Below, in pieces: positions 1 to 64,000 of a DNA stretch of 64,000 nt; position 1 is the stretch's first letter, and each line of letters opens with the position of its first letter. The notes under the pieces are model-generated. The model saw only the letters and a list, made by a program, of their open reading frames with translations, was not told the DNA's origin and made no database searches. Source of the DNA: Collimonas arenae (GTDB lineage: Bacteria > Pseudomonadota > Gammaproteobacteria > Burkholderiales > Burkholderiaceae_D); the NCBI RefSeq assembly GCF_001584165.1, contig NZ_CP013233.1, forward strand, positions 186,001 through 250,000, given 5' to 3'. Made by a program: the position numbers and the translations under genes.

Positions 1-1042
1 GCGGTGCGTAGGCTGCGGGCCAGGACAGAGTATTGCCGTAGCCGGCGCCGAAGTCGGTGTCGATGCTGACATACAACTGGTCGGACTTGCTGATCAGGCT
101 TGGATCGAGCCATACGGCGGTAGCCAGTTCATCCCACAGTGGAAAACCGGTTTCGGTAACTTTTTTTACCACTTGCGCCATTTGTGTATTTGATTTGGTC
201 ATGTCGCTCAGCAGCTTCGCGCTCAGCTCGGTCGCGGTCGACGGATCGGCAGGCACCATGACGATGTGTTTCCACGGCGCGCGCAGCACAATCTTGGCGG
301 CTTCCGGGTCCCAGCGGAAGTTGAATTCGAGGCGTGGCGTGTTGATGTATTCCCGCGCAAACTGTTCTGCCGATTTCGATGGTAGAACCTGGTGCGGATT
401 CAGGCTGCCGCCCATGTAGACGATTTCCTTGGCGGTCGCCGCAAAGCTGGGGTCGAGGCTGATGGCCAATGCCACATTGGTCATTGGTCCGGTTGCCAGG
501 ATGGTTACCTGGCCAGGAAATTCGTGCACCTTGCGGATCATGAAATTGGCGGCGATTTCGTTGGCTGGCTTGGTGTGCGGCATGCCTTCTGGCAGAGGCG
601 GCACCACATCATGAGCATGGTAATTCGGCTGGCTCTGGATCGTGCCATCCGGCCACTTGCCGTCCATCCAGGCGCCTTTATAGACCAGCTTGCCGTACAA
701 AGCTTCCCAGCGTCGCGTTGTTTCTTCCGTGTTCAGCAACGGGAACACCGAACCGGGCACCACTGGAATGTCGCTGCGGCCGATCAACTCCAACGTACGC
801 AGCGCATGTGCGACGTTTTCGTCATGCCAGGTCGAACCGCTGACGATGGTCAAGCCCAATACCTCCACCTCCGGCGACTGCAGGGCCATCAATTGCGCCG
901 CGCGCGGACCGCCGATGTCGTCGTCGATAATCACCTTGCGCTTGCCTTCGGCGTGCGCCTGTAGCGGCAATGTTGCAGATACCGTCAACCCCAGCATGAA
1001 TACCGCCGATATCAGTCGGCGACGCAATGGATTCGATTTCAT
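1..1042 (-). CDS. Exported nucleoside-hydrolase-like protein (3' end outside window)
   Basis: Reading leftward from an ATG at 1042, this frame stays open to the window edge, so the C-terminus is missing. It begins with a Sec-type signal peptide ending near QAHA, then IIDDDIGGPRAAQLMAL, the position of the family's metal-binding DxDxGxDD loop. Further on are FNFRWDPEAA (family Asn/Glu substrate loop) and LWDELA (the late HD of the family). The fold is therefore the inosine/uridine-preferring nucleoside hydrolase type, which splits nucleosides into base and ribose, but the last two Asp of the calcium loop are Pro-Arg and the His before the late Asp is Trp. It is probably the last gene of the TonB receptor/hydrolase group and would act in the periplasm. 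The exact substrate and whether it is catalytic are uncertain. Confidence 0.85.
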   Translation of the reverse strand, partial: MKSNPLRRRLISAVFMLGLTVSATLPLQAHAEGKRKVIIDDDIGGPRAAQLMALQSPEVEVLGLTIVSGSTWHDENVAHALRTLELIGRSDIPVVPGSVFPLLNTEETTRRWEALYGKLVYKGAWMDGKWPDGTIQSQPNYHAHDVVPPLPEGMPHTKPANEIAANFMIRKVHEFPGQVTILATGPMTNVALAISLDPSFAATAKEIVYMGGSLNPHQVLPSKSAEQFAREYINTPRLEFNFRWDPEAAKIVLRAPWKHIVMVPADPSTATELSAKLLSDMTKSNTQMAQVVKKVTETGFPLWDELATAVWLDPSLISKSDQLYVSIDTDFGAGYGNTLSWPAAYAP

Positions 1043-1069
1043 AAGCTACTTTCAAAGAAAAAGGATAAA

Positions 1070-1117
1070 AACCTGCCTGCCGCAGCCGTCGATGTGGTCG
1101 TAGCCGGCATGCAGGTT
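1070..1117 (-). terminator. Hairpin between hydrolase and nucleoside-hydrolase-like gene
   Basis: Arms AACCTGCCTGCCG (1070-1082) and CGGCATGCAGGTT (1105-1117) pair with one mismatch around a 22-nt loop. There is no clear T-run after the hairpin on the minus strand, so it could be a processing or attenuation element rather than a full terminator. It overlaps the stop codon of the upstream hydrolase. Confidence 0.35.
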
Positions 1118-2075
1118 ATCGTAAAAATGGCAGCAACGCCGCCAGGAATGCATCCGGCGTTTCGATCATCGGCGCATGGCCGCTGTCGGCAATCACCTCC
1201 AGCTTGGCGTCGGCTATTCCGGAAGCGAAATGGCGGCCATCGCTGAGCGGTAGCAAGGCGTCGTGCTGGCCCCAGATCACCAGTGTCGGAATGGTGATGG
1301 CGCTCAACTGCTTGTCCACAGTTTCATTGAGCAGCGCGGGATTGCGCACCGAGCGGATGGCCCATGCATCGCCTTTCGCCAGGCTCCAGGCCAGGCCGTC
1401 ACGCAAGGCCTGGTCGGTATGATACGAGGGCGCGTGGAACACGCTTGCCAGCAATTTCTTTTCACCTGCCAGCGATGCGCCGACGATGTTTTGGTTGCCA
1501 TGAGGCGACGCGGCTAGCTGTCGCTTCATGGTTGCGTACAAGCCGGCGGAATCAGAGAGTACCAACCTGGACGGTTTTGGCAGGGCCAGGGTAGGGCCTG
1601 CCGCGATGCCGTTCAAGGCCTGTATCGTGTATTGCGCGGAGATCCAGCCGCCTAGCGACTCACCAACCAGCGTGAAATCGGAAACCTGCTGCTGGCGCAG
1701 GAATTCGCCGAGGAAATCAACCCAGGTCTGGATGCCGAAATCGATCTGTGGCTTGTCGGAATTGCCGAATCCTAATTGATCAAGCGCCAGCACCCGATGA
1801 TTTTGCGCCAGCGGCAGCATCACGCGCCCCCAATCGCCTTTGGCGCTGCTGCCCAGGCCATGCACCAGCACCACTGTCGGGCCGCTACCGATGTCGTAGT
1901 AGCGGATCGTGGCGCCGAACAATGTGGCGCTCTTTTGCTCTGGCAAGTCGGACGCTGCGGCTGGCACCAGTGCGCCAATGCCGATTGCGACGGCACAAAA
2001 CAGGCTTGCCGCAATGTGCCGCCAAGCCGAGTTGGTCTGAAGTGATCGATCGTTCTTTGCGCTGGTGTTATTCAT
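1116..2075 (-). CDS. Exported alpha/beta-fold hydrolase
   Basis: 319 residues from the ATG at 2075, which has GAGAGG 5 nt upstream; a longer in-frame start at 2132 lacks a good ribosome site. An N-terminal hydrophobic segment (about residues 20-42) ending AAAS looks like a signal peptide. The alpha/beta-hydrolase fold is shown by the oxyanion HGLG at 72-75, nucleophile elbow GESLG with Ser140, Asp272 in GQHD and His300 in SGHAP, so the triad is complete. It sits between the TonB receptor gene and the nucleoside-hydrolase-like gene on the same strand, 96 bp after the receptor stop, suggesting an operon. A role in periplasmic hydrolysis of an ester-bearing compound taken up by the receptor is inference; the substrate cannot be told from sequence. 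Confidence 0.85.
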   Translation of the reverse strand: MNNTSAKNDRSLQTNSAWRHIAASLFCAVAIGIGALVPAAASDLPEQKSATLFGATIRYYDIGSGPTVVLVHGLGSSAKGDWGRVMLPLAQNHRVLALDQLGFGNSDKPQIDFGIQTWVDFLGEFLRQQQVSDFTLVGESLGGWISAQYTIQALNGIAAGPTLALPKPSRLVLSDSAGLYATMKRQLAASPHGNQNIVGASLAGEKKLLASVFHAPSYHTDQALRDGLAWSLAKGDAWAIRSVRNPALLNETVDKQLSAITIPTLVIWGQHDALLPLSDGRHFASGIADAKLEVIADSGHAPMIETPDAFLAALLPFLR

Positions 2076-2117
2076 GTGCCCTCTCGGCGATCGGTGGATA
2101 GCGGCACGCGCTGAACC

Positions 2118-2143
2118 AGCCGGCGGCGACAATGCCGCCGGCT
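2118..2143 (-). terminator. GC-rich hairpin after TonB receptor gene
   Basis: Perfect 10-bp arms AGCCGGCGGC and GCCGCCGGCT around loop GACAAT lie between the receptor stop and the next minus-strand gene. No T-run follows, so it may be an mRNA stabiliser or partial terminator within an operon. Confidence 0.35.
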
Positions 2144-2171
2144 CAAGCTAGCCGTGCAACTGCCTGACAGA

Positions 2172-4433
2172 TCAGAAGTTCGAGCGGAACTGCACGCCGA
2201 ACATGCGTGGATCGTTGATGAACGCGGTCAGGTTGTTGAAATCGATACCGCCCGTGGCCACCACCTTGTTGGTGATGTTGCGGGCGAAAGCTGCGATCTC
2301 ATATTTGTCGCCGTCCCATTTGTACCCCATGCGCAGGCCACCTTCGAGCAACGGCTTGCCGGTGAATTCGGTCGAGTTGTACAGGAAAAAGTTAATCTTG
2401 CTGCGATACGACCAGTCTGTGTAGAAGTACAGTTCGTCATTGTTGCCAAGCGGTATGCCGTAGCGCGCGGTGACGTTGGCAATCCACTTCGGTGCTTGCG
2501 GCAGTGCGTTGCCGTCGATCGAATACAGGCCTGGCCTTACCTGGGTGTTGAGCATGGTACAGGTTGCACAGCCTGCCACCAGCAGATTTGGATCGCGAAT
2601 CTGCGTGTAGTTGTAGCTGCCGCCGAACGTCATGCGCAAGCGTTCGGTCAGGTTGGCTTCCAGGTCCAGTTCGGCGCCGCGTCCGACCGTCTTTGCAGCA
2701 TTGACCAGCGAGATCGAGTTGGAAGCACCGCCGACCGCGGTCAGCTGTTGATTCTTGACGTCGTAGCTGTAAATGCTGAAGTTGGCGCGGGCGCGACGAT
2801 TGAACAGGTCGGCCTTGATCCCGGTTTCATACGACGTGATGGTCTCGGCGTTGGCCACAGTGATCGGCACGGACGATGATGGCGCGGCAATACTTGGCGC
2901 ACGGAAGCCGGTGGCAACTCGTGCGTAGGTGGTGATGTCGTTGGTCAGCGCGTAATTGGCGCTGGCGTCCCAGCTGACGTTCGATTTGCTTTCGCTGATC
3001 GAACCGGGGCCGGAGAACCTCACGTTGTCGGCGACCTCTGTCGAAAAATCTTTCTTGTCCTGCGTGTAACGCAGGCCGCCGCGCAGTTTGAAGCGGTCGT
3101 TGACATCATAGGTCAACGAGCCGAAGACTGCGTACGCCGTGTTCTTCTGGCGATTCTGCAGGTAACTGGTCTGTTGCTGAGTGGTGCTGTTGAAATTGGC
3201 GCTGTTGCCGGTCACGTCTTCATTGAAATAGTAGAGGCCGGTCTGCCAGTTGAGTGGCCCGTCGTTCTTCGATTCAAGCCGGAATTCCTGCGAAAACTGC
3301 TTGTCGTCGCCGACACCGCCACCGGTTTGCACCTGGAACGGGATGAAACCGGGGCCGGTCGGCGTGCCGCCGTCGATGTCGCCGCGGCTGAAATAGCTGG
3401 AGATGGTTTCATAGCCAGTGATTGAGTATAGCTTTACATTTTCCAGATTCCAGGTCAGGCGAGCGCTGCCGCCGGCGGTATGCAGGGACTGCGAGTTCAG
3501 GCCGTTGAAGGTGACTTGCGACGGATCGAAACCAGGAACGAAGCCGTTCGTGCCTGGCTCCAGGATATTGGCGCGGAACAGGCGCGCACTGCCGGTGGTG
3601 GCGCGGGCGTGGATGTTGAACAGTGCATTGAACGTACCATCCGGCTTGTACAGGAACTGCAGGCGGCCTGCGCGTTCGTCGTAGCCTTCCAGGTTTGGCG
3701 TGCCGCCGCCATTATTCGTGACCCAGTTGTCGCGGTGTTCGACCAGCGTCGAGAAGCGCATCGCCCATTGATCGCTTAACGGCACGTTGACCGCCGCTTC
3801 AACGTTGGCGGTATTGTGGGTGCCGTCGGAGACGCTGTAGTAGCCGGATACGCCGTCCAGGCTCGGTTTGGCGGAATCGAACTTGACCACGCCGGCTGGC
3901 GTGTTGCGGCCGAACAGCGTGCCTTGCGGCCCACGCAAGACTTCGACGCCAGCAAGGTCGAACATCGGGAAACCTTTGAGGGCGGCATTCTCTTGCACAA
4001 CATCATCGAATACCAGCGATACCGGCTGCGAGGCGAAGGTAGAGAAGTCGGTATTGCCGTAACCGCGGATATAAAAACGTGGGAAAGTGCGACCGTTCGA
4101 CGATTCGATATTCAGGCTTGGCACTTTGGCGGCTAATACCCGGATATCGGCCCCACCGGAATTCAGCACGTCCAGCGTTTCGCCTTTCAGCAGCGTCACC
4201 GAGATCGGCACGTCTTTGATTTTCTCAACCTTGCGCTGCGCAGTCACCGTCATGGTTTCCAGCTGCAGGTTGCTTTGTGTGGTGTCCGCCGCCGGCGCTG
4301 CACTCGCCGCTGGTGTTGCAGGTACCGGGGCTGTCTGCGCCAGTACCGCCCCGAATGGCAGTGCCGCCCCCAATGTCAGTACTACTTTATGCGCACAACG
4401 CATGTGGGCGCGTGCCCTCGCTTTTTTTCCCAT
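2172..4433 (-). CDS. TonB-dependent outer-membrane receptor
   Basis: 753 residues from ATG 4433, which has AGAGGG 6 nt upstream; the ATG at 4439 abuts that site and is less likely. A signal peptide ends at VLAQ (about residue 33), followed by a Pro/Ala-rich stretch and a TonB-box-like LETMTVTAQRK at 58-68. The plug domain carries the usual VEVLRGPQGTLFGRNTPAG motif, and a long beta-barrel ends in a terminal Phe (FRSNF). The product imports a ligand across the outer membrane using TonB energy. Downstream genes encode an exported hydrolase and a nucleoside-hydrolase-like protein, and the nearby importer is of the BmpA nucleoside type. A nucleoside or nucleoside-like ligand is therefore plausible but inferred. 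TTGTATACA sites lie in the upstream gap. Confidence 0.92.
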   Translation of the reverse strand: MGKKARARAHMRCAHKVVLTLGAALPFGAVLAQTAPVPATPAASAAPAADTTQSNLQLETMTVTAQRKVEKIKDVPISVTLLKGETLDVLNSGGADIRVLAAKVPSLNIESSNGRTFPRFYIRGYGNTDFSTFASQPVSLVFDDVVQENAALKGFPMFDLAGVEVLRGPQGTLFGRNTPAGVVKFDSAKPSLDGVSGYYSVSDGTHNTANVEAAVNVPLSDQWAMRFSTLVEHRDNWVTNNGGGTPNLEGYDERAGRLQFLYKPDGTFNALFNIHARATTGSARLFRANILEPGTNGFVPGFDPSQVTFNGLNSQSLHTAGGSARLTWNLENVKLYSITGYETISSYFSRGDIDGGTPTGPGFIPFQVQTGGGVGDDKQFSQEFRLESKNDGPLNWQTGLYYFNEDVTGNSANFNSTTQQQTSYLQNRQKNTAYAVFGSLTYDVNDRFKLRGGLRYTQDKKDFSTEVADNVRFSGPGSISESKSNVSWDASANYALTNDITTYARVATGFRAPSIAAPSSSVPITVANAETITSYETGIKADLFNRRARANFSIYSYDVKNQQLTAVGGASNSISLVNAAKTVGRGAELDLEANLTERLRMTFGGSYNYTQIRDPNLLVAGCATCTMLNTQVRPGLYSIDGNALPQAPKWIANVTARYGIPLGNNDELYFYTDWSYRSKINFFLYNSTEFTGKPLLEGGLRMGYKWDGDKYEIAAFARNITNKVVATGGIDFNNLTAFINDPRMFGVQFRSNF

Positions 4434-4690
4434 TTTCATCCCTCTGTTATCCACATTGATAAACCGAACTCGCTTTTTTTCTTGTGCTGATCGTGCTACG
4501 CAATGCAATACGAACTTCGTCGGCACCAACAGCGGCAATGCCAACAGCGAACTGCATGTCAGGAGATCGGATGCCGAAAAGTCGAGTGGCCATCCGATCG
4601 GATCGGACTCATCAACGCAAAGACCGTGCCAGAAATTTTCCGGGCAGGAAGGATTAAAAAAATCGTATGGAGATTTTTATAAAAAATATA

Positions 4691-4700
4691 TTGTATACAT
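4691..4700. promoter_or_regulatory. Candidate GntR operator 1 (TTGTATACAT)
   Basis: TTGTATACAT contains the perfect palindrome TGTATACA and lies in an AT-rich promoter-like block upstream of the TonB receptor gene, downstream of the gntR gene. FCD-type GntR regulators commonly bind short palindromes of form TTGTnnACAA. The nearest regulator is the GntR encoded at 4962-5690. Confidence 0.55.
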
Positions 4701-4890
4701 ATGATGGCCTATGATCGTTGCAACGCGATGATGCCAGGACGGCAATTTCTGCCTATCGTCTGATCCCGCTTATCAGCAAGGAATAACGCCATTTAATGGG
4801 GAGGGGCGCGCCAAATTAGGGATTGGTTGTTGCAGTTTGGCCCGGATTAGTGCGTCGCAATATATCGAAATCGCGACATTTTTTTATAAC

Positions 4891-4900
4891 TTGTATACAC
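4891..4900. promoter_or_regulatory. Candidate GntR operator 2 (TTGTATACAC)
   Basis: A second copy of TTGTATACA, 200 bp from the first (start to start), in the same gap and just past the gntR stop. The 200-bp spacing is compatible with DNA looping, which is inference. Confidence 0.5.
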
Positions 4901-4961
4901 TTTGAAGCGCCTTGAGGCGACGCTGCCAATGCACTGCCTACGGGCGAAAAATCGTTCGCCT

Positions 4962-5690
4962 TCAGGCGATGTCGAGGATGTCTGCCAGGTTGACTTCGTG
5001 TTCATCATCGCTCAGCAGCAAGGCGCGTTCGATGTCGATCAGATGCTGGTTCATCAAGCGCACCGCCTGCTTTGCGTCGCCGGTTGCGATGGCGTTAATC
5101 AGTTCTTCGTGTTCGTCGTTCGGACAGGCGGTCTTGTTGGGCGCCTGGTACAGGGCAATGATCAGGGAGCAGCGCGACACCAGTTCACGCAGGAAGCGGG
5201 TGAGCACCGGATTGCCGGCGCTCTCGGATAACAGGATGTGGAATTCGCCGCCGAGGCGTATCCATTTGGCGTGATCGCCGCTATGAAAGGATGCATGCTC
5301 TTCTTTCACAATCTGGCGCAAGCGGCTGATTTGCGTACGTGTCGCATGTTCCACCGCCAGTGGCACGATGGCGGCTTCGATAGCCCGGCGCGCAGCGAAA
5401 ATTTCGCGCGTTTCCTGTGGCGTCGGCTGAGCGATGATGGCGCCACGGTTCGGTCGCAGCTCCAGGATGTGATCGTGCGCCAGCCGTTGTATCGCCTTGC
5501 GCACGATGGTCCGGCTGACCGCGAACAACTCACACAGGCTGGCCTCTGTCAGCTTGGTCCCCGGCCGCAGGCGCTGGCTCATCACTGCCTTCAGCACCGA
5601 GTCGTAGATCTTTTGATCGACAACGCCGCTGCCGCGTTTGACGATGGCCCTGGCCGGCGCAGCAGCGGTGTCATCAGACTTTTTGCTCAT
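4962..5690 (-). CDS. GntR-family (FCD) transcriptional regulator
   Basis: 242 residues. The N-terminal winged helix-turn-helix (about residues 25-90) includes LRPGTKLTEASLCELFAVSRTIVRKAIQRL, split here as the typical GntR recognition region, followed by LRPNRGA. The C-terminal FCD ligand domain (about 105-225) shows the usual metal/ligand His positions in GEFHILL, NDEHEELI and MNQHLIDIE. GGGAA lies just upstream of the ATG. The gene precedes the TonB receptor on the same strand, and the ABC importer runs divergently. It is clearly paralogous to the GntR at 43532-44245, sharing PNRGA, the WIRL-GEFHI block and the spacing of the FCD motifs. Control of nucleoside uptake is inferred from position and the TTGTATACA sites. 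Confidence 0.92.
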   Translation of the reverse strand: MSKKSDDTAAAPARAIVKRGSGVVDQKIYDSVLKAVMSQRLRPGTKLTEASLCELFAVSRTIVRKAIQRLAHDHILELRPNRGAIIAQPTPQETREIFAARRAIEAAIVPLAVEHATRTQISRLRQIVKEEHASFHSGDHAKWIRLGGEFHILLSESAGNPVLTRFLRELVSRCSLIIALYQAPNKTACPNDEHEELINAIATGDAKQAVRLMNQHLIDIERALLLSDDEHEVNLADILDIA

Positions 5691-6007
5691 GGATTCCCAT
5701 TTCTGTTTTGGATTGCAAGCCTGCGGTCATGCTACCGCAAATCGCTGACGCCAGACACAGGCACAAAATGTACCAGATGCCGAAATATGTCGATTCTCGC
5801 TGGCATGCGGATTGCTTTTGTCATGGTCTTTAAGCCGGCCGAATTTGCTGCTTTATATGGCGTTTTAGTCGGTGTTGAACAACGAAATTGATGTAGCATG
5901 TTGCTTGCCTTTGGTATGTGGCCGCCGTTGCTGTATTGCAGTACGGCAGGCAAGCGCAACGCTGGAATCATTTTGCAACGGTCTTACACTGTTACAGGCA
6001 AAAGAAA
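5691..6007. other. Divergent intergenic region, gntR / ABC importer
   Basis: About 317 bp between gntR and the ABC ATPase gene. It should hold promoters for both directions. No copy of TTGTATACA was found here. A repeated TTGCTGTATTGCAGTA-like stretch near 5928-5945 is weakly dyadic, but nothing is strong enough to call. Confidence 0.5.
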
Positions 6008-7546
6008 GTGACTTCAACCATACCGCGTCTGGAAATCGCCCATATCCGCAAAGCCTATCCTGGCGTGCTGGCCAATGACGATATCAATCTGCGTGTTGTT
6101 CCCGGCGAAATCCATGCCGTCCTCGGCGAGAACGGCGCCGGCAAATCGACCCTGATGAAAATCATCTTCGGCACGGTGAAACCCGATGCCGGCGATATCT
6201 TCTGGAATGGCGAGCAGGTGCATATCGCCAATCCGCATGTCGCCCGCAAGCTTGGCATTGCGATGGTGTTCCAGCATTTTTCATTGTTCGATACGCTCAC
6301 CGTCGCGGAAAACATCGCGCTCGGCCTGGCTTCCGATGTCAGCATGCCGGAACTGGTCGCGCAGATCCGCCAGACCGGGGAGAAATACGGCCTGGAGCTG
6401 GAGCCACATCGTCACGTGCATACACTGTCGGTCGGCGAACGCCAGCGCGTCGAGATCGTGCGCGCGCTGCTGACCAATCCGCAATTGCTGATCCTTGATG
6501 AACCAACCTCGGTGCTGACGCCGCAGGCGGTCGACAAATTGTTCGTCACCTTGCGCAAGCTGGCCGACGAGGGCTGCAGCATTCTCTACATCAGCCACAA
6601 GCTCGATGAAATCCGAGCCCTATGCCATAGCGCCACCGTGATGCGTAATGGCAAGGTCACCGGCAATTGCGATCCGCGCAACGAAACCAGCGCCGGCCTG
6701 TCGCGCATGATGATCGGTGACGAGCTGGTGCGCTTGCAGCGCGAACGCAATCCTGATTCGCATCGCAGCGAGCGCAAGCTGCACATCAATCGCCTGAGCC
6801 TGCCGAAGGCGCATCTGTTCGCCACCGAATTGCACGATATCGAATGCGAAGTACGTGCCGGTGAGATCGTCGGTATTGCCGGTGTCTCTGGCAACGGCCA
6901 GCAGGAATTGCTGGCTGCGCTGTCCGGTGAAGATCAACGCGCCGCACCGAACATGCTGATGCTGGTCGGCCGCGCCGCCGGTAATCTGGCGCCGAATCCG
7001 CGCCGCGCGCTCGGCCTCGGGCTGGTGCCGGAAGAGCGGCTGGGGCGCGGCGCGGTGCCGACTTTATCGCTGTCGGCCAACATGCTGCTGTCGCACCAGA
7101 AGACGCCCTACGTGAAGCGCGGCATGATCGATTTTGCTTATACCCGCAATGCCGCCGCCGCCATCATCGAGCGCTTCAAGGTCAAAGCCAGCGGCCCCGA
7201 TGCATTGGCCAAGAGCCTGTCCGGTGGCAACCTGCAGAAATTCATCGTCGGCCGCGAACTGGAACGCAAACCAAGCGTGTTCATTGTCGCGCAACCGACC
7301 TGGGGCGTAGATGTTGGCGCTGCGGCGCAGATCCACGCCGAAATCCTCGCATTGAAACAGGAAGGTTGCGCTGTGTTGGTGATATCCGAAGAACTCGATG
7401 AGCTGTTCGCGTTGTGCGACCGCCTGCACGTGATTGCCAAGGGGCGCCTATCGCCGTCGATCCCAATTGAGCAGGCAACGCGCGAGCAGGTCGGGTTGTG
7501 GATGAGCGGCTTGTGGCAGGATGGCCAGGAGGCCGCGCATGCGTAA
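6008..7546 (+). CDS. BmpA-type nucleoside ABC importer, ATP-binding protein
   Basis: 512 residues from a GTG start at 6008; the longer frame to 5918 lacks family similarity. It has two fused nucleotide-binding domains. The first carries Walker A GENGAGKST (about 40-48), signature LSVGERQRVEI and Walker B LLILDEPTS. The second has a degenerate P-loop, GVSGNGQQE (no GKT), with LSGGNLQKFIVGREL and VFIVAQPTWGVD. This is the layout of RbsA/YufO-like ATPases that energise import of purine nucleosides or related compounds. It is the first gene of a four-gene operon; its stop overlaps the start of the permease by 8 bp. The degenerate second site is normal for this family. Confidence 0.95.
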   Translation: MTSTIPRLEIAHIRKAYPGVLANDDINLRVVPGEIHAVLGENGAGKSTLMKIIFGTVKPDAGDIFWNGEQVHIANPHVARKLGIAMVFQHFSLFDTLTVAENIALGLASDVSMPELVAQIRQTGEKYGLELEPHRHVHTLSVGERQRVEIVRALLTNPQLLILDEPTSVLTPQAVDKLFVTLRKLADEGCSILYISHKLDEIRALCHSATVMRNGKVTGNCDPRNETSAGLSRMMIGDELVRLQRERNPDSHRSERKLHINRLSLPKAHLFATELHDIECEVRAGEIVGIAGVSGNGQQELLAALSGEDQRAAPNMLMLVGRAAGNLAPNPRRALGLGLVPEERLGRGAVPTLSLSANMLLSHQKTPYVKRGMIDFAYTRNAAAAIIERFKVKASGPDALAKSLSGGNLQKFIVGRELERKPSVFIVAQPTWGVDVGAAAQIHAEILALKQEGCAVLVISEELDELFALCDRLHVIAKGRLSPSIPIEQATREQVGLWMSGLWQDGQEAAHA

Positions 7547-8627
7547 TCCGTGGCCGTGGAAACTGGAGCTGCGCGGTACGCCGTCGCGGTCCATGACGTA
7601 CCTGTCGCCGGTGCTGGCGGTGGTCCTGACGATGCTGCTTGGCGCGTTGCTGTTCATGGCGCTGGGCAAGGATCCGCTGGCCGGCCTGAAAGTGTTCCTG
7701 ATCGATCCGTTCAACGGCAAGCGCGCCATCAGCGAGCTGCTACTGAAATCGGTGCCGCTGATATTGTGTGCGCTGGGCCTGGCAGTGTGCTTTCGCGCCA
7801 ATATCTGGAACATCGGCGCCGAGGGCCAGTTCACGGTCGGCGCCTTGTTTGCCGGCGCCACGCTGGTGGCGATCGACGTGCCGGGCCATGCGATCCCGGG
7901 TGGTCTCGGCCTGTTGCTGATGATTGTCGCCGGGATCCTCGGTGGCGCGTTCTGGGCCAGCATTACCGCCGTGTTGCGCGATCGTTTCAACGCCAACGAA
8001 ATCCTGGTGTCGCTGATGCTGACCTATGTTGCGCAATTACTGTTGATGTATGCGGTCAACGGTCCGTTGAAGGACCCCAATGGCATGAACTTTCCGCAAT
8101 CGAAAGTGTTCTCCAGTGAATTCATGTTGCCGGAACTGATCAGCGGCACGCGCTTGCACATCGGCTTCGCAGTCACGCTGGTGCTGGCAATCGTGATGAC
8201 GGTCTTCATGACGCGCAGCTTCCGTGGATTCTCGCTGATCGTCGGCGGTACCGCACCGCACGCGGCGCGTTACGCGGGATTCTCCAGCCGCAGCGCGTTG
8301 TGGATATCGCTGCTGATCTCGGGCAGCTTTGCCGGCCTGGCCGGGGCGTTTGAAATCGCCGGGCCGATAGGTCAGCTGCTGCCATCGGTATCGCCGGGCT
8401 ACGGCTTCGCCGCCATCATCGTCGCCTTTATCGGTCGCCTGCATCCGGTCGGCGCGGTGCTGGGTGGGTTGGTGATGTCGCTGCTGTACCTGGGCGGCGA
8501 GCTGGCGCAGTCGCGGCTCGGGCTGCCGTCGGCAATCACGGGCGTGTTCCAGGGCATGCTGCTGTTTCTGCTGCTGGCTAGCGATACACTGATTGATTAT
8601 CGCCTGCGCTGGAAAGCCAAGGTTTAA
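7539..8627 (+). CDS. Nucleoside ABC importer, permease 1 (YufP/NupB-like)
   Basis: 362 residues from ATG 7539, with AGGAGG 7 nt upstream; the start overlaps the ATPase stop by 8 bp, implying translational coupling. It is very hydrophobic with about eight or nine membrane segments and contains the BPD_transp_2 signatures NIWNIGAEGQFTVGALFAG and GRLHPVGAVLGGLVMS. This family forms one half of the membrane channel of BmpA-type nucleoside importers. The next gene encodes the partner permease 8 bp later. Confidence 0.94.
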   Translation: MRNPWPWKLELRGTPSRSMTYLSPVLAVVLTMLLGALLFMALGKDPLAGLKVFLIDPFNGKRAISELLLKSVPLILCALGLAVCFRANIWNIGAEGQFTVGALFAGATLVAIDVPGHAIPGGLGLLLMIVAGILGGAFWASITAVLRDRFNANEILVSLMLTYVAQLLLMYAVNGPLKDPNGMNFPQSKVFSSEFMLPELISGTRLHIGFAVTLVLAIVMTVFMTRSFRGFSLIVGGTAPHAARYAGFSSRSALWISLLISGSFAGLAGAFEIAGPIGQLLPSVSPGYGFAAIIVAFIGRLHPVGAVLGGLVMSLLYLGGELAQSRLGLPSAITGVFQGMLLFLLLASDTLIDYRLRWKAKV

Positions 8628-8635
8628 GGAAAGAC

Positions 8636-9556
8636 ATGGAACAATTCGCTTCTCTTATCGCTGCCTCGATCAATGCCGGAACGCCGTTACTGCTGGCAGC
8701 GCTCGGCCTGCTGATCAATGAGCGCGCCGGCGTGCTCAACCTCGGCGCCGAAGGTATGATGCTGGTTGCTGCGATTGCCGGCTTTGCAGTTGGCTACGCT
8801 ACGCATAGCCCAATGCTCGGCTTCATTGCCGGCGCCCTCAGCGGCATGCTGATGGCGTCGCTGTTCTCCTGGCTGGCGCTGATGCTGGCTACCAACCAGG
8901 TCGCCACCGGTCTGGCGCTGTCGATTTTCGGCACGGGATTGTCTGCCTTCATCGGTCAGCGCTTTGTTGGTTTGGCCTTGCCTTCGCAAACGCTGTCGAT
9001 CCCATTTCTTAAAGACCTGCCGTTCGTCGGCCCGGCGCTGTTCCAACAGCACTGGATGAGTTACCTATCGCTGCTGCTGTGTGCGGCGATTGCCTGGTTC
9101 ATCTATCGCACCCGTGCCGGATTGATCCTGCGCGCGGTTGGCGAGTCGCCGGAGTCGGCGCACGCGCTTGGTTATCCAGTGCGCTGGATACGCTTTGCCG
9201 CGCTGCTGTTCGGCGGTGCCTGCTGCGGCTTGGCCGGCGCCTACTTGTCGCTGGTGTATACGCCGATGTGGGTCGAAGGTCTGGTGTCCGGCCACGGCTG
9301 GATTGCCCTGGCGCTGACGGCGTTTGCCACCTGGCGTCCGCTGCGCGTGCTGCTGGGGGCCTTGCTGTTCGGTGGCGTCACGATCCTGCAGTTTTACTTG
9401 CAGGGCATAGGCGTCACCGTGCCGTCGCAGATCCTGTCGATGCTGCCGTACGCGGCAACCATCGTGGTGCTGGCGCTGATTTCGCGCAATCCGGACTGGA
9501 TACGCTTGAACATGCCGGCGTCGTTGGGCAAGCCGTTCAAGCCGAATGCAAGTTGA
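8636..9556 (+). CDS. Nucleoside ABC importer, permease 2 (YufQ/NupC-like)
   Basis: 306 residues with GGAAA upstream of the ATG. Multi-spanning membrane protein of the BPD_transp_2 family, with NERAGVLNLGAEGMMLVAA near the N-terminus and GHGWIALALTAFATWRPLRV in the second half, both typical of the second permease of BmpA-type systems. It completes the channel heterodimer with the preceding gene. The binding lipoprotein follows 73 bp downstream. Confidence 0.94.
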   Translation: MEQFASLIAASINAGTPLLLAALGLLINERAGVLNLGAEGMMLVAAIAGFAVGYATHSPMLGFIAGALSGMLMASLFSWLALMLATNQVATGLALSIFGTGLSAFIGQRFVGLALPSQTLSIPFLKDLPFVGPALFQQHWMSYLSLLLCAAIAWFIYRTRAGLILRAVGESPESAHALGYPVRWIRFAALLFGGACCGLAGAYLSLVYTPMWVEGLVSGHGWIALALTAFATWRPLRVLLGALLFGGVTILQFYLQGIGVTVPSQILSMLPYAATIVVLALISRNPDWIRLNMPASLGKPFKPNAS

Positions 9557-9629
9557 ATAATTTGATGAAGTAATACACAAGCAAACCAGATAGCAAGTCG
9601 ACCAACCATCACACAGAGGGAGATAGATA

Positions 9630-10772
9630 ATGAAGATATCGCGCAGGACATCACTGGCCATGCTAGCAACGCTGGCCGCCGCAACGCTCATCGGCTGCGG
9701 CAAGAAGGACGAGCCGGCGGCGGCCCCCGCTTCTGCCGCCGCTTCGGCAGCAGCACCGGCCAAGGCTGAACCGCTGAAAGTCGCTTTCGTCTACATCGGA
9801 CCGGTCGGCGACGCCGGCTGGACCTTTGCCCATGACCAGGGCCGCAAGGCGGTTGAACAGAAATACGGCGACAAGGTCAAAACCACTTTCGTCGAGAACG
9901 TCCCCGAATCGGCTGCCGATGCAGAGCGTGTGATCCGCCAGTTGGCGACAGATGGCAACAAGCTGATCTTCGGTACCACTTTCGGCTACATGGAAGCGAT
10001 GCTGAAAGTGGCCAAGGAATTCCCGGACGTGAAGTTCGAACATGCGACCGGCTTCAAGACTGCCGACAACCTGGCGCAATACGACGTCCGCACCTATGAA
10101 GGCGCCTACCTGGCCGGTGTCGTAGCCGGCAAGATGAGCAAGACGGGCAAGCTCGGGGTGGTCGCTTCGGTGCCGATTCCTGAAGTGATCCGCAATATCG
10201 ATTCATTCACGCTGGGCGCCCGTTCGGTCAATCCGAAAGCCACCACGCGCGTCGTTTGGGTCAACAAATGGTTCGATCCGGGCAAGGAGCGTGAAGCGGC
10301 CACTACCCTGATTGGCCAGGGCGTTGATGTGCTGATGCAGAATACCGATTCCGCCGCCGTCGTGCAGACCGCGCAGGAAAAGGGCGTATATGCATTCGGC
10401 TGGGATAGCGACATGAGCAGCTTCGGTCCGAAAGCGCATCTGGCGGCATCGATGATCAACTGGGGCACCTACTATACCAAACGCGTCGGCGAAGTGCTGG
10501 ACGGCAGCTGGAAAACCGGCACCAGCTGGCTCGGCCTGAAAGACGACGGTATCGATCTGGGCGCGTTCAATGCGGCCTTGCCGGACGACGTCAAGGCGCT
10601 GGTAGCGGAGCGCAAGAAGGCCATCATCGACGGCAGCGCACCGATCTGGAAAGGGCCAATCATCGACAACACCGGCAAGGAAGCAGTTGCCAAGGATGCA
10701 GTGGCCAACGACGATTTCCTGCATGGCATCAAGTTCTACGTGCAGGGCGTAGAGGGCAAGGTGCCGGGCTAA
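9630..10772 (+). CDS. BMP-family nucleoside-binding lipoprotein
   Basis: 380 residues; GGGAGA precedes the ATG. Lipobox LIGC with the acylated Cys23, then an Ala/Pro-rich linker. The BMP/PnrA fold follows: VAFVYIGPVGDAGWTFAHDQG, the FGYMEAMLKVAKEFPDVKFEHATG block, YEGAYLAGVVAGKMSKTGKLGVV and MQNTDSAAVVQTAQEKG. These match periplasmic nucleoside-binding proteins of the BmpA group, tethered to the inner membrane in Gram-negatives. It delivers substrate to the permeases encoded just upstream. Exact ligand (guanosine, inosine, adenosine or a degradation product) is not determined. Confidence 0.94.
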   Translation: MKISRRTSLAMLATLAAATLIGCGKKDEPAAAPASAAASAAAPAKAEPLKVAFVYIGPVGDAGWTFAHDQGRKAVEQKYGDKVKTTFVENVPESAADAERVIRQLATDGNKLIFGTTFGYMEAMLKVAKEFPDVKFEHATGFKTADNLAQYDVRTYEGAYLAGVVAGKMSKTGKLGVVASVPIPEVIRNIDSFTLGARSVNPKATTRVVWVNKWFDPGKEREAATTLIGQGVDVLMQNTDSAAVVQTAQEKGVYAFGWDSDMSSFGPKAHLAASMINWGTYYTKRVGEVLDGSWKTGTSWLGLKDDGIDLGAFNAALPDDVKALVAERKKAIIDGSAPIWKGPIIDNTGKEAVAKDAVANDDFLHGIKFYVQGVEGKVPG

Positions 10773-10789
10773 TTTCCAACACGACGGAT

Positions 10790-10808
10790 CGGCCATGCTG
10801 CATGGCCG
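10790..10808 (+). terminator. Hairpin after ABC importer operon
   Basis: Arms CGGCCATGC and GCATGGCCG around a single T, 18 bp after the lipoprotein stop. The T-run is weak, so termination efficiency is uncertain. Confidence 0.45.
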
Positions 10809-10918
10809 GTCTGGTCTCCGGCGGCAATATTTATTTGCAATGTTGTGATTTGGCAATGGTGAGTGCATTGCTCCGCTGCTATACTCCGATTTCTTTCAAT
10901 TTTCATAACGGAATAGCC

Positions 10919-12118
10919 ATGCCAGATCAGGACCAGGCTTCGAAAGCGGCGTTACGCGTCAAGTCATCCAAAATCGGTAACCTGACCACCGCGATGGTCG
11001 AGGATACAGCCAGTATTCTGCATCAAAGCGGAGAACTGCAGCCGGGCACCGGCCTGATCACGAGCGTGATTGCGCTGAGCCTCGGCTTCCTGAGCCTGTT
11101 AGGCGTGCTGGCCTTCCATTTCCCGCAGTACCTGACCACGCCCGAGCTGCGTCACGTCTATTCGGTCAGCCTGATGCGCCAGATTCTGTTCGGCGCGCTG
11201 CTAGTGTCTGGCGTCCTGTCGCTAGTAAATATCCTGTTTGGCCGGCATCGCTCGCTGAATTTCACCGCACTCCTGATGGTGCTGGTTGCGGTAGCGTGGG
11301 GCGGTTCAAAGGTTGCGGTCGGCGAGTTTCCGGACCACACGCCATACATCGGCCTGGACTGGTTCATCATCGACCTGCTCGGCTCAACCCTGATTTTCGT
11401 ACTGATCGAAAAGATGTTCCCGTTGTATCGCAAGCAGGCGATATTCCGTTTTGAATGGCAGACCGACCTGGTGCATTTTGCGGTTAACCATTTCATCATC
11501 GGATTGGCACTGCTGGTGGTCAACGTGATGATTCACCGAGTATTCGGCTGGATGGTGCATGCCGATTTCCAGAACACGGTTGCCTCCATCAGCTTCATTC
11601 CGCAACTGCTGCTGTGCATGCTGGTCGCTGACCTGATGGAATATGGCGCACACCGCGCGTATCACGAGGTGCCGTTTCTGTGGCGCTTCCACGCAGTGCA
11701 CCACAGCGTCAAGACCATGGATTGGCTGGCCGGTTCACGCCAGCACATACTGGAATTGATCTGTACCAGAGTACTGGTGCTCGGCCCCTTGTTCGTGCTC
11801 GGCTTCGACAAATCCGTCGTTAACGCCTACATCATCATCGTCGGCTTCCAGGCCGTGTTCAACCATTCCAATGTGCATTTGCCATGGGGGCCACTGCGCT
11901 ACATCTTCGTGACGCCGGATTTCCATCATTGGCACCACTCCTCGGAAGACGAAGCGATCGACAAGAACTACGCGGCCCACTTTGCCTTTATCGACTATTT
12001 CCTCGGTACGGCAGTCAAGGTCAACCGCGCGTTCCCGGAGAAATACGGTGTGGTCGGCGATTACATGCCTGATGGCTTCATCAAGCAGCAGGCGTTTCCG
12101 TTTCGCAAGCAGGATTGA
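10919..12118 (+). CDS. Sterol desaturase / fatty acid hydroxylase family membrane protein
   Basis: 399 residues from the ATG at 10919; the frame extends upstream but without homology. About six hydrophobic segments span residues 40-210. The three histidine clusters of the fatty acid hydroxylase superfamily are present: HRAYH and FHAVHHS (about residues 244-262) and HHWHHSS (about 336-342); these bind a di-iron centre that hydroxylates or desaturates lipid-like substrates. The second segment between 11540 and 11700 includes GAHRAYHEVPFLWRFHAVHHS split across the cluster. No neighbouring lipid genes narrow the substrate. Transcribed alone, with a hairpin after it. Confidence 0.88.
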   Translation: MPDQDQASKAALRVKSSKIGNLTTAMVEDTASILHQSGELQPGTGLITSVIALSLGFLSLLGVLAFHFPQYLTTPELRHVYSVSLMRQILFGALLVSGVLSLVNILFGRHRSLNFTALLMVLVAVAWGGSKVAVGEFPDHTPYIGLDWFIIDLLGSTLIFVLIEKMFPLYRKQAIFRFEWQTDLVHFAVNHFIIGLALLVVNVMIHRVFGWMVHADFQNTVASISFIPQLLLCMLVADLMEYGAHRAYHEVPFLWRFHAVHHSVKTMDWLAGSRQHILELICTRVLVLGPLFVLGFDKSVVNAYIIIVGFQAVFNHSNVHLPWGPLRYIFVTPDFHHWHHSSEDEAIDKNYAAHFAFIDYFLGTAVKVNRAFPEKYGVVGDYMPDGFIKQQAFPFRKQD

Positions 12119-12138
12119 AACTAAATCATCGGCATATC

Positions 12139-12162
12139 GGCAGGCATTCACGAATGCCTGCC
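12139..12162 (+). terminator. Hairpin after fatty acid hydroxylase gene
   Basis: Perfect 10-bp arms GGCAGGCATT and AATGCCTGCC with loop CACG, 20 bp past the stop. Followed by TTC only, so it is a moderate terminator candidate. Confidence 0.5.
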
Positions 12163-12285
12163 TTCAGATCGCCGTTCGCGCCGGCAACCCGCAGTTCGGT
12201 CGTGCCTGGCTGCGGTTCATCGCATAGTCGTGGCAGCTGAAGCCCGGGTTTCATAAGATTAACTGGACACTTCCAGGAGATCATC

Positions 12286-13260
12286 ATGAAACCATTCATA
12301 TTTGCCGCGCTGATCCTGTTCGCATTGATGTCCGTCATCGTCGCCCTCGCCATCGGCTTCGGTGGACCGCATGAGCCGCGGCCTATGGCAAGCATGAACA
12401 ATCCATTCAAAAGCGTCGATTTCTCCGACCTGCCGGCTATCCGCCGCTACGCGGCGCGCGACGGCGCGCAACTCGCATTTCGCCAATATCCTGCTGTCGG
12501 TGACCATCCCAAAGGCAGCGTGGTGCTGGTGCACGGATCGTCTGCGCGCAGCGATAGCATGCATGTGATGGCCAAGGCGTTCTCCGCTGCCGGTTATACC
12601 GCCTATGCGCTCGACATGCGCGGACATGGCGAGTCCGGCAGCAAAGGCAGCATTGCCTATGTCGGACAATTGGAGGACGACATCGAGGATTTCACGCGCG
12701 CGTTGACGCCGGCCATGCCGTCCACGCTTGCCGGCTTTTCTTCCGGCGGCGGATTCGTGCTGCGTTTCGCCGGTGGTCACAAGCAAACGCTGTTTTCCAA
12801 CTACCTGCTGTTGTCGCCATTCATCAGCCAGGATGCACCGACTTTCCGCCCTGACAGCGGAGGCTGGGTGAGTGTTGGTGTCCCGCGCCTGATGGCGATC
12901 AGCCTGCTGAATGCGATAGACATACATGCGTTGAATGGGCTTCCTGTCGTGCGCTTCGCACTCGACGAACAAGCCAAGCCTTTCCTGACCCCGGAGTATT
13001 CGTATGCACTGACGCAGAACTTCCGGCCACAGGCGGATTGGCAGGCGAACATACGCGCAGTCCGGCAACCGCTACGGCTGGTGGCGGGGCAGGATGACGA
13101 GGCATTTCATGCCGAACGTTTCGCTGAAGTGTTCAAGGCAGCAGGTAAGGATGCGCCTGTCACCTTACTGCCTGGGATCGGGCACATCTCGTTGACGCTT
13201 GACCGAACCGCGGTTCAGGCGGCGGTGGCGGCTGTCAACGGCATGAACCGGTTTCGGTAG
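12286..13260 (+). CDS. Alpha/beta-fold hydrolase (lysophospholipase-like), membrane-anchored N-terminus
   Basis: 324 residues; AGGAGA lies 6 nt before the ATG. An N-terminal hydrophobic helix (residues 5-28) suggests membrane anchoring or export. The catalytic domain has VVLVHGSS oxyanion region, the MRGHGESG loop, nucleophile elbow GFSSG with Ser152, a late Asp in AGQDDEAF and His in GIGHISL. This resembles the serine aminopeptidase S33/lysophospholipase (Hydrolase_4) group. Substrate unknown. It stands alone between the hydroxylase gene and a SnoaL-like gene. Confidence 0.85.
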   Translation: MKPFIFAALILFALMSVIVALAIGFGGPHEPRPMASMNNPFKSVDFSDLPAIRRYAARDGAQLAFRQYPAVGDHPKGSVVLVHGSSARSDSMHVMAKAFSAAGYTAYALDMRGHGESGSKGSIAYVGQLEDDIEDFTRALTPAMPSTLAGFSSGGGFVLRFAGGHKQTLFSNYLLLSPFISQDAPTFRPDSGGWVSVGVPRLMAISLLNAIDIHALNGLPVVRFALDEQAKPFLTPEYSYALTQNFRPQADWQANIRAVRQPLRLVAGQDDEAFHAERFAEVFKAAGKDAPVTLLPGIGHISLTLDRTAVQAAVAAVNGMNRFR

Positions 13261-13455
13261 GAAAATATTCTTCCGTCGACATGTTTCGTCCGCCGCGCTC
13301 CTGGCTGCGCATATGATCAAGCACGGCGGGTCTTGTGCTGATGCCGATGCGGATGTGTTGCCGGGGGAAGGCATTTGCGTGTCGACACGAACGCAATCCA
13401 CAGAACGTATAAAATGAGCCGCGTTCCCAACACTCTTTTCAATCCCGGAAAAATC

Positions 13456-13833
13456 ATGCCGCCAATCTCGCCTCAAGCCATCGTTCAAGCACAGCTGGAC
13501 GCCTATAACGCCAAGGATATCGATGCCCTGCTGGCGACCTACGCGGCTGATGCGGAGCAGTACCAGTTGCATGGCGACCTGCTTGCACGCGGCCATGAAC
13601 AGATGCGGACGCGCTTCCTGACGCGCTTTGCCGAACCGGATCTCCATGCACGCCTGCTGTCGCGCACGGTCATGGAAAACATCGTCATCGACTTCGAACT
13701 CATTACACGTAATTTTCCCGAAGGCGCCGGAACGGTGGAAATGCTGTGCGTCTACGAGATTGCCGGTCAGCGCATCGCGAAGGCGTCGTTCGCTGTTGGC
13801 AAGACGACGCTGGCTGCTGCATCCTCATCCTGA
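13456..13833 (+). CDS. SnoaL-like / nuclear transport factor 2 family protein
   Basis: 125 residues from ATG 13456 (GGAAAA upstream); the upstream extension to 13375 is not supported. The N-terminal pattern of Gln-rich helix then DAYNAKDIDALLATYAADAE, followed by G-x-GHEQMRTRF, is the SnoaL-like steroid-isomerase fold signature. Such small cone-shaped proteins may be enzymes or ligand-binding subunits; no catalytic role can be assigned here. No signal peptide. Confidence 0.75.
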   Translation: MPPISPQAIVQAQLDAYNAKDIDALLATYAADAEQYQLHGDLLARGHEQMRTRFLTRFAEPDLHARLLSRTVMENIVIDFELITRNFPEGAGTVEMLCVYEIAGQRIAKASFAVGKTTLAAASSS

Positions 13834-13909
13834 GTGAGTTCCCCTGTCGGCAACACGGAAGATGTCGGCAGCCGTAGCCAATTTGTTAACGAATACTGAT
13901 GAGCAGGAC

Positions 13910-14287
13910 ATGGATCGGAAGAATTCAAGGCTTCAGCGTCACCTTTATCTGGCAAGCGCCATTGTCTTGCTGGCTGGGTTGTTGAGCGCCGGCCTGGTCT
14001 ATTACTCCGCCTCCGGCGGCTACAATCGTGCGCTCGGCTATGACGTGGTGGGCGGCAATGTCTATTCTGTCGCGCCGGATGAATCGAAGTCCTATCGTCG
14101 CGACATGGAAATGTACAGCGGTAAGTCAGGTTTGCTCATCGCTGACTTCAATGGCTGGCTGGCCAGCCTTTGGCACGGCAAGCGGTTGGCTTATGTGCTG
14201 GCTATTTCTGCGGCCTTCATCTCCTACGCCTGTTTCTGGATCGCACGCGACCTGGATCTGGCCGGCACGGAGGGGCCGGAGGATTGA
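13910..14287 (+). CDS. Hypothetical membrane protein with two transmembrane segments
   Basis: About 125 residues if started at ATG 13910 (AGCAGG just upstream); an in-frame start at 13862 is also possible. Two hydrophobic helices, about residues 11-33 and 97-116, flank a soluble loop containing VVGGNVYSVAPDESKSYRRDME. The N-terminus is basic, so it is probably cytoplasmic with the loop in the periplasm. I do not recognise the family. Confidence 0.65.
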   Translation: MDRKNSRLQRHLYLASAIVLLAGLLSAGLVYYSASGGYNRALGYDVVGGNVYSVAPDESKSYRRDMEMYSGKSGLLIADFNGWLASLWHGKRLAYVLAISAAFISYACFWIARDLDLAGTEGPED

Positions 14288-14460
14288 TTTTTCGTTGACG
14301 CTCCCGTTTTCGATTGATGTCGCGGCAGCGCTGTTGCTTAGTTAATCGCCGTATGGCAACATGCTGCGGCAATCAAGGGGGAGCAGGCGCGCCGGAAAGA
14401 CGGCAACAATTGAACGGCTTGTCGCGACCATACGTCAGTGATCAACGGAAAAGAAAAACC

Positions 14461-14976
14461 ATGTTCAAGAAGATAGCGATGTCGACCATGCTTGCGCTGG
14501 CTGCGCAGGTCTCCTATGCAGACGACGCCAATGTTGTGGCAGCAGCCAAACTGGCTGACAGCATGCACTTGCAAGAGCGGATCAGCGGTTTCAAATTGCA
14601 GGCGCAAGCCATGGGCCAAAGGCAAATCGACCAGATCGTGATGCAGATCCAGAAAAGCGTGCCGCAGCTGAGTGATACCCAGAAGACCGCGATCCGTGTC
14701 GCCGCCGGCGAATTTATCGCCAGCGTATCCAATTCCTGGAGCAGCGAAGAAGTCGCGAAGATTTACACCACATCGTTGACCAAGGATCTGCCGCCAGAGG
14801 TGATCGGAAAAATTACCGATTTTTACTCTACGGAGCAGGGGCAGATGGCCTTGCAGGCTTCCAGCAATGCTGACCAAAGCATCGTTAGCTACATCTCCAG
14901 TGCGCAGGAAAAGGCGATGGCGACCAGCTATCCCGTTCTCATGGACAATTTCAAAAGTATTATTACCGGCAAGTAG
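14461..14976 (+). CDS. DUF2059 family exported protein
   Basis: 171 residues from ATG 14461. A signal peptide (MFKKIAMSTMLALAAQVSYA) is cleaved before DDAN. The mature part is helical and matches the DUF2059 pattern with FYSTEQGQMALQ near residue 120-132, where family members have a conserved FY-T-GQ motif. Function of the family is unknown; periplasmic location is inferred from the signal. Upstream frames to 14314 lack support. Confidence 0.8.
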   Translation: MFKKIAMSTMLALAAQVSYADDANVVAAAKLADSMHLQERISGFKLQAQAMGQRQIDQIVMQIQKSVPQLSDTQKTAIRVAAGEFIASVSNSWSSEEVAKIYTTSLTKDLPPEVIGKITDFYSTEQGQMALQASSNADQSIVSYISSAQEKAMATSYPVLMDNFKSIITGK

Positions 14977-15026
14977 TCAAAGAGGCGGCACGATTGCCAT
15001 ATCGGCTTTTATTTTCCAGTTGACCC

Positions 15027-15488
15027 ATGCATGAAGCATCAGCCGTAATCCGCCTGGCGAAAGGCGGTGATAGCGCCGCCATCCAGAATTTGTACCTAGA
15101 GTTGACCGGTGACGTGCGGGTACATGTCTTGCCCGAACAGATCGAGGCGATGCATGCCGATCCTGCAACACATCTTCTGGTGTGCGATATCGCCGGTAAT
15201 GTTTATGGAACGGCGCTGCTGTCGCTGTGCGCCGACGCGATGTATGGCAAGCAGCCTTTTGCGACAGTGGAAAACATCATTGTTGCGAGCGCCGCTCGTG
15301 GCACAGGATTGGGCCGCCAACTGATGGCAAGTATCGAAACGATTTGTGCCAGCCATGACTGTTCCAAGATCATGCTGCTGAGTTCCTCCAGCCGCAGCGA
15401 AGCCCATGCATTTTTCGCGAGTTGCGGATTTTCCGGCGACAAGAAGCGGGGCTTCGTAAAATATCGCAGTCAATTCCATACGGCTTGA
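15027..15488 (+). CDS. GNAT-family N-acetyltransferase
   Basis: 153 residues. The acetyl-CoA binding core is visible as VENIIVASAARGTGLGRQLMASIE (motif A, R-G-x-G-x-G type) and a C-terminal EAHAFFASCGFSGDKKRGF (motif B). Typical of single-domain GNAT enzymes that acetylate small amines. The next gene, 19 bp downstream, encodes a second GNAT protein with only distant resemblance, so the two may be co-transcribed. Substrate unknown. Confidence 0.85.
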   Translation: MHEASAVIRLAKGGDSAAIQNLYLELTGDVRVHVLPEQIEAMHADPATHLLVCDIAGNVYGTALLSLCADAMYGKQPFATVENIIVASAARGTGLGRQLMASIETICASHDCSKIMLLSSSSRSEAHAFFASCGFSGDKKRGFVKYRSQFHTA

Positions 15489-15507
15489 AAAGAATGCAGA
15501 ACCAACA

Positions 15508-15942
15508 ATGAATACCGAATCAAATATTGAGTTACGCGCATTCGTCATCGCGGACTATGAGGCGGCTTTTGCATTGTGGTCGTCGATTGACGGACTCTAC
15601 CTCAGCGAGTCTGATACGAAAGAAGCCGTCGCTGTTTTCCTGGATCGCAATCCCGGTTTCAGCGTGGTTGCCATCGATGAGCGCGGCAACATGGTCGGGG
15701 CGGTCTTGTGCGGGCACAACGGCCGCGCCGCTTCCCTGTATCACCTGGCTGTGGCCGAAAGTGCCCGCGGCAAAGGCGTAGGGCAACGGCTGGTGCAGTT
15801 TTGCATTGCAAGACTGACTGCAGCAAATGTCGCACGCTGCAGTGTCTTCGTCTATACAGACAATGAAGTCGGAAATCGCTTCTGGCTAAACAACGGCTGG
15901 TACGATCCAGACACCTGGAAGGTGTTGCAAAGACGTCTTTAA
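15508..15942 (+). CDS. GNAT-family N-acetyltransferase
   Basis: 144 residues; the frame begins MNTESNIELRAF. Motif A reads LYHLAVAESARGKGVGQRLVQF (Q/R-x-x-G-x-G type), followed by FVYTDNEVGNRFWLNNGW. It has the RimI-like arrangement of small GNAT enzymes. Probably co-transcribed with the preceding acetyltransferase. Substrate unknown. Confidence 0.85.
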   Translation: MNTESNIELRAFVIADYEAAFALWSSIDGLYLSESDTKEAVAVFLDRNPGFSVVAIDERGNMVGAVLCGHNGRAASLYHLAVAESARGKGVGQRLVQFCIARLTAANVARCSVFVYTDNEVGNRFWLNNGWYDPDTWKVLQRRL

Positions 15943-15968
15943 GGTTGAGTAGTCATTGCCTTTCCGGC

Positions 15969-17012
15969 TCAATGCATCTGTAACACGCGCCCTGCACGTC
16001 GCGCTGCTGCGGCCAGATACAGCGGCGATGGCGCCCGCAGGTTTTCGCTATAGCAGGTGTAGACCAGCTTGATCACATGATCATCATCGGAGGCGATGGC
16101 AGTGGTGAACAGGTCTTGCCAGGTATCGGCGCTGTCCGGCAACACATCTTCCTCTATCAGTAGCGCAGCAGCCGGCGCCAATGCCGGCGCGCCGATCGAC
16201 ACATAGGCGGCGCATACTGCAGCCCACAGTTCCGGCATCAACTGCGATACCAGCACCGACGGTAGATGTTCGAACACACGCCGCGCCGCATGCAGACCGG
16301 TGACAATATGCAGGGCGGTGAAATTATTGGTTTGCCAGTACAAGGCGATGGCTGCCTGCGCCATCTGGTCCAGCAGCTGTGGCTGCGCTGGCGCCGCCGG
16401 CAATGCCGCCTGGAAGCGCGGTTCGGCCGCCGCCGCGCGCAGGCGCGAAGTAATCATGCCACCGTCGAATTGCACGCCGTGCACTGCGCGCGACAAGCTG
16501 TCAAAACCGGCACGTACTGAAACCGCAGGTGTGCGCGGCTGTGAACCTGTGTCGATATGCAGGTTGCCGCTGGCCAGCGCTGCCAGTCCGGCGGCGATTT
16601 CCCCGACATGCTGTGCTTCCAGGCCGTAGCTGAGGCGGATCAACGCGTGAAAGGCACCGCTGGCCGGTGCGAAGGGCATGTGCTGAAGCGTCTGCGCCAG
16701 CACAGCATCGGCGCCGCTGCACCAGATCCACTCTTCGAAGCAATCGCGCAGGGCGACAAATGAGGTCGGATTGCCGACGCCGGCCTGCCATGTTTCGCGC
16801 TCGACGACTTTGGTTGCCGCAGGTGCGGCAAGGGCGTAGCGGCTTTCCCACATGTCAAAGAAATCCTGCAGTCGTTCCGGCGGAGCGCCCATTGCCGCCA
16901 GCGCGCAGAGCGCCATCGGACAGTGATTAGTGGTGCCGTTGCCGCCGAGTGCAAAGCGTGCGTTGGCATCGAGCAGCCGGTGCAGCGTCGCCTGTTGTAA
17001 TCGTTGCTTCAT
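15969..17012 (-). CDS. Questin oxidase family protein (DUF4243)
   Basis: 347 residues. The N-terminus has GGNGTTNHCPMALCALAAMGAPPERL, split here around the NH-P-MAL histidine motif typical of questin-oxidase-like proteins; further family blocks are SGAFHALIRLSYGLEAQ and LHIVTGLHAARRV with conserved His, and HVIKLVYTCYS near the C-terminus. The fungal founder carries out Baeyer-Villiger-type ring opening of an anthraquinone; bacterial members are largely uncharacterised. The gene is divergent from soxR across 88 bp containing a promoter with a 19-bp spacer, so redox control of a quinone-modifying enzyme is a reasonable inference. No signal peptide. Confidence 0.8.
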   Translation of the reverse strand: MKQRLQQATLHRLLDANARFALGGNGTTNHCPMALCALAAMGAPPERLQDFFDMWESRYALAAPAATKVVERETWQAGVGNPTSFVALRDCFEEWIWCSGADAVLAQTLQHMPFAPASGAFHALIRLSYGLEAQHVGEIAAGLAALASGNLHIDTGSQPRTPAVSVRAGFDSLSRAVHGVQFDGGMITSRLRAAAAEPRFQAALPAAPAQPQLLDQMAQAAIALYWQTNNFTALHIVTGLHAARRVFEHLPSVLVSQLMPELWAAVCAAYVSIGAPALAPAAALLIEEDVLPDSADTWQDLFTTAIASDDDHVIKLVYTCYSENLRAPSPLYLAAAARRAGRVLQMH

Positions 17013-17047
17013 GCGGTAAATCCTCCGAATAGCTGATTGACCACGGT

Positions 17048-17078
17048 AGTATGAAAGTTAAAGTAAACTTGAAGTCAA
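17048..17078 (-). promoter_or_regulatory. SoxR-type promoter of the questin-oxidase gene
   Basis: On the minus strand TTGACT (17073-17078) and CATACT (17048-17053) are separated by exactly 19 bp, the over-long spacer typical of MerR/SoxR-activated promoters. The spacer holds the dyad AAGTT-N6-AACTT. This resembles the SoxR box core (CAAGTT/AACTTG) with a degenerate centre. Activation by the adjacent SoxR is inferred. Confidence 0.65.
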
Positions 17079-17100
17079 GCACAAAATACGGAGTCAGGAA

Positions 17101-17586
17101 ATGAGCGACAAAATGATTACCATCGGCGAGCTGGCCAAGCGTTCCGGCGTCGCCGCCAGCGCCTTGCGCTTCTATGAAGATGCGGGCTTGTTGCATAGCA
17201 CCCGCACAACCGGGCGTCAGCGGCAATTCTCGCGCGATGTGCTGCGTCGAGTCGGATTCATCCGGGTGGCGCAGTCGATCGGCCTGCGTCTGGAAGAAAT
17301 CCGGGCGGCCTTGTCGACACTGCCGGAGAATCGCACGCCGACCAAGCAGGATTGGGAGCGCTTGTCGCGCTCCTGGCGGCCGCTGCTGCAGCAACGCATC
17401 GATGCCCTCACCGCGCTGCGCGACCAGCTCAGTTCCTGCATCGGCTGCGGCTGCCTGTCGCTGCAGAAGTGTGCGTTATATAACCCAGAGGATATTGCCC
17501 AGACGCGCGGCAACGGTCCGCGTTACCTGCTGGGGAATAGCGCCGAGGAGCTGATGGCTGGCCGCTCCTTGAACGAGTCAGATTGA
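17101..17586 (+). CDS. soxR: Redox-sensitive transcriptional activator SoxR
   Basis: 161 residues. MerR-family winged helix-turn-helix at 5-75 (TIGELAKRSGVAASALRFYE, R-F-S-R-D-VLRRVGFIRVAQ), a dimerisation helix, then the [2Fe-2S] cluster ligands Cys113, Cys116, Cys118 and Cys124 in the exact SoxR spacing CX2CXCX5C. SoxR responds to redox-active compounds such as quinones, phenazines and pigments through oxidation of the cluster and untwists promoters with long spacers. Here it faces a questin-oxidase gene, whereas no soxS is visible in the window, as usual outside enterics. GGAGT upstream of the ATG. Confidence 0.93.
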   Translation: MSDKMITIGELAKRSGVAASALRFYEDAGLLHSTRTTGRQRQFSRDVLRRVGFIRVAQSIGLRLEEIRAALSTLPENRTPTKQDWERLSRSWRPLLQQRIDALTALRDQLSSCIGCGCLSLQKCALYNPEDIAQTRGNGPRYLLGNSAEELMAGRSLNESD

Positions 17587-17620
17587 CGGCATTATTGTCA
17601 AAATGAAATGAGCGGTTGGC

Positions 17621-17652
17621 CACCGAAAATGTGATCTGCCACTTTTTCGGTG
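17621..17652 (+). terminator. Hairpin after soxR
   Basis: Arms CACCGAAAATGTG (17621-17633) and CACTTTTTCGGTG (17640-17652) pair with one mismatch around a 6-nt loop. Internal A/T runs in the arms give a terminator-like element in either direction. Lies between soxR and the RcnR operator. Confidence 0.5.
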
Positions 17653-17680
17653 CGCCAGTATACGTTTTTGATTTCTCGAT

Positions 17681-17701
17681 ATAGTATACCCCCTATACTA
17701 T
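17681..17701 (+). promoter_or_regulatory. RcnR-type operator upstream of rcnR
   Basis: Perfect 8-bp arms ATAGTATA and TATACTAT flank a central CCCCC, ending 14 bp before the rcnR ATG. RcnR/CsoR-family repressors recognise a G/C-tract flanked by TA-containing inverted repeats (family form TACT-G6-N-AGTA). This strongly suggests autorepression of rcnR-rcnA relieved by nickel or cobalt. Confidence 0.8.
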
Positions 17702-17715
17702 TAATTGAGATCATC

Positions 17716-17994
17716 ATGGGTCACACCATCAAAGACAAACAAAAACTCCTGAACCGGGTACGCCGCATCCGCGGTCAGGTCGATGCGATCGAACGCGCCC
17801 TGGAAGAAGAAAAGGGATGCATGGATGTGCTTCAGCAAATTACCGGTTGTCGCGGCGCGATGAACGGCTTGCTGGCAGTGGTGCTGGAAGACCACATACG
17901 CACGCATCTGGTCGATGTTGAACATGAGGCGCATGACGGGCATGGAGATGCCAGAGAGCAATTGATCGACGTTGTCAAAAGCTACTTCAAGTAG
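17716..17994 (+). CDS. rcnR: Nickel/cobalt-responsive repressor RcnR
   Basis: 92 residues from ATG 17716; the frame opens earlier at 17650 but that would overlap the operator. All-helical DUF156 (CsoR/RcnR) fold without a classical HTH. The metal ligands match the RcnR set: His3, Cys35, His60 and His64, distinguishing it from FrmR (lacks His3 ligand pattern for metal) and CsoR. It represses the adjacent efflux gene until Ni or Co binds. Operator with CCCCC centre lies immediately upstream; rcnA follows 90 bp downstream on the same strand. Confidence 0.9.
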   Translation: MGHTIKDKQKLLNRVRRIRGQVDAIERALEEEKGCMDVLQQITGCRGAMNGLLAVVLEDHIRTHLVDVEHEAHDGHGDAREQLIDVVKSYFK

Positions 17995-18084
17995 GCGCGC
18001 TACGCGTTTCCTGCTGTCCAGTTCTCTGGCACAGCAGTCGTCCGGCGATTTTTCGGCAATCCAGATATTTTGTAGGCCATTTCC

Positions 18085-19200
18085 ATGACTGAATTTTCCA
18101 CTCTGTTGCAGCAGGGCGCTTCCAATGCGTGGCTGTTCATTCCCAGCGCCATTTTGCTCGGTGCGTTGCACGGCCTGGAGCCTGGACATTCCAAGACCAT
18201 GATGGCAGCTTTCATTGTCGCCATCCGCGGCACCATGACGCAAGCGATTTTTCTGGGCCTGTCCGCCACGTTGTCGCATACCGCGGTGGTATGGGCAGTG
18301 GCGTTGATCGGTTTATATTTCGGCCGGCAATGGAATGCGGAAGCCAGCGAGCCGTATTTTCAACTAGCATCCGCGATATTGATCGTTGGTGTCGCACTGT
18401 GGATGATGTGGCGCACGTGGCGGCAGCAGCGCTTTGCAGATCATGATCATGCCGATCATCCGCATGACGAAACAAAGCGCATAGATACGGGTCATGGCCT
18501 GGTGCGACTTGAAATATTCGAGGACGGCGTGCCGCCTCGCTTCCAGCTATTCACCGATAGCAAGCACGGTCACATATGGCCGGCCAATCAGGTCAGGATA
18601 GAAACGGAGCGAGCAGACGGCAGCAGCCAGTTATTCACCTTCGTGCGGCGCGACGGCTATCTCGAATCGGAGCAGGTGATTCCCGAGCCGCACGAATTCG
18701 TTGCCCGCTTACGCCTGGGCCATGAGCAACACAGCCATGACTATGACCTGGAATATCTAGAGCACGATCACCATCATCACGCCATCCATGACTATGACGG
18801 ACTGGATGTGTCGGCGCCGGGTTACCAGGATCCGCATGAACTGGCGCACGCCAACGATATTCGTCATCGCTTCGCCAACCGAGAAGTGACGACCGGGCAA
18901 ATCATCATGTTTGGTTTGACTGGAGGGCTGATTCCTTGTCCAGCATCCATCACGGTGCTGCTGTTATGCCTGCAACTGAAGAAGATCGCACTCGGCGCCA
19001 CACTCGTCTTGTGCTTCAGTATCGGCCTGGCGCTGACCATGGTGATGTCGGGCGCTTTGGCGGCCCTGAGTGTGAAGCACGTTTCCAAGCGCTGGGGCGG
19101 TTTCGGCGAATTTGCGCGGAAAGCCCCTTATTTTTCGGGTGCTCTGATCCTGTTGGTTGGCGGCTATGTCGGTTATCAAGGTTTGCATCAGTTGATGTAA
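18085..19200 (+). CDS. rcnA: Nickel/cobalt efflux protein RcnA
   Basis: 371 residues. N-terminal membrane segments include LLGALHGLEPGHSKTMMAAF with the NicO/RcnA family HGLEPGHSK motif, and C-terminal segments include GGLIPCPASITVLLLCLQL. The central loop is His-rich (HDHADHPHDE and HDHHHHAIHDYD) as in RcnA, suited to binding Ni or Co in the cell. At 371 residues it is longer than the E. coli protein: an extra soluble segment of about 80 residues (residues 140-220) beginning RLEIFEDGVPPRFQLF lies before the second His cluster. Cotranscribed with rcnR. Exports metal across the inner membrane. Confidence 0.92.
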   Translation: MTEFSTLLQQGASNAWLFIPSAILLGALHGLEPGHSKTMMAAFIVAIRGTMTQAIFLGLSATLSHTAVVWAVALIGLYFGRQWNAEASEPYFQLASAILIVGVALWMMWRTWRQQRFADHDHADHPHDETKRIDTGHGLVRLEIFEDGVPPRFQLFTDSKHGHIWPANQVRIETERADGSSQLFTFVRRDGYLESEQVIPEPHEFVARLRLGHEQHSHDYDLEYLEHDHHHHAIHDYDGLDVSAPGYQDPHELAHANDIRHRFANREVTTGQIIMFGLTGGLIPCPASITVLLLCLQLKKIALGATLVLCFSIGLALTMVMSGALAALSVKHVSKRWGGFGEFARKAPYFSGALILLVGGYVGYQGLHQLM

Positions 19201-19342
19201 ATTCATTCTGACGCAAGATTTTTGCTTCCGCGATATTACCTGGGAGGTAATCGACCGTGCGCAACGCCGCGCGCAGAATGATTTCGTCGACTACGACAAA
19301 TCAACCTGAATCGATAATCCGATAACCTTCAAGGAGCAGATC

Positions 19343-19741
19343 ATGACCAGCACCAATACTGCAAAGAATATCGCCGAACAAGCTGCCGCCATCGCCACCC
19401 GTTATCTCGCCGCCTGGGACGAACTGGATGCGAGCCGCCGCCGTGCCCGTATTGTCGAAGTGTTCACGCCGGATGCTGTCTATCTCGACCCGATGGCGCG
19501 TAGTGCAGGCCACGATGGCCTGGATGCGATGATCGGCGCGGTCCAGCAGCAGTTTGCGGGACTGCGTTTTCGCCTCCATGGCAAGCAAGACGGCCATAAC
19601 AATGTCGTGCGCTTTTCCTGGACGCTTGGCGCGGAGGGAGCAGAGCCGGTCGCCCATGGCACCGATGTCGTGGTGGTTGCCGACGATGGCCGCATCAGCA
19701 GCGTTACCGGCTTCCTCGATGCGCTGGCGTTGCCTGCCTGA
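19343..19741 (+). CDS. SnoaL-like / nuclear transport factor 2 family protein
   Basis: 132 residues; AAGGAG lies 8 nt upstream of the ATG. Pattern YLAAWDELDASRRRARIVEVFTPDAVYLDP and a GHDGLDAMI turn are typical of SnoaL-like proteins that bind hydrophobic ligands. No signal peptide. It precedes an XRE-MmyB regulator on the same strand, and genes of this type are often targets of MmyB-like regulators. A catalytic role is not established. Confidence 0.78.
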   Translation: MTSTNTAKNIAEQAAAIATRYLAAWDELDASRRRARIVEVFTPDAVYLDPMARSAGHDGLDAMIGAVQQQFAGLRFRLHGKQDGHNNVVRFSWTLGAEGAEPVAHGTDVVVVADDGRISSVTGFLDALALPA

Positions 19742-19824
19742 TGCTCAGGTGGCAGCGTGGTTAGCTGTTATCACGTCGCAAAGAAACAGGGATACACTGC
19801 GCAATCAACTTTTGGAGATCGCCG

Positions 19825-20691
19825 ATGGCTACATCGCAAGTCGCGTCGCAAGCACCCGCCCGGAGTGCCGGGCAGGCGTCGGGCAACCGCTACTTCAACG
19901 ACTTCGCCGCGGCCTTGCGCTACTGGCGCGGCAAGCGCGGTTATAGCCAACTGCGCTTGTCCACCGAAAGCCATATCTCGCAGCGTCATATCAGTTTCCT
20001 TGAAAGCGGGCGCTCACAACCAAGCAAGGAATTGATCCTCAAGCTTGGCACGGTGCTCGATATTCCGCTGCGCCAGCGCAATGTGATGCTGCTGGCCGCC
20101 GGTTTCGCCCCCGCCTACCAGGAGCGCAAATTGTCCGATCCCGAACTGCAGTCGGTCAAGCAGGCGCTGGATTTCATGCTGGCGCAGCAGGCACCTTATC
20201 CGGCACTGGTGGTGGATCGCCTGTGGAACCTGGTGATGAGCAATGGCCCGGCGGCGATGATGATCCGCTGGCTGCTCGACATGCCGGACAGCCAGCCGTT
20301 GCCGCGCGAGGGCGTCAACGTGCTCAAGCTGATCCTCGATCCGGCCGGCATCCGCAAGCACCTACGCAACTGGCAGGACGTCTGCGCCGACTTGTTGCAC
20401 TGGATTCAGCGCGAGGCGATGAGCGACGGCCCCGGCAGCGAAGCTACTCTACTGCTGGAAGAGTTACTGGCCTTCCCCGGCATCAAGGCGGTCAGCCAGA
20501 CGCCGAACCTCGATACCCGTGCATTGCCATTCCTGGCGATGCAGATCGACAAGGACGGCGTTGAGCTGAACCTGTTCACCTCGATTGCCACCATGGGCAC
20601 GCCGCACGATGTCACCGTGCATGAGCTGCGCATCGAGTCTTTTTTTCCGGCCGATGAGGCCACTGCGGCCTGGTTCAAACACCGCGCATGA
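19825..20691 (+). CDS. XRE-family regulator with MmyB-like ligand-binding domain
   Basis: 288 residues from ATG 19825 (GGAG 8 nt upstream). The N-terminal HTH_31/XRE domain (about 25-95) contains GYSQLRLSTESHISQRHISFLESGRSQPS, split around the recognition helix. The C-terminal domain carries the MmyB-like pattern PYPALVVDRLWNLVMSN, ILDPAGIRKHLRNW and TSIATMGTPHDVTVHELRIESFFPAD, which is shared with regulators that bind small hydrophobic ligands. It probably controls neighbouring genes such as the SnoaL-like gene 83 bp upstream or a remote enzyme gene. Confidence 0.9.
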   Translation: MATSQVASQAPARSAGQASGNRYFNDFAAALRYWRGKRGYSQLRLSTESHISQRHISFLESGRSQPSKELILKLGTVLDIPLRQRNVMLLAAGFAPAYQERKLSDPELQSVKQALDFMLAQQAPYPALVVDRLWNLVMSNGPAAMMIRWLLDMPDSQPLPREGVNVLKLILDPAGIRKHLRNWQDVCADLLHWIQREAMSDGPGSEATLLLEELLAFPGIKAVSQTPNLDTRALPFLAMQIDKDGVELNLFTSIATMGTPHDVTVHELRIESFFPADEATAAWFKHRA

Positions 20692-20779
20692 AATGCTGCG
20701 CGCCGTTTTACAATAGGCATTCGCAGCAAGTTGCAAATTCTTGATCCAGACTAATCCGACAGCGTGAAGGAAATCCGAG

Positions 20780-21322
20780 ATGGAAAAGCAATTGGCAGGT
20801 GCGGCCGCACTAATCTCCATGTCATTGTTCCTGACAGCCTGCAGCAGCACGCCTCGCGCCGCGACGTCAGCCATTCCCGATAATCTCGTCACGCCGCCAA
20901 CCCAGGCGCTGACGGTGACGGCGCAGGCTAGCGGCGTGCAGATTTATCAATGCGCGGCGAGCGCTGCCGATGCCGGAAAATTCGCATGGCGTTTCATCGC
21001 ACCCGAAGCTGATCTGTTCGACAACAGTGGCAACAAGATCGGCAAACACTATGCCGGCCCGACCTGGGAAGCGCTCGACGGCAGCAAGGTGGTCGGCGCT
21101 GTGCTGGCGCAAAATCCCGGACCAGACGCCAACGCCATTCCGTGGCTGTTGTTGGGCGCGCAATCACATTCTGGCGATGGCGCGTTCGCCGGCATCCAGA
21201 GCGCGCAGCGTCTCAATACAGTCGGCGGCAAGGCTCTGGAAAATGGTTGCAACCAGGATCGTCTGGGTCAGCAGGTGCGTATCGCCTATCAGGCGCAATA
21301 TCGTTTTTATTCAGCAAAATGA
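20780..21322 (+). CDS. DUF3455 lipoprotein
   Basis: 180 residues, AAGGAAA upstream. Lipobox LTAC with Cys21. The mature domain matches DUF3455: GVQIYQC near residue 54, FIAPEADLFD, HYAGPTWEALDGSKVVG, IPWLLLGA and the C-terminal RLNTVGGKALENGC block, ending YQAQYRFYSAK. Function of the family is unknown; it is a periplasmic or outer-membrane-anchored protein. Converges with the histidine kinase gene. Confidence 0.88.
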   Translation: MEKQLAGAAALISMSLFLTACSSTPRAATSAIPDNLVTPPTQALTVTAQASGVQIYQCAASAADAGKFAWRFIAPEADLFDNSGNKIGKHYAGPTWEALDGSKVVGAVLAQNPGPDANAIPWLLLGAQSHSGDGAFAGIQSAQRLNTVGGKALENGCNQDRLGQQVRIAYQAQYRFYSAK

Positions 21323-21346
21323 TGCGGTGAAGGTCCTGCTGTCGTT

Positions 21347-22657
21347 TCAAGCGGCGCGCTTGAAACTGACGCTGGCCCGCAGTCCGGCAAGCCGGAGCCC
21401 CTGACCCAGGCGCACCTCGGCCAGGTGCAGGTCGGCGACTTGTTTGACGATCGCCAGGCCAAGGCCGCTGCCGGTCGCTTGCGGCACCAGGCAGCGATAG
21501 AAACGATCGAATACACGTTCCCGTTCTTCAGGCGGAATGCCGGGGCCGCTATCTTCAATCTCCAGCACGATCTCGTGCTGCCCTGTGCGAATGGCCACAT
21601 CAACCTGACCGCCGATGGGCGTATAGCGCACTGCGTTGTCGATCAGGTTGCGCAGCAGAATGTGCACATGGTGCGCCGATCCCATGATTGCGCCGGCGTC
21701 CAACTGTTCAACGCCGAGGTTGATCTTGCGTGTGTTGGCATACGGGATCAGGTCAATCGTCACCTCGCGCGCAATCTCGTGCAATTGCAGCGGAGCGTGC
21801 GGATCGTGATTGCCGCCCGACTCCAGGCGCGACACCATCAGCAATTGTTCGACCAGGTGGCTGGTGCGTTTGACGCCAGCCTTGAGATCGGCCAGCGCCC
21901 TTGCTTCGCACCCGCTGCCGAGCGATTGTTCGACCAGCTGCGTCTGGATCTGCAGAGTCGCCAAAGGAGTGCGCAACTCATGTGAGGCGTCGGCAATGAA
22001 TTTCTTCTGGCCTTCCAGCGCCACGCCCAGGCGCTCCAGCAGGGTGTCCAGGGCCTGTGTTAGCGGCTTGATTTCGGTAGGCTGGTCTGGCGCGGCCAGG
22101 CGGCCCAGCTTGTCGGGGGTACGCTTGGCCAGTTCCTGCGAAAGACGCGTCAGCGATTGCAAGCCGGTGCCAACGCTCCAATGGATCAGCAAGCCCATGA
22201 TCAGCAGGAAGATCAGCAACGGGATCAGTGAACGCAGCGCATGATCGACCGCAATGTTGCGGCGGCCGCTCAGCGATTGCGCCACCTGGATAACGTTGCG
22301 GTCGGTCTTGCGGATAAATATTTTCCATTCGCCGTCCTGCCATTGCACCACGCTGAACCCCGGTGTCGAAAATTGCGGCAGGACGATCTCGGGATGGGAG
22401 TTGTAGTTCAATTTTCCCTGCTGGTCCCAGATCTGCAGAATGCTGTCGTCGCCGTCGTACTTCAAGCCCGGCCCGCTCTGTCGCAGATCTTCGCTGTTGA
22501 CGTGGGCCGGAATGGCGGACGCGATCTGGTTCATCTGGTCATCGTAGATATCGGCCAGCAGGGCGCGGTCGATCAGGTAGTCCGCCAAGACGAAACACGC
22601 GCCCAGGATCGCCAGCCCGGAGAGCAGCCAGAACAGCAAACGGTTCCTAATTGACAC
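21347..22657 (-). CDS. Two-component sensor histidine kinase (QseC/TctE-like)
   Basis: 436 residues with two transmembrane helices (about 8-27 and 143-162) flanking a short periplasmic sensor of about 115 residues. HAMP-like segment follows, then the H-box FIADASHELRTPL (phospho-His near 225), N-box LLRNLIDNAVRYTP, G1 DSGPGIPPEERERVFDRFYR and G2 GSGLGLAIV. It phosphorylates the response regulator encoded just upstream, with which its start overlaps by 11 bp. The pair is divergent from the TonB receptor-ExbBD-TonB-phosphatase operon, suggesting control of that operon. Stimulus unknown. Confidence 0.93.
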   Translation of the reverse strand: MSIRNRLLFWLLSGLAILGACFVLADYLIDRALLADIYDDQMNQIASAIPAHVNSEDLRQSGPGLKYDGDDSILQIWDQQGKLNYNSHPEIVLPQFSTPGFSVVQWQDGEWKIFIRKTDRNVIQVAQSLSGRRNIAVDHALRSLIPLLIFLLIMGLLIHWSVGTGLQSLTRLSQELAKRTPDKLGRLAAPDQPTEIKPLTQALDTLLERLGVALEGQKKFIADASHELRTPLATLQIQTQLVEQSLGSGCEARALADLKAGVKRTSHLVEQLLMVSRLESGGNHDPHAPLQLHEIAREVTIDLIPYANTRKINLGVEQLDAGAIMGSAHHVHILLRNLIDNAVRYTPIGGQVDVAIRTGQHEIVLEIEDSGPGIPPEERERVFDRFYRCLVPQATGSGLGLAIVKQVADLHLAEVRLGQGLRLAGLRASVSFKRAA

Positions 22658-23324
22658 ACGGGCTTTCGCTGTCAGCCAGCATGTAACCCAGGCCGCGGAT
22701 GTTGCGGATCACGCCAGGCGCCAGTTTTTTGCGCAACGCGTGGACGTGCACCTCGATAGTGTTGCTCTCCACTTCGTCGTTCCAGCCGTAGACTTTATCG
22801 ACCAATTGTGCGCGCGACAACACTGCGCCTGGTTTCTCGATCAACGCTGCCAGCACCATCAGTTCGCGGCTGCTCAATGCAACGCCTTTGCCCTTGTAGG
22901 TAACTGTATTGCCGGCTGGGTCAAACTGAATTTCACCGTGCGTCAACACCGGGCTGGTGCGGCCGCCGCTACGGCGTAGCAACGCGCGCACCCGCGCCGC
23001 CAGTTCATCCAGGTCGAATGGTTTGCTGAGATAGTCATCGGCGCCGGCGTCGAGTCCTTCGATCCGGTTCAGCACGCGATCGCTGGCCGACAACACGATC
23101 ACCGGTGTGCTGTTGCTGTCGGAGCGCATTTTCTTCAGGACTTCCAATCCCGACTTGCGTGGCAATCCCAGGTCCAGCAGCACCGCCGAATATGATTCCG
23201 CCGCCAGCGCCGCCTCCGCCGCAATTCCGTCCTGAGTCCAGTCGACGATGAAGCCGTAGGGGTAGAAACCCTTGCGGATGCTGTTGCCCAGCATGTAGTC
23301 GTCTTCAATCAGCAGTAAGCGCAT
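22647..23324 (-). CDS. OmpR-family response regulator
   Basis: 225 residues. Receiver domain 1-115 with acidic pair Glu7-Asp8/9, phospho-acceptor Asp51 in LLDLGLP, Ser near 80 and Lys in SKPF at about 101; the winged-helix effector (about 130-220) contains SRELMVLAALIEKPG and SNTIEVHVHALRKKL. It resembles the QseB/PmrA/TctD branch. Translationally coupled to the kinase (11-bp overlap). The divergent gap of 264 bp to the TonB receptor gene is the natural target region. Confidence 0.93.
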   Translation of the reverse strand: MRLLLIEDDYMLGNSIRKGFYPYGFIVDWTQDGIAAEAALAAESYSAVLLDLGLPRKSGLEVLKKMRSDSNSTPVIVLSASDRVLNRIEGLDAGADDYLSKPFDLDELAARVRALLRRSGGRTSPVLTHGEIQFDPAGNTVTYKGKGVALSSRELMVLAALIEKPGAVLSRAQLVDKVYGWNDEVESNTIEVHVHALRKKLAPGVIRNIRGLGYMLADSESPCVN

Positions 23325-23588
23325 CGGAAAGGGAAACTCGGCTTGGTCGACCTTTCAACATAGCAGCCGATTGTGACGAGAGCGTGAAATACATTGCAGA
23401 TTGGCATAAATCAGACAGATTCCGCACAGCTCATTTTCGCTTAATTTTCAAAGCTTATGCTTCGCCCCGAACTAGAGCCAGTTACCGCGTTACTTGGCAA
23501 CAGGCCCTATGCCACCAAGCCACAAACGGCATTTTCTCAGCATCTTCTTCCGATTTTTACGACAACGATCCTAAAAGGAAAACCAGAA
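23325..23588. promoter_or_regulatory. Divergent promoter region, response regulator / TonB receptor
   Basis: 264 bp holding promoters for the two-component system and the receptor operon. CTTAAT at 23440-23445 and CTTATG at 23454-23459 form a loose direct repeat 14 bp apart, near AT-rich sequence; PmrA/QseB boxes are 11-bp direct repeats, so this is only suggestive. Confidence 0.35.
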
Positions 23589-25762
23589 ATGAAGCGCCCC
23601 AGTTTGAAGCCAGGTACCCAGCAAATCTTGCACGCATTAGCCGTCATGTGCATGGCAGCACCAATGATCGCCAGTGCGCAGCAAGCCACGGACCTGGGCG
23701 CGGTCAGTGCCAGCGGCGGCTCCGGCGCCACCGATAATTCCAGTGCGCCGGTTACTGCTACCAAGACTGCGCCGGTGCAAGGCTCTCTGACTGCGCGTTC
23801 GGCGCAATCGATAGTGAGCGATCAGTTCATTCGTGACCTGACCTCGCCGGTCGCCGATTTCAGTCAGGTGCTGCAGATGACGCCGGGCATGTACAGCTAC
23901 AGCCCGAACGGCGTCGGCCTGGGCGATACAAAAACCTACTTCCGCGGTTTCTCCGACGGCGACTATACCGTGAGCTTCGATGGCATCCCGTTCCAGGACA
24001 CCAACAGCCCGTCGCATCACACCTGGGCTTTCTTCCCTAGCCAGTTCCTCGGTGGCGCAGTAGTTGATCGCAGTCCGGCTCGGCCGCCACCATCGGCCCA
24101 GCCAACTTTGGCGGCTCGGTCAACCTGTTGTCGCGCAACCTGGAGCCGGAGCAGCGCTTCAGTGCCTTTGACTCATACGGTTCTTTCAATACCAAGATCT
24201 ACGGCGCTGAATTCGAAAGCGGGCAGTTCGGCGCCGACGGTGCTTCCAACCTGCTGCTCAATGCGCACCAGATGACGTCGGACGGCTATCAAACCTACAA
24301 CAAGCAAACGCGCGATGCCGTTTCGCTCAAGTACCAATATGCGATTACCGACAACACCGCGCTGACCCTGTTCGGCTCATACATCGACCTCAAGTCCAAC
24401 ACGCCGAACACCAAGGGTGCGACGCGCGCGCAAATTGCGCAGTTTGGAGACGACTACCTGCTGAGCAATAATCCGAAGCAAGCCAATTACTGGGGCTACA
24501 ACTTCTATCATGTGACGTCGGATTTCGAATACGCCGGTCTCAGTTCGAACCTGGGCGGCGGCTGGAAACTGGATGACAAGGTCTATACCTACGCTTATCA
24601 TAACCAACAGAATTACAACGGCAGCACCATCACCGCCACCAGCGCTACCGACAAGCTCAACGCCTACCGCACCTACGGCAACCTGCTGCGCCTGAGCCAG
24701 GAATCCAGCTTCGGTGTGTTCCGCACCGGCCTGTGGGCGGAAAACGCCGACACTAACCGCTACCAGATTCCATCCGATCCGCGCACCTGGATCGATGCGA
24801 CGGCGCCGAACTTCCACGAGCGCTTCAAGACCACCACCCTGCAGCCATTCGTCGAATATGAATTCCAGGTCATGCCGGATCTGAAAATCACGCCGGGCGT
24901 CAAGTATTCGTCTTATCGCCAGAATCTGACGCAATATGCCGACAACGGCAAGACCGTCGGCAACCTCGGCGGCTTGCCTAGCATCGAGCACGCGGTGACC
25001 TACAACACGGTGCTGCCTTCGTTCGATGTGCATTACATGCTGCGTCCTAACTGGTCGGTCTATGGCCAGTATGTCGTCGGCGATGAAATCCCGCCGACCA
25101 GCGTGTTCGATGTCAAGAACGCCAACGTCACCGCACTGCCGTCGTCGATCAAGAGCAAGACTTTCCAGATCGGATCGGTCTGGAAATCGGACCGCTTCAC
25201 GTTTGATATCGACGCCTACCATATCAAGTTCGACAATGCGTACTCGTCCTTCACCGACAACGCTGGCAACACCACTTACTTCGCCAACGGCAGCTCCACC
25301 ACCCAAGGTATCGAAGCCGAAGGCAATGTGGTTCTGGGCAGCGGTTTCAGCCTATACGCCAACGCCACTTACGGCACGGCGAAATACGCTAGCGGCCAGT
25401 GGGTTGCCAGTGCGCCAAGCGATACCGAAACCCTGGGCCTGAACTACAACCAGGGCGGTTGGGATATCGGCTGGCTCAACAAGCGTGTCGGCACCATGTA
25501 CAACGACAATGGCAGCGTGCATCAGGCGGTCAAGATCGCGCCGTTCACCATTTCCAACCTGTTCGTCAACTACACCATCAAGCATCCGGTACAGATGGTC
25601 AAGCAGGCCAAGGTCCAGTTCGGCGTCAACAATCTGTTCGACAAACACAGCATCGTCGGCGTTAATCCAGCCAGCACCACCACCTCGGCGCCGGCGCCGG
25701 GCGACGTGTTGACGCTGTTGCCGGCACGCAGCCTGTCGCTGACAGTGAGCCTGGATTTCTAA
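23589..25762 (+). pseudogene. TonB-dependent receptor, frameshifted in the plug domain
   Basis: From ATG 23589 (AGGAAA upstream) the frame encodes a signal peptide ending ASAQ and most of a TonB plug (FSQVLQMTPGMYSYSPNG, TYFRGFSDGDYTVSFDGIPFQD). It changes frame at about 24075-24079. Restoring one G in CCGG at 24075-24078 gives an uninterrupted protein of about 724 residues reading DRSPGSAATIGPANFGGSVNLLS, split here around the junction, and continuing through a full barrel to a terminal Phe at 25759. The rest is intact and under coding constraint, with no other lesion. Either a recent one-base loss or a sequence error. It heads an operon with exbB, exbD, tonB and a phosphatase. Confidence 0.88.
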
Positions 25763-25779
25763 GCAAATATTGAACGACC

Positions 25780-25803
25780 GGGGAGCGCAGCTCCCCAATT
25801 TTT
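25780..25803 (+). terminator. Intrinsic terminator/attenuator between receptor and exbB
   Basis: GGGGAGC and GCTCCCC arms around loop GCA, followed by AATTTTT, 17 bp after the receptor stop and 15 bp before exbB. It may reduce exbB-exbD-tonB expression relative to the receptor rather than stop it completely. Confidence 0.7.
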
Positions 25804-25817
25804 ATGGAAATCGCATC

Positions 25818-26495
25818 ATGAACATTTCACACCTGCTTGAACTGGCTAACGATTCCGGCGGCACTCTCTACCTGATGCTGGTGCTGCTGCTGGTGGCGTT
25901 GACCGTCATCATCGAACGCGCCCGCTATCTGTCCAACATGCAGCACGGCGGCGAACAGATCATCGCCATGCTCAAGCGCGAAGAAGGAGGCCTTGAACAT
26001 AATGCGGTCTTGCCGCCAAAGTTGGCGCGCCTGCCGCATGGCCGCCTGTTCGACGTACTGCAGCATGAGCCTGCCAACGTTGATCGCGCCGCCTTCGACG
26101 GCCATCTCGAAGAAGCCATCATGCATGAAGTGCCGACGCTTGACCGTTCGCTGTGGTTGCTGGATACCGTGGTGACACTGGCGCCGTTGCTTGGTTTGTT
26201 CGGCACCATCATCGGGATGTTCAACGCCTTTCACGTTCTGGGCGATGCCCAGAACGGCGCTGCGCAAGTCACTGGTGGTATCGCCGAAGCGTTGATCGCC
26301 ACCGCCTCTGGCCTGTTCATCGCGATGATCGGCCTGGCCTTCTTCAATGCTTTGCACACCCGCGTGCGAATCGTGCTGCACCAGTTGGAAACCATCAAGA
26401 TCATGCTGCTCAACCGCCACGAACGCCTGAAAACCCGCGCTGCGGCTGGCGTATCCAACGTCAAGTCGATTGCCCATCCAGCGGCGAGGGCTTGA
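25818..26495 (+). CDS. exbB: ExbB/MotA-TolQ family proton channel protein
   Basis: 225 residues from ATG 25818 (GGAAA 8 nt upstream). One N-terminal transmembrane helix (LYLMLVLLLVALTVIIERARYL), a cytoplasmic loop, and two further helices with the family motif TLAPLLGLFGTIIGMFNAF and IAEALIATASGLFIAMIGL. This is the proton channel scaffold that works with ExbD to energise TonB. Placed between its TonB receptor and ExbD, indicating a dedicated energising complex. The stop is 1 bp before the exbD start. Confidence 0.93.
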   Translation: MNISHLLELANDSGGTLYLMLVLLLVALTVIIERARYLSNMQHGGEQIIAMLKREEGGLEHNAVLPPKLARLPHGRLFDVLQHEPANVDRAAFDGHLEEAIMHEVPTLDRSLWLLDTVVTLAPLLGLFGTIIGMFNAFHVLGDAQNGAAQVTGGIAEALIATASGLFIAMIGLAFFNALHTRVRIVLHQLETIKIMLLNRHERLKTRAAAGVSNVKSIAHPAARA

Positions 26496-26496
26496 G

Positions 26497-26895
26497 ATGC
26501 GCTACCTGGAAACCAAAAAAGCCCGCATCGAAATCATTCCGATGATCGACATCATGCTGTTCCTGCTCGTCTTCTTTGCGATGCTGACGTTGCGCATGAT
26601 TCCCACCTCCGGTCACCTTACCAAACTGCCGACCAGCTCCACGGCGGTCAGCATCCCGGCACCAAAACTGTTGGTCGAGATCCAGCAAGACGGCACGCTG
26701 CTGGTTGAAGGTCAGCAATTGACGCCGGCACAGTTGACCGACAAGCTGCGCGCGCAGGACAACAGCAAGACCGCAGTGACTATCGCCGGCAACCAGACCG
26801 CTTCGTTGCAGCAGGTGATGGCCGCCATCGATGCGATCAAGAAAGGCGGTGTCACTGAACTTGGTCTCGCCACTCGCAACGGCGACAGCAAGTAA
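26497..26895 (+). CDS. exbD: ExbD/TolR family transport protein
   Basis: 132 residues; GAGGG lies 6-7 nt before the ATG inside the end of exbB. A single transmembrane helix near the N-terminus contains the essential Asp in IPMIDIMLFLLVFFAM. The periplasmic domain ends in an Ala/Gly-rich region. It forms the proton channel with ExbB. Nine bp separate its stop from tonB. Confidence 0.92.
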   Translation: MRYLETKKARIEIIPMIDIMLFLLVFFAMLTLRMIPTSGHLTKLPTSSTAVSIPAPKLLVEIQQDGTLLVEGQQLTPAQLTDKLRAQDNSKTAVTIAGNQTASLQQVMAAIDAIKKGGVTELGLATRNGDSK

Positions 26896-26903
26896 GGGCG
26901 GAA

Positions 26904-27593
26904 ATGTCGACTATTTTTCGCCATTTCCCAGGCCGGGCGTTCGCGCTGGCGATCCTGGCCGAACTGGTCATTGTCGCCGTTTTGGCGCTAATGCTGGCTG
27001 GCGCTGTATCGTCCAAACCTGCGCTGTCGGAGCCGGTGCCGATCATGCTGGTCAGCGAAGAACCAGCGCCACCGGAACCGACGCCGCCTGCTCCACCGCC
27101 ACCGAAGCCACAGCCGCCGGTCGCCTTGCCCAAGCCGCAAGTGCAACCCAAGACCAAGGTGGCGCCGCCGAAGCCGACACCGCCGGCTGCTGTCGCTGCT
27201 GCGCCAAGCCCAACGCCAAGCGAGTCTGCGCCGCAAGCAGAAACGCCGACTGCATTTTCCGAGCCGGTGCGAACACCGCCGGCGCCGCCTCCGCCTGCAG
27301 GTAACAAAGATGCTCCCAACGCAGAGTATGCGGCCAAGGTCAAAGCGGCGGTGCAAGCTGCCGTGGTGTATCCACCGGCAGCAGCGGCGCTACATTTTTC
27401 CGGGCGGGTACGGGTCGAATTCCATCTGCGCGACGGTGTCGCCGGACAGGCCAGGATCGTTACCCCGAGCGGAATCGGCATGATCGACCGTGCGGCGCTG
27501 CAATCGGTACAGAATGCCCGCTATCCGGAGGCACCGCCCGATATGCAGGGCAAGGATCACGTGTACCAGGTATGGGTGGAATTTACATCCTGA
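26904..27593 (+). CDS. tonB: TonB energy transducer
   Basis: 229 residues. Single N-terminal transmembrane anchor (residues 12-34), then a long Pro-rich spacer with EP/KP repeats (about 50-130), then the C-terminal TonB domain with VVYPPAAAALHFSGRVRVEFHLRDG, split here around the YP and G-x-V motifs, and RYPEAPPDM. It links the ExbBD proton channel to the outer-membrane receptor. Dedicated to this operon by position. A further housekeeping TonB is presumably elsewhere. Confidence 0.92.
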   Translation: MSTIFRHFPGRAFALAILAELVIVAVLALMLAGAVSSKPALSEPVPIMLVSEEPAPPEPTPPAPPPPKPQPPVALPKPQVQPKTKVAPPKPTPPAAVAAAPSPTPSESAPQAETPTAFSEPVRTPPAPPPPAGNKDAPNAEYAAKVKAAVQAAVVYPPAAAALHFSGRVRVEFHLRDGVAGQARIVTPSGIGMIDRAALQSVQNARYPEAPPDMQGKDHVYQVWVEFTS

Positions 27594-27644
27594 TCGCATT
27601 TGGATTTTTTTTATCAACCAGTTACTATTTTGAAAGTACCGTTC

Positions 27645-28367
27645 ATGCGTAAATTCATTGCTTCCGCATTGCTTATGTCTTTTGTCGCCTGCAGCGCCGC
27701 ACCGGCTCTGGCGCGCGAAGAAAACCCGTTCATCACGTCACGGGAAATCAACCTGATCGAATTGCTGGCGCCGCCGCCAGCGAATGAATCGGAAAAAACC
27801 AGGTTCGAACTCGCCGAAGTCATCGCCGTGCAATCGACCCGCACACCGGAAATGGTGGCCCGTGCGCAAGCGGACTCCGCCGAAAACATCTGGCGTTTTG
27901 CCGACGTGATGGGCGTGAAATTCAAGCCGGAACAGCTGCCGCTGTTCACCAAGTTTTTCCAGCGTGTGGTGGATTCGGAAGGTGCGGTGGTCGATACCTA
28001 CAAGGATGTCTGGAAGCGTCCTCGTCCTTATCTGTATAGCGAGATGGTCAAGCCGGTCGTCAAATTGTCGCATTCCGGTTCGTATCCTTCCGGCCACGCT
28101 ACTGCCGGTACCCTGATGGGTATCGTGTTGTCCAATATGGTTCCCGAGAAGCGCGCCGAGATCATGGCGCGCGCCGCCGAATACGCCAATAACCGTGTCG
28201 TTGGCGGCGTTCATTATCGCTCGGACATCGAGGCCGGTCGCATCACCGGCACGGTGATTGCCGCCCGCCTGCAGACCCGTGACGATTTCAACCAGGCTTT
28301 CGAAGCGGCCAAGAGCGAATTGCGCGGCGTTCTGGAGTTGGGGCCGGAGCCAGTGGCCAGCAAGTAA
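27645..28367 (+). CDS. Exported class A acid phosphatase (PAP2 family)
   Basis: 240 residues from ATG 27645. A signal peptide ends PALA before REEN. The PAP2 signature is complete: KDVWKRPRP (KX6RP), SYPSGHATAG (PSGH) and NRVVGGVHYRSD (RX5HX3D). These make a vanadate-type phosphohydrolase active site that releases phosphate from organic esters in the periplasm. It is the last gene of the TonB receptor operon, ahead of a clear terminator, so uptake of a phosphorylated compound followed by dephosphorylation is plausible but inferred. Confidence 0.9.
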   Translation: MRKFIASALLMSFVACSAAPALAREENPFITSREINLIELLAPPPANESEKTRFELAEVIAVQSTRTPEMVARAQADSAENIWRFADVMGVKFKPEQLPLFTKFFQRVVDSEGAVVDTYKDVWKRPRPYLYSEMVKPVVKLSHSGSYPSGHATAGTLMGIVLSNMVPEKRAEIMARAAEYANNRVVGGVHYRSDIEAGRITGTVIAARLQTRDDFNQAFEAAKSELRGVLELGPEPVASK

Positions 28368-28389
28368 ATTCCAGTTGCTTTCGTGCTGT

Positions 28390-28419
28390 AAAAAAGCCAA
28401 CCTTCGGGTTGGTTTTTTA
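28390..28419 (+). terminator. Intrinsic terminator after phosphatase gene
   Basis: AAAAAG-CCAACC stem with loop TTCG and GGTTGG followed by a run of T (28413-28418). Textbook rho-independent terminator closing the TonB operon. Confidence 0.9.
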
Positions 28420-28512
28420 CTTTCTTTTATACGAACGGCCCGCTTTTTTACGACATCTTTATACCGGTTTATCTACACTGATTGCATCAGAGATAGCGAT
28501 GCGGGTTCCATC

Positions 28513-29298
28513 ATGATCATTACCGTTTTCAGTCAGGACGAATCTTCAAAACGTTCGATATTAGCAGCCAATCTGGCGGCGCACTGCGCGCTGCACTATC
28601 GCAAGGTGCTGCTGATCGATGCCACTGCGCCGCATCATGCGTTAGGCTGGAGTGCCTGCCGCGACGCTGCCGGCATCAAATCGAAGCTGGTCGTGCGCGG
28701 CGCCGAAAACCTGCAGTCGGAACTGGAAAATCCTGCTTCCTACAGCCGCAGCCACTATGCCGAAATCGTGATCGATGCTGACGGCGCCAATACCCAGGAT
28801 ACCGATGCCGCACTGGTCGCCACCGATGTACTGCTGGTTCCCGTGCATGCGCGGCAAGGCGAAATGCACAATCTGGCAGCGCTGGCCGAGCGCATCGATA
28901 CCTTGAAGCTGTTCAACCCTACGCTGCGTGTATTGGTGGCGGAAGTGCAGCCAATCAGCGCTTTTGGCGATACGCAAAACTCGCAAAGCAACCCGGCTCG
29001 GCAGGTGGCGAACAGCATTCTCACCGCTGTCCTGGCCAATACCGTGATCCTTGAATGGATAGACGATCGCAGCACCTTCCAGCAAGGCCGGTCTGCGATG
29101 GATTGCAGCCCACGCAACCAGCGTGCAGTGGCCGAGATACAGAACCTGTATCAGGAGATCGCCAAGACCAGGACCCAGCGCCTGGATCCTGTCGCCAACA
29201 GCCGGGCCATATTGCAGGCGCTGCAAAGAAGGACTGAAGAAAAAGAGTTATGCCACATCAGCCCGGACATCGCTTCGAATCAGGCAAGTGCGATGTGA
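28513..29298 (+). CDS. ParA/MinD-like protein lacking a Walker A motif
   Basis: 261 residues from ATG 28513. The N-terminus reads MIITVFSQDESSKRSILAAN, where ParA proteins have KGGxGKS/T; the P-loop lysines and glycines are absent (SQDESSKRS). Beyond it the ParA/MipZ pattern is kept: VLLIDATAP (Walker A' region), EIVIDADGANTQDTDAALVATDVLLVPV. No parB neighbour. The protein probably cannot hydrolyse ATP conventionally, or uses a different nucleotide site. Resembles plasmid-like partition ATPases kept in some betaproteobacterial chromosomes; function unknown. Confidence 0.75.
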   Translation: MIITVFSQDESSKRSILAANLAAHCALHYRKVLLIDATAPHHALGWSACRDAAGIKSKLVVRGAENLQSELENPASYSRSHYAEIVIDADGANTQDTDAALVATDVLLVPVHARQGEMHNLAALAERIDTLKLFNPTLRVLVAEVQPISAFGDTQNSQSNPARQVANSILTAVLANTVILEWIDDRSTFQQGRSAMDCSPRNQRAVAEIQNLYQEIAKTRTQRLDPVANSRAILQALQRRTEEKELCHISPDIASNQASAM

Positions 29299-29375
29299 CA
29301 TTGCGGTAGTCGTAACGGACGGGGATATTTTCGTTTGCGGAAAATCCCCGTCGCAAGCTGCGCGGTCGGTGAGGA

Positions 29376-29900
29376 TTAGACCGGCACCATATCGAAATGT
29401 CCCAGGTAATCGATCTTCCCTACCGCCAATCCCTTGTTGCGCAAAATGTCGTGCACGGTGGTCAGGTGGAAGAAGAAGTTTGGCAAGGCGAAGGTCAGCA
29501 AGTACGCATCGCCTTTTAACGTCGTTTTGAACTTGCTGAAACTCAGCGTCACTTCGCGCGTCTCGCTTCCCGACAAATCCTCGGGTTTTACCGTCTCCAG
29601 AAACGCAATCGTCTTGGCCACCCGAGCCTGCAGATCCGCAAGCGTTACCTCGTTATCTTCCATGCGCGGCGCTTCGATCGACGACAAGCGCCCAATCGCG
29701 TTCTTTGACGTATCGCTAGCCCGCTGCACCTGACCGGCCAGCGTCAGCATGTCCGGCGCCAGGCGCGCGTTGACCATCTCGGCAGGATCGATATTGTTGG
29801 CTTTGGCATGCGCTTCGGCCTTCTCTAGATACGCCGCAAGAATTCCTAATCCGCGGACGAACACCGGGACTGAGATTTGATACATCGATAAGGACTGCAT
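29376..29900 (-). CDS. DUF1993 family protein
   Basis: 174 residues from ATG 29900. Helical four-helix bundle with N-terminal MYQISVPVFVRGLGILAAYLEKAEAHA, split around RGL, and C-terminal FFFHLTTVHDILRNKGLAVGKIDYLG, the conserved end of DUF1993, related to DinB-like metalloenzyme folds. Function unknown. Not obviously in an operon. Confidence 0.87.
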   Translation of the reverse strand: MQSLSMYQISVPVFVRGLGILAAYLEKAEAHAKANNIDPAEMVNARLAPDMLTLAGQVQRASDTSKNAIGRLSSIEAPRMEDNEVTLADLQARVAKTIAFLETVKPEDLSGSETREVTLSFSKFKTTLKGDAYLLTFALPNFFFHLTTVHDILRNKGLAVGKIDYLGHFDMVPV

Positions 29901-30095
29901 GGTTAACTCCAGGGAAAATGGGAAGGCAATCAAACCGGGTTCTGAAGCGGCGCTGAACGCCAGCCACACCCGGAATCACATCCTATTCCCATCCGCAGAT
30001 TGCTGCTGGCGGATTTTAATCCGGGGATTGGATTATGATAGGAAGAGAGTTCGTTGCGCCGACAGCGTGCAAGGTCGATGAAAACCTGAATACTC

Positions 30096-30124
30096 TTGCA
30101 ATTTGAAAACGAATACGCTACTTT
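30096..30124 (+). promoter_or_regulatory. Sigma-70-like promoter upstream of CBS protein
   Basis: TTGCAA (30096-30101) and TACTTT (30119-30124) are separated by 17 bp, 57 bp before the GTG start of the CBS gene. Good spacing but modest -10 match. Confidence 0.5.
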
Positions 30125-30180
30125 CGTAAGCACCGCTGGCAGATAGTTAAATGCGCAGCCGGCTTGCCGAGGAGACCGTC

Positions 30181-30627
30181 GTGAAAACCGTCGCACAGAT
30201 TCTCAAATCCAAGCAAAACCAGGCCACCTATACTATTTCTCCTTCCGCCAAGGTGTTTGACGCCATCCGGATGATGGCCGACAAGAGCGTCGGTGCTCTG
30301 TTGGTGACCGAAGGCGAGCAGATCGTTGGCATCGTCACCGAACGTGACTATGCCCGCAAGATGATCCTGCTGGGGCGTTCCTCCAACGACACCTACGTAC
30401 GCGACATCATGACCACATCGGTCATGTATGTGCGTCTCGACGATACCAATGAGCAATGCATGGCCCTGATGACCGAGAACCGGCTGCGCCATTTGCCGAT
30501 TCTCGATAACGGCAAGTTGGTCGGCATCATCTCGATCGGCGACTTGGTCAAGGACATCATTTCGGAACAGCAATTCATCATCCAGCAGCTGGAGCATTAC
30601 ATAATGGGACGTCCTGGTATAAGCTGA
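30181..30627 (+). CDS. CBS-domain protein
   Basis: 148 residues from a GTG start at 30181, chosen because AGGAGA lies 5 nt upstream. Two CBS motifs: residues 15-70 (FDAIRMMADKSVGALLV, GIVTERDYARK) and 80-135 (CMALMTENRLRHLPIL, GIISIGDLVK). Stand-alone CBS pairs bind adenosine nucleotides and sense energy state. No partner domain; function unknown. The gene is monocistronic. Confidence 0.9.
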   Translation: MKTVAQILKSKQNQATYTISPSAKVFDAIRMMADKSVGALLVTEGEQIVGIVTERDYARKMILLGRSSNDTYVRDIMTTSVMYVRLDDTNEQCMALMTENRLRHLPILDNGKLVGIISIGDLVKDIISEQQFIIQQLEHYIMGRPGIS

Positions 30628-30725
30628 ACAGGTGGGAACCCGGAACAAGCGGCGGCGGTCGCCACGCCTGTTCCATGCCCTTGATTGCGGATGGTGTTTG
30701 ATCGTCTCCAACATGGTGGTGCCAG

Positions 30726-31877
30726 ATGAAGAAGTGGCTCATCCTGCTGTCTTGTTTTCTACTCGGTGCATGCGCAAGCATGCCGCCGCCGCGGGCCGAC
30801 GGCCTGTTCAACGACCAGTTGTTCAGCGCGCCATCGCAGCCCATCAGCGCCGCCGAGGTGTTTGCAATCAGTCCGCCGATGCGCAAGTTCCTCGCCAGTC
30901 CCGAAATTGTCCACCAGATGCATGCCTATGGCAGCCAGCGCGGCCTGTTTGATGCGCTCTACAGCAAGGGCCAGTTACGGCTCGAATACGATTCGGTGCA
31001 GACCCGCAACGCCGCCCAGACTTTCGAGGCCCGTTCCGGCAATTGTCTGTCGCTGGTCATCATGACCGCCGCCTTCGCCCGCCAGCTTGGTTTGCCGGTG
31101 CGCTTCCAGCGGGTGTTGATGGATGAATCGTGGACCCGCAACGGCGACATCTATTTCGCCAGCGGCCACGTCAACCTGACGCTCGGCAAGAAAATGACCG
31201 ATGCCGACACTCGCTACGATCAGAGCCGCCTGATGACCATCGACTTCCTGCCGCCGGAAGATATTACCGGCCAGCGCATCGCCGATCTGGCCGAAGCCAC
31301 GGTGGTCGCCATGTACATGAATAACCGTGCGGCCGAGACGCTGGCGGCGGGTCAATTGGACGACGCCTATTGGTGGGCGCGTGAAGCGATCCGCCAGGAT
31401 CCGAATTTCCTCAGTTCCTACAACACCCTCGGCGTCATCTACCGCCGCCACGGCAACCTGGGCGAAGCAGAACAAGCCTTGCGGCGCGTGTATGAGCGCG
31501 AGCCGAATAACACGGTGGTCATGTTCAATTTGCAGGCGGCGCTCAAGGACCTTGGCCGCACTGCCGAAGCGCAGGCCCTGGCGACGCGGCTGGCGCAGTT
31601 GCAGCCGGAAGCGCCGTTCCATTATTTCAGCCTCGGCATGGAGGCCATGCGTGCCGGCGATTTCAAGGCTGCCAAGGCGCTGTTCACCAAAGAACTGGCG
31701 CGCGATCCGTACTATCACGAGTTCCAGTTCTGGCTAGGCATTGCCTGCCTGCGCCTGGGCGAAACCGACGAGGCCGTGCAGCACATGGCGATTGCGCTGG
31801 AAAACAGCACCACCCATCGCGACCATGAGCTGTACGCCGCCAAGCTCGACCGGCTCAAGGCGCAGCTGCCGCATTAG
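30726..31877 (+). CDS. Transglutaminase-like TPR lipoprotein
   Basis: 383 residues. Lipobox LLGAC with Cys16. The N-terminal half carries a transglutaminase-like domain: SGNCLSLVIMTAAFARQLGLPVRF (candidate Cys) and YFASGHVNLTL (candidate His), followed by SRLMTIDFLPPED. The C-terminal half holds three or more TPR units, AYWWAREAIRQDPNFLSSYNTLGVIYR and later GDFKAAKALFTKELARDPYYHEFQFWLG. An outer-membrane or periplasmic assembly or proteolysis role is possible; no named family. Transcribed alone. Confidence 0.82.
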   Translation: MKKWLILLSCFLLGACASMPPPRADGLFNDQLFSAPSQPISAAEVFAISPPMRKFLASPEIVHQMHAYGSQRGLFDALYSKGQLRLEYDSVQTRNAAQTFEARSGNCLSLVIMTAAFARQLGLPVRFQRVLMDESWTRNGDIYFASGHVNLTLGKKMTDADTRYDQSRLMTIDFLPPEDITGQRIADLAEATVVAMYMNNRAAETLAAGQLDDAYWWAREAIRQDPNFLSSYNTLGVIYRRHGNLGEAEQALRRVYEREPNNTVVMFNLQAALKDLGRTAEAQALATRLAQLQPEAPFHYFSLGMEAMRAGDFKAAKALFTKELARDPYYHEFQFWLGIACLRLGETDEAVQHMAIALENSTTHRDHELYAAKLDRLKAQLPH

Positions 31878-31888
31878 CTGCGGCAGCT
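31864..31888 (+). terminator. Hairpin at end of TPR lipoprotein gene
   Basis: Arms AGCTGCCGCA and TGCGGCAGCT around loop TTAGC, overlapping the stop codon (31875-31877). No T-run follows, so termination by this element is doubtful; it may stabilise the message. Confidence 0.4.
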
Positions 31889-32007
31889 GTCTCTCCGAAA
31901 AAACACCAGTTAACGCCCAATTCCGTTAAGTTGGGCAGTATTCCTTTGTATCGGCATTGGCAATCCTGGCTAGGTGTCCCCGTTTCGGTATCCCCATCTC
32001 GGCGACC

Positions 32008-32037
32008 CCGTCATTCCCGCGCACGCGGGAATGACGG
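32008..32037. repeat. Large intergenic palindrome (REP-like)
   Basis: Perfect 14-bp arms CCGTCATTCCCGCG and CGCGGGAATGACGG around CA. Sequences of this kind (CGTCATTCCCGCG) are widely scattered intergenic palindromes in proteobacterial genomes. It lies between two convergent genes. Confidence 0.75.
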
Positions 32038-32108
32038 AGGTGTTGTGGGACTCTTCGCGCAATGTCATTCAAATCCTAGATGAATGGCATTACCGGTTAA
32101 ACCGACGC

Positions 32109-33137
32109 TTACTCCGGCAACTGGCGTGATTGCACATCGAACGGCACGTTCTGCGGAATATTCGCAGGATCGTCCTTATGCTTGAACAGCAGCGTATATT
32201 TCGATTCGATGAAATACACACGGTCACCCACCACCACGCCGGAGGATGGATCATTCAGGCCGGAGACGATGGTTTGCAGCGTTGCCTGCTTGCCGTCAAG
32301 ATGCGCGACGCTGATCTGGCCGCCATACGGACCGTCGTTGCCGAACGCATTACTCTCGAAAATCGCCATCCGGCCGGGCGCATAGATACGGATCGCATCG
32401 GCATTCTTCAGCACGCGCGGCATCTCGACCCGGCTCACCGCAGCGGCTGCGCCATCGGCGCCGATATCGATCTGCAGCAAATATGGCACGGCTGCTATCA
32501 GGCTGACATACAGGTGGCGGTCGCCATCCAGCGCGATGCCGTTGAGGAAGAAACCATCCTTACCCGGACTCAGTTGCGGATCTTCTTTCCAGATGCGCAA
32601 GGTGTCGTCGCCCGGCTCCAGCCGCAGCACGCGTGCATGGAACGAGTCGGTGACATACAACGTGCCGTGGCTATCTTGCACCAGATCGTTGCAATAACCT
32701 TTGTCCGGCATCGGATAGCTGGCGCGCGGTGTACCGCTAGCCAGGTCGTAGCTTTTCAGTGCGCTCGGCGTCGACGGCACGCTGGTGAAACCCCAATTGC
32801 CGGAGCATACCCACAGCAATTGATGCGTAGCGTCCACCAACACCCCTTGGCTATTGGCAAGGCCGTTGGAACCGGGTGCGACCAGAACCTGCGGCGCGCC
32901 ACCGTTGGCAGGTACGCGCGCGATCGCGCCCTGGTGCCAGCTGCCCACATAGAACGCACCGTCCGGGCCGACGGCAAGGCTTTCCGGATACCAATCGGGC
33001 GGCAATGGCAAGGTTGATGCGGTTTGGGATGGCGATGCTGTGGATGGCAATGCAACATCCCCGGCGAATGCCGAGTGTTGGCTGCAGAGCAGAGTCGCCA
33101 ACAAGGTGACCGCAGGCAACAAGATGCTTGGTTTCAT
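32109..33137 (-). CDS. Exported SMP-30/gluconolactonase-like beta-propeller protein
   Basis: 342 residues from ATG 33137 (GGAG upstream). Signal peptide ends AFA-G. The mature part is a beta-propeller with repeated Gly/Asp turns: WYPESLAVGPDGAFYVGSW, GKDGFFLNGIALDGDRHLYVSL and YCNDLVQDSHGTLYVTDSF, resembling SMP-30/NHL-type six-bladed propellers (LNGIALDGD and NDL are the metal/active-site loop positions). It may be a lactonase or a ligand-binding periplasmic protein. Divergent from a LysR regulator. Confidence 0.8.
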   Translation of the reverse strand: MKPSILLPAVTLLATLLCSQHSAFAGDVALPSTASPSQTASTLPLPPDWYPESLAVGPDGAFYVGSWHQGAIARVPANGGAPQVLVAPGSNGLANSQGVLVDATHQLLWVCSGNWGFTSVPSTPSALKSYDLASGTPRASYPMPDKGYCNDLVQDSHGTLYVTDSFHARVLRLEPGDDTLRIWKEDPQLSPGKDGFFLNGIALDGDRHLYVSLIAAVPYLLQIDIGADGAAAAVSRVEMPRVLKNADAIRIYAPGRMAIFESNAFGNDGPYGGQISVAHLDGKQATLQTIVSGLNDPSSGVVVGDRVYFIESKYTLLFKHKDDPANIPQNVPFDVQSRQLPE

Positions 33138-33235
33138 TTTTTCTCCATTTCGTAGCAATGACAAGTCATTCTCACTCCACCGCCTTATTTGATAAACTAG
33201 CGAATAATTTCATCATTCAACAGTCAGGCTTTCGA

Positions 33236-34117
33236 ATGGATAGATTGACCAGCATGGCTGTATTTGTACGCGTCGTGGAAAAGGGCAGTTTCGCCAGGGC
33301 GGCCGAGGATTCCGACATGTCGACCACGATGGTCGCCAATCATGTGCGGTCGCTGGAGGAGCATCTTGGCGCGCGCCTGCTGGAGCGCACCACACGCCGC
33401 CATAGCCTGACCGAGATCGGCAGCGTTTATCTGGAGCGTTGCCGCGACGTACTCAGCAGCGTGCAGGCCGCCGATCATGTAGCCGAAGCATTACGCGCCG
33501 TGCCGCGCGGCAAACTCAGGATGACCGCCCCGGTCACCTACGGCGCACATCGCCTGGTGCCGCTGATCGGCGAATACATGGCACTGTTTCCGGAAGTGCA
33601 GGTGGAGTTGGTGCTGAATGACAGGGTGGTCGATATGGTGGAGGAAGGTTTTGAAGTGGCGCTGCGTTCCGGCAGCATCGGCAATGCCAACCTGGTTGCC
33701 CGTCCTTTGCGGCCATCAAGCATGTTGGCAGTGGCCAGTCCGGCCTACCTGCAGCGGCACGGCAAACCAATGCATCCGGCCGAACTGGCGGGCCACAATT
33801 GTCTGTGTTTCATGCCCTGGGGCCGGGATTCATCCTGGCGTTTCAGCCGGGGCGAGGAGACCGTGGAGCTGCCGGTGCGCGGCGCGTTTGCCTGCAACAA
33901 CGGCCAGGCGTTGCTGACTGCGGCACTGCATGGCATCGGCGTGGTGGTGCAGGCCGATGTGCTGTTGGAAGACGCCATCGCCTCCGGCAAGTTGGTGCAT
34001 CTGCTGCCGGAATGGAGCCTGCCGACCCGTTCTATCCATCTGGTGCGTACGCGCGACGCGCGGCCTACCCCCAAACTGCGCACCTTCGTCGATTTCCTGG
34101 TGCAGCGGCTGGGCTGA
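33236..34117 (+). CDS. LysR-family transcriptional regulator
   Basis: 293 residues from ATG 33236. N-terminal HTH (residues 4-62): MAVFVRVVEKGSFARAAED, MSTTMVANHVRSLEEHLG, LLERTTRRHSLTEIG. C-terminal periplasmic-binding-like effector domain, about 90-290. Closest in style to the CrgA/AaeR-like group that begins MDRLTSM-VFVRV. It is divergent from the SMP-30-like gene with a 98-bp gap, the usual placing of a LysR target. Effector unknown. Confidence 0.9.
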   Translation: MDRLTSMAVFVRVVEKGSFARAAEDSDMSTTMVANHVRSLEEHLGARLLERTTRRHSLTEIGSVYLERCRDVLSSVQAADHVAEALRAVPRGKLRMTAPVTYGAHRLVPLIGEYMALFPEVQVELVLNDRVVDMVEEGFEVALRSGSIGNANLVARPLRPSSMLAVASPAYLQRHGKPMHPAELAGHNCLCFMPWGRDSSWRFSRGEETVELPVRGAFACNNGQALLTAALHGIGVVVQADVLLEDAIASGKLVHLLPEWSLPTRSIHLVRTRDARPTPKLRTFVDFLVQRLG

Positions 34118-34128
34118 GCGGCTGACCG

Positions 34129-34611
34129 TTACAGGCTATAGCGGTAGAACTTCGTGTCAAGTCGCATGCGCGGAAATGCTGCGGGCAACTCGTCCGCAGC
34201 TATTTCAACGAAACCGTGCTTCTCGTAAAAGCGGTGCGCCGCCAGGAAGGCCGAGGTGGTGCCGAGGAATACTTCGCGCAAGCCTTGTGCGGTCGACCAG
34301 TCGAACAATGCCTGCAATAGCTGCTGCGCAACCTGATGTTCTCGCCCGCGAAATGCCGGCTTGACGAACATCTTGCGCAATGCCGCTTGCCCGTTGCCGA
34401 TATCGCGCAGGGAAATGCTGCCCACCACTTCGCCATCCGCCAGCGCCACCCAGAAATTGCCATGGCCGCTTTGGTAAAAAGCAGGGATATCGAGTAGGTC
34501 GGGCTGTTCTTCAAGTGTGATGGCCAGGCCGAATTCGCCTTGCTGGATCGGCAGGATAAGGTCGACGATGCCGCTGCGATGCTGTTCAGAGTAAGTGGTG
34601 ATCGTGATCAT
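34129..34611 (-). CDS. GNAT-family N-acetyltransferase
   Basis: 160 residues. Motif A reads LRKMFVKPAFRGREHQVAQQLLQALFDW, with the acetyl-CoA loop RGREHQ in place of the usual Q/RxxGxG/A; motif B contains AAHRFYEKHGF. Similar to RimI-type small GNAT enzymes. Converges with the LysR gene, 11 bp apart. Substrate unknown. Confidence 0.85.
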   Translation of the reverse strand: MITITTYSEQHRSGIVDLILPIQQGEFGLAITLEEQPDLLDIPAFYQSGHGNFWVALADGEVVGSISLRDIGNGQAALRKMFVKPAFRGREHQVAQQLLQALFDWSTAQGLREVFLGTTSAFLAAHRFYEKHGFVEIAADELPAAFPRMRLDTKFYRYSL

Positions 34612-34888
34612 GACGGTGTTGTCCGTAAGGAGATTATTCTTGCTGAATATTATCAGTGCTGCGGCGCCAGCACAGACGGATGCTTCCGGTGGGCCACCAC
34701 ATCGGCACGGAAAATGGTTCTATGCGGAAATTTTTGTGGCGTACAGCGCAAAATGACCTAAGCTGCTTCTAGCGGGAGCGGGACATGCTGCTTATTTGTA
34801 AATTTTTCCAGTGTCGTCTCGTACGCTACAATTCGCCGATTTGCCCGGCGTCAATGCGATGCCGGGTATATTCAACAGGAGAGAGACC

Positions 34889-35209
34889 ATGAAACTGAAT
34901 CAAGTGTTGCTGGCGGCAATGGCTGTCGCCGCGCTTCAGGGCTGTGCCGTCGCTGATGTCCCCGCTCCCGATCCGCGCGCCAACGAACAAACCGACACCA
35001 TACCGCCGGGAGGCTGCGCCGCTGACCGGCTGAAAGATCATGCGCTGGTCGGCAAGAGCGAAAAAGAAGCTACCGATCTGTTGCAAGGCTGCACCTGGCG
35101 CATCGGTGAACGCGACGGCCAGCAATATGCCGGCACCATGGATTATCGCGAAGAACGGCGCACCATTGGCCTTGCTGACGGCAAGGTGATTTGGGTCCGA
35201 CGCGGGTAG
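34889..35209 (+). CDS. Small lipoprotein related to peptidase inhibitor I78
   Basis: 106 residues from ATG 34889 with CAGGAG upstream. Lipobox LQGC with Cys19. The mature part carries CAADRLKDHALVGKSEKEA and ends TMDYREERRTIGLADGKVIWV, resembling the I78 potato-inhibitor-like pattern of a C-terminal Arg-containing strand. Members inhibit serine proteases. The match is partial and the inhibitor role is inference. Confidence 0.65.
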   Translation: MKLNQVLLAAMAVAALQGCAVADVPAPDPRANEQTDTIPPGGCAADRLKDHALVGKSEKEATDLLQGCTWRIGERDGQQYAGTMDYREERRTIGLADGKVIWVRRG

Positions 35210-35369
35210 GCGGCTTGCCTGCCGGCGTATTGAAAGCGTCGGCAGCGCCCTGGCGTGTTGCGATGTGTGCGATAAGGCGCCAATGTTTTTTCCTGGAAAA
35301 GGATGGGATATTTCCGTAAGCTGCGGGTGTCCTCATCTATCCGGTCTGAACGCAGACCTGCCACTGTCC

Positions 35370-35924
35370 ATGTCGTCGCCAACGTTCATTGAAACCGAAA
35401 GAGCCGTACTGGTCCAGTTACATCCCGATAATGCACATCTGTTGCTGGCTTACCAGATGGCCAATCGCGCCCATCTGGAGCCGTGGGAGCCGGCTCGCAC
35501 CGAGGATTTTTACACGCCTGAAAGTTGTCATCGGCGTAGCGAAAGCGCCTACCGCGCTTTCGAGGATGGGGTGGCGCTGCATTTCATCGCGATTGGGCGC
35601 CAATCTCAAAGAATGATCGCCGGCTGTAATTTCACCAACATCGTCCGAGGTCCATTACTTGGATGCAATCTCGGTTATTCGATCGACCGCGAACACGAAG
35701 GGCGCGGCCTGATGCGTGAAATCGCCAGTGCCGGTATCGATCACGTATTCTCGGAGCTTGGCCTGCATCGCATCATGGCCAATCATGCGCCGCGCAACCT
35801 GCGCAGCGAGCAACTTCTGCGGCGTCTTGGTTTTGAGCGGGAGGGATATGCCAAGGCCTATCTGAAAATTGCTGGAAAATGGGAGGATATGGTGCTCAAC
35901 TCCCTGATCAATCCCGTGGGTTAA
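35370..35924 (+). CDS. RimJ/RimL-type GNAT acetyltransferase
   Basis: 184 residues from the ATG at 35370, where the protein begins MSSPTFIETERAVLVQL as in RimJ/RimL (ribosomal-protein or peptide N-terminal acetyltransferases). Motif A GYSIDREHEGRGLMREI and motif B HRIMANHAPRNLRSEQLLRRLGF are both present, with YLKIAGKWEDMVLNSL at the end. An upstream start at 35265 is possible but unsupported. Substrate (protein N-terminus or small molecule) unknown. Confidence 0.86.
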   Translation: MSSPTFIETERAVLVQLHPDNAHLLLAYQMANRAHLEPWEPARTEDFYTPESCHRRSESAYRAFEDGVALHFIAIGRQSQRMIAGCNFTNIVRGPLLGCNLGYSIDREHEGRGLMREIASAGIDHVFSELGLHRIMANHAPRNLRSEQLLRRLGFEREGYAKAYLKIAGKWEDMVLNSLINPVG

Positions 35925-36051
35925 CTGTCGGTAGCAGAAATCCCCAGCGTTGCCTCTCTTGATCCAGTGCTCGCGCAATCCGGCCCTTTCCTGATCGTCG
36001 GTAGGCGGACTTTGTATTGGTTGCGGTTTAGGTATGCGTCGAGTAACATCG

Positions 36052-36067
36052 ATTGCGCCGGCGCAAT
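36052..36067. repeat. Perfect 16-bp palindrome ATTGCGCCGGCGCAAT
   Basis: Self-complementary 16-mer ATTGCGCCGGCGCAAT, 60 bp upstream of the binding-protein gene. It may be an operator for the binding-protein/GGDEF-EAL operon or a weak terminator. Confidence 0.55.
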
Positions 36068-36126
36068 GATTGTATTGCCCATAAAACTCCTTCCTATTTG
36101 GTCATTTTTACAACCATGGTGAAGCT

Positions 36127-36921
36127 ATGATCCGAGGTTGCCTTGGTTGCTTGTTGTTCATGGCGTGCAGCCTGGGAAGTGCCGCCACAGCCGGCCCCGA
36201 TTGCTCGCGCCCTTTCACGCTTGCGCTGCACGAACACGGTCTGCTCTATTCCGCCGACACCGATACTGGCATTGACAAGGATTTCGCCGATGAGCTGATC
36301 CGCCGCAGCGGCTGCAAAGTCAACGTCAGCCTGATGTCGCGTGCGCGCATCTGGCAGTTGATCGAATCCGGCGCGCTCGACTTCAGCTTGTCCGGTATCG
36401 CCAACACGGAACGCAACCATTTCGCCTCGTTCGCCTGGTACTTCAGCAATAAATATTATCTGCTGGTGCGCAAGGATTCCGGCATGCACCGCCTTCCCGA
36501 TGTTGAACGCGACGATCGCTTTCAGCTTGGCGTCATCCGCAGCTTCCGCTACAGCGAGTCGGCCAATCGGCTGGTCGACCAGTTGTCCGCCGCCAATCGC
36601 GTCAGTCAGGCAAACGGCCTGGCCCCGCTATACCAGGCGCTGCTTCGCGGCAGCATCCAGGGCATGATCATTGAGCCGTTCGACTATCCGGCGCTGGATG
36701 AACGGAAGATCAGAAGCGTGACGTCCGTTATCGAATTCAATGATCCGGCGATACCCCACGGGTTGATCATGTCGAAAAGGGCGTTGCCGGCCGCCGAGCA
36801 GGAAAAATGGCGCGCGCTGGTGGATGGCATGCGAGCGGACGGAACCGTGCTCCGTATTTTCGAAAAATACTTCAACTCCAGTTTCGCCGGCCCGATGGTC
36901 GATTTTCAGGCGCAGCCGTGA
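36127..36921 (+). CDS. Periplasmic family 3 solute-binding protein
   Basis: 264 residues; GGTGAAG precedes the ATG. Signal peptide ends AATA before GPDC. Family 3 binding-protein fold: FTLALHEHGLLYSADTDTGIDKDFADELIRRSGCKVNVSLM, split here, with ALDFSLSGIANTERNHFASF and a C-terminal LPAAEQEKWRALVDGM helix. No ABC permease or ATPase is nearby; instead the stop (36919-36921) overlaps the GTG start of a CHASE-GGDEF-EAL protein (GTGA). It therefore probably senses a ligand for that cyclic-di-GMP protein rather than transporting it. Confidence 0.9.
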   Translation: MIRGCLGCLLFMACSLGSAATAGPDCSRPFTLALHEHGLLYSADTDTGIDKDFADELIRRSGCKVNVSLMSRARIWQLIESGALDFSLSGIANTERNHFASFAWYFSNKYYLLVRKDSGMHRLPDVERDDRFQLGVIRSFRYSESANRLVDQLSAANRVSQANGLAPLYQALLRGSIQGMIIEPFDYPALDERKIRSVTSVIEFNDPAIPHGLIMSKRALPAAEQEKWRALVDGMRADGTVLRIFEKYFNSSFAGPMVDFQAQP

Positions 36922-39900
36922 GTCGGCTCCGCTTGATCTTGCTTCCCTTGCTGGTCTTGGTCGCAGGACTGAGCGTCACTTGGGCGCTTTGGCATCACGA
37001 ACAGGAAGTCGTCAGGAAAGAACTGTTGTCCCAGTTCGATGCCGCGTTGCGCGATACGGCCAGCCGGATTGAACTGCGCATGTCTACCTACGAGCAGATG
37101 CTGCGCGGCGTACAGAGCCTTTATGCCGCCACCGGTGAGATGGGGCGCGACAATTTCCATGACTATGTCGCCTCGCTGAATCTTGATGCCAACTATTCTG
37201 GAATCCAGGCTATTGGCGTTGGCAAGTGGGTGCCGGCGACGAACAAGGATGATCACGTGACCAAAATGCGCCAGATGGGTTTTCCCAGCTATGCGGTGCA
37301 ACCGGGCGGCCAGCGCGAAAATTACGTGCCGGTAATCCAGCGAGAACCGAACCTGGGGCGTAACCTTGCCGTTCTTGGCTTTGACATGTGGTCCGATCCC
37401 ACTCGGCGCAGCGCAATGGAACAGGCGCGCGATTCCGGCTCAGTAGCGATTTCCGGCAAGGTCCGACTTGCGACCGACATCGGAGGAGACGCCCGGCCTG
37501 GTTTCATCATGTACCTGCCGTTCTATGCGCTTGGCCAGTCGCATAGCAGCATCGCCCTGCGCCGCGCGCACCTGGCCGGCTGGATCTACGCTTCTTTCCA
37601 CATGAACGATGTAATGGCCAGCCTGTACGGCGAGCAACCGCACGGATTGGCGTTTGATATTTACGATGGTGTCGAACCATCAGCCGACGCACTTCTGTAT
37701 CACTACGCCGGCGAAGCTGGAAAACCGGTGGCGGGCGCTCTTTCCGCCAAAGAATATCTGGTCCTCGCCGGACACAACTGGACGCTGTCAATGACTGCCC
37801 TGGATGACTTCGGCGGGCGATCCAGGCATAACGCCGAACTCCCCATAGTCATCACCGGCGCCGGCCTCAGCCTGTTGCTGGCGCTGCTTGCATGGCAGAT
37901 GCTGACCGGGCGCAGCCGCGCCATGCAGCTGGCGGCTTCGATGACCAGCGAATTGCGCGAAAGCGAAGCAAAATTCCGCGCCATTGCAGACTGCATGGTC
38001 AACTTGGAGGTGTGGTGGGGACTGGATGGCAAGCCGCGCTGGATCAATCCTTCAGTCAAGGAGTACACCGGATACACGGTGGCGGAATGCATGACCATGA
38101 CGGATTTCGCGGGCACGTTGATTCACCCGGAAGATCTGCCTCGCATCACGGCAGAATTTCAGGAGGCGTTGCGCGGAGCACGCGGTGACGATCTGGAGTT
38201 ACGTTGCGTGCGCAAGGACGGCTCACAGTTCTGGCTTTCTATCTCTTGGGCGCCGATCAGCGATGTTCACGGTGCATTCACCGGCTTTCGCACCAGCGGG
38301 CGCGACATCACCGAACGCAAACAGGCCGAGGCCGAACTGCGCATCGCTGCGGTAGCGTTCGATTCACGCGAAGGCATGATGATTACCGACGTCAACAGCG
38401 TCATCCTGCGCGTCAATAGCGCCTTCACCGAAAGCACCGGATACACGGCGGAGGAAGTGGTTGGACGGACGCCGCGCATGCTGCGGTCTGGCCGGCACGA
38501 TGCGGCCTTCTATCGGCAGATGTGGCAGGCGATTCATCACAACGGCGGTTGGCAGGGGGAAATATGGGATCGCCGCAAGAATGGCGAGGTTTATCCGAAA
38601 TGGCTGACGATTTCGGCGGTGATGGGAGAGGATGGCGTCGTTACACATTACATCGGCACCCATCACGATATTACCGAGCGCAAGATTTCTGAAGAAAAAA
38701 TCAGAGAGCTGGCATTTTTCGATACGCTTACCCATCTGCCTAACCGCACCCTGTTGCTGGATCGCCTGACGCAAGCCATTACGCTCAGCGCCCGCAACGA
38801 AACCTGCGGCGCGCTGCTGTTCATCGACCTCGATCATTTCAAGACCCTGAATGACACTCAAGGGCACGATAAGGGCGACATGCTGTTGCGTCTGGCGGCG
38901 CAGCGCCTGGCCAGCGGGGTGCGAGAGGTCGATACGGTGGCGCGGGTCGGTGGCGACGAATTCGTCGTGGTGCTGGGAAGCCTGAGTGCGAATCTTCAGG
39001 ACGCAGCCCAGCAGACCGAGTCGGTCGGCGAAAAAATCCTCGTAGCGCTGAGCGGTGTTTACCATCTTGGCGAGATCGAATACAGATGCACCGCAAGCAT
39101 CGGCGCCACCTTGTTCCGAGGCCATCAGGCTGATATCGACGAGTTGCTGAAGCAGGCTGACATGGCCATGTACAAAGCCAAGGAAACCGGGCGCAATGCC
39201 ATGCGTTTCTTTGATCCGGCGATGCAGACCGTGGTGGTCGAGCGCGCCATCCTGGAAGCCGGGCTGCGCAAGGCTATCGAAGGAAGTCAGTTCCTGCTGC
39301 ACTACCAGCCGCAGGTGGTTGAAAATGACCGCATCACGGGTGTCGAAGCGCTGGTGCGGTGGCAGCATCCGCAACGCGGCATCGTGCTGCCGGCCGATTT
39401 CATCCCGATGGCTGAAGAAACCGGGTTGATCCTGCCGTTGGGGAACTGGGTGCTGGAGACTGCCTGCGCCCAATTGGCGCAATGGGCAATCCGGCCCGAA
39501 CTGGCGCATCTGACGATCGCGGTAAATATCAGCGCCCAGCAGTTCCGCAAACCTGATTTCGTGGAAAAGGTGCTGGCGGTCATTCATCGTACTGGGGCCA
39601 ACCCCAACCGGCTGAAGCTGGAATTGACGGAAAGCCTGCTGGTCGACAACGTGCAGGACATCATCCAAAAAATGGCTGAGCTCAAGATCAAAGGCATATT
39701 TTTTTCGTTGGACGATTTTGGCACCGGCTATTCATCGTTGTCCTACTTGAAGCGCCTGCCGCTGGACCAGCTGAAAATCGACCATACCTTCGTCCGTGAC
39801 ATCCTTTACGATTCCAACGACGCCGCCATTGCCGGCACCATCCTGGCGTTGGCCAAGAGTCTTGGCCTGGAGGTGATCGCCGAAGGTGTCGAGACCGCAG

Positions 39901-40007
39901 CGCAACGGGATTTCCTGGCCAGCGTAGGATGTCATGCATATCAGGGCTATTATTTCTGCCAGCCGCTGCCGATCGAGGGGTTTGAGAAATTCATGATGAC
40001 GGCTTGA
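36918..40007 (+). CDS. CHASE-PAS-PAS-GGDEF-EAL cyclic-di-GMP protein
   Basis: 1029 residues from a GTG at 36918 overlapping the previous stop by 4 bp; the frame opens earlier but only inside the upstream gene. Domain order: transmembrane helix 5-25, CHASE periplasmic sensor about 40-290, second transmembrane helix about 310-332, two PAS domains (about 345-470 and 470-590, with DITERKQAE), GGDEF with intact GGDEF at 678-682, and EAL with E810-A811-L812, plus DDFGTGYSSLSYLKRLP. It can both make and break cyclic-di-GMP in principle. The CHASE domain probably interacts with the binding protein encoded in the preceding overlapping gene. Confidence 0.93.
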   Translation: MSRLRLILLPLLVLVAGLSVTWALWHHEQEVVRKELLSQFDAALRDTASRIELRMSTYEQMLRGVQSLYAATGEMGRDNFHDYVASLNLDANYSGIQAIGVGKWVPATNKDDHVTKMRQMGFPSYAVQPGGQRENYVPVIQREPNLGRNLAVLGFDMWSDPTRRSAMEQARDSGSVAISGKVRLATDIGGDARPGFIMYLPFYALGQSHSSIALRRAHLAGWIYASFHMNDVMASLYGEQPHGLAFDIYDGVEPSADALLYHYAGEAGKPVAGALSAKEYLVLAGHNWTLSMTALDDFGGRSRHNAELPIVITGAGLSLLLALLAWQMLTGRSRAMQLAASMTSELRESEAKFRAIADCMVNLEVWWGLDGKPRWINPSVKEYTGYTVAECMTMTDFAGTLIHPEDLPRITAEFQEALRGARGDDLELRCVRKDGSQFWLSISWAPISDVHGAFTGFRTSGRDITERKQAEAELRIAAVAFDSREGMMITDVNSVILRVNSAFTESTGYTAEEVVGRTPRMLRSGRHDAAFYRQMWQAIHHNGGWQGEIWDRRKNGEVYPKWLTISAVMGEDGVVTHYIGTHHDITERKISEEKIRELAFFDTLTHLPNRTLLLDRLTQAITLSARNETCGALLFIDLDHFKTLNDTQGHDKGDMLLRLAAQRLASGVREVDTVARVGGDEFVVVLGSLSANLQDAAQQTESVGEKILVALSGVYHLGEIEYRCTASIGATLFRGHQADIDELLKQADMAMYKAKETGRNAMRFFDPAMQTVVVERAILEAGLRKAIEGSQFLLHYQPQVVENDRITGVEALVRWQHPQRGIVLPADFIPMAEETGLILPLGNWVLETACAQLAQWAIRPELAHLTIAVNISAQQFRKPDFVEKVLAVIHRTGANPNRLKLELTESLLVDNVQDIIQKMAELKIKGIFFSLDDFGTGYSSLSYLKRLPLDQLKIDHTFVRDILYDSNDAAIAGTILALAKSLGLEVIAEGVETAAQRDFLASVGCHAYQGYYFCQPLPIEGFEKFMMTA

Positions 40008-40060
40008 AGCCTGCCGTTCAATATCCGAATAATTGCAATGACGATAACCGGAGCGATGCC

Positions 40061-40303
40061 ATGACTGTCGATGAAATCAAGGAATTCCTGTTTTGGTGCG
40101 TCGGCATGAACTATGCGATTCTCATCGTCTGGGCCTGTGTCTTCGTGGCCGCCCACGACTGGCTGTATCGCCTGCACGGACGCTGGTTCAAGCTCTCCCC
40201 TGAAACCTTCGACGGCGTCATGTACGGTGCGATGGCCGTCTACAAGATCGGGATCATGCTGTTCAACCTGGTGCCGCTGGCGGCGCTTTACCTGTCGACT
40301 TGA
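40061..40303 (+). CDS. DUF6868-like small membrane protein
   Basis: 80 residues from ATG 40061. Two hydrophobic segments, FLFWCVGMNYAILIVWACVFVAAHDWLY (split by HDW) and MAVYKIGIMLFNLVPLAALYL. The HDW-LY-HG-WF-LS pattern matches DUF6868 small inner-membrane proteins. Function unknown. Lies between the cyclic-di-GMP gene and a haloacid dehalogenase gene on the same strand. Confidence 0.7.
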   Translation: MTVDEIKEFLFWCVGMNYAILIVWACVFVAAHDWLYRLHGRWFKLSPETFDGVMYGAMAVYKIGIMLFNLVPLAALYLST

Positions 40304-40346
40304 GTTTTAATTCCGCCGGCTGCCGATCATTTCCAAAGGGGCGCAA

Positions 40347-41033
40347 ATGAATCACATCAATGGCATCGTATTCGATTTGTACGGCACGCTTTATGACGTC
40401 CATTCGGTAGCCAGGCTATGCGATAGCTATCACCCCGGCCGTGGGCGCGAGATCAGCGCTGTCTGGCGCCAGAAGCAGCTTGAGTACACCTGGCTGCGCA
40501 GCCTGATGGGCCACTACGCGGACTTCGAACAAGCTACCTATGATGCATTGGTGTTCACGTCCGGACAGTTGAAACTGCCGCTTGATGCGGCGGCGCAGCT
40601 TGCGTTGTGCAATGCCTATCTGGAGCTGGCGCCTTATCCGGAAGTCCCGGCGGCGCTCGGCAGGCTGCAGGCAATGGGCCTGCAGCTCGCCATTTTATCC
40701 AACGGTTCTCCGCATTCGATACACAGCGTCGTCACGCAATCCGGACTCGCAGCGCGTTTCTCCCACCTGATCAGCGCCGATGAAGTGCGCATCTTCAAGC
40801 CGCATGGCAGCGTCTACCAGCTCGCCGAAGATCACATGAAACGCGATCGCTCGGAGCTCCTGTTCGTGTCGTCGAACGCTTGGGATGCATCGGGAGCCCG
40901 GCATTTTGGATTTCCCGTGTGCTGGATCAACCGGGCCGGCAATACGTTTGATGAACTGGGGCAGTCGCCCGATCACGTGGTGGGCGGACTGGACCAACTG
41001 GCCGACTGGATCGCGGCACCGCGAAACAATTGA
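40347..41033 (+). CDS. Haloacid dehalogenase, type II
   Basis: 228 residues; AAAGGGG precedes the ATG. HAD-fold with nucleophile Asp10 in FDLYGTLYD, substrate loop WRQKQLEYTW, motif II LSNGSPH, Lys in RIFKPHGSVY and motif IV FVSSNAWDASGA. This set is that of L-2-haloacid dehalogenases, which hydrolyse 2-haloalkanoic acids to hydroxy acids. Whether it acts on halogenated acids or a natural analogue cannot be told. On the same strand as the LysE gene 59 bp downstream. Confidence 0.9.
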   Translation: MNHINGIVFDLYGTLYDVHSVARLCDSYHPGRGREISAVWRQKQLEYTWLRSLMGHYADFEQATYDALVFTSGQLKLPLDAAAQLALCNAYLELAPYPEVPAALGRLQAMGLQLAILSNGSPHSIHSVVTQSGLAARFSHLISADEVRIFKPHGSVYQLAEDHMKRDRSELLFVSSNAWDASGARHFGFPVCWINRAGNTFDELGQSPDHVVGGLDQLADWIAAPRNN

Positions 41034-41092
41034 TGGCCGCCGGCCGATCTGATAACGTATCTGATCCAAGAACCTGAAAAGAGGTGGACGCC

Positions 41093-41740
41093 ATGTCGTT
41101 CCAGAATTATTGGCTGTTTGTCCCGGCCTGCTTCGCACTGAACATGGCGTTCGGCCCGAATAATGTCTTGTCGCTGTCGAACGGCGCGCGCGACGGCATG
41201 CGTTACTCGATATTGGCAGCGTTCGGCCGGTTGGTGGCCTTTGCCGCGATGATTGCGATTTCCGGTTTTGGCCTGGGGGCAGTGCTGTTGGCTTCGGAAA
41301 CCTTGTTTACGTTGCTCAAGTTCGGCGGGGCGATCTATCTGGTGTGGTTGGGCATCAAAATGTTCCGCGCGGCCCCCATGCAGTTGGTGCGCGGCGTTGC
41401 CGACGCGGACGCCTCGATCGAACCTTCGATGGACAAGTTGCGCCGCCTGGCAAAGCAGGAGTTCCTGGTCGCCGCCGGCAATCCCAAGGCGATCCTGATC
41501 TTTACTGCCTTTTTTCCGCAATTCGTTGATCGTTCGGCCTAGGCCGCCAGCTTCACGATACTTGGAGCGATCTTCCTGGTGCTGGAACTGGTCGCCATCG
41601 CCATCTACGCTGCGCTCGGCGCCCGGCTTGGTTCATTGGCGCAGGTTGGCAACAGCTTCCGATGGTTCAACCGCGCCAGTGGATCGCTGATGATCGGATT
41701 CGGTTTATTGCTGGCTTTCCTGCGACGCCCGGCCAGTTGA
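41093..41740 (+). pseudogene. LysE-family exporter interrupted by an in-frame amber codon
   Basis: From ATG 41093 (GAGGTGG upstream) the protein shows the LysE/RhtB family membrane pattern (FALNMAFGPNNVLSLSNGAR, GAIYLVWLGIKMF, NPKAILIFTAFFPQFV). At 41540-41542 a TAG interrupts it. The same frame then continues AASFTILGAIFLVLELVAIAIY to a natural TGA at 41738-41740, as family members do after the A-Y-A position. A single base change of a Tyr codon (TAC/TAT to TAG) would produce this. Total would be about 215 residues, the family norm. Either a real nonsense mutation or a sequence error. Exporter of amino acids by family. Confidence 0.85.
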
Positions 41741-41774
41741 TCAACCGACGCGCGATGGCGCAGAGGATGTGTTC

Positions 41775-42362
41775 ATGAAATCAACATCTCCAGCAGTGCT
41801 GGCGGTTCATCATTTCGAACAACGCGAAGAGTGGGCTGCCTGGCTCACCGATCATCACGCGACATCGCCTGGTATCTGGCTGCAACTGGCCAAGAAGGGT
41901 GCAGAGACGTGCTCGGTATCTTATAGCGAGGCGGTCGACGTCGCGCTTTGCTTTGGCTGGATAGACGGCCAGAAGCAAGCGCACAATACGCAGTTCTGGC
42001 TGCAAAAATTCACCCGGCGCGCCGATAAAAGTGTGTGGTCGAAAATCAACAGGGACAAGGCGCTGGCGCTGCTCAAGTCGGGCGCCATGCAACCGGCCGG
42101 GCTCAGCGAGATAGAGCGTGCCAAGCGCGATGGCCGTTGGGACGCTGCATATGATTCGCCCAGCACTGCCAGCGTGCCGCCGGATTTCCAGGCTGCGCTC
42201 GACGCCAATCCCCGCGCCCGGGATTTTTTTGTTTCGCTGGATAGCCGCAATCGCTACGCGTTGCTGTTCCGTATTCAAACTGCCAAGAAGGAAGAAACCC
42301 GCGCAAAGCGGATTGCCCAGTTCGTGGAAATGCTGGCGCGCCACGAAAAAATACACGCCTGA
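41775..42362 (+). CDS. YdeI/OmpD-associated family protein
   Basis: 195 residues from ATG 41775, 7 nt after AGAGGA; a GTG at 41769 is also in frame. Family pattern: HFEQREEWAAWLTDHHATSPGIWL, SYSEAVDVALCFGWIDGQ, FTRRADKSVWSKINRDKALAL and a C-terminal RIAQFVEMLARHEKIH. YdeI proteins protect Gram-negative cells from some cationic peptides in a few species; the mechanism here is unknown. Follows the interrupted LysE gene by 34 bp. Confidence 0.85.
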   Translation: MKSTSPAVLAVHHFEQREEWAAWLTDHHATSPGIWLQLAKKGAETCSVSYSEAVDVALCFGWIDGQKQAHNTQFWLQKFTRRADKSVWSKINRDKALALLKSGAMQPAGLSEIERAKRDGRWDAAYDSPSTASVPPDFQAALDANPRARDFFVSLDSRNRYALLFRIQTAKKEETRAKRIAQFVEMLARHEKIHA

Positions 42363-42434
42363 GCGATGTGAAGTCCCGCGTGCACGCCAGACATTAATGG
42401 ACCTCGAAAAACGTTTAATCCCGCGACTATTCTA

Positions 42435-42986
42435 ATGACTATATTAACTACCCAACGGCTGCGGCTTGAGCCATTCAGCGATCTGCACTTGGCAGCACTG
42501 CATGCCGTCAATCGCGATCCGGCAGTGATGCGCTATATCACGGGCAAGCCGGAGACAACAGAAGGCACACAGGCGGCGATTGCCCGCGTCAAGAAGCGCT
42601 GGGAGGAATGGGGGTTTTCCTGGTGGAGTTTCTTTGAGCTAGACAGCGGCGAAATCATCGGCTCCGGGTGCATACAATACCTGGGTGGCGATACCGCCAA
42701 CCCGTTGGAAATCGGCTGGAGATTGCGTCAGGACAAGTGGGGCCAGGGCCTGGCTTCAGAGGCGGCGCGGAGCATGGCAGGGTTTGCTTTCGAGACGATC
42801 GGCGGCGAACGCCTGTGCGCGGTCTGCCATCAGGACAACCATAGTTCGGCGCGCGTCATGCAACGTCTCGGGATGCAATATCAAGGCATCGAAAGATGGT
42901 ACGACATGGATACTGCGGTATATGCGATGACGCGCGACGACTGGCAGCGTGTCTCTGTCGAATGGAACAAGCCCAGCGCGACCTAA
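42435..42986 (+). CDS. RimJ/RimL-like GNAT acetyltransferase
   Basis: 183 residues. Typical TERLRLEPF-type start (TTQRLRLEPFSDLHLAAL) and motif A NPLEIGWRLRQDKWGQGLASEAARSM, motif B SARVMQRLGM. Likely protein or small-molecule N-acetyltransferase. Its stop overlaps the stop of the convergent RDD gene by 3 bp. Confidence 0.88.
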   Translation: MTILTTQRLRLEPFSDLHLAALHAVNRDPAVMRYITGKPETTEGTQAAIARVKKRWEEWGFSWWSFFELDSGEIIGSGCIQYLGGDTANPLEIGWRLRQDKWGQGLASEAARSMAGFAFETIGGERLCAVCHQDNHSSARVMQRLGMQYQGIERWYDMDTAVYAMTRDDWQRVSVEWNKPSAT

Positions 42987-43447
42987 GCCTCGAAGCGCAC
43001 CGGTTCGACGTTGCCGCGCTTGGGCCGGACCACCACGGTGCCGGCCAGCTTGTCGTGCCAACCCTGTTTCCTTTTGTCGAGTCCGACCCAGATCAGACCA
43101 AGGCAAAAGACAAAGGTCGATGGAAAATAGCCGAGATAGCGGATGATGTTCTGGCCCACGCTGGTCGGGCCACCGGTGCGGGCATCGACGATCCTGGCGG
43201 AAATTGCCATCTTGCCCGGCGTGGCCTGCCTGAAGCTCCAGAACAGCAGCACCGCGACCGCCGGAAATACATAGGAAATCAGGAAATTGGCGAAGCCGCT
43301 GAAGGTGATGCCTGCGGCCAGGCGCTCACGGCCGTAGATCGCCAGCAGCAACGGCGTAGTGATCGCCAGCACCAGCACCGTATCGATAATGCTGGCCCAG
43401 ACCCTGAGCCAGAATCCTACATATTCCAGTTGGTTCGTATCGTCCAT
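42983..43447 (-). CDS. RDD-family membrane protein
   Basis: 154 residues with three hydrophobic segments. The defining RDD motifs are visible: Arg in FWLRVWASIIDTV, RQATPGKM and a C-terminal KQGWHDKLAGTVVV (final Asp). RDD proteins are small integral membrane proteins of unsettled function, sometimes linked to Na+/H+ exchange. Convergent with the acetyltransferase gene, whose stop it overlaps. Confidence 0.9.
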   Translation of the reverse strand: MDDTNQLEYVGFWLRVWASIIDTVLVLAITTPLLLAIYGRERLAAGITFSGFANFLISYVFPAVAVLLFWSFRQATPGKMAISARIVDARTGGPTSVGQNIIRYLGYFPSTFVFCLGLIWVGLDKRKQGWHDKLAGTVVVRPKRGNVEPVRFEA

Positions 43448-43531
43448 GCCTGTCGTGCCCGGTTAATTGTACGGTTGATTGTGCGGTTGGCTTTCTGGAA
43501 CATAACTGATGCCAGGGACTGAGTTTATCGC

Positions 43532-44245
43532 TTAAACCGACCGCACCGGAGAAAACAGTTTGCCGAAGTCGATTTCCTTGGGCTGGTTCTGCTCGGTCAG
43601 CAGTTCGCTGGCGTATTCGCCGAGGTGATGCGCCATCAGGCGCGCCGCTTGCTCGCCATCTCCCTGTTCGATGGCATCAAGGATCGCCACATGTTCGTCC
43701 GCTGAACAGCTATTGCGCTTCGGCGTTTCGTACAGGCCGATCAGCAGTGAGCTGCGTGCGATCAAGGTGCGCAGATAGCCGGTCACAATGTTGTTTTGAT
43801 TGGCTTCGGCCAGCTTGATATGAAATTCGCCGGAGAGGCGAATCCAGTCCCCCCAGTTGCCTTGCTCACGCAGCGCATGCTCGCGCTTCACCATCTCACG
43901 TAGTTCAGGCAGACGTCGGCGCTTGCCCGCCAGGCTCTTGACCGAGCCACTTTCGACGATCACGCGGGCTTCGAATACTTCCCGCGCTTCCTTGATGTCA
44001 TGCATGGCGATGACCGCGCCGCGATTCGGTTGCAGGTCAATCACGCCTTCATGCGCCAGTTTCACGAATACCCGCCGCAATGTGCCACGCGTCACGCCGA
44101 AGGCTTCGCATAGCGGCGCTTCGACCAGGCGCGTGCCGGGCGGCAACTGATGGTCGAGGATGGCGTCGATGATCGACAGGTGGATGCGCGCATCCACCTC
44201 GTCGTTGCTCAATTCTTCGTGGCGGATGCTGGCGGCCTGGCTCAT
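43532..44245 (-). CDS. GntR-family (FCD) regulator of the hydantoin/allantoin locus
   Basis: 237 residues from ATG 44245, chosen because GGGGG lies just upstream and because the operator at 44294-44305 then sits before, not inside, the gene; the frame opens earlier at 44302. HTH (about 15-85) contains LPPGTRLVEAPLCEAFGVTRGTLRRVF and LQPNRGAVIAM. FCD domain (about 95-215) has SGEFHIKLAEANQNN and MAHHLGEY. Paralogous to the GntR at 4962-5690. It faces a porin and NCS1 permease gene across about 530 bp carrying four TTGTGCACAA-like sites, so it very likely autoregulates and controls that operon. Confidence 0.92.
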   Translation of the reverse strand: MSQAASIRHEELSNDEVDARIHLSIIDAILDHQLPPGTRLVEAPLCEAFGVTRGTLRRVFVKLAHEGVIDLQPNRGAVIAMHDIKEAREVFEARVIVESGSVKSLAGKRRRLPELREMVKREHALREQGNWGDWIRLSGEFHIKLAEANQNNIVTGYLRTLIARSSLLIGLYETPKRNSCSADEHVAILDAIEQGDGEQAARLMAHHLGEYASELLTEQNQPKEIDFGKLFSPVRSV

Positions 44246-44293
44246 GCCGCGCCCCCGTTTGCCAGAATGGCTGGCAGGTCGGGTGATTTTAGG

Positions 44294-44305
44294 ATTGTGC
44301 ACAAT
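44294..44305. promoter_or_regulatory. GntR operator (perfect palindrome ATTGTGCACAAT)
   Basis: Perfect 12-bp palindrome 49 bp upstream of the gntR ATG. Placement suits autorepression. The best of four related sites. Confidence 0.75.
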
Positions 44306-44480
44306 TTATACATTGCTCGCCGAATCTTTGTCGAAGTGGTGCACCAGTATAAATCCTAAGTCCACGCCTTGCACGACTGCCAAATTTTTCCAGGCGATAT
44401 GGATTTCTACCCAACTGTTAGTGCGAATGCGATGCGCCATACTGAGGCATGTGCACAAAAATTAGCGTAATTTGCACCAA

Positions 44481-44492
44481 ATTGTGCACGAT
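44481..44492. promoter_or_regulatory. GntR operator copy (ATTGTGCACGAT)
   Basis: One mismatch from the perfect palindrome. Midway between gntR and the porin gene. Confidence 0.6.
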
Positions 44493-44623
44493 CTCTGGCG
44501 ACCAAAGTCACCTTAATGTTTCCTTGCGATAGTCGCTGCACCGCCCATTTTCATTCTTGCGACACCTGTCGACCTCATCAAAAAATCTCAATTGGCACGG
44601 TTCTGGCTTATTGCAAGTCATGG

Positions 44624-44635
44624 ATTGTGCGCAAT
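44624..44635. promoter_or_regulatory. GntR operator copy (ATTGTGCGCAAT)
   Basis: Near-palindromic copy nearest the porin, with one base differing from the perfect palindrome (CGC for CAC). Candidate site for control of the porin-permease-racemase genes. Confidence 0.55.
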
Positions 44636-44775
44636 CCTGTCTTGGATTGTAAAAAATCAAACAATCCTGGACCTCAGGGAGGCGGTTCCGCTAGCTGTTG
44701 GTTGCAGTTGGCCGTACTGCGCTGGACGGATCACCGTGGTGAGCAGGCAGGCATACAACATAGACAAGGATAAAG

Positions 44776-45855
44776 ATGAACCCTTTACTCAAACCGGCGG
44801 CGGCATTGGCCATGCTGGGCATCGCCGGCGCCGCGCTGGCGCAAACCAGCGTTACCGCCTCGGGCGTGATCGACACCGGCATCGGCTACGCCAACAATGT
44901 CGGCAATGGCACGCAATCGAAAGTGGGCGGGACCGACAGCATCCTGGGTGTTTCTAACGTGGGCTTCAGCGGCAAGGAAGATTTGGGCGGCGGGTTGAGC
45001 GCCATTTTCAATCTGCAGGCAGGCTTCAATCCGACTACCGGTGCGCAGTCGGCCAGCGGCCAGCTGTTCTCGCGCAATGCGCTGGTCGGCCTGGATAGCC
45101 CTGGCGGCAAGCTGACGGTCGGCAAGCAATGGAATTTCAACGATGACTGGCTGGTCGGCAGCATCTTCAAGGGCGGCTACAACTCCGGTGCGATCTTCAA
45201 GTTTTCCGAGTTCGATGCTGTCAGCGAGATCTACAACAACACCGTCAAATACGTGTCGCCAACGTTCAGCGGTTTCCAGGGCGGGGCCATGCTCGGTTTC
45301 GGTGAAGCAGCCGGCAGCGTGCGCAGCGGCCAGGTCTACAACCTCGCCGGCCGTTACCAGCAGGGGCCGTTGCTGTTGGCGGCCAGCTATGACCATGAAC
45401 AGGATGGCAATGCCAGCCTGATCAGCAATGGCAGCCTGTACAAGCTGGTCACACTCGGCGCCAGTTACGGCTTCGGCGCGCTGACCGCGCGGCTGGGCTA
45501 TGCCCACAGCGATATTTCCGGACCCGGCGTCTTCCAGTCGATCCCGTCGCAGTCGGCACGCAAGGCGTATGCGGTCGAGGCTGGCCTGGATTATGCATTC
45601 ACTCCGGCATTTACCGGCTCGGCCGATGCCATCTACCGAAAGAACACGACGCTCGCCAACAACAGCAAGGTGTACCGCCTGCTCGGCATCTACAGCCTAT
45701 CGAAGCGCACCAGCCTGATCGCCAATATCGCCCATCTCAACAATGCCGGCGGCGCTTCGGAATCGCTGGTGGCCACCAATTCGACAGCGATCGGCGGCGG
45801 TTATGCGAACCAGAGCCAGACCGCCGTCGCGCTTGGCATCCGTCACCTGTTCTGA
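44776..45855 (+). CDS. Gram-negative porin (OmpC-like)
   Basis: 359 residues. Signal peptide ends ALAQ. The mature barrel has TSVTASGVIDTGIGYANN, FSGKEDLGGGLSAIFNLQAGF, LFSRNALVGLDSPGGKLTVGKQW and ends in GIRHLF with terminal Phe, the betaproteobacterial porin_4 type (OmpC/PhoE-like). It lets small solutes such as hydantoins or allantoin through the outer membrane. First gene of the porin-permease-racemase cluster controlled by the adjacent GntR. Confidence 0.93.
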   Translation: MNPLLKPAAALAMLGIAGAALAQTSVTASGVIDTGIGYANNVGNGTQSKVGGTDSILGVSNVGFSGKEDLGGGLSAIFNLQAGFNPTTGAQSASGQLFSRNALVGLDSPGGKLTVGKQWNFNDDWLVGSIFKGGYNSGAIFKFSEFDAVSEIYNNTVKYVSPTFSGFQGGAMLGFGEAAGSVRSGQVYNLAGRYQQGPLLLAASYDHEQDGNASLISNGSLYKLVTLGASYGFGALTARLGYAHSDISGPGVFQSIPSQSARKAYAVEAGLDYAFTPAFTGSADAIYRKNTTLANNSKVYRLLGIYSLSKRTSLIANIAHLNNAGGASESLVATNSTAIGGGYANQSQTAVALGIRHLF

Positions 45856-45896
45856 TTGTTAGCGTTTTTAAATGAGGTCCTACATTAGGAGTCACG

Positions 45897-47357
45897 ATGG
45901 AAAAGCACAACGCAATTATCAAGCCCTCGTATGACGACCGGCTGACCAACGACGATCTGGCACCGCTGAAAAAACAAACCTGGGGCAGCTACAACATCTT
46001 CGCATTCTGGATGTCCGATGTGCACAGCGTCGGCGGCTACGTTACTGCCGGCAGCCTGTTCGCGCTGGGCTTGAGCAGCTGGCAGGTGCTGGTGTCACTG
46101 CTGCTCGGCATCATGATCGTGCAGTTCTTCGCCAACCTGGTGGCCAAGCCGAGCCAGGTAACGAGCGCTCCGTATCCGGTAATCTGCCGCACCACCTTTG
46201 GCGTGCTCGGCGCCAACATACCGGCCATCATCCGCGGCTTGATCGCGGTGGCCTGGTACGGCATCCAGACCTATCTCGCTTCCGGCGCTTTCCTGCTGAT
46301 CGTGCTGAAGTTCTTCCCGGAACTGGCGGTCTATGCCGACGTCAAGCAATACGGGTTTGTCGGTTTGTCATACCTGGGCTGGCTTGGCTTCATGGTGATG
46401 TGGGTGCTGCAGGCAGTCGTGTTCTGGACCGGCATGGATGCAATCCGCAAGTTCATCGACTGGGCCGGTCCGGCGGTGTATGTCGTGATGCTGTTGCTGG
46501 CAGCGTGGCTGGTGGCGAAGGCTGGCTGGAGCAATATCGACCTTAACCTGGGCGGCATCAAGTACAGCGGTTTCGCCGCACTGCCGGTGATGATCAATGC
46601 GATTGCGCTGGTGGTTTCGTATTTCTCCGGACCGATGCTCAACTTCGGTGATTTCTCACGCTATGGCAAGGATTTCAAGTCGGTCAAGCGCGGCAATTTC
46701 TGGGGGCTGCCGGTCAACTTCCTCGGCTTCTCGCTGTTGACCGTGATCTGCATCGCAGCGACATTGCCGATCTACGGCAAGTTGATTACTGATCCGGTAG
46801 CGATGGTCGGCCATATCGACAATACCTTTGCAGTGGTGCTGGGCGGCCTGACTTTCATGGTAGCCACGGTCGGCATCAACATCGTCGCCAATTTCGTTTC
46901 GCCTGCTTTCGATTTTTCCAACGTCGCGCCGAAAATGATCAGCTGGCGCATGGGCGGCATGATCGCTGCTGTGGGATCGATCTTCATCACGCCGTGGAAC
47001 CTGTTCAACAATCCGCACGTGATCCATTACACGCTGGATATCCTGGGTTCCTTCATTGGTCCGTTGTTCGGCATCCTGATCGCCGATTTCTACCTGGTGA
47101 AGAAGCAGCGTGTGATCGTCGACGACCTGTACACGATGGATCGCAACGGCGCCTACTGGTACGACAACGGCTACAACCGCAAGGCCATCACGGCGCTGAT
47201 TCCGGCGGCCATCATTCCGGTCTGCTGCGTGCTGGTGCCCGGGCTGGACGGCCTGGCCAATTTCACCTGGTTCATTGGCATGGGTTGCGGGTTGGCGATT
47301 TACTGGGCCATCAGCCACAAGCAGACGGCCAACGTTGCAGCCGGAGCTGTGGCCTGA
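45897..47357 (+). CDS. NCS1-family permease (allantoin/hydantoin/cytosine type)
   Basis: 486 residues; AGGAG lies 6 nt before the ATG. Twelve predicted membrane helices. NCS1 hallmarks: WGSYNIFAFWMSDVHSVGGYVTAGSLFALGLSSW, split here, SAPYPVICRTTFGVLGANIPAIIRG and PMLNFGDFSRYGKDFKSVK. The family includes PucI, the hydantoin transporter Mhp1 and uracil or cytosine permeases. With a hydantoin/allantoin racemase downstream and the porin upstream, a 5-substituted hydantoin or allantoin substrate is most likely. Coupled to a sodium or proton gradient. Confidence 0.92.
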   Translation: MEKHNAIIKPSYDDRLTNDDLAPLKKQTWGSYNIFAFWMSDVHSVGGYVTAGSLFALGLSSWQVLVSLLLGIMIVQFFANLVAKPSQVTSAPYPVICRTTFGVLGANIPAIIRGLIAVAWYGIQTYLASGAFLLIVLKFFPELAVYADVKQYGFVGLSYLGWLGFMVMWVLQAVVFWTGMDAIRKFIDWAGPAVYVVMLLLAAWLVAKAGWSNIDLNLGGIKYSGFAALPVMINAIALVVSYFSGPMLNFGDFSRYGKDFKSVKRGNFWGLPVNFLGFSLLTVICIAATLPIYGKLITDPVAMVGHIDNTFAVVLGGLTFMVATVGINIVANFVSPAFDFSNVAPKMISWRMGGMIAAVGSIFITPWNLFNNPHVIHYTLDILGSFIGPLFGILIADFYLVKKQRVIVDDLYTMDRNGAYWYDNGYNRKAITALIPAAIIPVCCVLVPGLDGLANFTWFIGMGCGLAIYWAISHKQTANVAAGAVA

Positions 47358-47387
47358 TGCGCTAGCCTGATTCCAGGCGATTCCCAT

Positions 47388-47407
47388 CCGACCGCCGTGG
47401 CGGTCGG
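47388..47407 (+). terminator. Hairpin 1 between NCS1 permease and racemase
   Basis: Arms CCGACCGCC and GGCGGTCGG around GT, followed by TTT; lies 30 bp after the permease stop. Either a weak terminator or part of an attenuator with the next hairpin. Confidence 0.5.
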
Positions 47408-47423
47408 TTTCGCGGTTATTCCC

Positions 47424-47450
47424 GGCGCGCCGCCGAGTCTGCGGCGCGCC
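47424..47450 (+). terminator. Hairpin 2 between NCS1 permease and racemase
   Basis: Perfect 10-bp arms GGCGCGCCGC and GCGGCGCGCC around a 7-nt loop, ending 23 bp before the racemase TTG. With hairpin 1 it could limit downstream racemase expression. Confidence 0.5.
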
Positions 47451-47473
47451 CATTTAATAGTTAGCGTCCTGTT

Positions 47474-48208
47474 TTGAAAATCAAGATCATCAATCCCAAC
47501 ACCACCTGGAGCATGACCGAGAAGATCGGTCTTTGCGCACGCCAGGTTGCCGCACCTGGCACCGAGATCGTTGCGGTCAGTCCGGCGATGGGGCCAGCTT
47601 CGATCGAGAGTCATTACGATGAAGCGCTCAGCGTGCCCGGCATCCTCGATGAAATCCGCCGTGGCGAAGCAGACGACGTCGATGGCTATGTAATCGCCTG
47701 CTTTGGCGATCCCGGTTTGCATGCTGCTCGTGAGGTAGCACGCGGCCCGGTAATCGGTATCGCCGAAGCCGCCATGCACGCGGCCAGCATGATCGGCACC
47801 GGTTTCAGCGTGGTGACCACGCTGGAACGCACCTGCGGCATTGCCTGGCATTTGGCCGAAGCTTACGGCATGCGCCGTTTCTGCCGTCGCGTGCGGGCAT
47901 GCGAACTGAATGTACTGGACCTGGAGCAGCCCGGATCGGATGCCTACCGCATCATCGTTACAGAATGCCGGCGCGCGATGCGGGAAGACAAGGCCGACAG
48001 CATCGTGCTCGGCTGTGCCGGCATGGCCGACCTGTGCAAGGCAATCGGCCGCGAGCTCGGTATCAACGTGATCGACGGCGTCACGGTTGCGGTAAAGATG
48101 GTGGAAAGCCTGGTGCAGCTAGGCCTGGCGACAGGCAAGCGCGGCGACCTGGCCTATCCCCTCCCAAAACCCTACAGCGGCATGCTTGAAAATTTCTCCA
48201 GGCTCTAA
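47474..48208 (+). CDS. Hydantoin/allantoin racemase (Asp/Glu racemase superfamily)
   Basis: 244 residues from a TTG start at 47474; no earlier ATG gives a better frame and no strong ribosome site is visible. IINPNTTWSM at the N-terminus, the catalytic pair Cys76 (VIACFGDPG) and Cys181 (IVLGCAGMA), and a C-terminal KPYSGML are those of hydantoin racemases and of allantoin racemase HpxA. It interconverts D and L forms for stereospecific hydantoinase or allantoinase. The catalytic Cys positions 76 and 181 match those reported for rhizobial hydantoin racemase. Which substrate it uses is unsettled. Confidence 0.9.
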   Translation: MKIKIINPNTTWSMTEKIGLCARQVAAPGTEIVAVSPAMGPASIESHYDEALSVPGILDEIRRGEADDVDGYVIACFGDPGLHAAREVARGPVIGIAEAAMHAASMIGTGFSVVTTLERTCGIAWHLAEAYGMRRFCRRVRACELNVLDLEQPGSDAYRIIVTECRRAMREDKADSIVLGCAGMADLCKAIGRELGINVIDGVTVAVKMVESLVQLGLATGKRGDLAYPLPKPYSGMLENFSRL

Positions 48209-48229
48209 TGCCAAGAGGCAGCAGCGGCG

Positions 48230-48592
48230 TCACGCCATGTGATGCGCCTTGCGATACTCCAGCACATGGATCGCCGCCTTCACAATCGCATACATGACGG
48301 CCTGCTGCTTGCTCGGATGGTCAGTAAACTGGGCAACGATGGCGCCGATTGTCACCCGGGTGCTGGGTGCATGGTCAGGCGGATGATCGTAGACAGGAGA
48401 AAGATCGTACTGCACCATCAGCGGCCCGCAGGCGCTCCAGTCGCGCGTCCATTTCGGCAGCGCCTTGCCGTTATCCCACAGGACGCCGGCGCTTTCGTAG
48501 CATTCCTCGATGTTTTCGTGGCCGAGCAGCTTTGCCAGAATCCTTTCCTTGGCAACGCAGCTCCTGAAATACTCTTCATCGCTCATGCGCAT
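48230..48592 (-). CDS. Small DUF2591-like protein
   Basis: 120 residues from ATG 48592 (AGAGG 7 nt upstream). Contains WTRDWSACGPLMVQYDLSPVY, resembling the P-S-W-xxGGP block of DUF2591 (phage ABA-sandwich) proteins, with an otherwise unremarkable sequence and no signal peptide. The match is partial. No other phage genes are near, so a decayed or domesticated phage origin is only a possibility. Converges with the racemase gene. Confidence 0.55.
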   Translation of the reverse strand: MRMSDEEYFRSCVAKERILAKLLGHENIEECYESAGVLWDNGKALPKWTRDWSACGPLMVQYDLSPVYDHPPDHAPSTRVTIGAIVAQFTDHPSKQQAVMYAIVKAAIHVLEYRKAHHMA

Positions 48593-48660
48593 GGTAGGGC
48601 CTCTCTTTGATTCCATCGGTTATGACGCCAGTATGCATCTGTTGGCGTCACGAATCGAGA

Positions 48661-49548
48661 TCATTTCAGGATTTTTCGTGCCGAAGAAATGATCTGTTGC
48701 GAAAGATGCTCCATACGCGGTGATTGCACTTTCCAGGTGTGCCAGTACAGCGCCACCTCGACGGGTTTGCCCGGCGTCAGCATGACGATCTCACTTGGTT
48801 TGGCGTTGGCCTTGAGCAGCAGTTCAGGCACCATGCCGTAGCCGAGGCCGTAGCGGATGGCGTTGAAGTGCGATGCCGCGCCTGGTACGTAATGGCAGGG
48901 ATAGGCGCCGTCCGGCAGACCCAGCTTGCTTAACAGAAATGACGATTGCAGCGTGTCCTTGTGGGTGTAGGCCACCACCGGCGCGCTGCGTGCCGCCTTG
49001 CGGGTCAGGCCGTCTGGCAACCACTGCGCAAGGAATTTTTTTGATGCCACCAGCCAGTAGCGCATCACGCCCAGCAGTTCGGCGGAGCAGCCGCGCATCG
49101 GTTTCGGCTCGGTGCTGATGCAGCCGATGGCGAGGCCGGTTTCGAGCAGCGTGTAGGTGTGATCCTGGTCTTCCACGGTCAGGTCGAGCAGCACTCGCTC
49201 GCGGATCAGTACATCCGACAGCGCCGGGAAAAACCAGGTGCCGATGGAATCGGCGTTCAACGCCAGCACCAGCGTCAGCGGGGCATCCTGCTCCACCGCC
49301 ATTTCAGTGGCCAGGTCGGTTTCCAGCAGTTTGGCGCGTTTCAGATATTGCAGCAGGCGTTGCCCCATGCGAGTGGCGCGCGCCGGCCGGCTGCGCACCA
49401 CCAGTGCGTTGCCGAGCTGGCTTTCGAGCGCGCGCACGCGTTGCGAGATCGCCGGCGAAGTCAGGTGCAGCCGGGTTGCCGCCTGTTCGAAGCTGCCGGT
49501 TTCGATGACGGCGCGGAATGCTTCGGTATGCTTGGGATTGAGGTTCAT
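48661..49548 (-). CDS. argP: LysR-family regulator ArgP/LysG
   Basis: 295 residues. HTH (about 4-62) with FRAVIETGSFEQAATRLHLTSPAISQRVRALESQLG, split here; the effector domain shows the ArgP/LysG pattern VRSRPARATRMGQRLLQY, DLTVEDQDHTYTLLETGLAIGCISTEPKPMRGC and YGMVPELLLK. ArgP activates a LysE-type arginine/lysine exporter, usually divergent from it. Here the gene next door is PBP1A instead; a LysE-family gene is about 8 kb away and interrupted. Lysine or arginine is the likely effector. Confidence 0.9.
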   Translation of the reverse strand: MNLNPKHTEAFRAVIETGSFEQAATRLHLTSPAISQRVRALESQLGNALVVRSRPARATRMGQRLLQYLKRAKLLETDLATEMAVEQDAPLTLVLALNADSIGTWFFPALSDVLIRERVLLDLTVEDQDHTYTLLETGLAIGCISTEPKPMRGCSAELLGVMRYWLVASKKFLAQWLPDGLTRKAARSAPVVAYTHKDTLQSSFLLSKLGLPDGAYPCHYVPGAASHFNAIRYGLGYGMVPELLLKANAKPSEIVMLTPGKPVEVALYWHTWKVQSPRMEHLSQQIISSARKILK

Positions 49549-49574
49549 GCCGGTATCCTTGCATAAGAAATATT

Positions 49575-49592
49575 TATTATTCCTTAATAATA
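49575..49592. promoter_or_regulatory. AT-rich dyad upstream of argP
   Basis: TATTATT and AATAATA arms around CCTT, 27 bp upstream of the argP ATG. LysR-type operators are often AT-rich dyads of this kind; probable autoregulation. Confidence 0.5.
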
Positions 49593-49691
49593 CTTATTTT
49601 TGATAAAGATGTGTCTGCTCCAAAGGACAATGCGCTCTCTGACGATTTCACATCCTGCACGCGAGAACGCGCTGCAGTTACCGGAGCAAGC

Positions 49692-49763
49692 ATGGTCTTA
49701 TCGAGCAGCACCAGCAAATATCTTACAAAAGCCGATTACGGCCTGGCGGGGATTGCGCCTTGA
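49692..49763 (+). CDS. Short leader ORF overlapping PBP1A start
   Basis: 23 codons, ATG 49692 with GGAGC just upstream, ending TGA at 49761-49763. Its stop overlaps the TTG start of the penicillin-binding protein (TTGA), so it could couple translation. It may also be a chance frame. No known family. Confidence 0.35.
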   Translation: MVLSSSTSKYLTKADYGLAGIAP

Positions 49764-52144
49764 ACGAGCTTGGCAAACAGCCGCAATCGAAGCTGGTCCG
49801 CAATCTTAAATTCCTGCTCGGCTTGAGCCTTGGGCTGGCACTCGCAGCAATGCTTGTCGGCGGTTACTGGTTGCGGCAGGCCTGGCAGCAGTTGCCGGCA
49901 GTCGAGCACCTGGCGCAATATCAACCGGCGTTGCCGTTGCGGATCTATTCGAGTGAAGGCATCTTGCTGGCCGAATACGGCGAAGAGCGGCGCGAATTTC
50001 TGCCGCTGGAACAGATTCCGCCGGTCATGCGGCAGGCCTTGCTGGCGATCGAGGATGCGCGCTTCTACGAGCACGGCGCGGTCGATTTTTTCGGCCTGCT
50101 GCGCGCGACGTTGGCCAATGTGGTCACCGGTCAGCATGCGCAAGGCGCGAGCACCATCACGATGCAGGTCGCACGCGATTTTTTCCTGACGCGCGACAAG
50201 ACCATGCAGCGCAAGCTGATGGAAATTCTGATGGCCTATAAGTTGGAGCAGCGTTACAGCAAGGACAAGCTGCTGGAGTTGTACATGAACCAGATCTACC
50301 TGGGTGAGCGTTCTTATGGCTTTGCTGCCGCCTCCAGCATTTACTTCGACAAGCCGCTGGAGCAGGTGACTGTGGCCGAGGCGGCGATGCTGGCGGGATT
50401 GCCGAAAGCGCCGTCGGCCTACAATCCGGTCGCCAATCCGCAGCGCGCGCAAGTCCGTCAGCATTACATCCTGCAGCGCATGCATGAGCTCGGCTACATC
50501 ACGGCTGATCAACTGCAACAGGCGCTGGCGGAACAGCTTGTGGTTAATCCACGCCGCAATCCGTCCGTACGCGAAGCCGCGTATGCGGTGGAACAGGCTC
50601 GCCAGATAGTGATGGAGCTGTATCAGGAGCGCGCCTATACGAGCGGCCTGGATGTCACCACCACCATCCGCATGGCGCCGCAGATGGCTGCGGACAAGCA
50701 ACTGCGTACGGGATTGATAGAGGCGCAGGCGCGCAGAGGCTATCGCGGCCCGGAGGGATCGCTGTCCGTCGATATTGATGCGAGGGAGAGCGTTCGCCAG
50801 TTGCGGGCGGCTTATCCGGATAGCGGCGAGTTGCGCGCGGCATTAGTAACGGCCGTCGGCCCCAAACAGATCAGCGCGCTATTGCGCGATGGCCGGACGA
50901 TCCAGATCGGCGCCGTCGATCCGCGCTTTGTCGGCGGCTGGGCCAAGCTGCCTGCCAGCGGCAAACGCAGTATCGTTCCTGGTTCCGTGATTCGGGCCTA
51001 TCTGGATAACAGCAAGGGCGAACGCTGGCTGCTTGGCCAGATGCCGGAGATGGAGGGAGCGCTCGTTTCGCTCGATGCCGAGAGTGGCGACATCCTGGCC
51101 TTGGCCGGCGGCTTCGATTTTTCGCGTAATCCTTTCGATCATGCCGTGCAGGCATTCCGTCAGCCGGGATCGAGCTTCAAGCCTTTCGTGTATTCTGCGG
51201 CGCTGGAAAAAGGGTATTTCCCCGGCACGCTGGTGGATGACGCGCAACGCGTATTACGGCCGGCAGAAACCGGAGCCCGTGCCTGGCGGCCGCGTAATTA
51301 CGGCAATAACTATGAAGGCTTCATCACAGTGCGGCGCGGCCTGATGCGTTCGAAGAACCTGGTTGCGGTGAGCCTGATGCAGGCTGCCGGCGCCGACTAC
51401 GTACAGCAGTATGCGACGCGCTTCGGCTTTCTTGCCGAGCGCAATCCAGTGTCGCTGCCGCTGGCACTGGGGGCTGGCGCGGTGACGCCATTGCAGCTGG
51501 CACAGTCATATGCAGCATTCGCCAATGGCGGCTATCATACGGCGCCGCGGCTGATCAAGCAGATCAATGACCGGTCGGGGCGGGTGCTATACAGCGATGC
51601 CGGGAATAGCCAAACCGCAGCGCAGAAGTCCGGCAAGCGCATCATCTCGGCACGCAATGCCTTCGTCATGGACAGCATGTTGCAGGACGTGGTCAAGTCC
51701 GGCACCGGCCATGGCGCCAAAGTATTGGGACGCAGCGATACAGCGGGCAAGACCGGCACCTCGAACAATGCCTACGACGCTTGGTTTGCCGGTTATTCGT
51801 CGGGTGTGGTGTCGGTAGTGTGGCTTGGTTACGACCAGCCGAAATCGCTCGGCGCCACCACCGGTGGCGCGCTGGCGTTGCCGATCTGGAGCCGCTACAT
51901 GCAGGTGGCGTTGGAAGGGCGACCGGAACAGATCCGCAACGAGCCGCAGGGGCTGATTTTCAGCGATGGCGATTATGTTTATTCAGAGTACCTGAATGGC
52001 AGTTGTCTGGAAGACGGCAATGCCTTCATCCAAAGCGACTTCAAGTGCGAACCCGATCTGGCAGCGGCAAGTCCGGCCGCAGATGCCTTGGGCGCAGCCC
52101 AAGAGCGCGAACAGATATTGAAACTGTTTTCTACGGAAGAATAA
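49760..52144 (+). CDS. Penicillin-binding protein 1A (bifunctional class A PBP)
   Basis: 794 residues from a TTG at 49760; no in-frame ATG is available upstream. N-terminal transmembrane anchor, glycosyltransferase domain (AIEDARFYEHG, GASTITMQVARDFFL, LELYMNQIYLG, AAMLAGLPKAPSAYNP), OB-fold insert (about 350-430) and transpeptidase domain with Ser471-x-x-Lys474 (GSSFKPF), RSKN and KTGTS. This is PBP1A-type murein synthesis. Downstream is the TRIC-like gene 4 bp away. Likely a second class A PBP alongside a housekeeping copy elsewhere. Confidence 0.93.
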   Translation: MNELGKQPQSKLVRNLKFLLGLSLGLALAAMLVGGYWLRQAWQQLPAVEHLAQYQPALPLRIYSSEGILLAEYGEERREFLPLEQIPPVMRQALLAIEDARFYEHGAVDFFGLLRATLANVVTGQHAQGASTITMQVARDFFLTRDKTMQRKLMEILMAYKLEQRYSKDKLLELYMNQIYLGERSYGFAAASSIYFDKPLEQVTVAEAAMLAGLPKAPSAYNPVANPQRAQVRQHYILQRMHELGYITADQLQQALAEQLVVNPRRNPSVREAAYAVEQARQIVMELYQERAYTSGLDVTTTIRMAPQMAADKQLRTGLIEAQARRGYRGPEGSLSVDIDARESVRQLRAAYPDSGELRAALVTAVGPKQISALLRDGRTIQIGAVDPRFVGGWAKLPASGKRSIVPGSVIRAYLDNSKGERWLLGQMPEMEGALVSLDAESGDILALAGGFDFSRNPFDHAVQAFRQPGSSFKPFVYSAALEKGYFPGTLVDDAQRVLRPAETGARAWRPRNYGNNYEGFITVRRGLMRSKNLVAVSLMQAAGADYVQQYATRFGFLAERNPVSLPLALGAGAVTPLQLAQSYAAFANGGYHTAPRLIKQINDRSGRVLYSDAGNSQTAAQKSGKRIISARNAFVMDSMLQDVVKSGTGHGAKVLGRSDTAGKTGTSNNAYDAWFAGYSSGVVSVVWLGYDQPKSLGATTGGALALPIWSRYMQVALEGRPEQIRNEPQGLIFSDGDYVYSEYLNGSCLEDGNAFIQSDFKCEPDLAAASPAADALGAAQEREQILKLFSTEE

Positions 52145-52148
52145 AAAG

Positions 52149-52772
52149 ATGTTGTTACACACTATCTACCTGGTTGCGATCGTAGCCGAAGCGATGTCCG
52201 GCGCGATCATGGGTATGCGCCGCGGCATGGACCTGTTCGGCATCTGCGTGATCGGCACCATCACCGCGCTGGGCGGCGGTTCGGTACGTGATGTGCTACT
52301 CGGAAATTATCCGCTGGGCTGGATCGCCCATCCTGAATACCTGCTGTTCACTGTCGGCGCCGCCATCGTCACCGCCATGGTGGCGCGTTCGCTGCACCAT
52401 CTGCGCAAGGTGTTCCTGCTGGTCGATGGCCTCGGCCTGGTGGCGTTCAGTGTGATCGGTTGCGACATCGCCCGCGCCAACGGCATGGCCCCCGCCATTG
52501 TGGTGCTGGCCGGTATGATTACGGGGGTGTTCGGCGGCTTGCTGCGCGATGTGTTGTGCAATCAGATTCCGCTGGTATTGCAACGTGAGCTGTATGCGAC
52601 GGTCGCCTTGTTTACCGGCGCCCTGTATGTCGGCTTGCTGTGGTGTGGCGTCGATGCGGCGGCGGCATCGCTGGGTGCAATCGGCGCCGGCCTGACATTC
52701 CGTCTGCTGGCCTTGCGCTTTAACTGGAAACTGCCGCGCTTCAACACGGCAGGCATCCGGGGATTCGAATAG
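52149..52772 (+). CDS. TRIC/YicG-family (UPF0126) membrane protein
   Basis: 207 residues with seven hydrophobic segments. Begins MLLHTIYLVAIVAEAMSGAIMGMRRGMD and has the repeated GGGSVRDVLLGNYPL and GGLLRDVLCNQIPLVL motifs, two homologous halves with the glycine-RDV pattern of bacterial trimeric intracellular cation channel (TRIC/UPF0126) proteins. Cation or glycine-type transport has been proposed for members. Begins 4 bp after the PBP1A stop, so probably co-transcribed. Confidence 0.9.
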   Translation: MLLHTIYLVAIVAEAMSGAIMGMRRGMDLFGICVIGTITALGGGSVRDVLLGNYPLGWIAHPEYLLFTVGAAIVTAMVARSLHHLRKVFLLVDGLGLVAFSVIGCDIARANGMAPAIVVLAGMITGVFGGLLRDVLCNQIPLVLQRELYATVALFTGALYVGLLWCGVDAAAASLGAIGAGLTFRLLALRFNWKLPRFNTAGIRGFE

Positions 52773-52780
52773 CGGGGAGT

Positions 52781-52807
52781 GACGGGAAGCCGGTACGGCC
52801 TCCCGTC
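52781..52807. terminator. Bidirectional hairpin between TRIC gene and prc
   Basis: GACGGGAAGCCG and CGGCCTCCCGTC arms with one mismatch around GTA. It sits between convergent genes and could serve both, although T-runs are short. Confidence 0.55.
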
Positions 52808-52817
52808 GTGGGGAGCA

Positions 52818-54929
52818 TTACTTGGCTTGTTGCGCCGCGAACTTGGTATTGCTCTTGATCAGGTCAGATTGATCGCCGAGAATTTGCGCCGCTTCGTTAA
52901 GCAATACATCCTTGGCGTTCTTCTGCGCTTTTTCTGCCGCCAGGTCGGCGCTCAGGCTGCGTTCGTTGGCTTGCAGGCCATCATCCAACGTATCCTTGTT
53001 CGCATCCTTGCCATCCGCTTTTTCACGGGCCTTGATGCGCGCTTCCTGCACGGCCAGTTCACTGCGGCGGTCGGCCTCATTGAGCGAAATTGTGCGCTTC
53101 TTGCGTAAAGTCTTCAACTCGTCGGCATCTTCCACCAGGCGCTGGAAATCCTTGTCTTTCTCGACCCGGGCATCGTGCCGCATCTGCAGTTGCGGCAGCA
53201 GGTCTTTGACATCGCCGAGCGGCGCATAGTCGGCGGCCTTGACCTGTGACCATGGCAGTGCGTTGTCGTAGCTAGACTCGCCAAAACTCTCCGGATCGGA
53301 GAAGCCCGGCAAAGTAATATCCGGTGTTACGCCGCGCAACTGTGTGGTGCCGCCGTTGATGCGGAAGAACTGAGCGACAGTCATCTTGAGTTCACCGAAT
53401 TTCGGTTTGTCGTTATGCGTCAGTTCATCCAGGTTGACCATGCTTTGCACAGTGCCTTTGCCGAAACTGCCTTCGCCGATGATGGTGCCGCGACCGTAGT
53501 CCTGGATAGCGGCGGCAAAGATTTCAGACGCCGAGGCGGAGCCGCGATTGATCAGCACCGCCATCGGGCCGGTCCAGAGCGGCGCCGGCAGGTCGTCGCT
53601 GCCAATATTGACTTCGCCGCGTGCGTTGCGCTGCTGTACGATCGGTCCCTTGCCGACAAACAGGCCGGTCAGGTTGATCGCTTCATTCAGCGAACCGCCG
53701 CCATTGTTGCGCAGATCGACCAGCACGCTGTCGACCTTTTCCTTCTTCAGCTCGGTCAACAACGCCGCCACGTCGCGGCTGGCGCTACGGTAGTTCTTGT
53801 CGCCCTTGCGGCGACCGTCGAAATCTTCATAGAACGCCGGCAACGTAATCACGCCGACCTTGCGCGTGGTGTCGCCATTCTTGACCGACATGATGGTTTT
53901 CTTGGCGGCCTGTTGTTCCAGGCTGATCTTGTTGCGCACCAGAGTTACCAGGCGATGCTTGCCATCCGGGCCGGCATCGGCCGGCAGGACGTCGAGCCGG
54001 ACGACCGAATCCTTGGCGCCACGGATCAGTTTCACCACTTCGTCGATGCGCGAGCCGACCACCTCGACCATCGGTCCTTGCGCGCCTTGCGCGACGCCAA
54101 CGATGCGGTCGCCGACGGCAAGTTTGCCGGACAATTGCGCCGGACCGCCCGAGACCAGCTCGCGGATCGTGGTGTATTCATCGCGTTCCTGCAGCACCGC
54201 GCCGATGCCGACCAGCGACAGCTTCATCGAAATATCGAAATCTGCCGCAGCTGTCGTACCGAGGTAGTCGGTATGCGGCTCGATCGACGTCGCATAGGCG
54301 TTCATGAAAATCTGGAATACGTCGTCGCTCTTGTATTTATAGACGCGCGCCAGCGAGTTGTCGTAACGCTTGTTAAGCGTATCGCGGATCGCCTGATCGT
54401 TCTTGCCTGCCAGTTTCAGGCGCAGCCAGTCGTTCTTGACGCGCTTGCGCCAGAGTTCGCGACTTTCCGCTTCCGTTTGCGGCCACGGTTCCTTGTCGCG
54501 CACGAAGGCAAAGTCTTCCTTCTTGCTGAAATCGAAACCCTGCTTGAGGAGTTCACGTGCATAAGTCAGGCGCTCGACCACGCGCTGCTCGTACACATTG
54601 AATATGGAAAACGGGATCTGCAGATCTTCGTGATAGATCCCATCGTCCAGTTTGCTGTGCGCTGCGGTGAATTGATCGATATCCGATTGTACGAAAAAGA
54701 ATTTTTCCGGATCGAGCAATTTGATATAGCGATTGACGATCTTGCCCGCCAACGCATCGTCCAGCGGCATCGGCTTGTAGTGGAAACGCGTCAGGAATTG
54801 CGCGCTCAGATGCGCCGCCTGCGCCTGCTGTTGCAGCGGCGTCAGGACTGGCGGCGGTCCTGCTTCCAGCGCTTGGGCTGTGGCCGAGATTGCCAGCAAG
54901 ATACATAGCAGACTATTTTTGAGGCGCAT
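52818..54929 (-). CDS. prc: Carboxy-terminal processing protease Prc (tail-specific, S41)
   Basis: 703 residues. Signal peptide ends AQA/LEAG. N-terminal helical domain, PDZ domain (about 230-315: GIGAVLQERDEYTTIRELVSGGPAQLSG), S41 catalytic core with DLRNNGGGSLNEA, the nucleophile Ser in RGSASASEIFAAAIQD and Lys in GEGSFGKGTVQ, then the long DUF3340 tail with a Lys/Glu/Asp-rich helix. This layout matches Prc/Tsp, which cleaves hydrophobic C-termini of periplasmic proteins, including in peptidoglycan control. Convergent with the TRIC gene. Confidence 0.94.
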   Translation of the reverse strand: MRLKNSLLCILLAISATAQALEAGPPPVLTPLQQQAQAAHLSAQFLTRFHYKPMPLDDALAGKIVNRYIKLLDPEKFFFVQSDIDQFTAAHSKLDDGIYHEDLQIPFSIFNVYEQRVVERLTYARELLKQGFDFSKKEDFAFVRDKEPWPQTEAESRELWRKRVKNDWLRLKLAGKNDQAIRDTLNKRYDNSLARVYKYKSDDVFQIFMNAYATSIEPHTDYLGTTAAADFDISMKLSLVGIGAVLQERDEYTTIRELVSGGPAQLSGKLAVGDRIVGVAQGAQGPMVEVVGSRIDEVVKLIRGAKDSVVRLDVLPADAGPDGKHRLVTLVRNKISLEQQAAKKTIMSVKNGDTTRKVGVITLPAFYEDFDGRRKGDKNYRSASRDVAALLTELKKEKVDSVLVDLRNNGGGSLNEAINLTGLFVGKGPIVQQRNARGEVNIGSDDLPAPLWTGPMAVLINRGSASASEIFAAAIQDYGRGTIIGEGSFGKGTVQSMVNLDELTHNDKPKFGELKMTVAQFFRINGGTTQLRGVTPDITLPGFSDPESFGESSYDNALPWSQVKAADYAPLGDVKDLLPQLQMRHDARVEKDKDFQRLVEDADELKTLRKKRTISLNEADRRSELAVQEARIKAREKADGKDANKDTLDDGLQANERSLSADLAAEKAQKNAKDVLLNEAAQILGDQSDLIKSNTKFAAQQAK

Positions 54930-55283
54930 ATTAGCTTCTATCCGAGGTTCGAGGTTGATTCAGGAATGGGTTAATTCTACTTGGCTTTCACAAATGCATG
55001 CGATGCGCCGGAAGTCTTTGTTTGTATCGTTAAGTTGGAACCGTCAATGGGCGCGGTCGGCCTGCCGAGATCAGCGCCAGGATTGCTGCGGTCGAGGTTT
55101 GTCGATTTTGTAAAAATGACAATTTCCGATCTCGGCGAGTCGACAAAAATGGGAATAAAATGTTTCTTAATAGAAAAGGAACTGTCCCTTCTTGTGTGTG
55201 TCTGATTTGAGCGAGATGCGCGCGGCTGGTTTGTCAGTGCCTTGTCGCCTTGTCTATCGCTATACCTGTTGCAAAAACGGAGC

Positions 55284-56905
55284 ATGACAACCATGGCAAA
55301 AATCCCTCTCCCCGGCAGTGAGCGCAACATTCCCGTCGATGCGCATTGTGTCGGCAATGCGAATCCCTCGGAACAGCTGGAAGTCACGGTCTTCCTGCGC
55401 CGCAATGGCGAGCAGGAGTTGCAGGCACTGGTCGGCCGGTTGGCCACCGGCGATGTTGCCGCACCGCATTTGTCGCGCGCAGAGTTCGCCGGCAAGTATT
55501 GCGCCGCACCGGAAAATATCGCCCGTGTTGCCGCATTTGCGCGCAATCATTCGCTGCAGGTAGTGGGCAGCGATCCGGCGTGTAGCACGGTGACCTTGTC
55601 TGGCACGGTGGCGCAATGCAATCGCGCCTTCGATGTCGACCTGCAGCGCTACACGTCGCAACAGGGCGATTATCGCGGCCGGGTCGGCGCGCTGCATATC
55701 CCTGAAGAATTGCTGGATATCGTGACGGCGGTGATCGGGCTCGACAATCGGCCGCAAGCGCGTTCGCATTTCCGCCTGCATCCGCCGTTTCGTTTTGCGC
55801 CACACAGCGTCGCCACTTCCTACCTTCCGACGCAGCTGGCGACGTTATACGATTTTCCTGACAATCAAGGTAAAGGCCAATGCATCGCCATCATCGAGCT
55901 TGGCGGCGGCTACAAGCAATCTGATTTACAAACCTATTTCACGCGATTGGGGATTCCTGTTCCGAACGTCACTGCGGTAGCCGTGAACGGCCCCGGCAAC
56001 CAGCCGAGCGGCGATCCCAACGGCCCGACGGCGAAGTGGTGCTGGATATCGAAATCGCCGGCGCGATCGCGCCGGAAGCGCAGATCGTGGTGTATTTCTC
56101 GACCAATACCGATGCCGGTTTCATCAACGCGCTCAACCGCGCCGTGCATGACAGTCAGCACCAACCCTCCATCATTTCGATCAGTTGGGGCAGCGCCGAA
56201 GCAGGTTGGACGCAACAATCGATGCAGGCCTTCAACGCGGCGCTGCAAGCGGCGGCGGCGATGGGCGTGACGGTGTGCGTGGCGTCCGGCGACAACGGCT
56301 CCAGCGACGGTGTCACGGATGGCGCCAATCACGTCGATTTTCCGGCGTCCAGTCCGTATGCGCTGGCCTGCGGCGGCACGCGCCTGCTGGCCGGCGGCAG
56401 CATCATCGAGCGCGAAGTGGTGTGGAACGACGGCAGCCAAGGCGGCGCTGGCGGCGGTGGCGTCAGCGCGGTATTTACGCTACCGCTCTGGCAACAGAAC
56501 CTGACGCTGACCAGCACCAATGGCAAGCATGTGTCGCTGGCGATGCGTGGCGTGCCGGACGTGGCTGGCAATGCCGATCCGGCCACGGGCTACCAGGTGC
56601 ATGTCGACGGCAGCGATGCGGTCGTCGGTGGCACCAGTGCCGTGGCGCCGTTATGGGCGGCGCTGTTCGCGCGCATCAATGCGGGCCGTGGCAGCGCGGT
56701 CGGTTACGTGAATGCGCGGCTGTATCAGCAGCCGTCCGCGTTTCGGGATATCACGCAAGGCAACAATGGCAATTTTGCCGCCACGCCGGGGTGGGATGCC
56801 TGCACCGGGCTGGGTAGTCCGGACGGCAAAAATTGGCCGGCGGCATATAGTCATTGCATTTCCAACGCGGGCGATTGCCGGCGTGCCGAAAGAGAGGGAT
56901 CATGA
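55284..56905 (+). pseudogene. S53 sedolisin/kumamolisin-type peptidase, frameshifted before the catalytic Glu
   Basis: Frame 1 from ATG 55284 encodes the propeptide (RNGEQELQALVGRL, STVTLSGTVAQCNRAFDVDL, RGRVGALHIPEELLDIVTAVIGLDNRP) and the start of the catalytic domain. Frame 2 continues [45 protein letters not shown] (Asp), and [17 protein letters not shown] (Ser). Restoring one G near 56025-56027 joins them and yields [18 protein letters not shown], with the catalytic Glu and Asp, giving about 540 residues, as in kumamolisin. Either a recent mutation or a sequence error. No obvious signal peptide. Its stop overlaps the S10 gene by 4 bp. Confidence 0.88.
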
Positions 56906-58503
56906 ACATCAATCATGCAGCGGTCCATCATCCAACAACGGCCCGGGACCAGCCCTTTTTCGATCCGCTCGCCTACGGCAACGGCCCAGCCGATGCGGTT
57001 ACCGACAGCAGCGAGAATGCCGCCATCACCCATCACAGCACCACCATCGGCCAGCACGTTGATAACTACACCGCGACCGCCGGCCATCTGGTGGCAGTCG
57101 ATGCCGAGAGTTCGCAGCCGGCCGCCAAGATGTTCTACGTGGCGTTCACGGTCGACGGCCAGGATCTGAACACGCGGCCGGTGACATTCTTCTATAACGG
57201 CGGGCCAGGCTCATCCGCAGTGTTCGTGTTGCTCGGTTCGTTCGCGCCAAAACGCATCAAGACCGCCATGCCCGGCTTCACGCCGCCACCACCATACACA
57301 CTGGAAGACAATCCCGACAGCCTGCTCGACAAGAGCGACCTGGTCTTCATCAACCCGGTCGGCACCGGTTATTCGGCCGCCATTGCGCCATTCAAGAACA
57401 AGGATTTCTGGGGCGTCGACCAGGATGCCAAATCGATCCGACAATTCATCAAGCGTTACCTGACCGCCAACGACCGCTGGAATTCGCCGAAATTCCTGTT
57501 CGGCGAATCCTACGGGACGGCGCGCAGCGCGGTGCTGTCCTATCTGCTACACGAGGATGGCGTTGATCTCAACGGCGTCACGCTGCAATCGTCGATCCTC
57601 GCCTACACCCAGGCCGGCAATCCTGTCGGCGCGTTGCCGACCGCTGTGGCCGACGCCTGGTATCACAAGAAAAGCACGCTGAGCACAACCCCGGCCAGCC
57701 TGCCCGACCTGATGGCCAGCGCAGCGCTGTTTGCGCGCAGCGACTATGCGACTGCACTGCAGAAATTTCCACGGGCAGATCCCGCCACGGTCAAGCAACT
57801 GAGCGATTTCACCGGCATCGACCAAACCACGCTGACATCCTGGGGGCTGGATGTAGCGGCCCAGGACAACCTGGGCCACACACTATTCCTGACCACCCTG
57901 CTGAAAAGCCAGGGACTGGCGCTGGGCGCCTACGATGGCCGCGTGACCGGCATCGATAGCGGAATTGCAGCTACCATTTCACCCAACTCAGGTGGCAACG
58001 ATCCGACCATGAATGCGGTATCCGGCGTCTACACAGCGATGTGGAACAACTACCTGAATGACGGCCTCAAGTTCACCTCGAATTCGGCCTTTACCGATCT
58101 CAATGACCAAGCCTTCGCCAACTGGGATTTCGGCCACATCGATCCGACCGGCGCGCAAAAAGGCGTCGACGCCAAGGGCGATGTGATCCTCTACACCGCG
58201 GGTGACCTGGCGGCGACGATGAGCTTGAACGTCGATCTGAAAGTGCTGTCGGCCAACGGCTATTACGATTTCGTTACGCCGTTTTACCAGACCGTGATGG
58301 ATCTGCAAAAGATGCCGCTGGTCGATCCGAATGTGCGCAAAAACCTCAGCGCAAAGTTTTATCCATCCGGCCACATGGTCTACCTGGAAGCCGCTTCACG
58401 CACCGCTTTGAAGGCCGATCTGGCAGCGATGATCGATGCCGCCACGTCGGATCAGCACGCCTTGGCCAGGATCAGGAGTTTGCAGGCGCGCAAGCGAGGA
58501 TAG
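56902..58503 (+). CDS. S10 serine carboxypeptidase
   Basis: 533 residues from ATG 56902 (GAGAGGG just upstream), overlapping the S53 gene by ATGA. The S10 triad is complete: Ser in [16 protein letters not shown], Asp in GYYDFVTPF and His in [10 protein letters not shown]; the oxyanion loop [13 protein letters not shown] is present. Carboxypeptidases of this family trim peptides from the C-terminus at acid pH. No recognisable signal peptide; the N-terminus is polar. Paired with an S53 endopeptidase it could digest proteins in a common compartment, possibly after unconventional export. Confidence 0.9.
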
Positions 58504-58593
58504 CGCGCGTGCGCTATCCAGCGTAGCAAGACGAACACAAGCTGTCGGTGCAATTTGCGGGCATTGACCCGTGCTCATATATACTGAGCATAA

Positions 58594-58609
58594 CTGTATG
58601 TCCATACAG
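58594..58609. promoter_or_regulatory. LexA-type SOS box upstream of FAN1-like gene
   Basis: CTGTATGTCCATACAG matches CTGT-N8-ACAG, the SOS box consensus, within a longer dyad with 11-bp arms (58590-58600 and 58603-58613). It lies about 60 bp before the nuclease gene, near a TTGACC element (58564-58569). Confidence 0.75.
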
Positions 58610-58672
58610 TTATAAATTCATCGAGCTCGGTGGGCGCCACCTCTACGGCGCTGCATCGTTTTTACCCGCATC

Positions 58673-60331
58673 ATGATCAGAACGCTGGAAAATCGCTTTT
58701 ATTACCTCGACAACTTTCGCACAGTGGTCGAGTCGGTACGTGCGCGTTATCGGCATTTATTGAGTGAAGACGAACAGCACTTCGTCGATGGTTTCGGCGC
58801 GTTGCCGCAGGCGTCGCAGGCCTTGCTGGTGCGGATGGTGATGCGCAAGGGTGAGCTGTTTCGGCTGAGTAAGTTGAAATACGATGAAATCGGTTGCGCG
58901 CGCGGCGCGGCCACAGTCTTGTGCGATGCCGGCTGGCTGGACGCGCAGCCGGCGATCGGCATCGAGCAATTGTTCGGCTTGTTGACCAAAGTTGAAATCA
59001 CCGATGCCTTCCCGCTGCTGCGGCAAAACAAGGGAGCACGTAAAAGCGAGCAGTTGGCCATGTTACTGGATGCCTGTAACGATATTGACAGCGCGCGTCC
59101 GCTGTTGGCCTGGCACCCTGGTATCGATGACCAGTTGCTGCAGTTGCGGATTGCCCCGCTGTGCGATCGCATGCGTCTGATGTTCTTCGGTAACCTGCAT
59201 CAGGACTGGTCGGAATTCGTGCTGTCCGAACTGGGAATCTTCAAGTATGAGCCGGTTGATTTGTCGCCGGTGTCGCAAGGGTTTAGCACGCGCCGCGAGA
59301 TCGACGAGTATCTGCATTTGCACGCTTGCCGCGAACGTTTCCACAATGGCGAAACACCGGAAACCGTGGTCGCCGATATCCCTGCCGCGCCGTATTCCAA
59401 CGACTGGCTGGAGCAGCGCCGCAGCAAGCTGCTGTTCCAGATCGCCCAGCACTACGAGCGCAGTGGCATGCTGTCGGATGCGCTGCGCCATTACGCCGAT
59501 TGTCCGTGGCCAGGCGCGCGCCTGCGTGCGGTGCGGGTGCTGGAGCGTTGCGGCCAGCCAGTGGCGGCCTTCGAACTGGCGCAGCAGGCTGAGCAGCAAC
59601 CGGAAGGCGAAGCCGAAAGCCAGCGGCTGCTGCGCATCATGCCGCGCCTGCGGCGCCAACTCGGTCACGGAAAAATAGCAGCGGCCAGTGCGCCGCAGAT
59701 TGTGGAGCATGCGCTGACTCTGCCGCGGCCTGAACAGGCGATCGCGGTCGAGGCTGTGCTCGAAGCACATTTGTCGCGCGCCGATGCACCAGCCGTCTAT
59801 GTGGAAAATGCGTTGCTGAATTCGCTGTTCGGCCTGCTGTTCTGGGACGCCATATTTGCACCGCTGCCGGGCGCGTTCTTCCATCCCTTCCAGAGCGGGC
59901 CTGCCGACCTGTACAGCCTGGATTTCCGTCAGCGCCGCGCCAGCCACTTTGATGCCGGCTTTGCCCAACTCGAATCCGGTGAATACAGGCAAACCATCCT
60001 GCGCAACTTTTCAGCCAAGACCCACACCCAGTCGCCATTCGTGTTCTGGGGTGTTATCGATGACGCGTTGCTGACCATGGCGCTGGATTGCCTGCCGCCG
60101 CAGCATCTGCGCATATGCTTCGAGCGAATCTTGCAGGATATCCGCAACAATCGTTCCGGCTTGCCGGACCTGATCCAGTTCTGGCCGGCGGAAAAACGCT
60201 ACCGAATGATCGAGGTCAAAGGGCCGGGCGACCGTCTGCAGGACAACCAGATTCGCTGGCTGCATTATTTCGCCGAACAGCAGATTCCAGTGACGGTGTG
60301 CTACGTACAGTGGGCGCAGGAGGCTGCATGA
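58673..60331 (+). CDS. FAN1-like VRR-NUC nuclease
   Basis: 552 residues. An N-terminal helical region, a TPR-like middle (LFQIAQHYERSGMLSDALRHY) and a C-terminal VRR-NUC domain (about 430-550) with LPDLIQFW, RMIEVKGPGDRLQDNQ (Asp/Glu/Lys catalytic pattern) and a preceding ICFERILQDIRNNRSG. This is the bacterial FAN1 architecture, a 5' flap nuclease of interstrand-crosslink repair. The ATGA overlap with the helicase gene indicates co-translation. An SOS-type box lies upstream, so damage induction is likely. Confidence 0.9.
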   Translation: MIRTLENRFYYLDNFRTVVESVRARYRHLLSEDEQHFVDGFGALPQASQALLVRMVMRKGELFRLSKLKYDEIGCARGAATVLCDAGWLDAQPAIGIEQLFGLLTKVEITDAFPLLRQNKGARKSEQLAMLLDACNDIDSARPLLAWHPGIDDQLLQLRIAPLCDRMRLMFFGNLHQDWSEFVLSELGIFKYEPVDLSPVSQGFSTRREIDEYLHLHACRERFHNGETPETVVADIPAAPYSNDWLEQRRSKLLFQIAQHYERSGMLSDALRHYADCPWPGARLRAVRVLERCGQPVAAFELAQQAEQQPEGEAESQRLLRIMPRLRRQLGHGKIAAASAPQIVEHALTLPRPEQAIAVEAVLEAHLSRADAPAVYVENALLNSLFGLLFWDAIFAPLPGAFFHPFQSGPADLYSLDFRQRRASHFDAGFAQLESGEYRQTILRNFSAKTHTQSPFVFWGVIDDALLTMALDCLPPQHLRICFERILQDIRNNRSGLPDLIQFWPAEKRYRMIEVKGPGDRLQDNQIRWLHYFAEQQIPVTVCYVQWAQEAA

Positions 60332-62592
60332 GCGAGGCCCGTTACGTGGTCGCTGTGCGGGCACTGTGCGATTTCACCGCCAAGCAGGGCGATCTCGATT
60401 TGCGTTTTACGCCGGGACCCAGCGCACAGGAAGGCATTGCCGGCCATATCGAAGTGGCGACGCGGCGTGGCGCCGGTTACGAAGCTGAGGTCAGTCTCAG
60501 CGGTTCGTTCGGACCGTTGCTGGTGCGTGGCCGTGCCGATGGCTACGATCCGGTGTTGAACCGCCTGGAAGAAATCAAGACTTTTCGTGGCGATCTTGGC
60601 CGCATGCCGGACAACCATCGTCACCTGCATTGGGCGCAGATCAGGATCTACGGCCACCTGTTGTGCCAGAGCCGCAATTTATCCGAGCTGCAGCTGGCGC
60701 TGGTGTATTACGACATCGGCAAGCAGAAAGAGACATTGCTGACCGAGTACGCCACGGCAGGATTGTTGCAGCAATTCTTCCAGCAGCAATGCGGCCGCTT
60801 CCTGGCGTGGGCTGAACAGGAAATGGCACATCGTCTGACGCGCGATGAGCAACTGGCCGCATTGCGTTTTCCACATGCCGATTTTCGGCCCGGACAGCGT
60901 GCTCTGGCCGAAGCAGTCTACAAAGGCGCGAGCAGTGGCCGCTGTCTGCTGGCGCAGGCGCCGACCGGTATCGGCAAGACCATCGGTACCTTGTTCCCGC
61001 TGCTCAAAGCCAGCCCGGCGCAGCGCCTGGACAAGCTATTCTTCCTGTCTGCCAAAACCTCGGGCCGGGCGCTGGCGCTGGATGCGCTGACGCAAATCCG
61101 GCGGAGCGAGCCGGCATTGCCGTTGCGTGTGCTGGAACTGGTGGCGCGCGACAAGGCTTGCGAGCATCCGGACAAGGCTTGCCACGGCGAATCCTGCCCG
61201 CTGGCGCAAGGTTTTTACGACCGCCTGCCGCAGGCACGCGCTGCGGCAGTTGACGCCGCTGCCCGGGGCGCGATGGACCGTGAGGGTTTGCGCGCAGTAG
61301 CCGCCGCATACCGGGTGTGCCCTTATTACCTGAGCCAGGAAATGGCGCATTGGGCGGATGTGATCGTCGGCGACTATAACTATTATTTCGATCTCGGCGG
61401 CATGTTGCATGGCATGAGCGCTGCCAATCAGTGGCGTGTCGGCGTGTTGGTCGACGAGGCGCACAACATGATCGAGCGGGCGCGCAAGATGTACTCGGCC
61501 GAGATGGTGCAAAGTCAGTTGAAGGTGCTGCGGCAAACCGCGCCGACGTCGCTCAAGCGCACGCTGGACCGCGTCAATCGACAATGGAACGCCTTGTACA
61601 AGGAGCAACGGGAAGAATACCTGCGCCATGCCGACTTGCCCGACGCCTTCCTCGGCGCGCTGCAACAGGCGGTGGCCGATATCACCGACTACATGGTCGA
61701 GCATCCGGCGGCGATGGATAGCCAGTTGCAAGGTTTCTATTTCGACGCCTTGCACTTCACGCGCATGGCGGAGCTGTTCGATAAACATTCCCTGTTTGAC
61801 GTTACCGTGCAAGGCGGCTACGGCGCCACGCTCTGCATCCGCAATATCGTACCGGCGCCGTTCCTGGCGCCACGCTTTGCCGCCGCGCACTCGACTGTAC
61901 TGTTTTCGGCAACGCTCAGTCCCTGGCATTTCTATAGCGATACGCTTGGCATGCCGGCCGATACGGCCTGGGTCGACGTGCCATCGCCGTTCGCTGCCGA
62001 GCAGTTGTCGGTGCGGCTGGTAACCGGCATTTCGACGCGCTTCCAGCAGCGCGACAATTCGCTGTCGCCGATCGTCGACCTGATTGCGCAACAGTATCGG
62101 CTGCAAGCCGGCAATTACCTGGCTTTCTTCAGCAGCTACGATTACTTGCAGAAGGTCGCCGGCCTGTTCGCCGAACGCTATCCGGAAATTCCGTTGTGGC
62201 AGCAGGCGCGACGCATGGATGAACACGAGCGCGAGGCATTCCTGGCGCGCTTCACCGAGAGTTCGCAGGGCGTAGGTTTTGCGGTGCTTGGCGGCGCCTT
62301 TGCCGAAGGGATTGATTTGCCGGGCGCACGCTTGATCGGCGCCTTCATCGCCACGCTAGGGCTGCCGCAGATCAATCCGGTCAATGAACAGATCATGCGA
62401 CAGATGGAGCAGACTTTCGGCAACGGCTACGATTGCACCTATCTGTTTCCCGGCATGCAAAAAGTGGTGCAGGCCGCTGGCCGCGTGATCCGCACCCGCG
62501 AGGATCGCGGCGTGGTGTATCTGATCGACGACCGCTTTGCGCGGCGAGAGGTGCGGCAATTGCTGCCGCAGTGGTGGCGCATCGATACTTGA
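60328..62592 (+). CDS. XPD/DinG-family helicase with N-terminal PD-(D/E)XK-like domain
   Basis: 754 residues from ATG 60328 (ATGA overlap with FAN1-like stop). N-terminal segment (about 60-120) has VRGRADGYD and EEIKTFRGD, a RecB-type nuclease pattern. Superfamily 2 helicase core: Walker A APTGIGKT (about 210-217), DEAHN (VLVDEAHNM), and the C-terminal GSFAEGIDLPG and QAAGRVIRTREDRG motifs. Between them are cysteines of an Fe-S cluster domain, CEHPDKACHGESC then VCPYYL, as in XPD/DinG. Probably a 5'-3' helicase working with the FAN1-like nuclease. Confidence 0.92.
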   Translation: MSEARYVVAVRALCDFTAKQGDLDLRFTPGPSAQEGIAGHIEVATRRGAGYEAEVSLSGSFGPLLVRGRADGYDPVLNRLEEIKTFRGDLGRMPDNHRHLHWAQIRIYGHLLCQSRNLSELQLALVYYDIGKQKETLLTEYATAGLLQQFFQQQCGRFLAWAEQEMAHRLTRDEQLAALRFPHADFRPGQRALAEAVYKGASSGRCLLAQAPTGIGKTIGTLFPLLKASPAQRLDKLFFLSAKTSGRALALDALTQIRRSEPALPLRVLELVARDKACEHPDKACHGESCPLAQGFYDRLPQARAAAVDAAARGAMDREGLRAVAAAYRVCPYYLSQEMAHWADVIVGDYNYYFDLGGMLHGMSAANQWRVGVLVDEAHNMIERARKMYSAEMVQSQLKVLRQTAPTSLKRTLDRVNRQWNALYKEQREEYLRHADLPDAFLGALQQAVADITDYMVEHPAAMDSQLQGFYFDALHFTRMAELFDKHSLFDVTVQGGYGATLCIRNIVPAPFLAPRFAAAHSTVLFSATLSPWHFYSDTLGMPADTAWVDVPSPFAAEQLSVRLVTGISTRFQQRDNSLSPIVDLIAQQYRLQAGNYLAFFSSYDYLQKVAGLFAERYPEIPLWQQARRMDEHEREAFLARFTESSQGVGFAVLGGAFAEGIDLPGARLIGAFIATLGLPQINPVNEQIMRQMEQTFGNGYDCTYLFPGMQKVVQAAGRVIRTREDRGVVYLIDDRFARREVRQLLPQWWRIDT

Positions 62593-63045
62593 AGCAGGCA
62601 GTGGTGTGCGGTTGTCCTTGATGAGATGGATTATATGGACCTGGACACTGCGGGACCCGGACACTGCACGCAATTTATCAAAAAGACATGCTGCCAATAT
62701 CTCTTGGCTTCCCTCAATTCAATCCCCCAAGTGAAGCGCGCTACAATCATGGAGCAGAAGATTCGCTTGTTCTGGATAGAACCGGTTTTGCATGCCATGC
62801 ATGCCGGCGATTCGCGCTGCACAAAGCCACAAGACAAGAATCAGGAGCGGCTTAATGCGCCGGTCCTGAGACTGGATTGATTCGGTTTGGCACTTTCACG
62901 GGACATAAGCAGAACCATCTGTCACATCCCGTGCATTATCGATAGTTAAAATGTATCAAAAATATTTTTACAATCAATTTTCAATATTTAGATACATCCT
63001 TTAAACTGTCTCTTCATTGATTCACAACCCCACGAGGAAAACACA
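62593..63045. other. Intergenic region upstream of ahpC
   Basis: About 450 bp. The first part is GC-rich with no supported gene; a small plus-strand frame at 62626-62880 lacks a ribosome site and a known family. The end (62940-63010) is strongly AT-rich and holds an OxyR-like pattern and likely the ahpC promoter. Confidence 0.6.
62942..62978 (+). promoter_or_regulatory. OxyR-like box upstream of ahpC
   Basis: ATAG-N7-GTAT-N7-ATTT-N7-CAAT has the spacing of the OxyR motif ATAG-N7-CTAT-N7-ATAG-N7-CTAT, with partial base matches. It lies 68 bp before the ahpC ATG. OxyR activation of ahpC is established in many Gram-negatives; here it is inferred. Confidence 0.5.
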
Positions 63046-63609
63046 ATGTCTCTAATCAACACACAAATCAAACCGTTCAAGGCAACTGCATATCACAATG
63101 GCAAGTTCATTGACGTGAGCGACGAGTCCCTGAAGGGCAAATGGTCAGTTGTGGTGTTTTACCCAGCCGATTTCACTTTCGTCTGCCCAACCGAATTGGA
63201 AGACCTGGCAGATCATTACGCTGAATTCCAAAAACTGGGCGTTGAAATCTACGGCGTGTCGACCGACACCCACTTCGCTCACAAGGCATGGCACGACACA
63301 TCGGAAGCGATCAAGAAAGTGCAATACCCACTGATTGGCGACCCAACTACTGTCCTGTCGCGCAACTTCGAAGTGCTGATCGAAGAAGAAGGCCTGGCAC
63401 TGCGCGGTACTTTCGTGATCAACCCAGAAGGCCAGATCAAGGTTCTGGAAGTGCATGACAACGGCATCGGCCGTGACGCTTCGGAATTGCTGCGCAAGGT
63501 CAAGGCAGCGCAATACGTCGCATCGCACCCAGGCGAAGTTTGCCCTGCGAAATGGACTGAAGGCGCAGCAACATTGACACCATCGCTGGACCTGGTCGGC
63601 AAGATCTAA
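63046..63609 (+). CDS. ahpC: Alkyl hydroperoxide reductase subunit C (peroxiredoxin)
   Basis: 187 residues, GAGGAA upstream. Typical 2-Cys peroxiredoxin: peroxidatic Cys47 in FVCPTE and resolving Cys166 in EVCPAKW. It reduces organic hydroperoxides and hydrogen peroxide in the cytoplasm and is recycled by AhpF, encoded next. Codon choice is notably more uniform (CCA, GCA, GGC) than neighbours, consistent with high expression. Confidence 0.97.
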
Positions 63610-63623
63610 TAGCCGCACCGCAG

Positions 63624-63646
63624 CCGGCCCGGAATGTCCGGGCCGG
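63624..63646 (+). terminator. Hairpin between ahpC and ahpF
   Basis: Perfect 10-bp arms CCGGCCCGGA and TCCGGGCCGG around ATG, 14 bp after the ahpC stop. With the short A/T run following, it probably gives more ahpC than ahpF message. Confidence 0.65.
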
Positions 63647-63677
63647 TGTTGAAAAAATATTGAATGGAAGGCTTATC

Positions 63678-64000
63678 ATGCTTGATGCTAATCTCAAAAC
63701 CCAGTTGAAAACCTATTTGGAAAAGGTCGTGCAGCCGATTGAGATCGTTGCGTCTCTCGATGATGGCGACAAATCCCGCGAACTGCAGGCCATGCTCCAG
63801 GAAATCGTCCTGTTGAGCGACCGCATTACGCTGGTTGAACGTACTGACGACACAGAGCGCAAGCCGTCGTTCAGCATCAACCGCCCCGGTACCGATATCA
63901 GCGTGCGTTTCGCCGGTATCCCGATGGGCCACGAATTCACCTCGCTGGTATTGGCGCTGCTGCAAGTCGGCGGCCACCCGATCAAGCTGGATGATGCGGT
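63678..64000 (+). CDS. ahpF: Alkyl hydroperoxide reductase subunit F (partial, 5' end)
   Basis: Reading open from ATG 63678 (GGAAGG upstream) to the window edge, about 107 residues. Begins [24 protein letters not shown] and continues with [33 protein letters not shown], the N-terminal thioredoxin-like domain of AhpF. The flavin and NADH domains lie outside the window. AhpF is the reductase that restores AhpC. Confidence 0.93.

Follow-up and report, generated by a model that had tools for sequence, protein, structure and literature searches.

The window analysed here is a stretch of 64,000 nucleotides from the genome of the soil bacterium Collimonas arenae (4.72 Mb, 1 contig). As the preliminary description stated, it contains a questin-oxidase-family (PF14027) gene and a soxR gene in divergent orientation. 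The ORF at 15969-17012 scores 94.4 bits against the PF14027 Questin_oxidase profile (cut-off 27). The ORF at 17101-17586, on the opposite strand, scores 216.5 bits against the TIGR01950 SoxR equivalog (cut-off 116.9) and has E. coli SoxR as its best PDB match (2zhg, E 1.8e-41); residues C113, C116, C118 and C124 form its [2Fe-2S] motif, CX2CXCX5C. PF14027 has a single member in the genome, and a single SoxR scores above the family cut-off. The locus includes the following features:

15969-17012, minus strand: PF14027 (questin-oxidase-like) gene, 347 aa, ATG start; predicted hydroquinone-dioxygenase-like enzyme
17021-17026, minus strand: RBS-like GGAGGA, 8 nt upstream of the enzyme ATG at 17012, found by sequence inspection
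17037-17064, plus strand: soxR promoter-like site (TTGACC, 16 bp, TAAAGT), found by consensus scan; overlaps the enzyme promoter and the box
17048-17078, minus strand: promoter of the PF14027 gene; -35 TTGACT (17073-17078), 19-bp spacer (17054-17072), -10 CATACT (17048-17053)
17058-17073, no strand assigned: SoxR-box-like dyad TTCAAGT-NN-ACTTTAA (minus-strand reading), between -35 and -10
17101-17586, plus strand: soxR, 161 aa, MerR family, CX2CXCX5C motif, enzyme-associated SoxR lineage

The promoter predicted earlier, TTGACT and CATACT separated by 19 bp and holding a SoxR-box-like dyad, is present at 17048-17078 on the minus strand. The spacer reads TCAAGTTTACTTTAACTTT on that strand, and the dyad, the right half of which is degenerate (ACTTTAA), lies inside the 19-bp spacer of the putative target promoter, an arrangement typical of SoxR boxes. 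The 31-base promoter string occurs once in the window at up to 3 mismatches and is absent from 100 shuffles. The box region matches the E. coli box CCTCAAGTTAACTTGAGG at 13 of 18 positions, a score that none of 100 first-order Markov randomisations reached. A chance origin of the box was rejected on the basis of these randomisations and shuffles and of the spacing conserved across aligned promoters. The soxR promoter-like site, which is no proof of function by itself, was the single hit of the consensus scan (mean of 0.2 in shuffles), and its overlap with the box would fit SoxR autorepression.

In the whole genome, the 21-base box pattern has 1 site at up to 2 mismatches (control 0) and 6 sites at up to 3 mismatches (reversed control 5); the five weaker sites cannot be told from background. 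Among the latter, one (L115) adjoins another MerR gene and one (L113) precedes a hutC-like gene. One exact CCTCAAG-N6-TTGAGG is found elsewhere in the genome (L001). Directly 3' of soxR, the 17719-19200 interval encodes a CsoR/RcnR/FrmR-type repressor and a NicO nickel/cobalt exporter, apparently a metal-efflux pair separate from the soxR module.

Fold and profile matches place the PF14027 protein in the fold of the fungal BTG13, PaD and AflY proteins, and the enzyme is predicted to be all-helical, like BTG13 and PaD. Matched solved relatives were named by their depositors questin oxidase, hydroquinone dioxygenase and AflY. The protein is just 17-19% identical to the solved fungal enzymes, and the substrate cannot therefore be transferred from them. 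Residues H30, H122, H235, H312 and K315 are invariant in 47 aligned sequences and align with H55, H158, H296, H374 and K377 of BTG13, while BTG13 H58 is replaced by M33. The iron site of BTG13 presumably consists of four histidines and carboxylated Lys 377, and PDB entry 8yxs carries an iron-enzyme title. The Collimonas enzyme is probably iron-dependent as well; the available part of a review, in which the fungal GedK is termed a cofactor-free dioxygenase, argues against iron (PMC9890505). According to the same source, a separate reductase, GedF, produces the questin hydroquinone on which GedK acts (PMC9890505), and the earlier wording that questin oxidase opens an anthraquinone ring was imprecise in this respect. 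A scan of the 8 neighbouring genes (12286-20691) revealed no recognisable linked anthraquinone reductase. Neighbouring genes were also compared in relatives, where most are unannotated.

Conservation of the gene pair was assessed in a family sample of 145 genomes and in a set of named genomes; the two overlap and are hence not independent. In the family sample, PF14027 is found in 18 genomes and SoxR over the cut-off in 27. Both genes are present in 15 genomes, as divergent neighbours in 9 and apart in 6, of which four belong to the same genus; in the remaining two, G111 and G138, the enzyme is a distant one. The named-genome scan, made with an alignment of 24 relatives, returned 36 loci from 35 genomes (L071 and L072 are from one strain), with close relatives of the enzyme in Collimonas, Glaciimonas, Paraburkholderia, Burkholderia, Undibacterium, Paludibacterium and MAGs. 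The divergent neighbour is soxR at 21 of these 36 loci; the next commonest true neighbour, among the mostly unannotated families found in at least 5 loci, is a response-regulator-like gene (8/36). PF14027 is rare in wider samples, being found in 15/399 genomes of the order, 5/369 of the class and 5/398 of the phylum, the source genome counted each time. The order sample added 13 further PF14027 genomes, five of which carry SoxR over the cut-off, in three cases beside the enzyme. SoxR adjacency and the box were both looked for at loci L205-L209 of the wider samples and were not found, and the ORF listing of L210 and L211 showed no soxR by motif.

A pair unlinked in close relatives had been named as evidence against the proposed module. 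The genes are indeed unlinked in some close relatives, but the enzyme promoter keeps the box there. Of the seven named Collimonas loci with unlinked genes, six have a putative histidine kinase gene, identified by sequence reading, that ends just before the enzyme gene; for instance, in L061 the kinase runs to 4917 and the enzyme starts at 5001. The window homologue of this kinase lies at 21347-22657; the 4.3 kb that separate it from the enzyme hold soxR and five further genes. Where the Collimonas pair came apart, the box stayed with the enzyme. The four unlinked soxR genes that were checked (L038, L041, L042 and L045) also keep a box of their own, accompanied by no clear -35/-10, a pattern that would fit autorepression.

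Presence of the box follows presence of soxR. SoxR over the cut-off is found in 30 of the 35 named genomes, and the enzyme promoter features the box in all 30, the genes being linked in 21 and unlinked in nine. The nine unlinked enzyme genes (Collimonas L061-L067, Burkholderia L082 and L096) have no soxR in the flanks examined, and their box is accompanied by -35 and -10 sequences. The box is absent at the enzyme in 5/5 named genomes lacking SoxR (L071, L077, L080, L081 and L088), although L080 and L088 are MAGs and may miss soxR through incompleteness. In SoxR-less G541, a single box-like site is found elsewhere, beside a non-SoxR MerR gene and away from the enzyme. Fisher's test for box versus SoxR in the named genomes, which are related to one another, gives 3.1e-6.

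These counts bear on the reading that the box serves soxR autoregulation only and that the PF14027 gene is a passive neighbour. The soxR promoter-like site overlapping the box and the boxes retained by the four unlinked Collimonas soxR genes are what such a reading would predict, but in 9/30 SoxR-bearing genomes the enzyme lies far from soxR and keeps box, -35 and -10, and the box is missing where SoxR is. Because of the nine genomes with separated genes, the box is not merely the operator of soxR itself, and we regard autoregulation alone as very improbable. Direct action of a non-enteric SoxR on a redox gene, without SoxS, would fit the comparative finding that the box tracks soxR over the 35 named genomes.

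The same association was examined on a tree of 60 enzymes, from which 8 identical rows had been dropped. Every row of a 43-row clade shows agreement of box and SoxR (38 yes/yes, 5 no/no), and each of the two changed 4 times there. Well-supported branches of the clade provide 3 independent contrasts, all in the expected direction, and those of the whole tree provide 4, with 3 or 4 as expected and 0 opposite; both numbers are too few for significance. Over all 60 rows, 41 have SoxR and box, 15 have neither, 4 have SoxR without box, and 0 have a box without SoxR. The four rows with SoxR alone (L020, L021, L097 and L105) are all distant enzymes, and in 3/4 the SoxR belongs to the lineage not associated with the enzyme.

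The 41 box promoters were chosen by an ungapped 24-base consensus running from the -35 to the end of the dyad; it was derived from these same promoters, and part of the constancy inside it follows from this choice. The -10 is not covered by the consensus, and its second base (A) and last base (T) are found at a constant distance in 41/41 aligned promoters. Scored against the E. coli 18-mer, L074 reaches 11 (37/100 randomisations score as high) and L075 reaches 9 (its start is placed too far upstream); both were counted as box-positive on the 24-base consensus, which they match at 21/24 and 24/24 positions, respectively. The 21-base pattern was scanned genome-wide in the source genome and in 32/35 named genomes (without G554, G556 and G560), and the reversed control gave 3 hits in total.

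SoxR proteins themselves fall into separate lineages. The SoxR tree was built from rows with E <= 1e-20 and the cysteine motif, 122 of which were collapsed to 60; it covers Burkholderiales and E. coli, without the SoxR proteins of Pseudomonas and Streptomyces. The 60 rows are split 42 versus 18 with a support of 99/96 in the careful tree, the layout of the groups being taken from a quick tree. The smaller side comprises E. coli SoxR and 17 proteins from Burkholderiales. The larger side comprises every SoxR that faces the enzyme (31 rows), the proteins from unlinked loci of Collimonas (8) and Burkholderia (2), and L151, whose genome carries a distant PF14027 gene devoid of the box. In the family sample, a PF14027 gene is present in 13/13 genomes with a SoxR of the larger side versus 2/14 with the other lineage (Fisher 6e-6, uncorrected for kinship).

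The two lineages differ at specific residues. At position 23 (E. coli 29), Arg is found in 42/42 proteins of the enzyme-associated side and His in 18/18 of the other; at position 127 (E. coli 133), Tyr in 39/42 versus Arg in 17/18; and at position 42 (E. coli 48), Gln in 29/42 versus Arg in 18/18. The boxes differ as well. The enzyme-associated box is of the TTCAAGT type, whereas among the 14 soxR genes of the other lineage in the family sample, the adjoining box is exactly CCTCAAG in 6 and a variant of it in 6, none being found at the remaining 2. Lineage-specific residues may read the different box. Undibacterium pigrum and U. jejuense carry one SoxR per lineage, each with its own box.

The dedicated lineage adds support to SoxR regulation of the enzyme, which, judged from sequence comparison, is well supported. 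The earlier proposal that the redox sensor SoxR controls a questin-oxidase gene is thus strengthened on the comparative side, by the box in 30/30 genomes with SoxR, its absence in 5/5 without, and the separate lineage. With slightly less than even confidence, we further suggest a distinct Burkholderiales SoxR sub-family with an operator code of its own (TTCAAGT-NN-ACTTGAA versus the CCTCAAG type), distinguished by Arg 29, within the helix-turn-helix region, and Tyr 133, next to the cysteines of the cluster (E. coli numbering). The ancestral and main output of this sub-family would be an inducible hydroquinone ring-cleaving dioxygenase, which would destroy the reduced half of the redox cycle rather than export or monooxygenate the drug.

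Box-like promoters and SoxR partners of other kinds were observed in relatives. A SnoaL-like gene with a SoxR-type promoter (TTGACTTCAAGTTAAGTTGAA type, then TTTTACACT) is found in five other Collimonas genomes (L186, L191, L196, L198 and L201), and a sixth site (L187) adjoins the same divergent gene. The second, other-lineage SoxR of U. pigrum (L213) faces a SnoaL-like gene, as does, by sequence similarity, that of L034; the second SoxR of U. jejuense faces a putative flavin reductase gene, read from sequence only. Four other Collimonas genomes and Glaciimonas have a thiopurine-methyltransferase-like (TPMT) gene with a box promoter (L192, L195, L197, L200 and L202), and the Glaciimonas gene is fused to a SnoaL_2 domain. 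Assignments rest on Pfam searches of L198 and L213 for SnoaL-like genes and of L197 and L202 for TPMT-like genes. Seven Collimonas genomes feature a SoxR-box-like promoter at a hutC-like GntR/UTRA regulator gene beside a putative urocanase gene (L185, L188, L190, L193, L194 and L199, and L113 in the source genome, with 3 mismatches; Pfam on L188); it may be either a real SoxR site or a coincidence.

In relatives devoid of the enzyme, soxR is back to back with genes for an FMN reductase (L031), a RidA-like protein (L037), DoxX (L046) or an HlyD-type efflux adaptor (L053). In Burkholderia multivorans, soxR (L204) faces a gene that by sequence encodes a putative RND adaptor, and the enzyme is found elsewhere in the genome. 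It is as if one operator slot had been refilled with different detoxifying genes. The small neighbour of SoxR in L048 was considered as a PumA-like monooxygenase; it has no Pfam match, and the assignment is unsupported. A non-SoxR MerR-family gene adjoins a near-identical box (TTGACCTCAAGTCGACTTGAA type) in seven Paraburkholderia/Burkholderia genomes (G541:C186, G542:C1, G543:C17, G548:C2, G551:C4, G553:C39 and G565:C57), a possible confounder for box searches.

We propose, with a probability of roughly 0.56, that the pair is a compact non-enteric SoxR module, in which SoxR activates the divergent PF14027 gene and a ring-cleaving, hydroquinone-dioxygenase-like enzyme ends redox cycling. The [2Fe-2S] SoxR would be bound at the PF14027 promoter, the 19-bp spacer of which is over-long; oxidation of the cluster by a redox-cycling quinone or pigment would lead SoxR to distort the promoter and switch the gene on, and the bound box would simultaneously repress the overlapping promoter of soxR. 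General cell reductases would supply the hydroquinone half of the redox cycle, and the enzyme, with O2, would cleave this reduced form and end cycling irreversibly. Reduced quinones re-oxidise in air, and an enzyme cleaving the reduced form would remove the cycler. Sensor and enzyme would act on two halves of one redox cycle, and a quinone-defence role of the pair is plausible. Several redox-active compounds, quinones included, elicit a SoxR response, though not all do, in the available parts of two reports (PMC5288332, PMC4411124); menadione bisulfite and paraquat, for instance, did not activate SoxR in Streptomyces (PMC5288332).

Regulation may be as proposed and the substrate a different redox-active or electron-rich metabolite, such as a phenazine, an indole pigment or a polyphenol, of the bacterium or its neighbours. 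This alternative is unlikely, though it merits serious weight: the PF14027/DUF4243 domain occurs in MinC of minimycin biosynthesis, a non-quinone pathway, in the available text of PMC8724604; SoxR also responds to phenazines; and the low identity to the fungal enzymes leaves room for another substrate. The depositors' names of the solved relatives and the retained His/Lys set speak against it. Less probable still is that the enzyme tailors an endogenous pigment or antibiotic, with SoxR timing its expression to the appearance of the product. The S. coelicolor SoxR targets SCO4266 and SCO1909 resemble actinorhodin tailoring enzymes, as far as the available part of PMC4146615 goes, and other Collimonas box promoters precede SnoaL-like and TPMT-like genes; on the other hand, no polyketide synthase was recognised among the 8 neighbours scanned, two of which are SnoaL_2-domain proteins, and soxR is the sole frequent neighbour of the enzyme across the 36 named loci.

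If the SoxR-hydroquinone dioxygenase module is real, bacterial PF14027 members of this type would be given a function, a ring-cleaving enzyme class would join the SoxR outputs, and quinones would be met by a small inducible sensor-enzyme cassette. The pair would also suit the question of how SoxR sub-lineages divide DNA sites and inducers. Collimonas feeds on fungi, which make many quinones, and the pair is therefore a candidate basis, open to testing, for the tolerance of fungal pigments by bacteria.

In Pseudomonas aeruginosa, the names PA2274 and PumA presumably denote one gene. SoxR-driven modifying monooxygenases are known under these names and as SCO1909/EcaB in Streptomyces coelicolor, from the available parts of PMC8859910 and PMC4146615. 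As in the proposed module, SoxR directly induces one oxygenase, which either has redox-active quinones or phenazines as substrates or is similar to enzymes that do. In contrast, the Collimonas enzyme belongs to PF14027, has a predicted all-helical fold of the BTG13/PaD type and resembles ring-cleaving dioxygenases, and its module is a divergent two-gene cassette with its own SoxR lineage and variant of the box, as judged among the sequences compared, from Burkholderiales and E. coli. The Collimonas enzyme has the predicted fold and the aligned NH, H, H and HxxK positions in common with the fungal BTG13, PaD and AflY, but the solved fungal enzymes are approximately 100 residues longer, in addition to their low identity and to the His-to-Met change relative to BTG13. 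GedK, likened to the Collimonas enzyme by the questin-oxidase name and by the part of the review available, differs in working with the reductase GedF (PMC9890505), of which no counterpart was recognised among the 8 neighbours.

No report of a PF14027 enzyme under SoxR was found among the titles listed in searches of the open-access literature, and the word "questin" is absent from the available main text of the P. xenovorans SoxR paper (PMC8859910). Similar promoter architectures are known. In E. coli, soxR and soxS are divergent and the dyad lies between hexamers spaced by 19 bp (soxS TTTACC-19-TATACT), but the partner is a transcription factor, the box is CCTCAAGTTAACTTGAGG and SoxR falls in the other lineage. 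Stenotrophomonas maltophilia mfsA-soxR, in the accessible portion of its description, is likewise divergent, with the box between the -35 and -10 of a TTGACC-19 bp-CATGCT promoter and an autorepressed soxR (PMC4411124); it differs in that the partner is an efflux pump rather than an enzyme and the box is ACCTCAACTGCAGTTGAGGT (PMC4411124). The earlier statement that no such module had been described holds in part. SoxR control of enzymes that modify quinones or phenazines is already known from PA2274, PumA and SCO1909; what appears new, within the open-access literature searched, is the class of enzyme, together with the dedicated lineage of SoxR.
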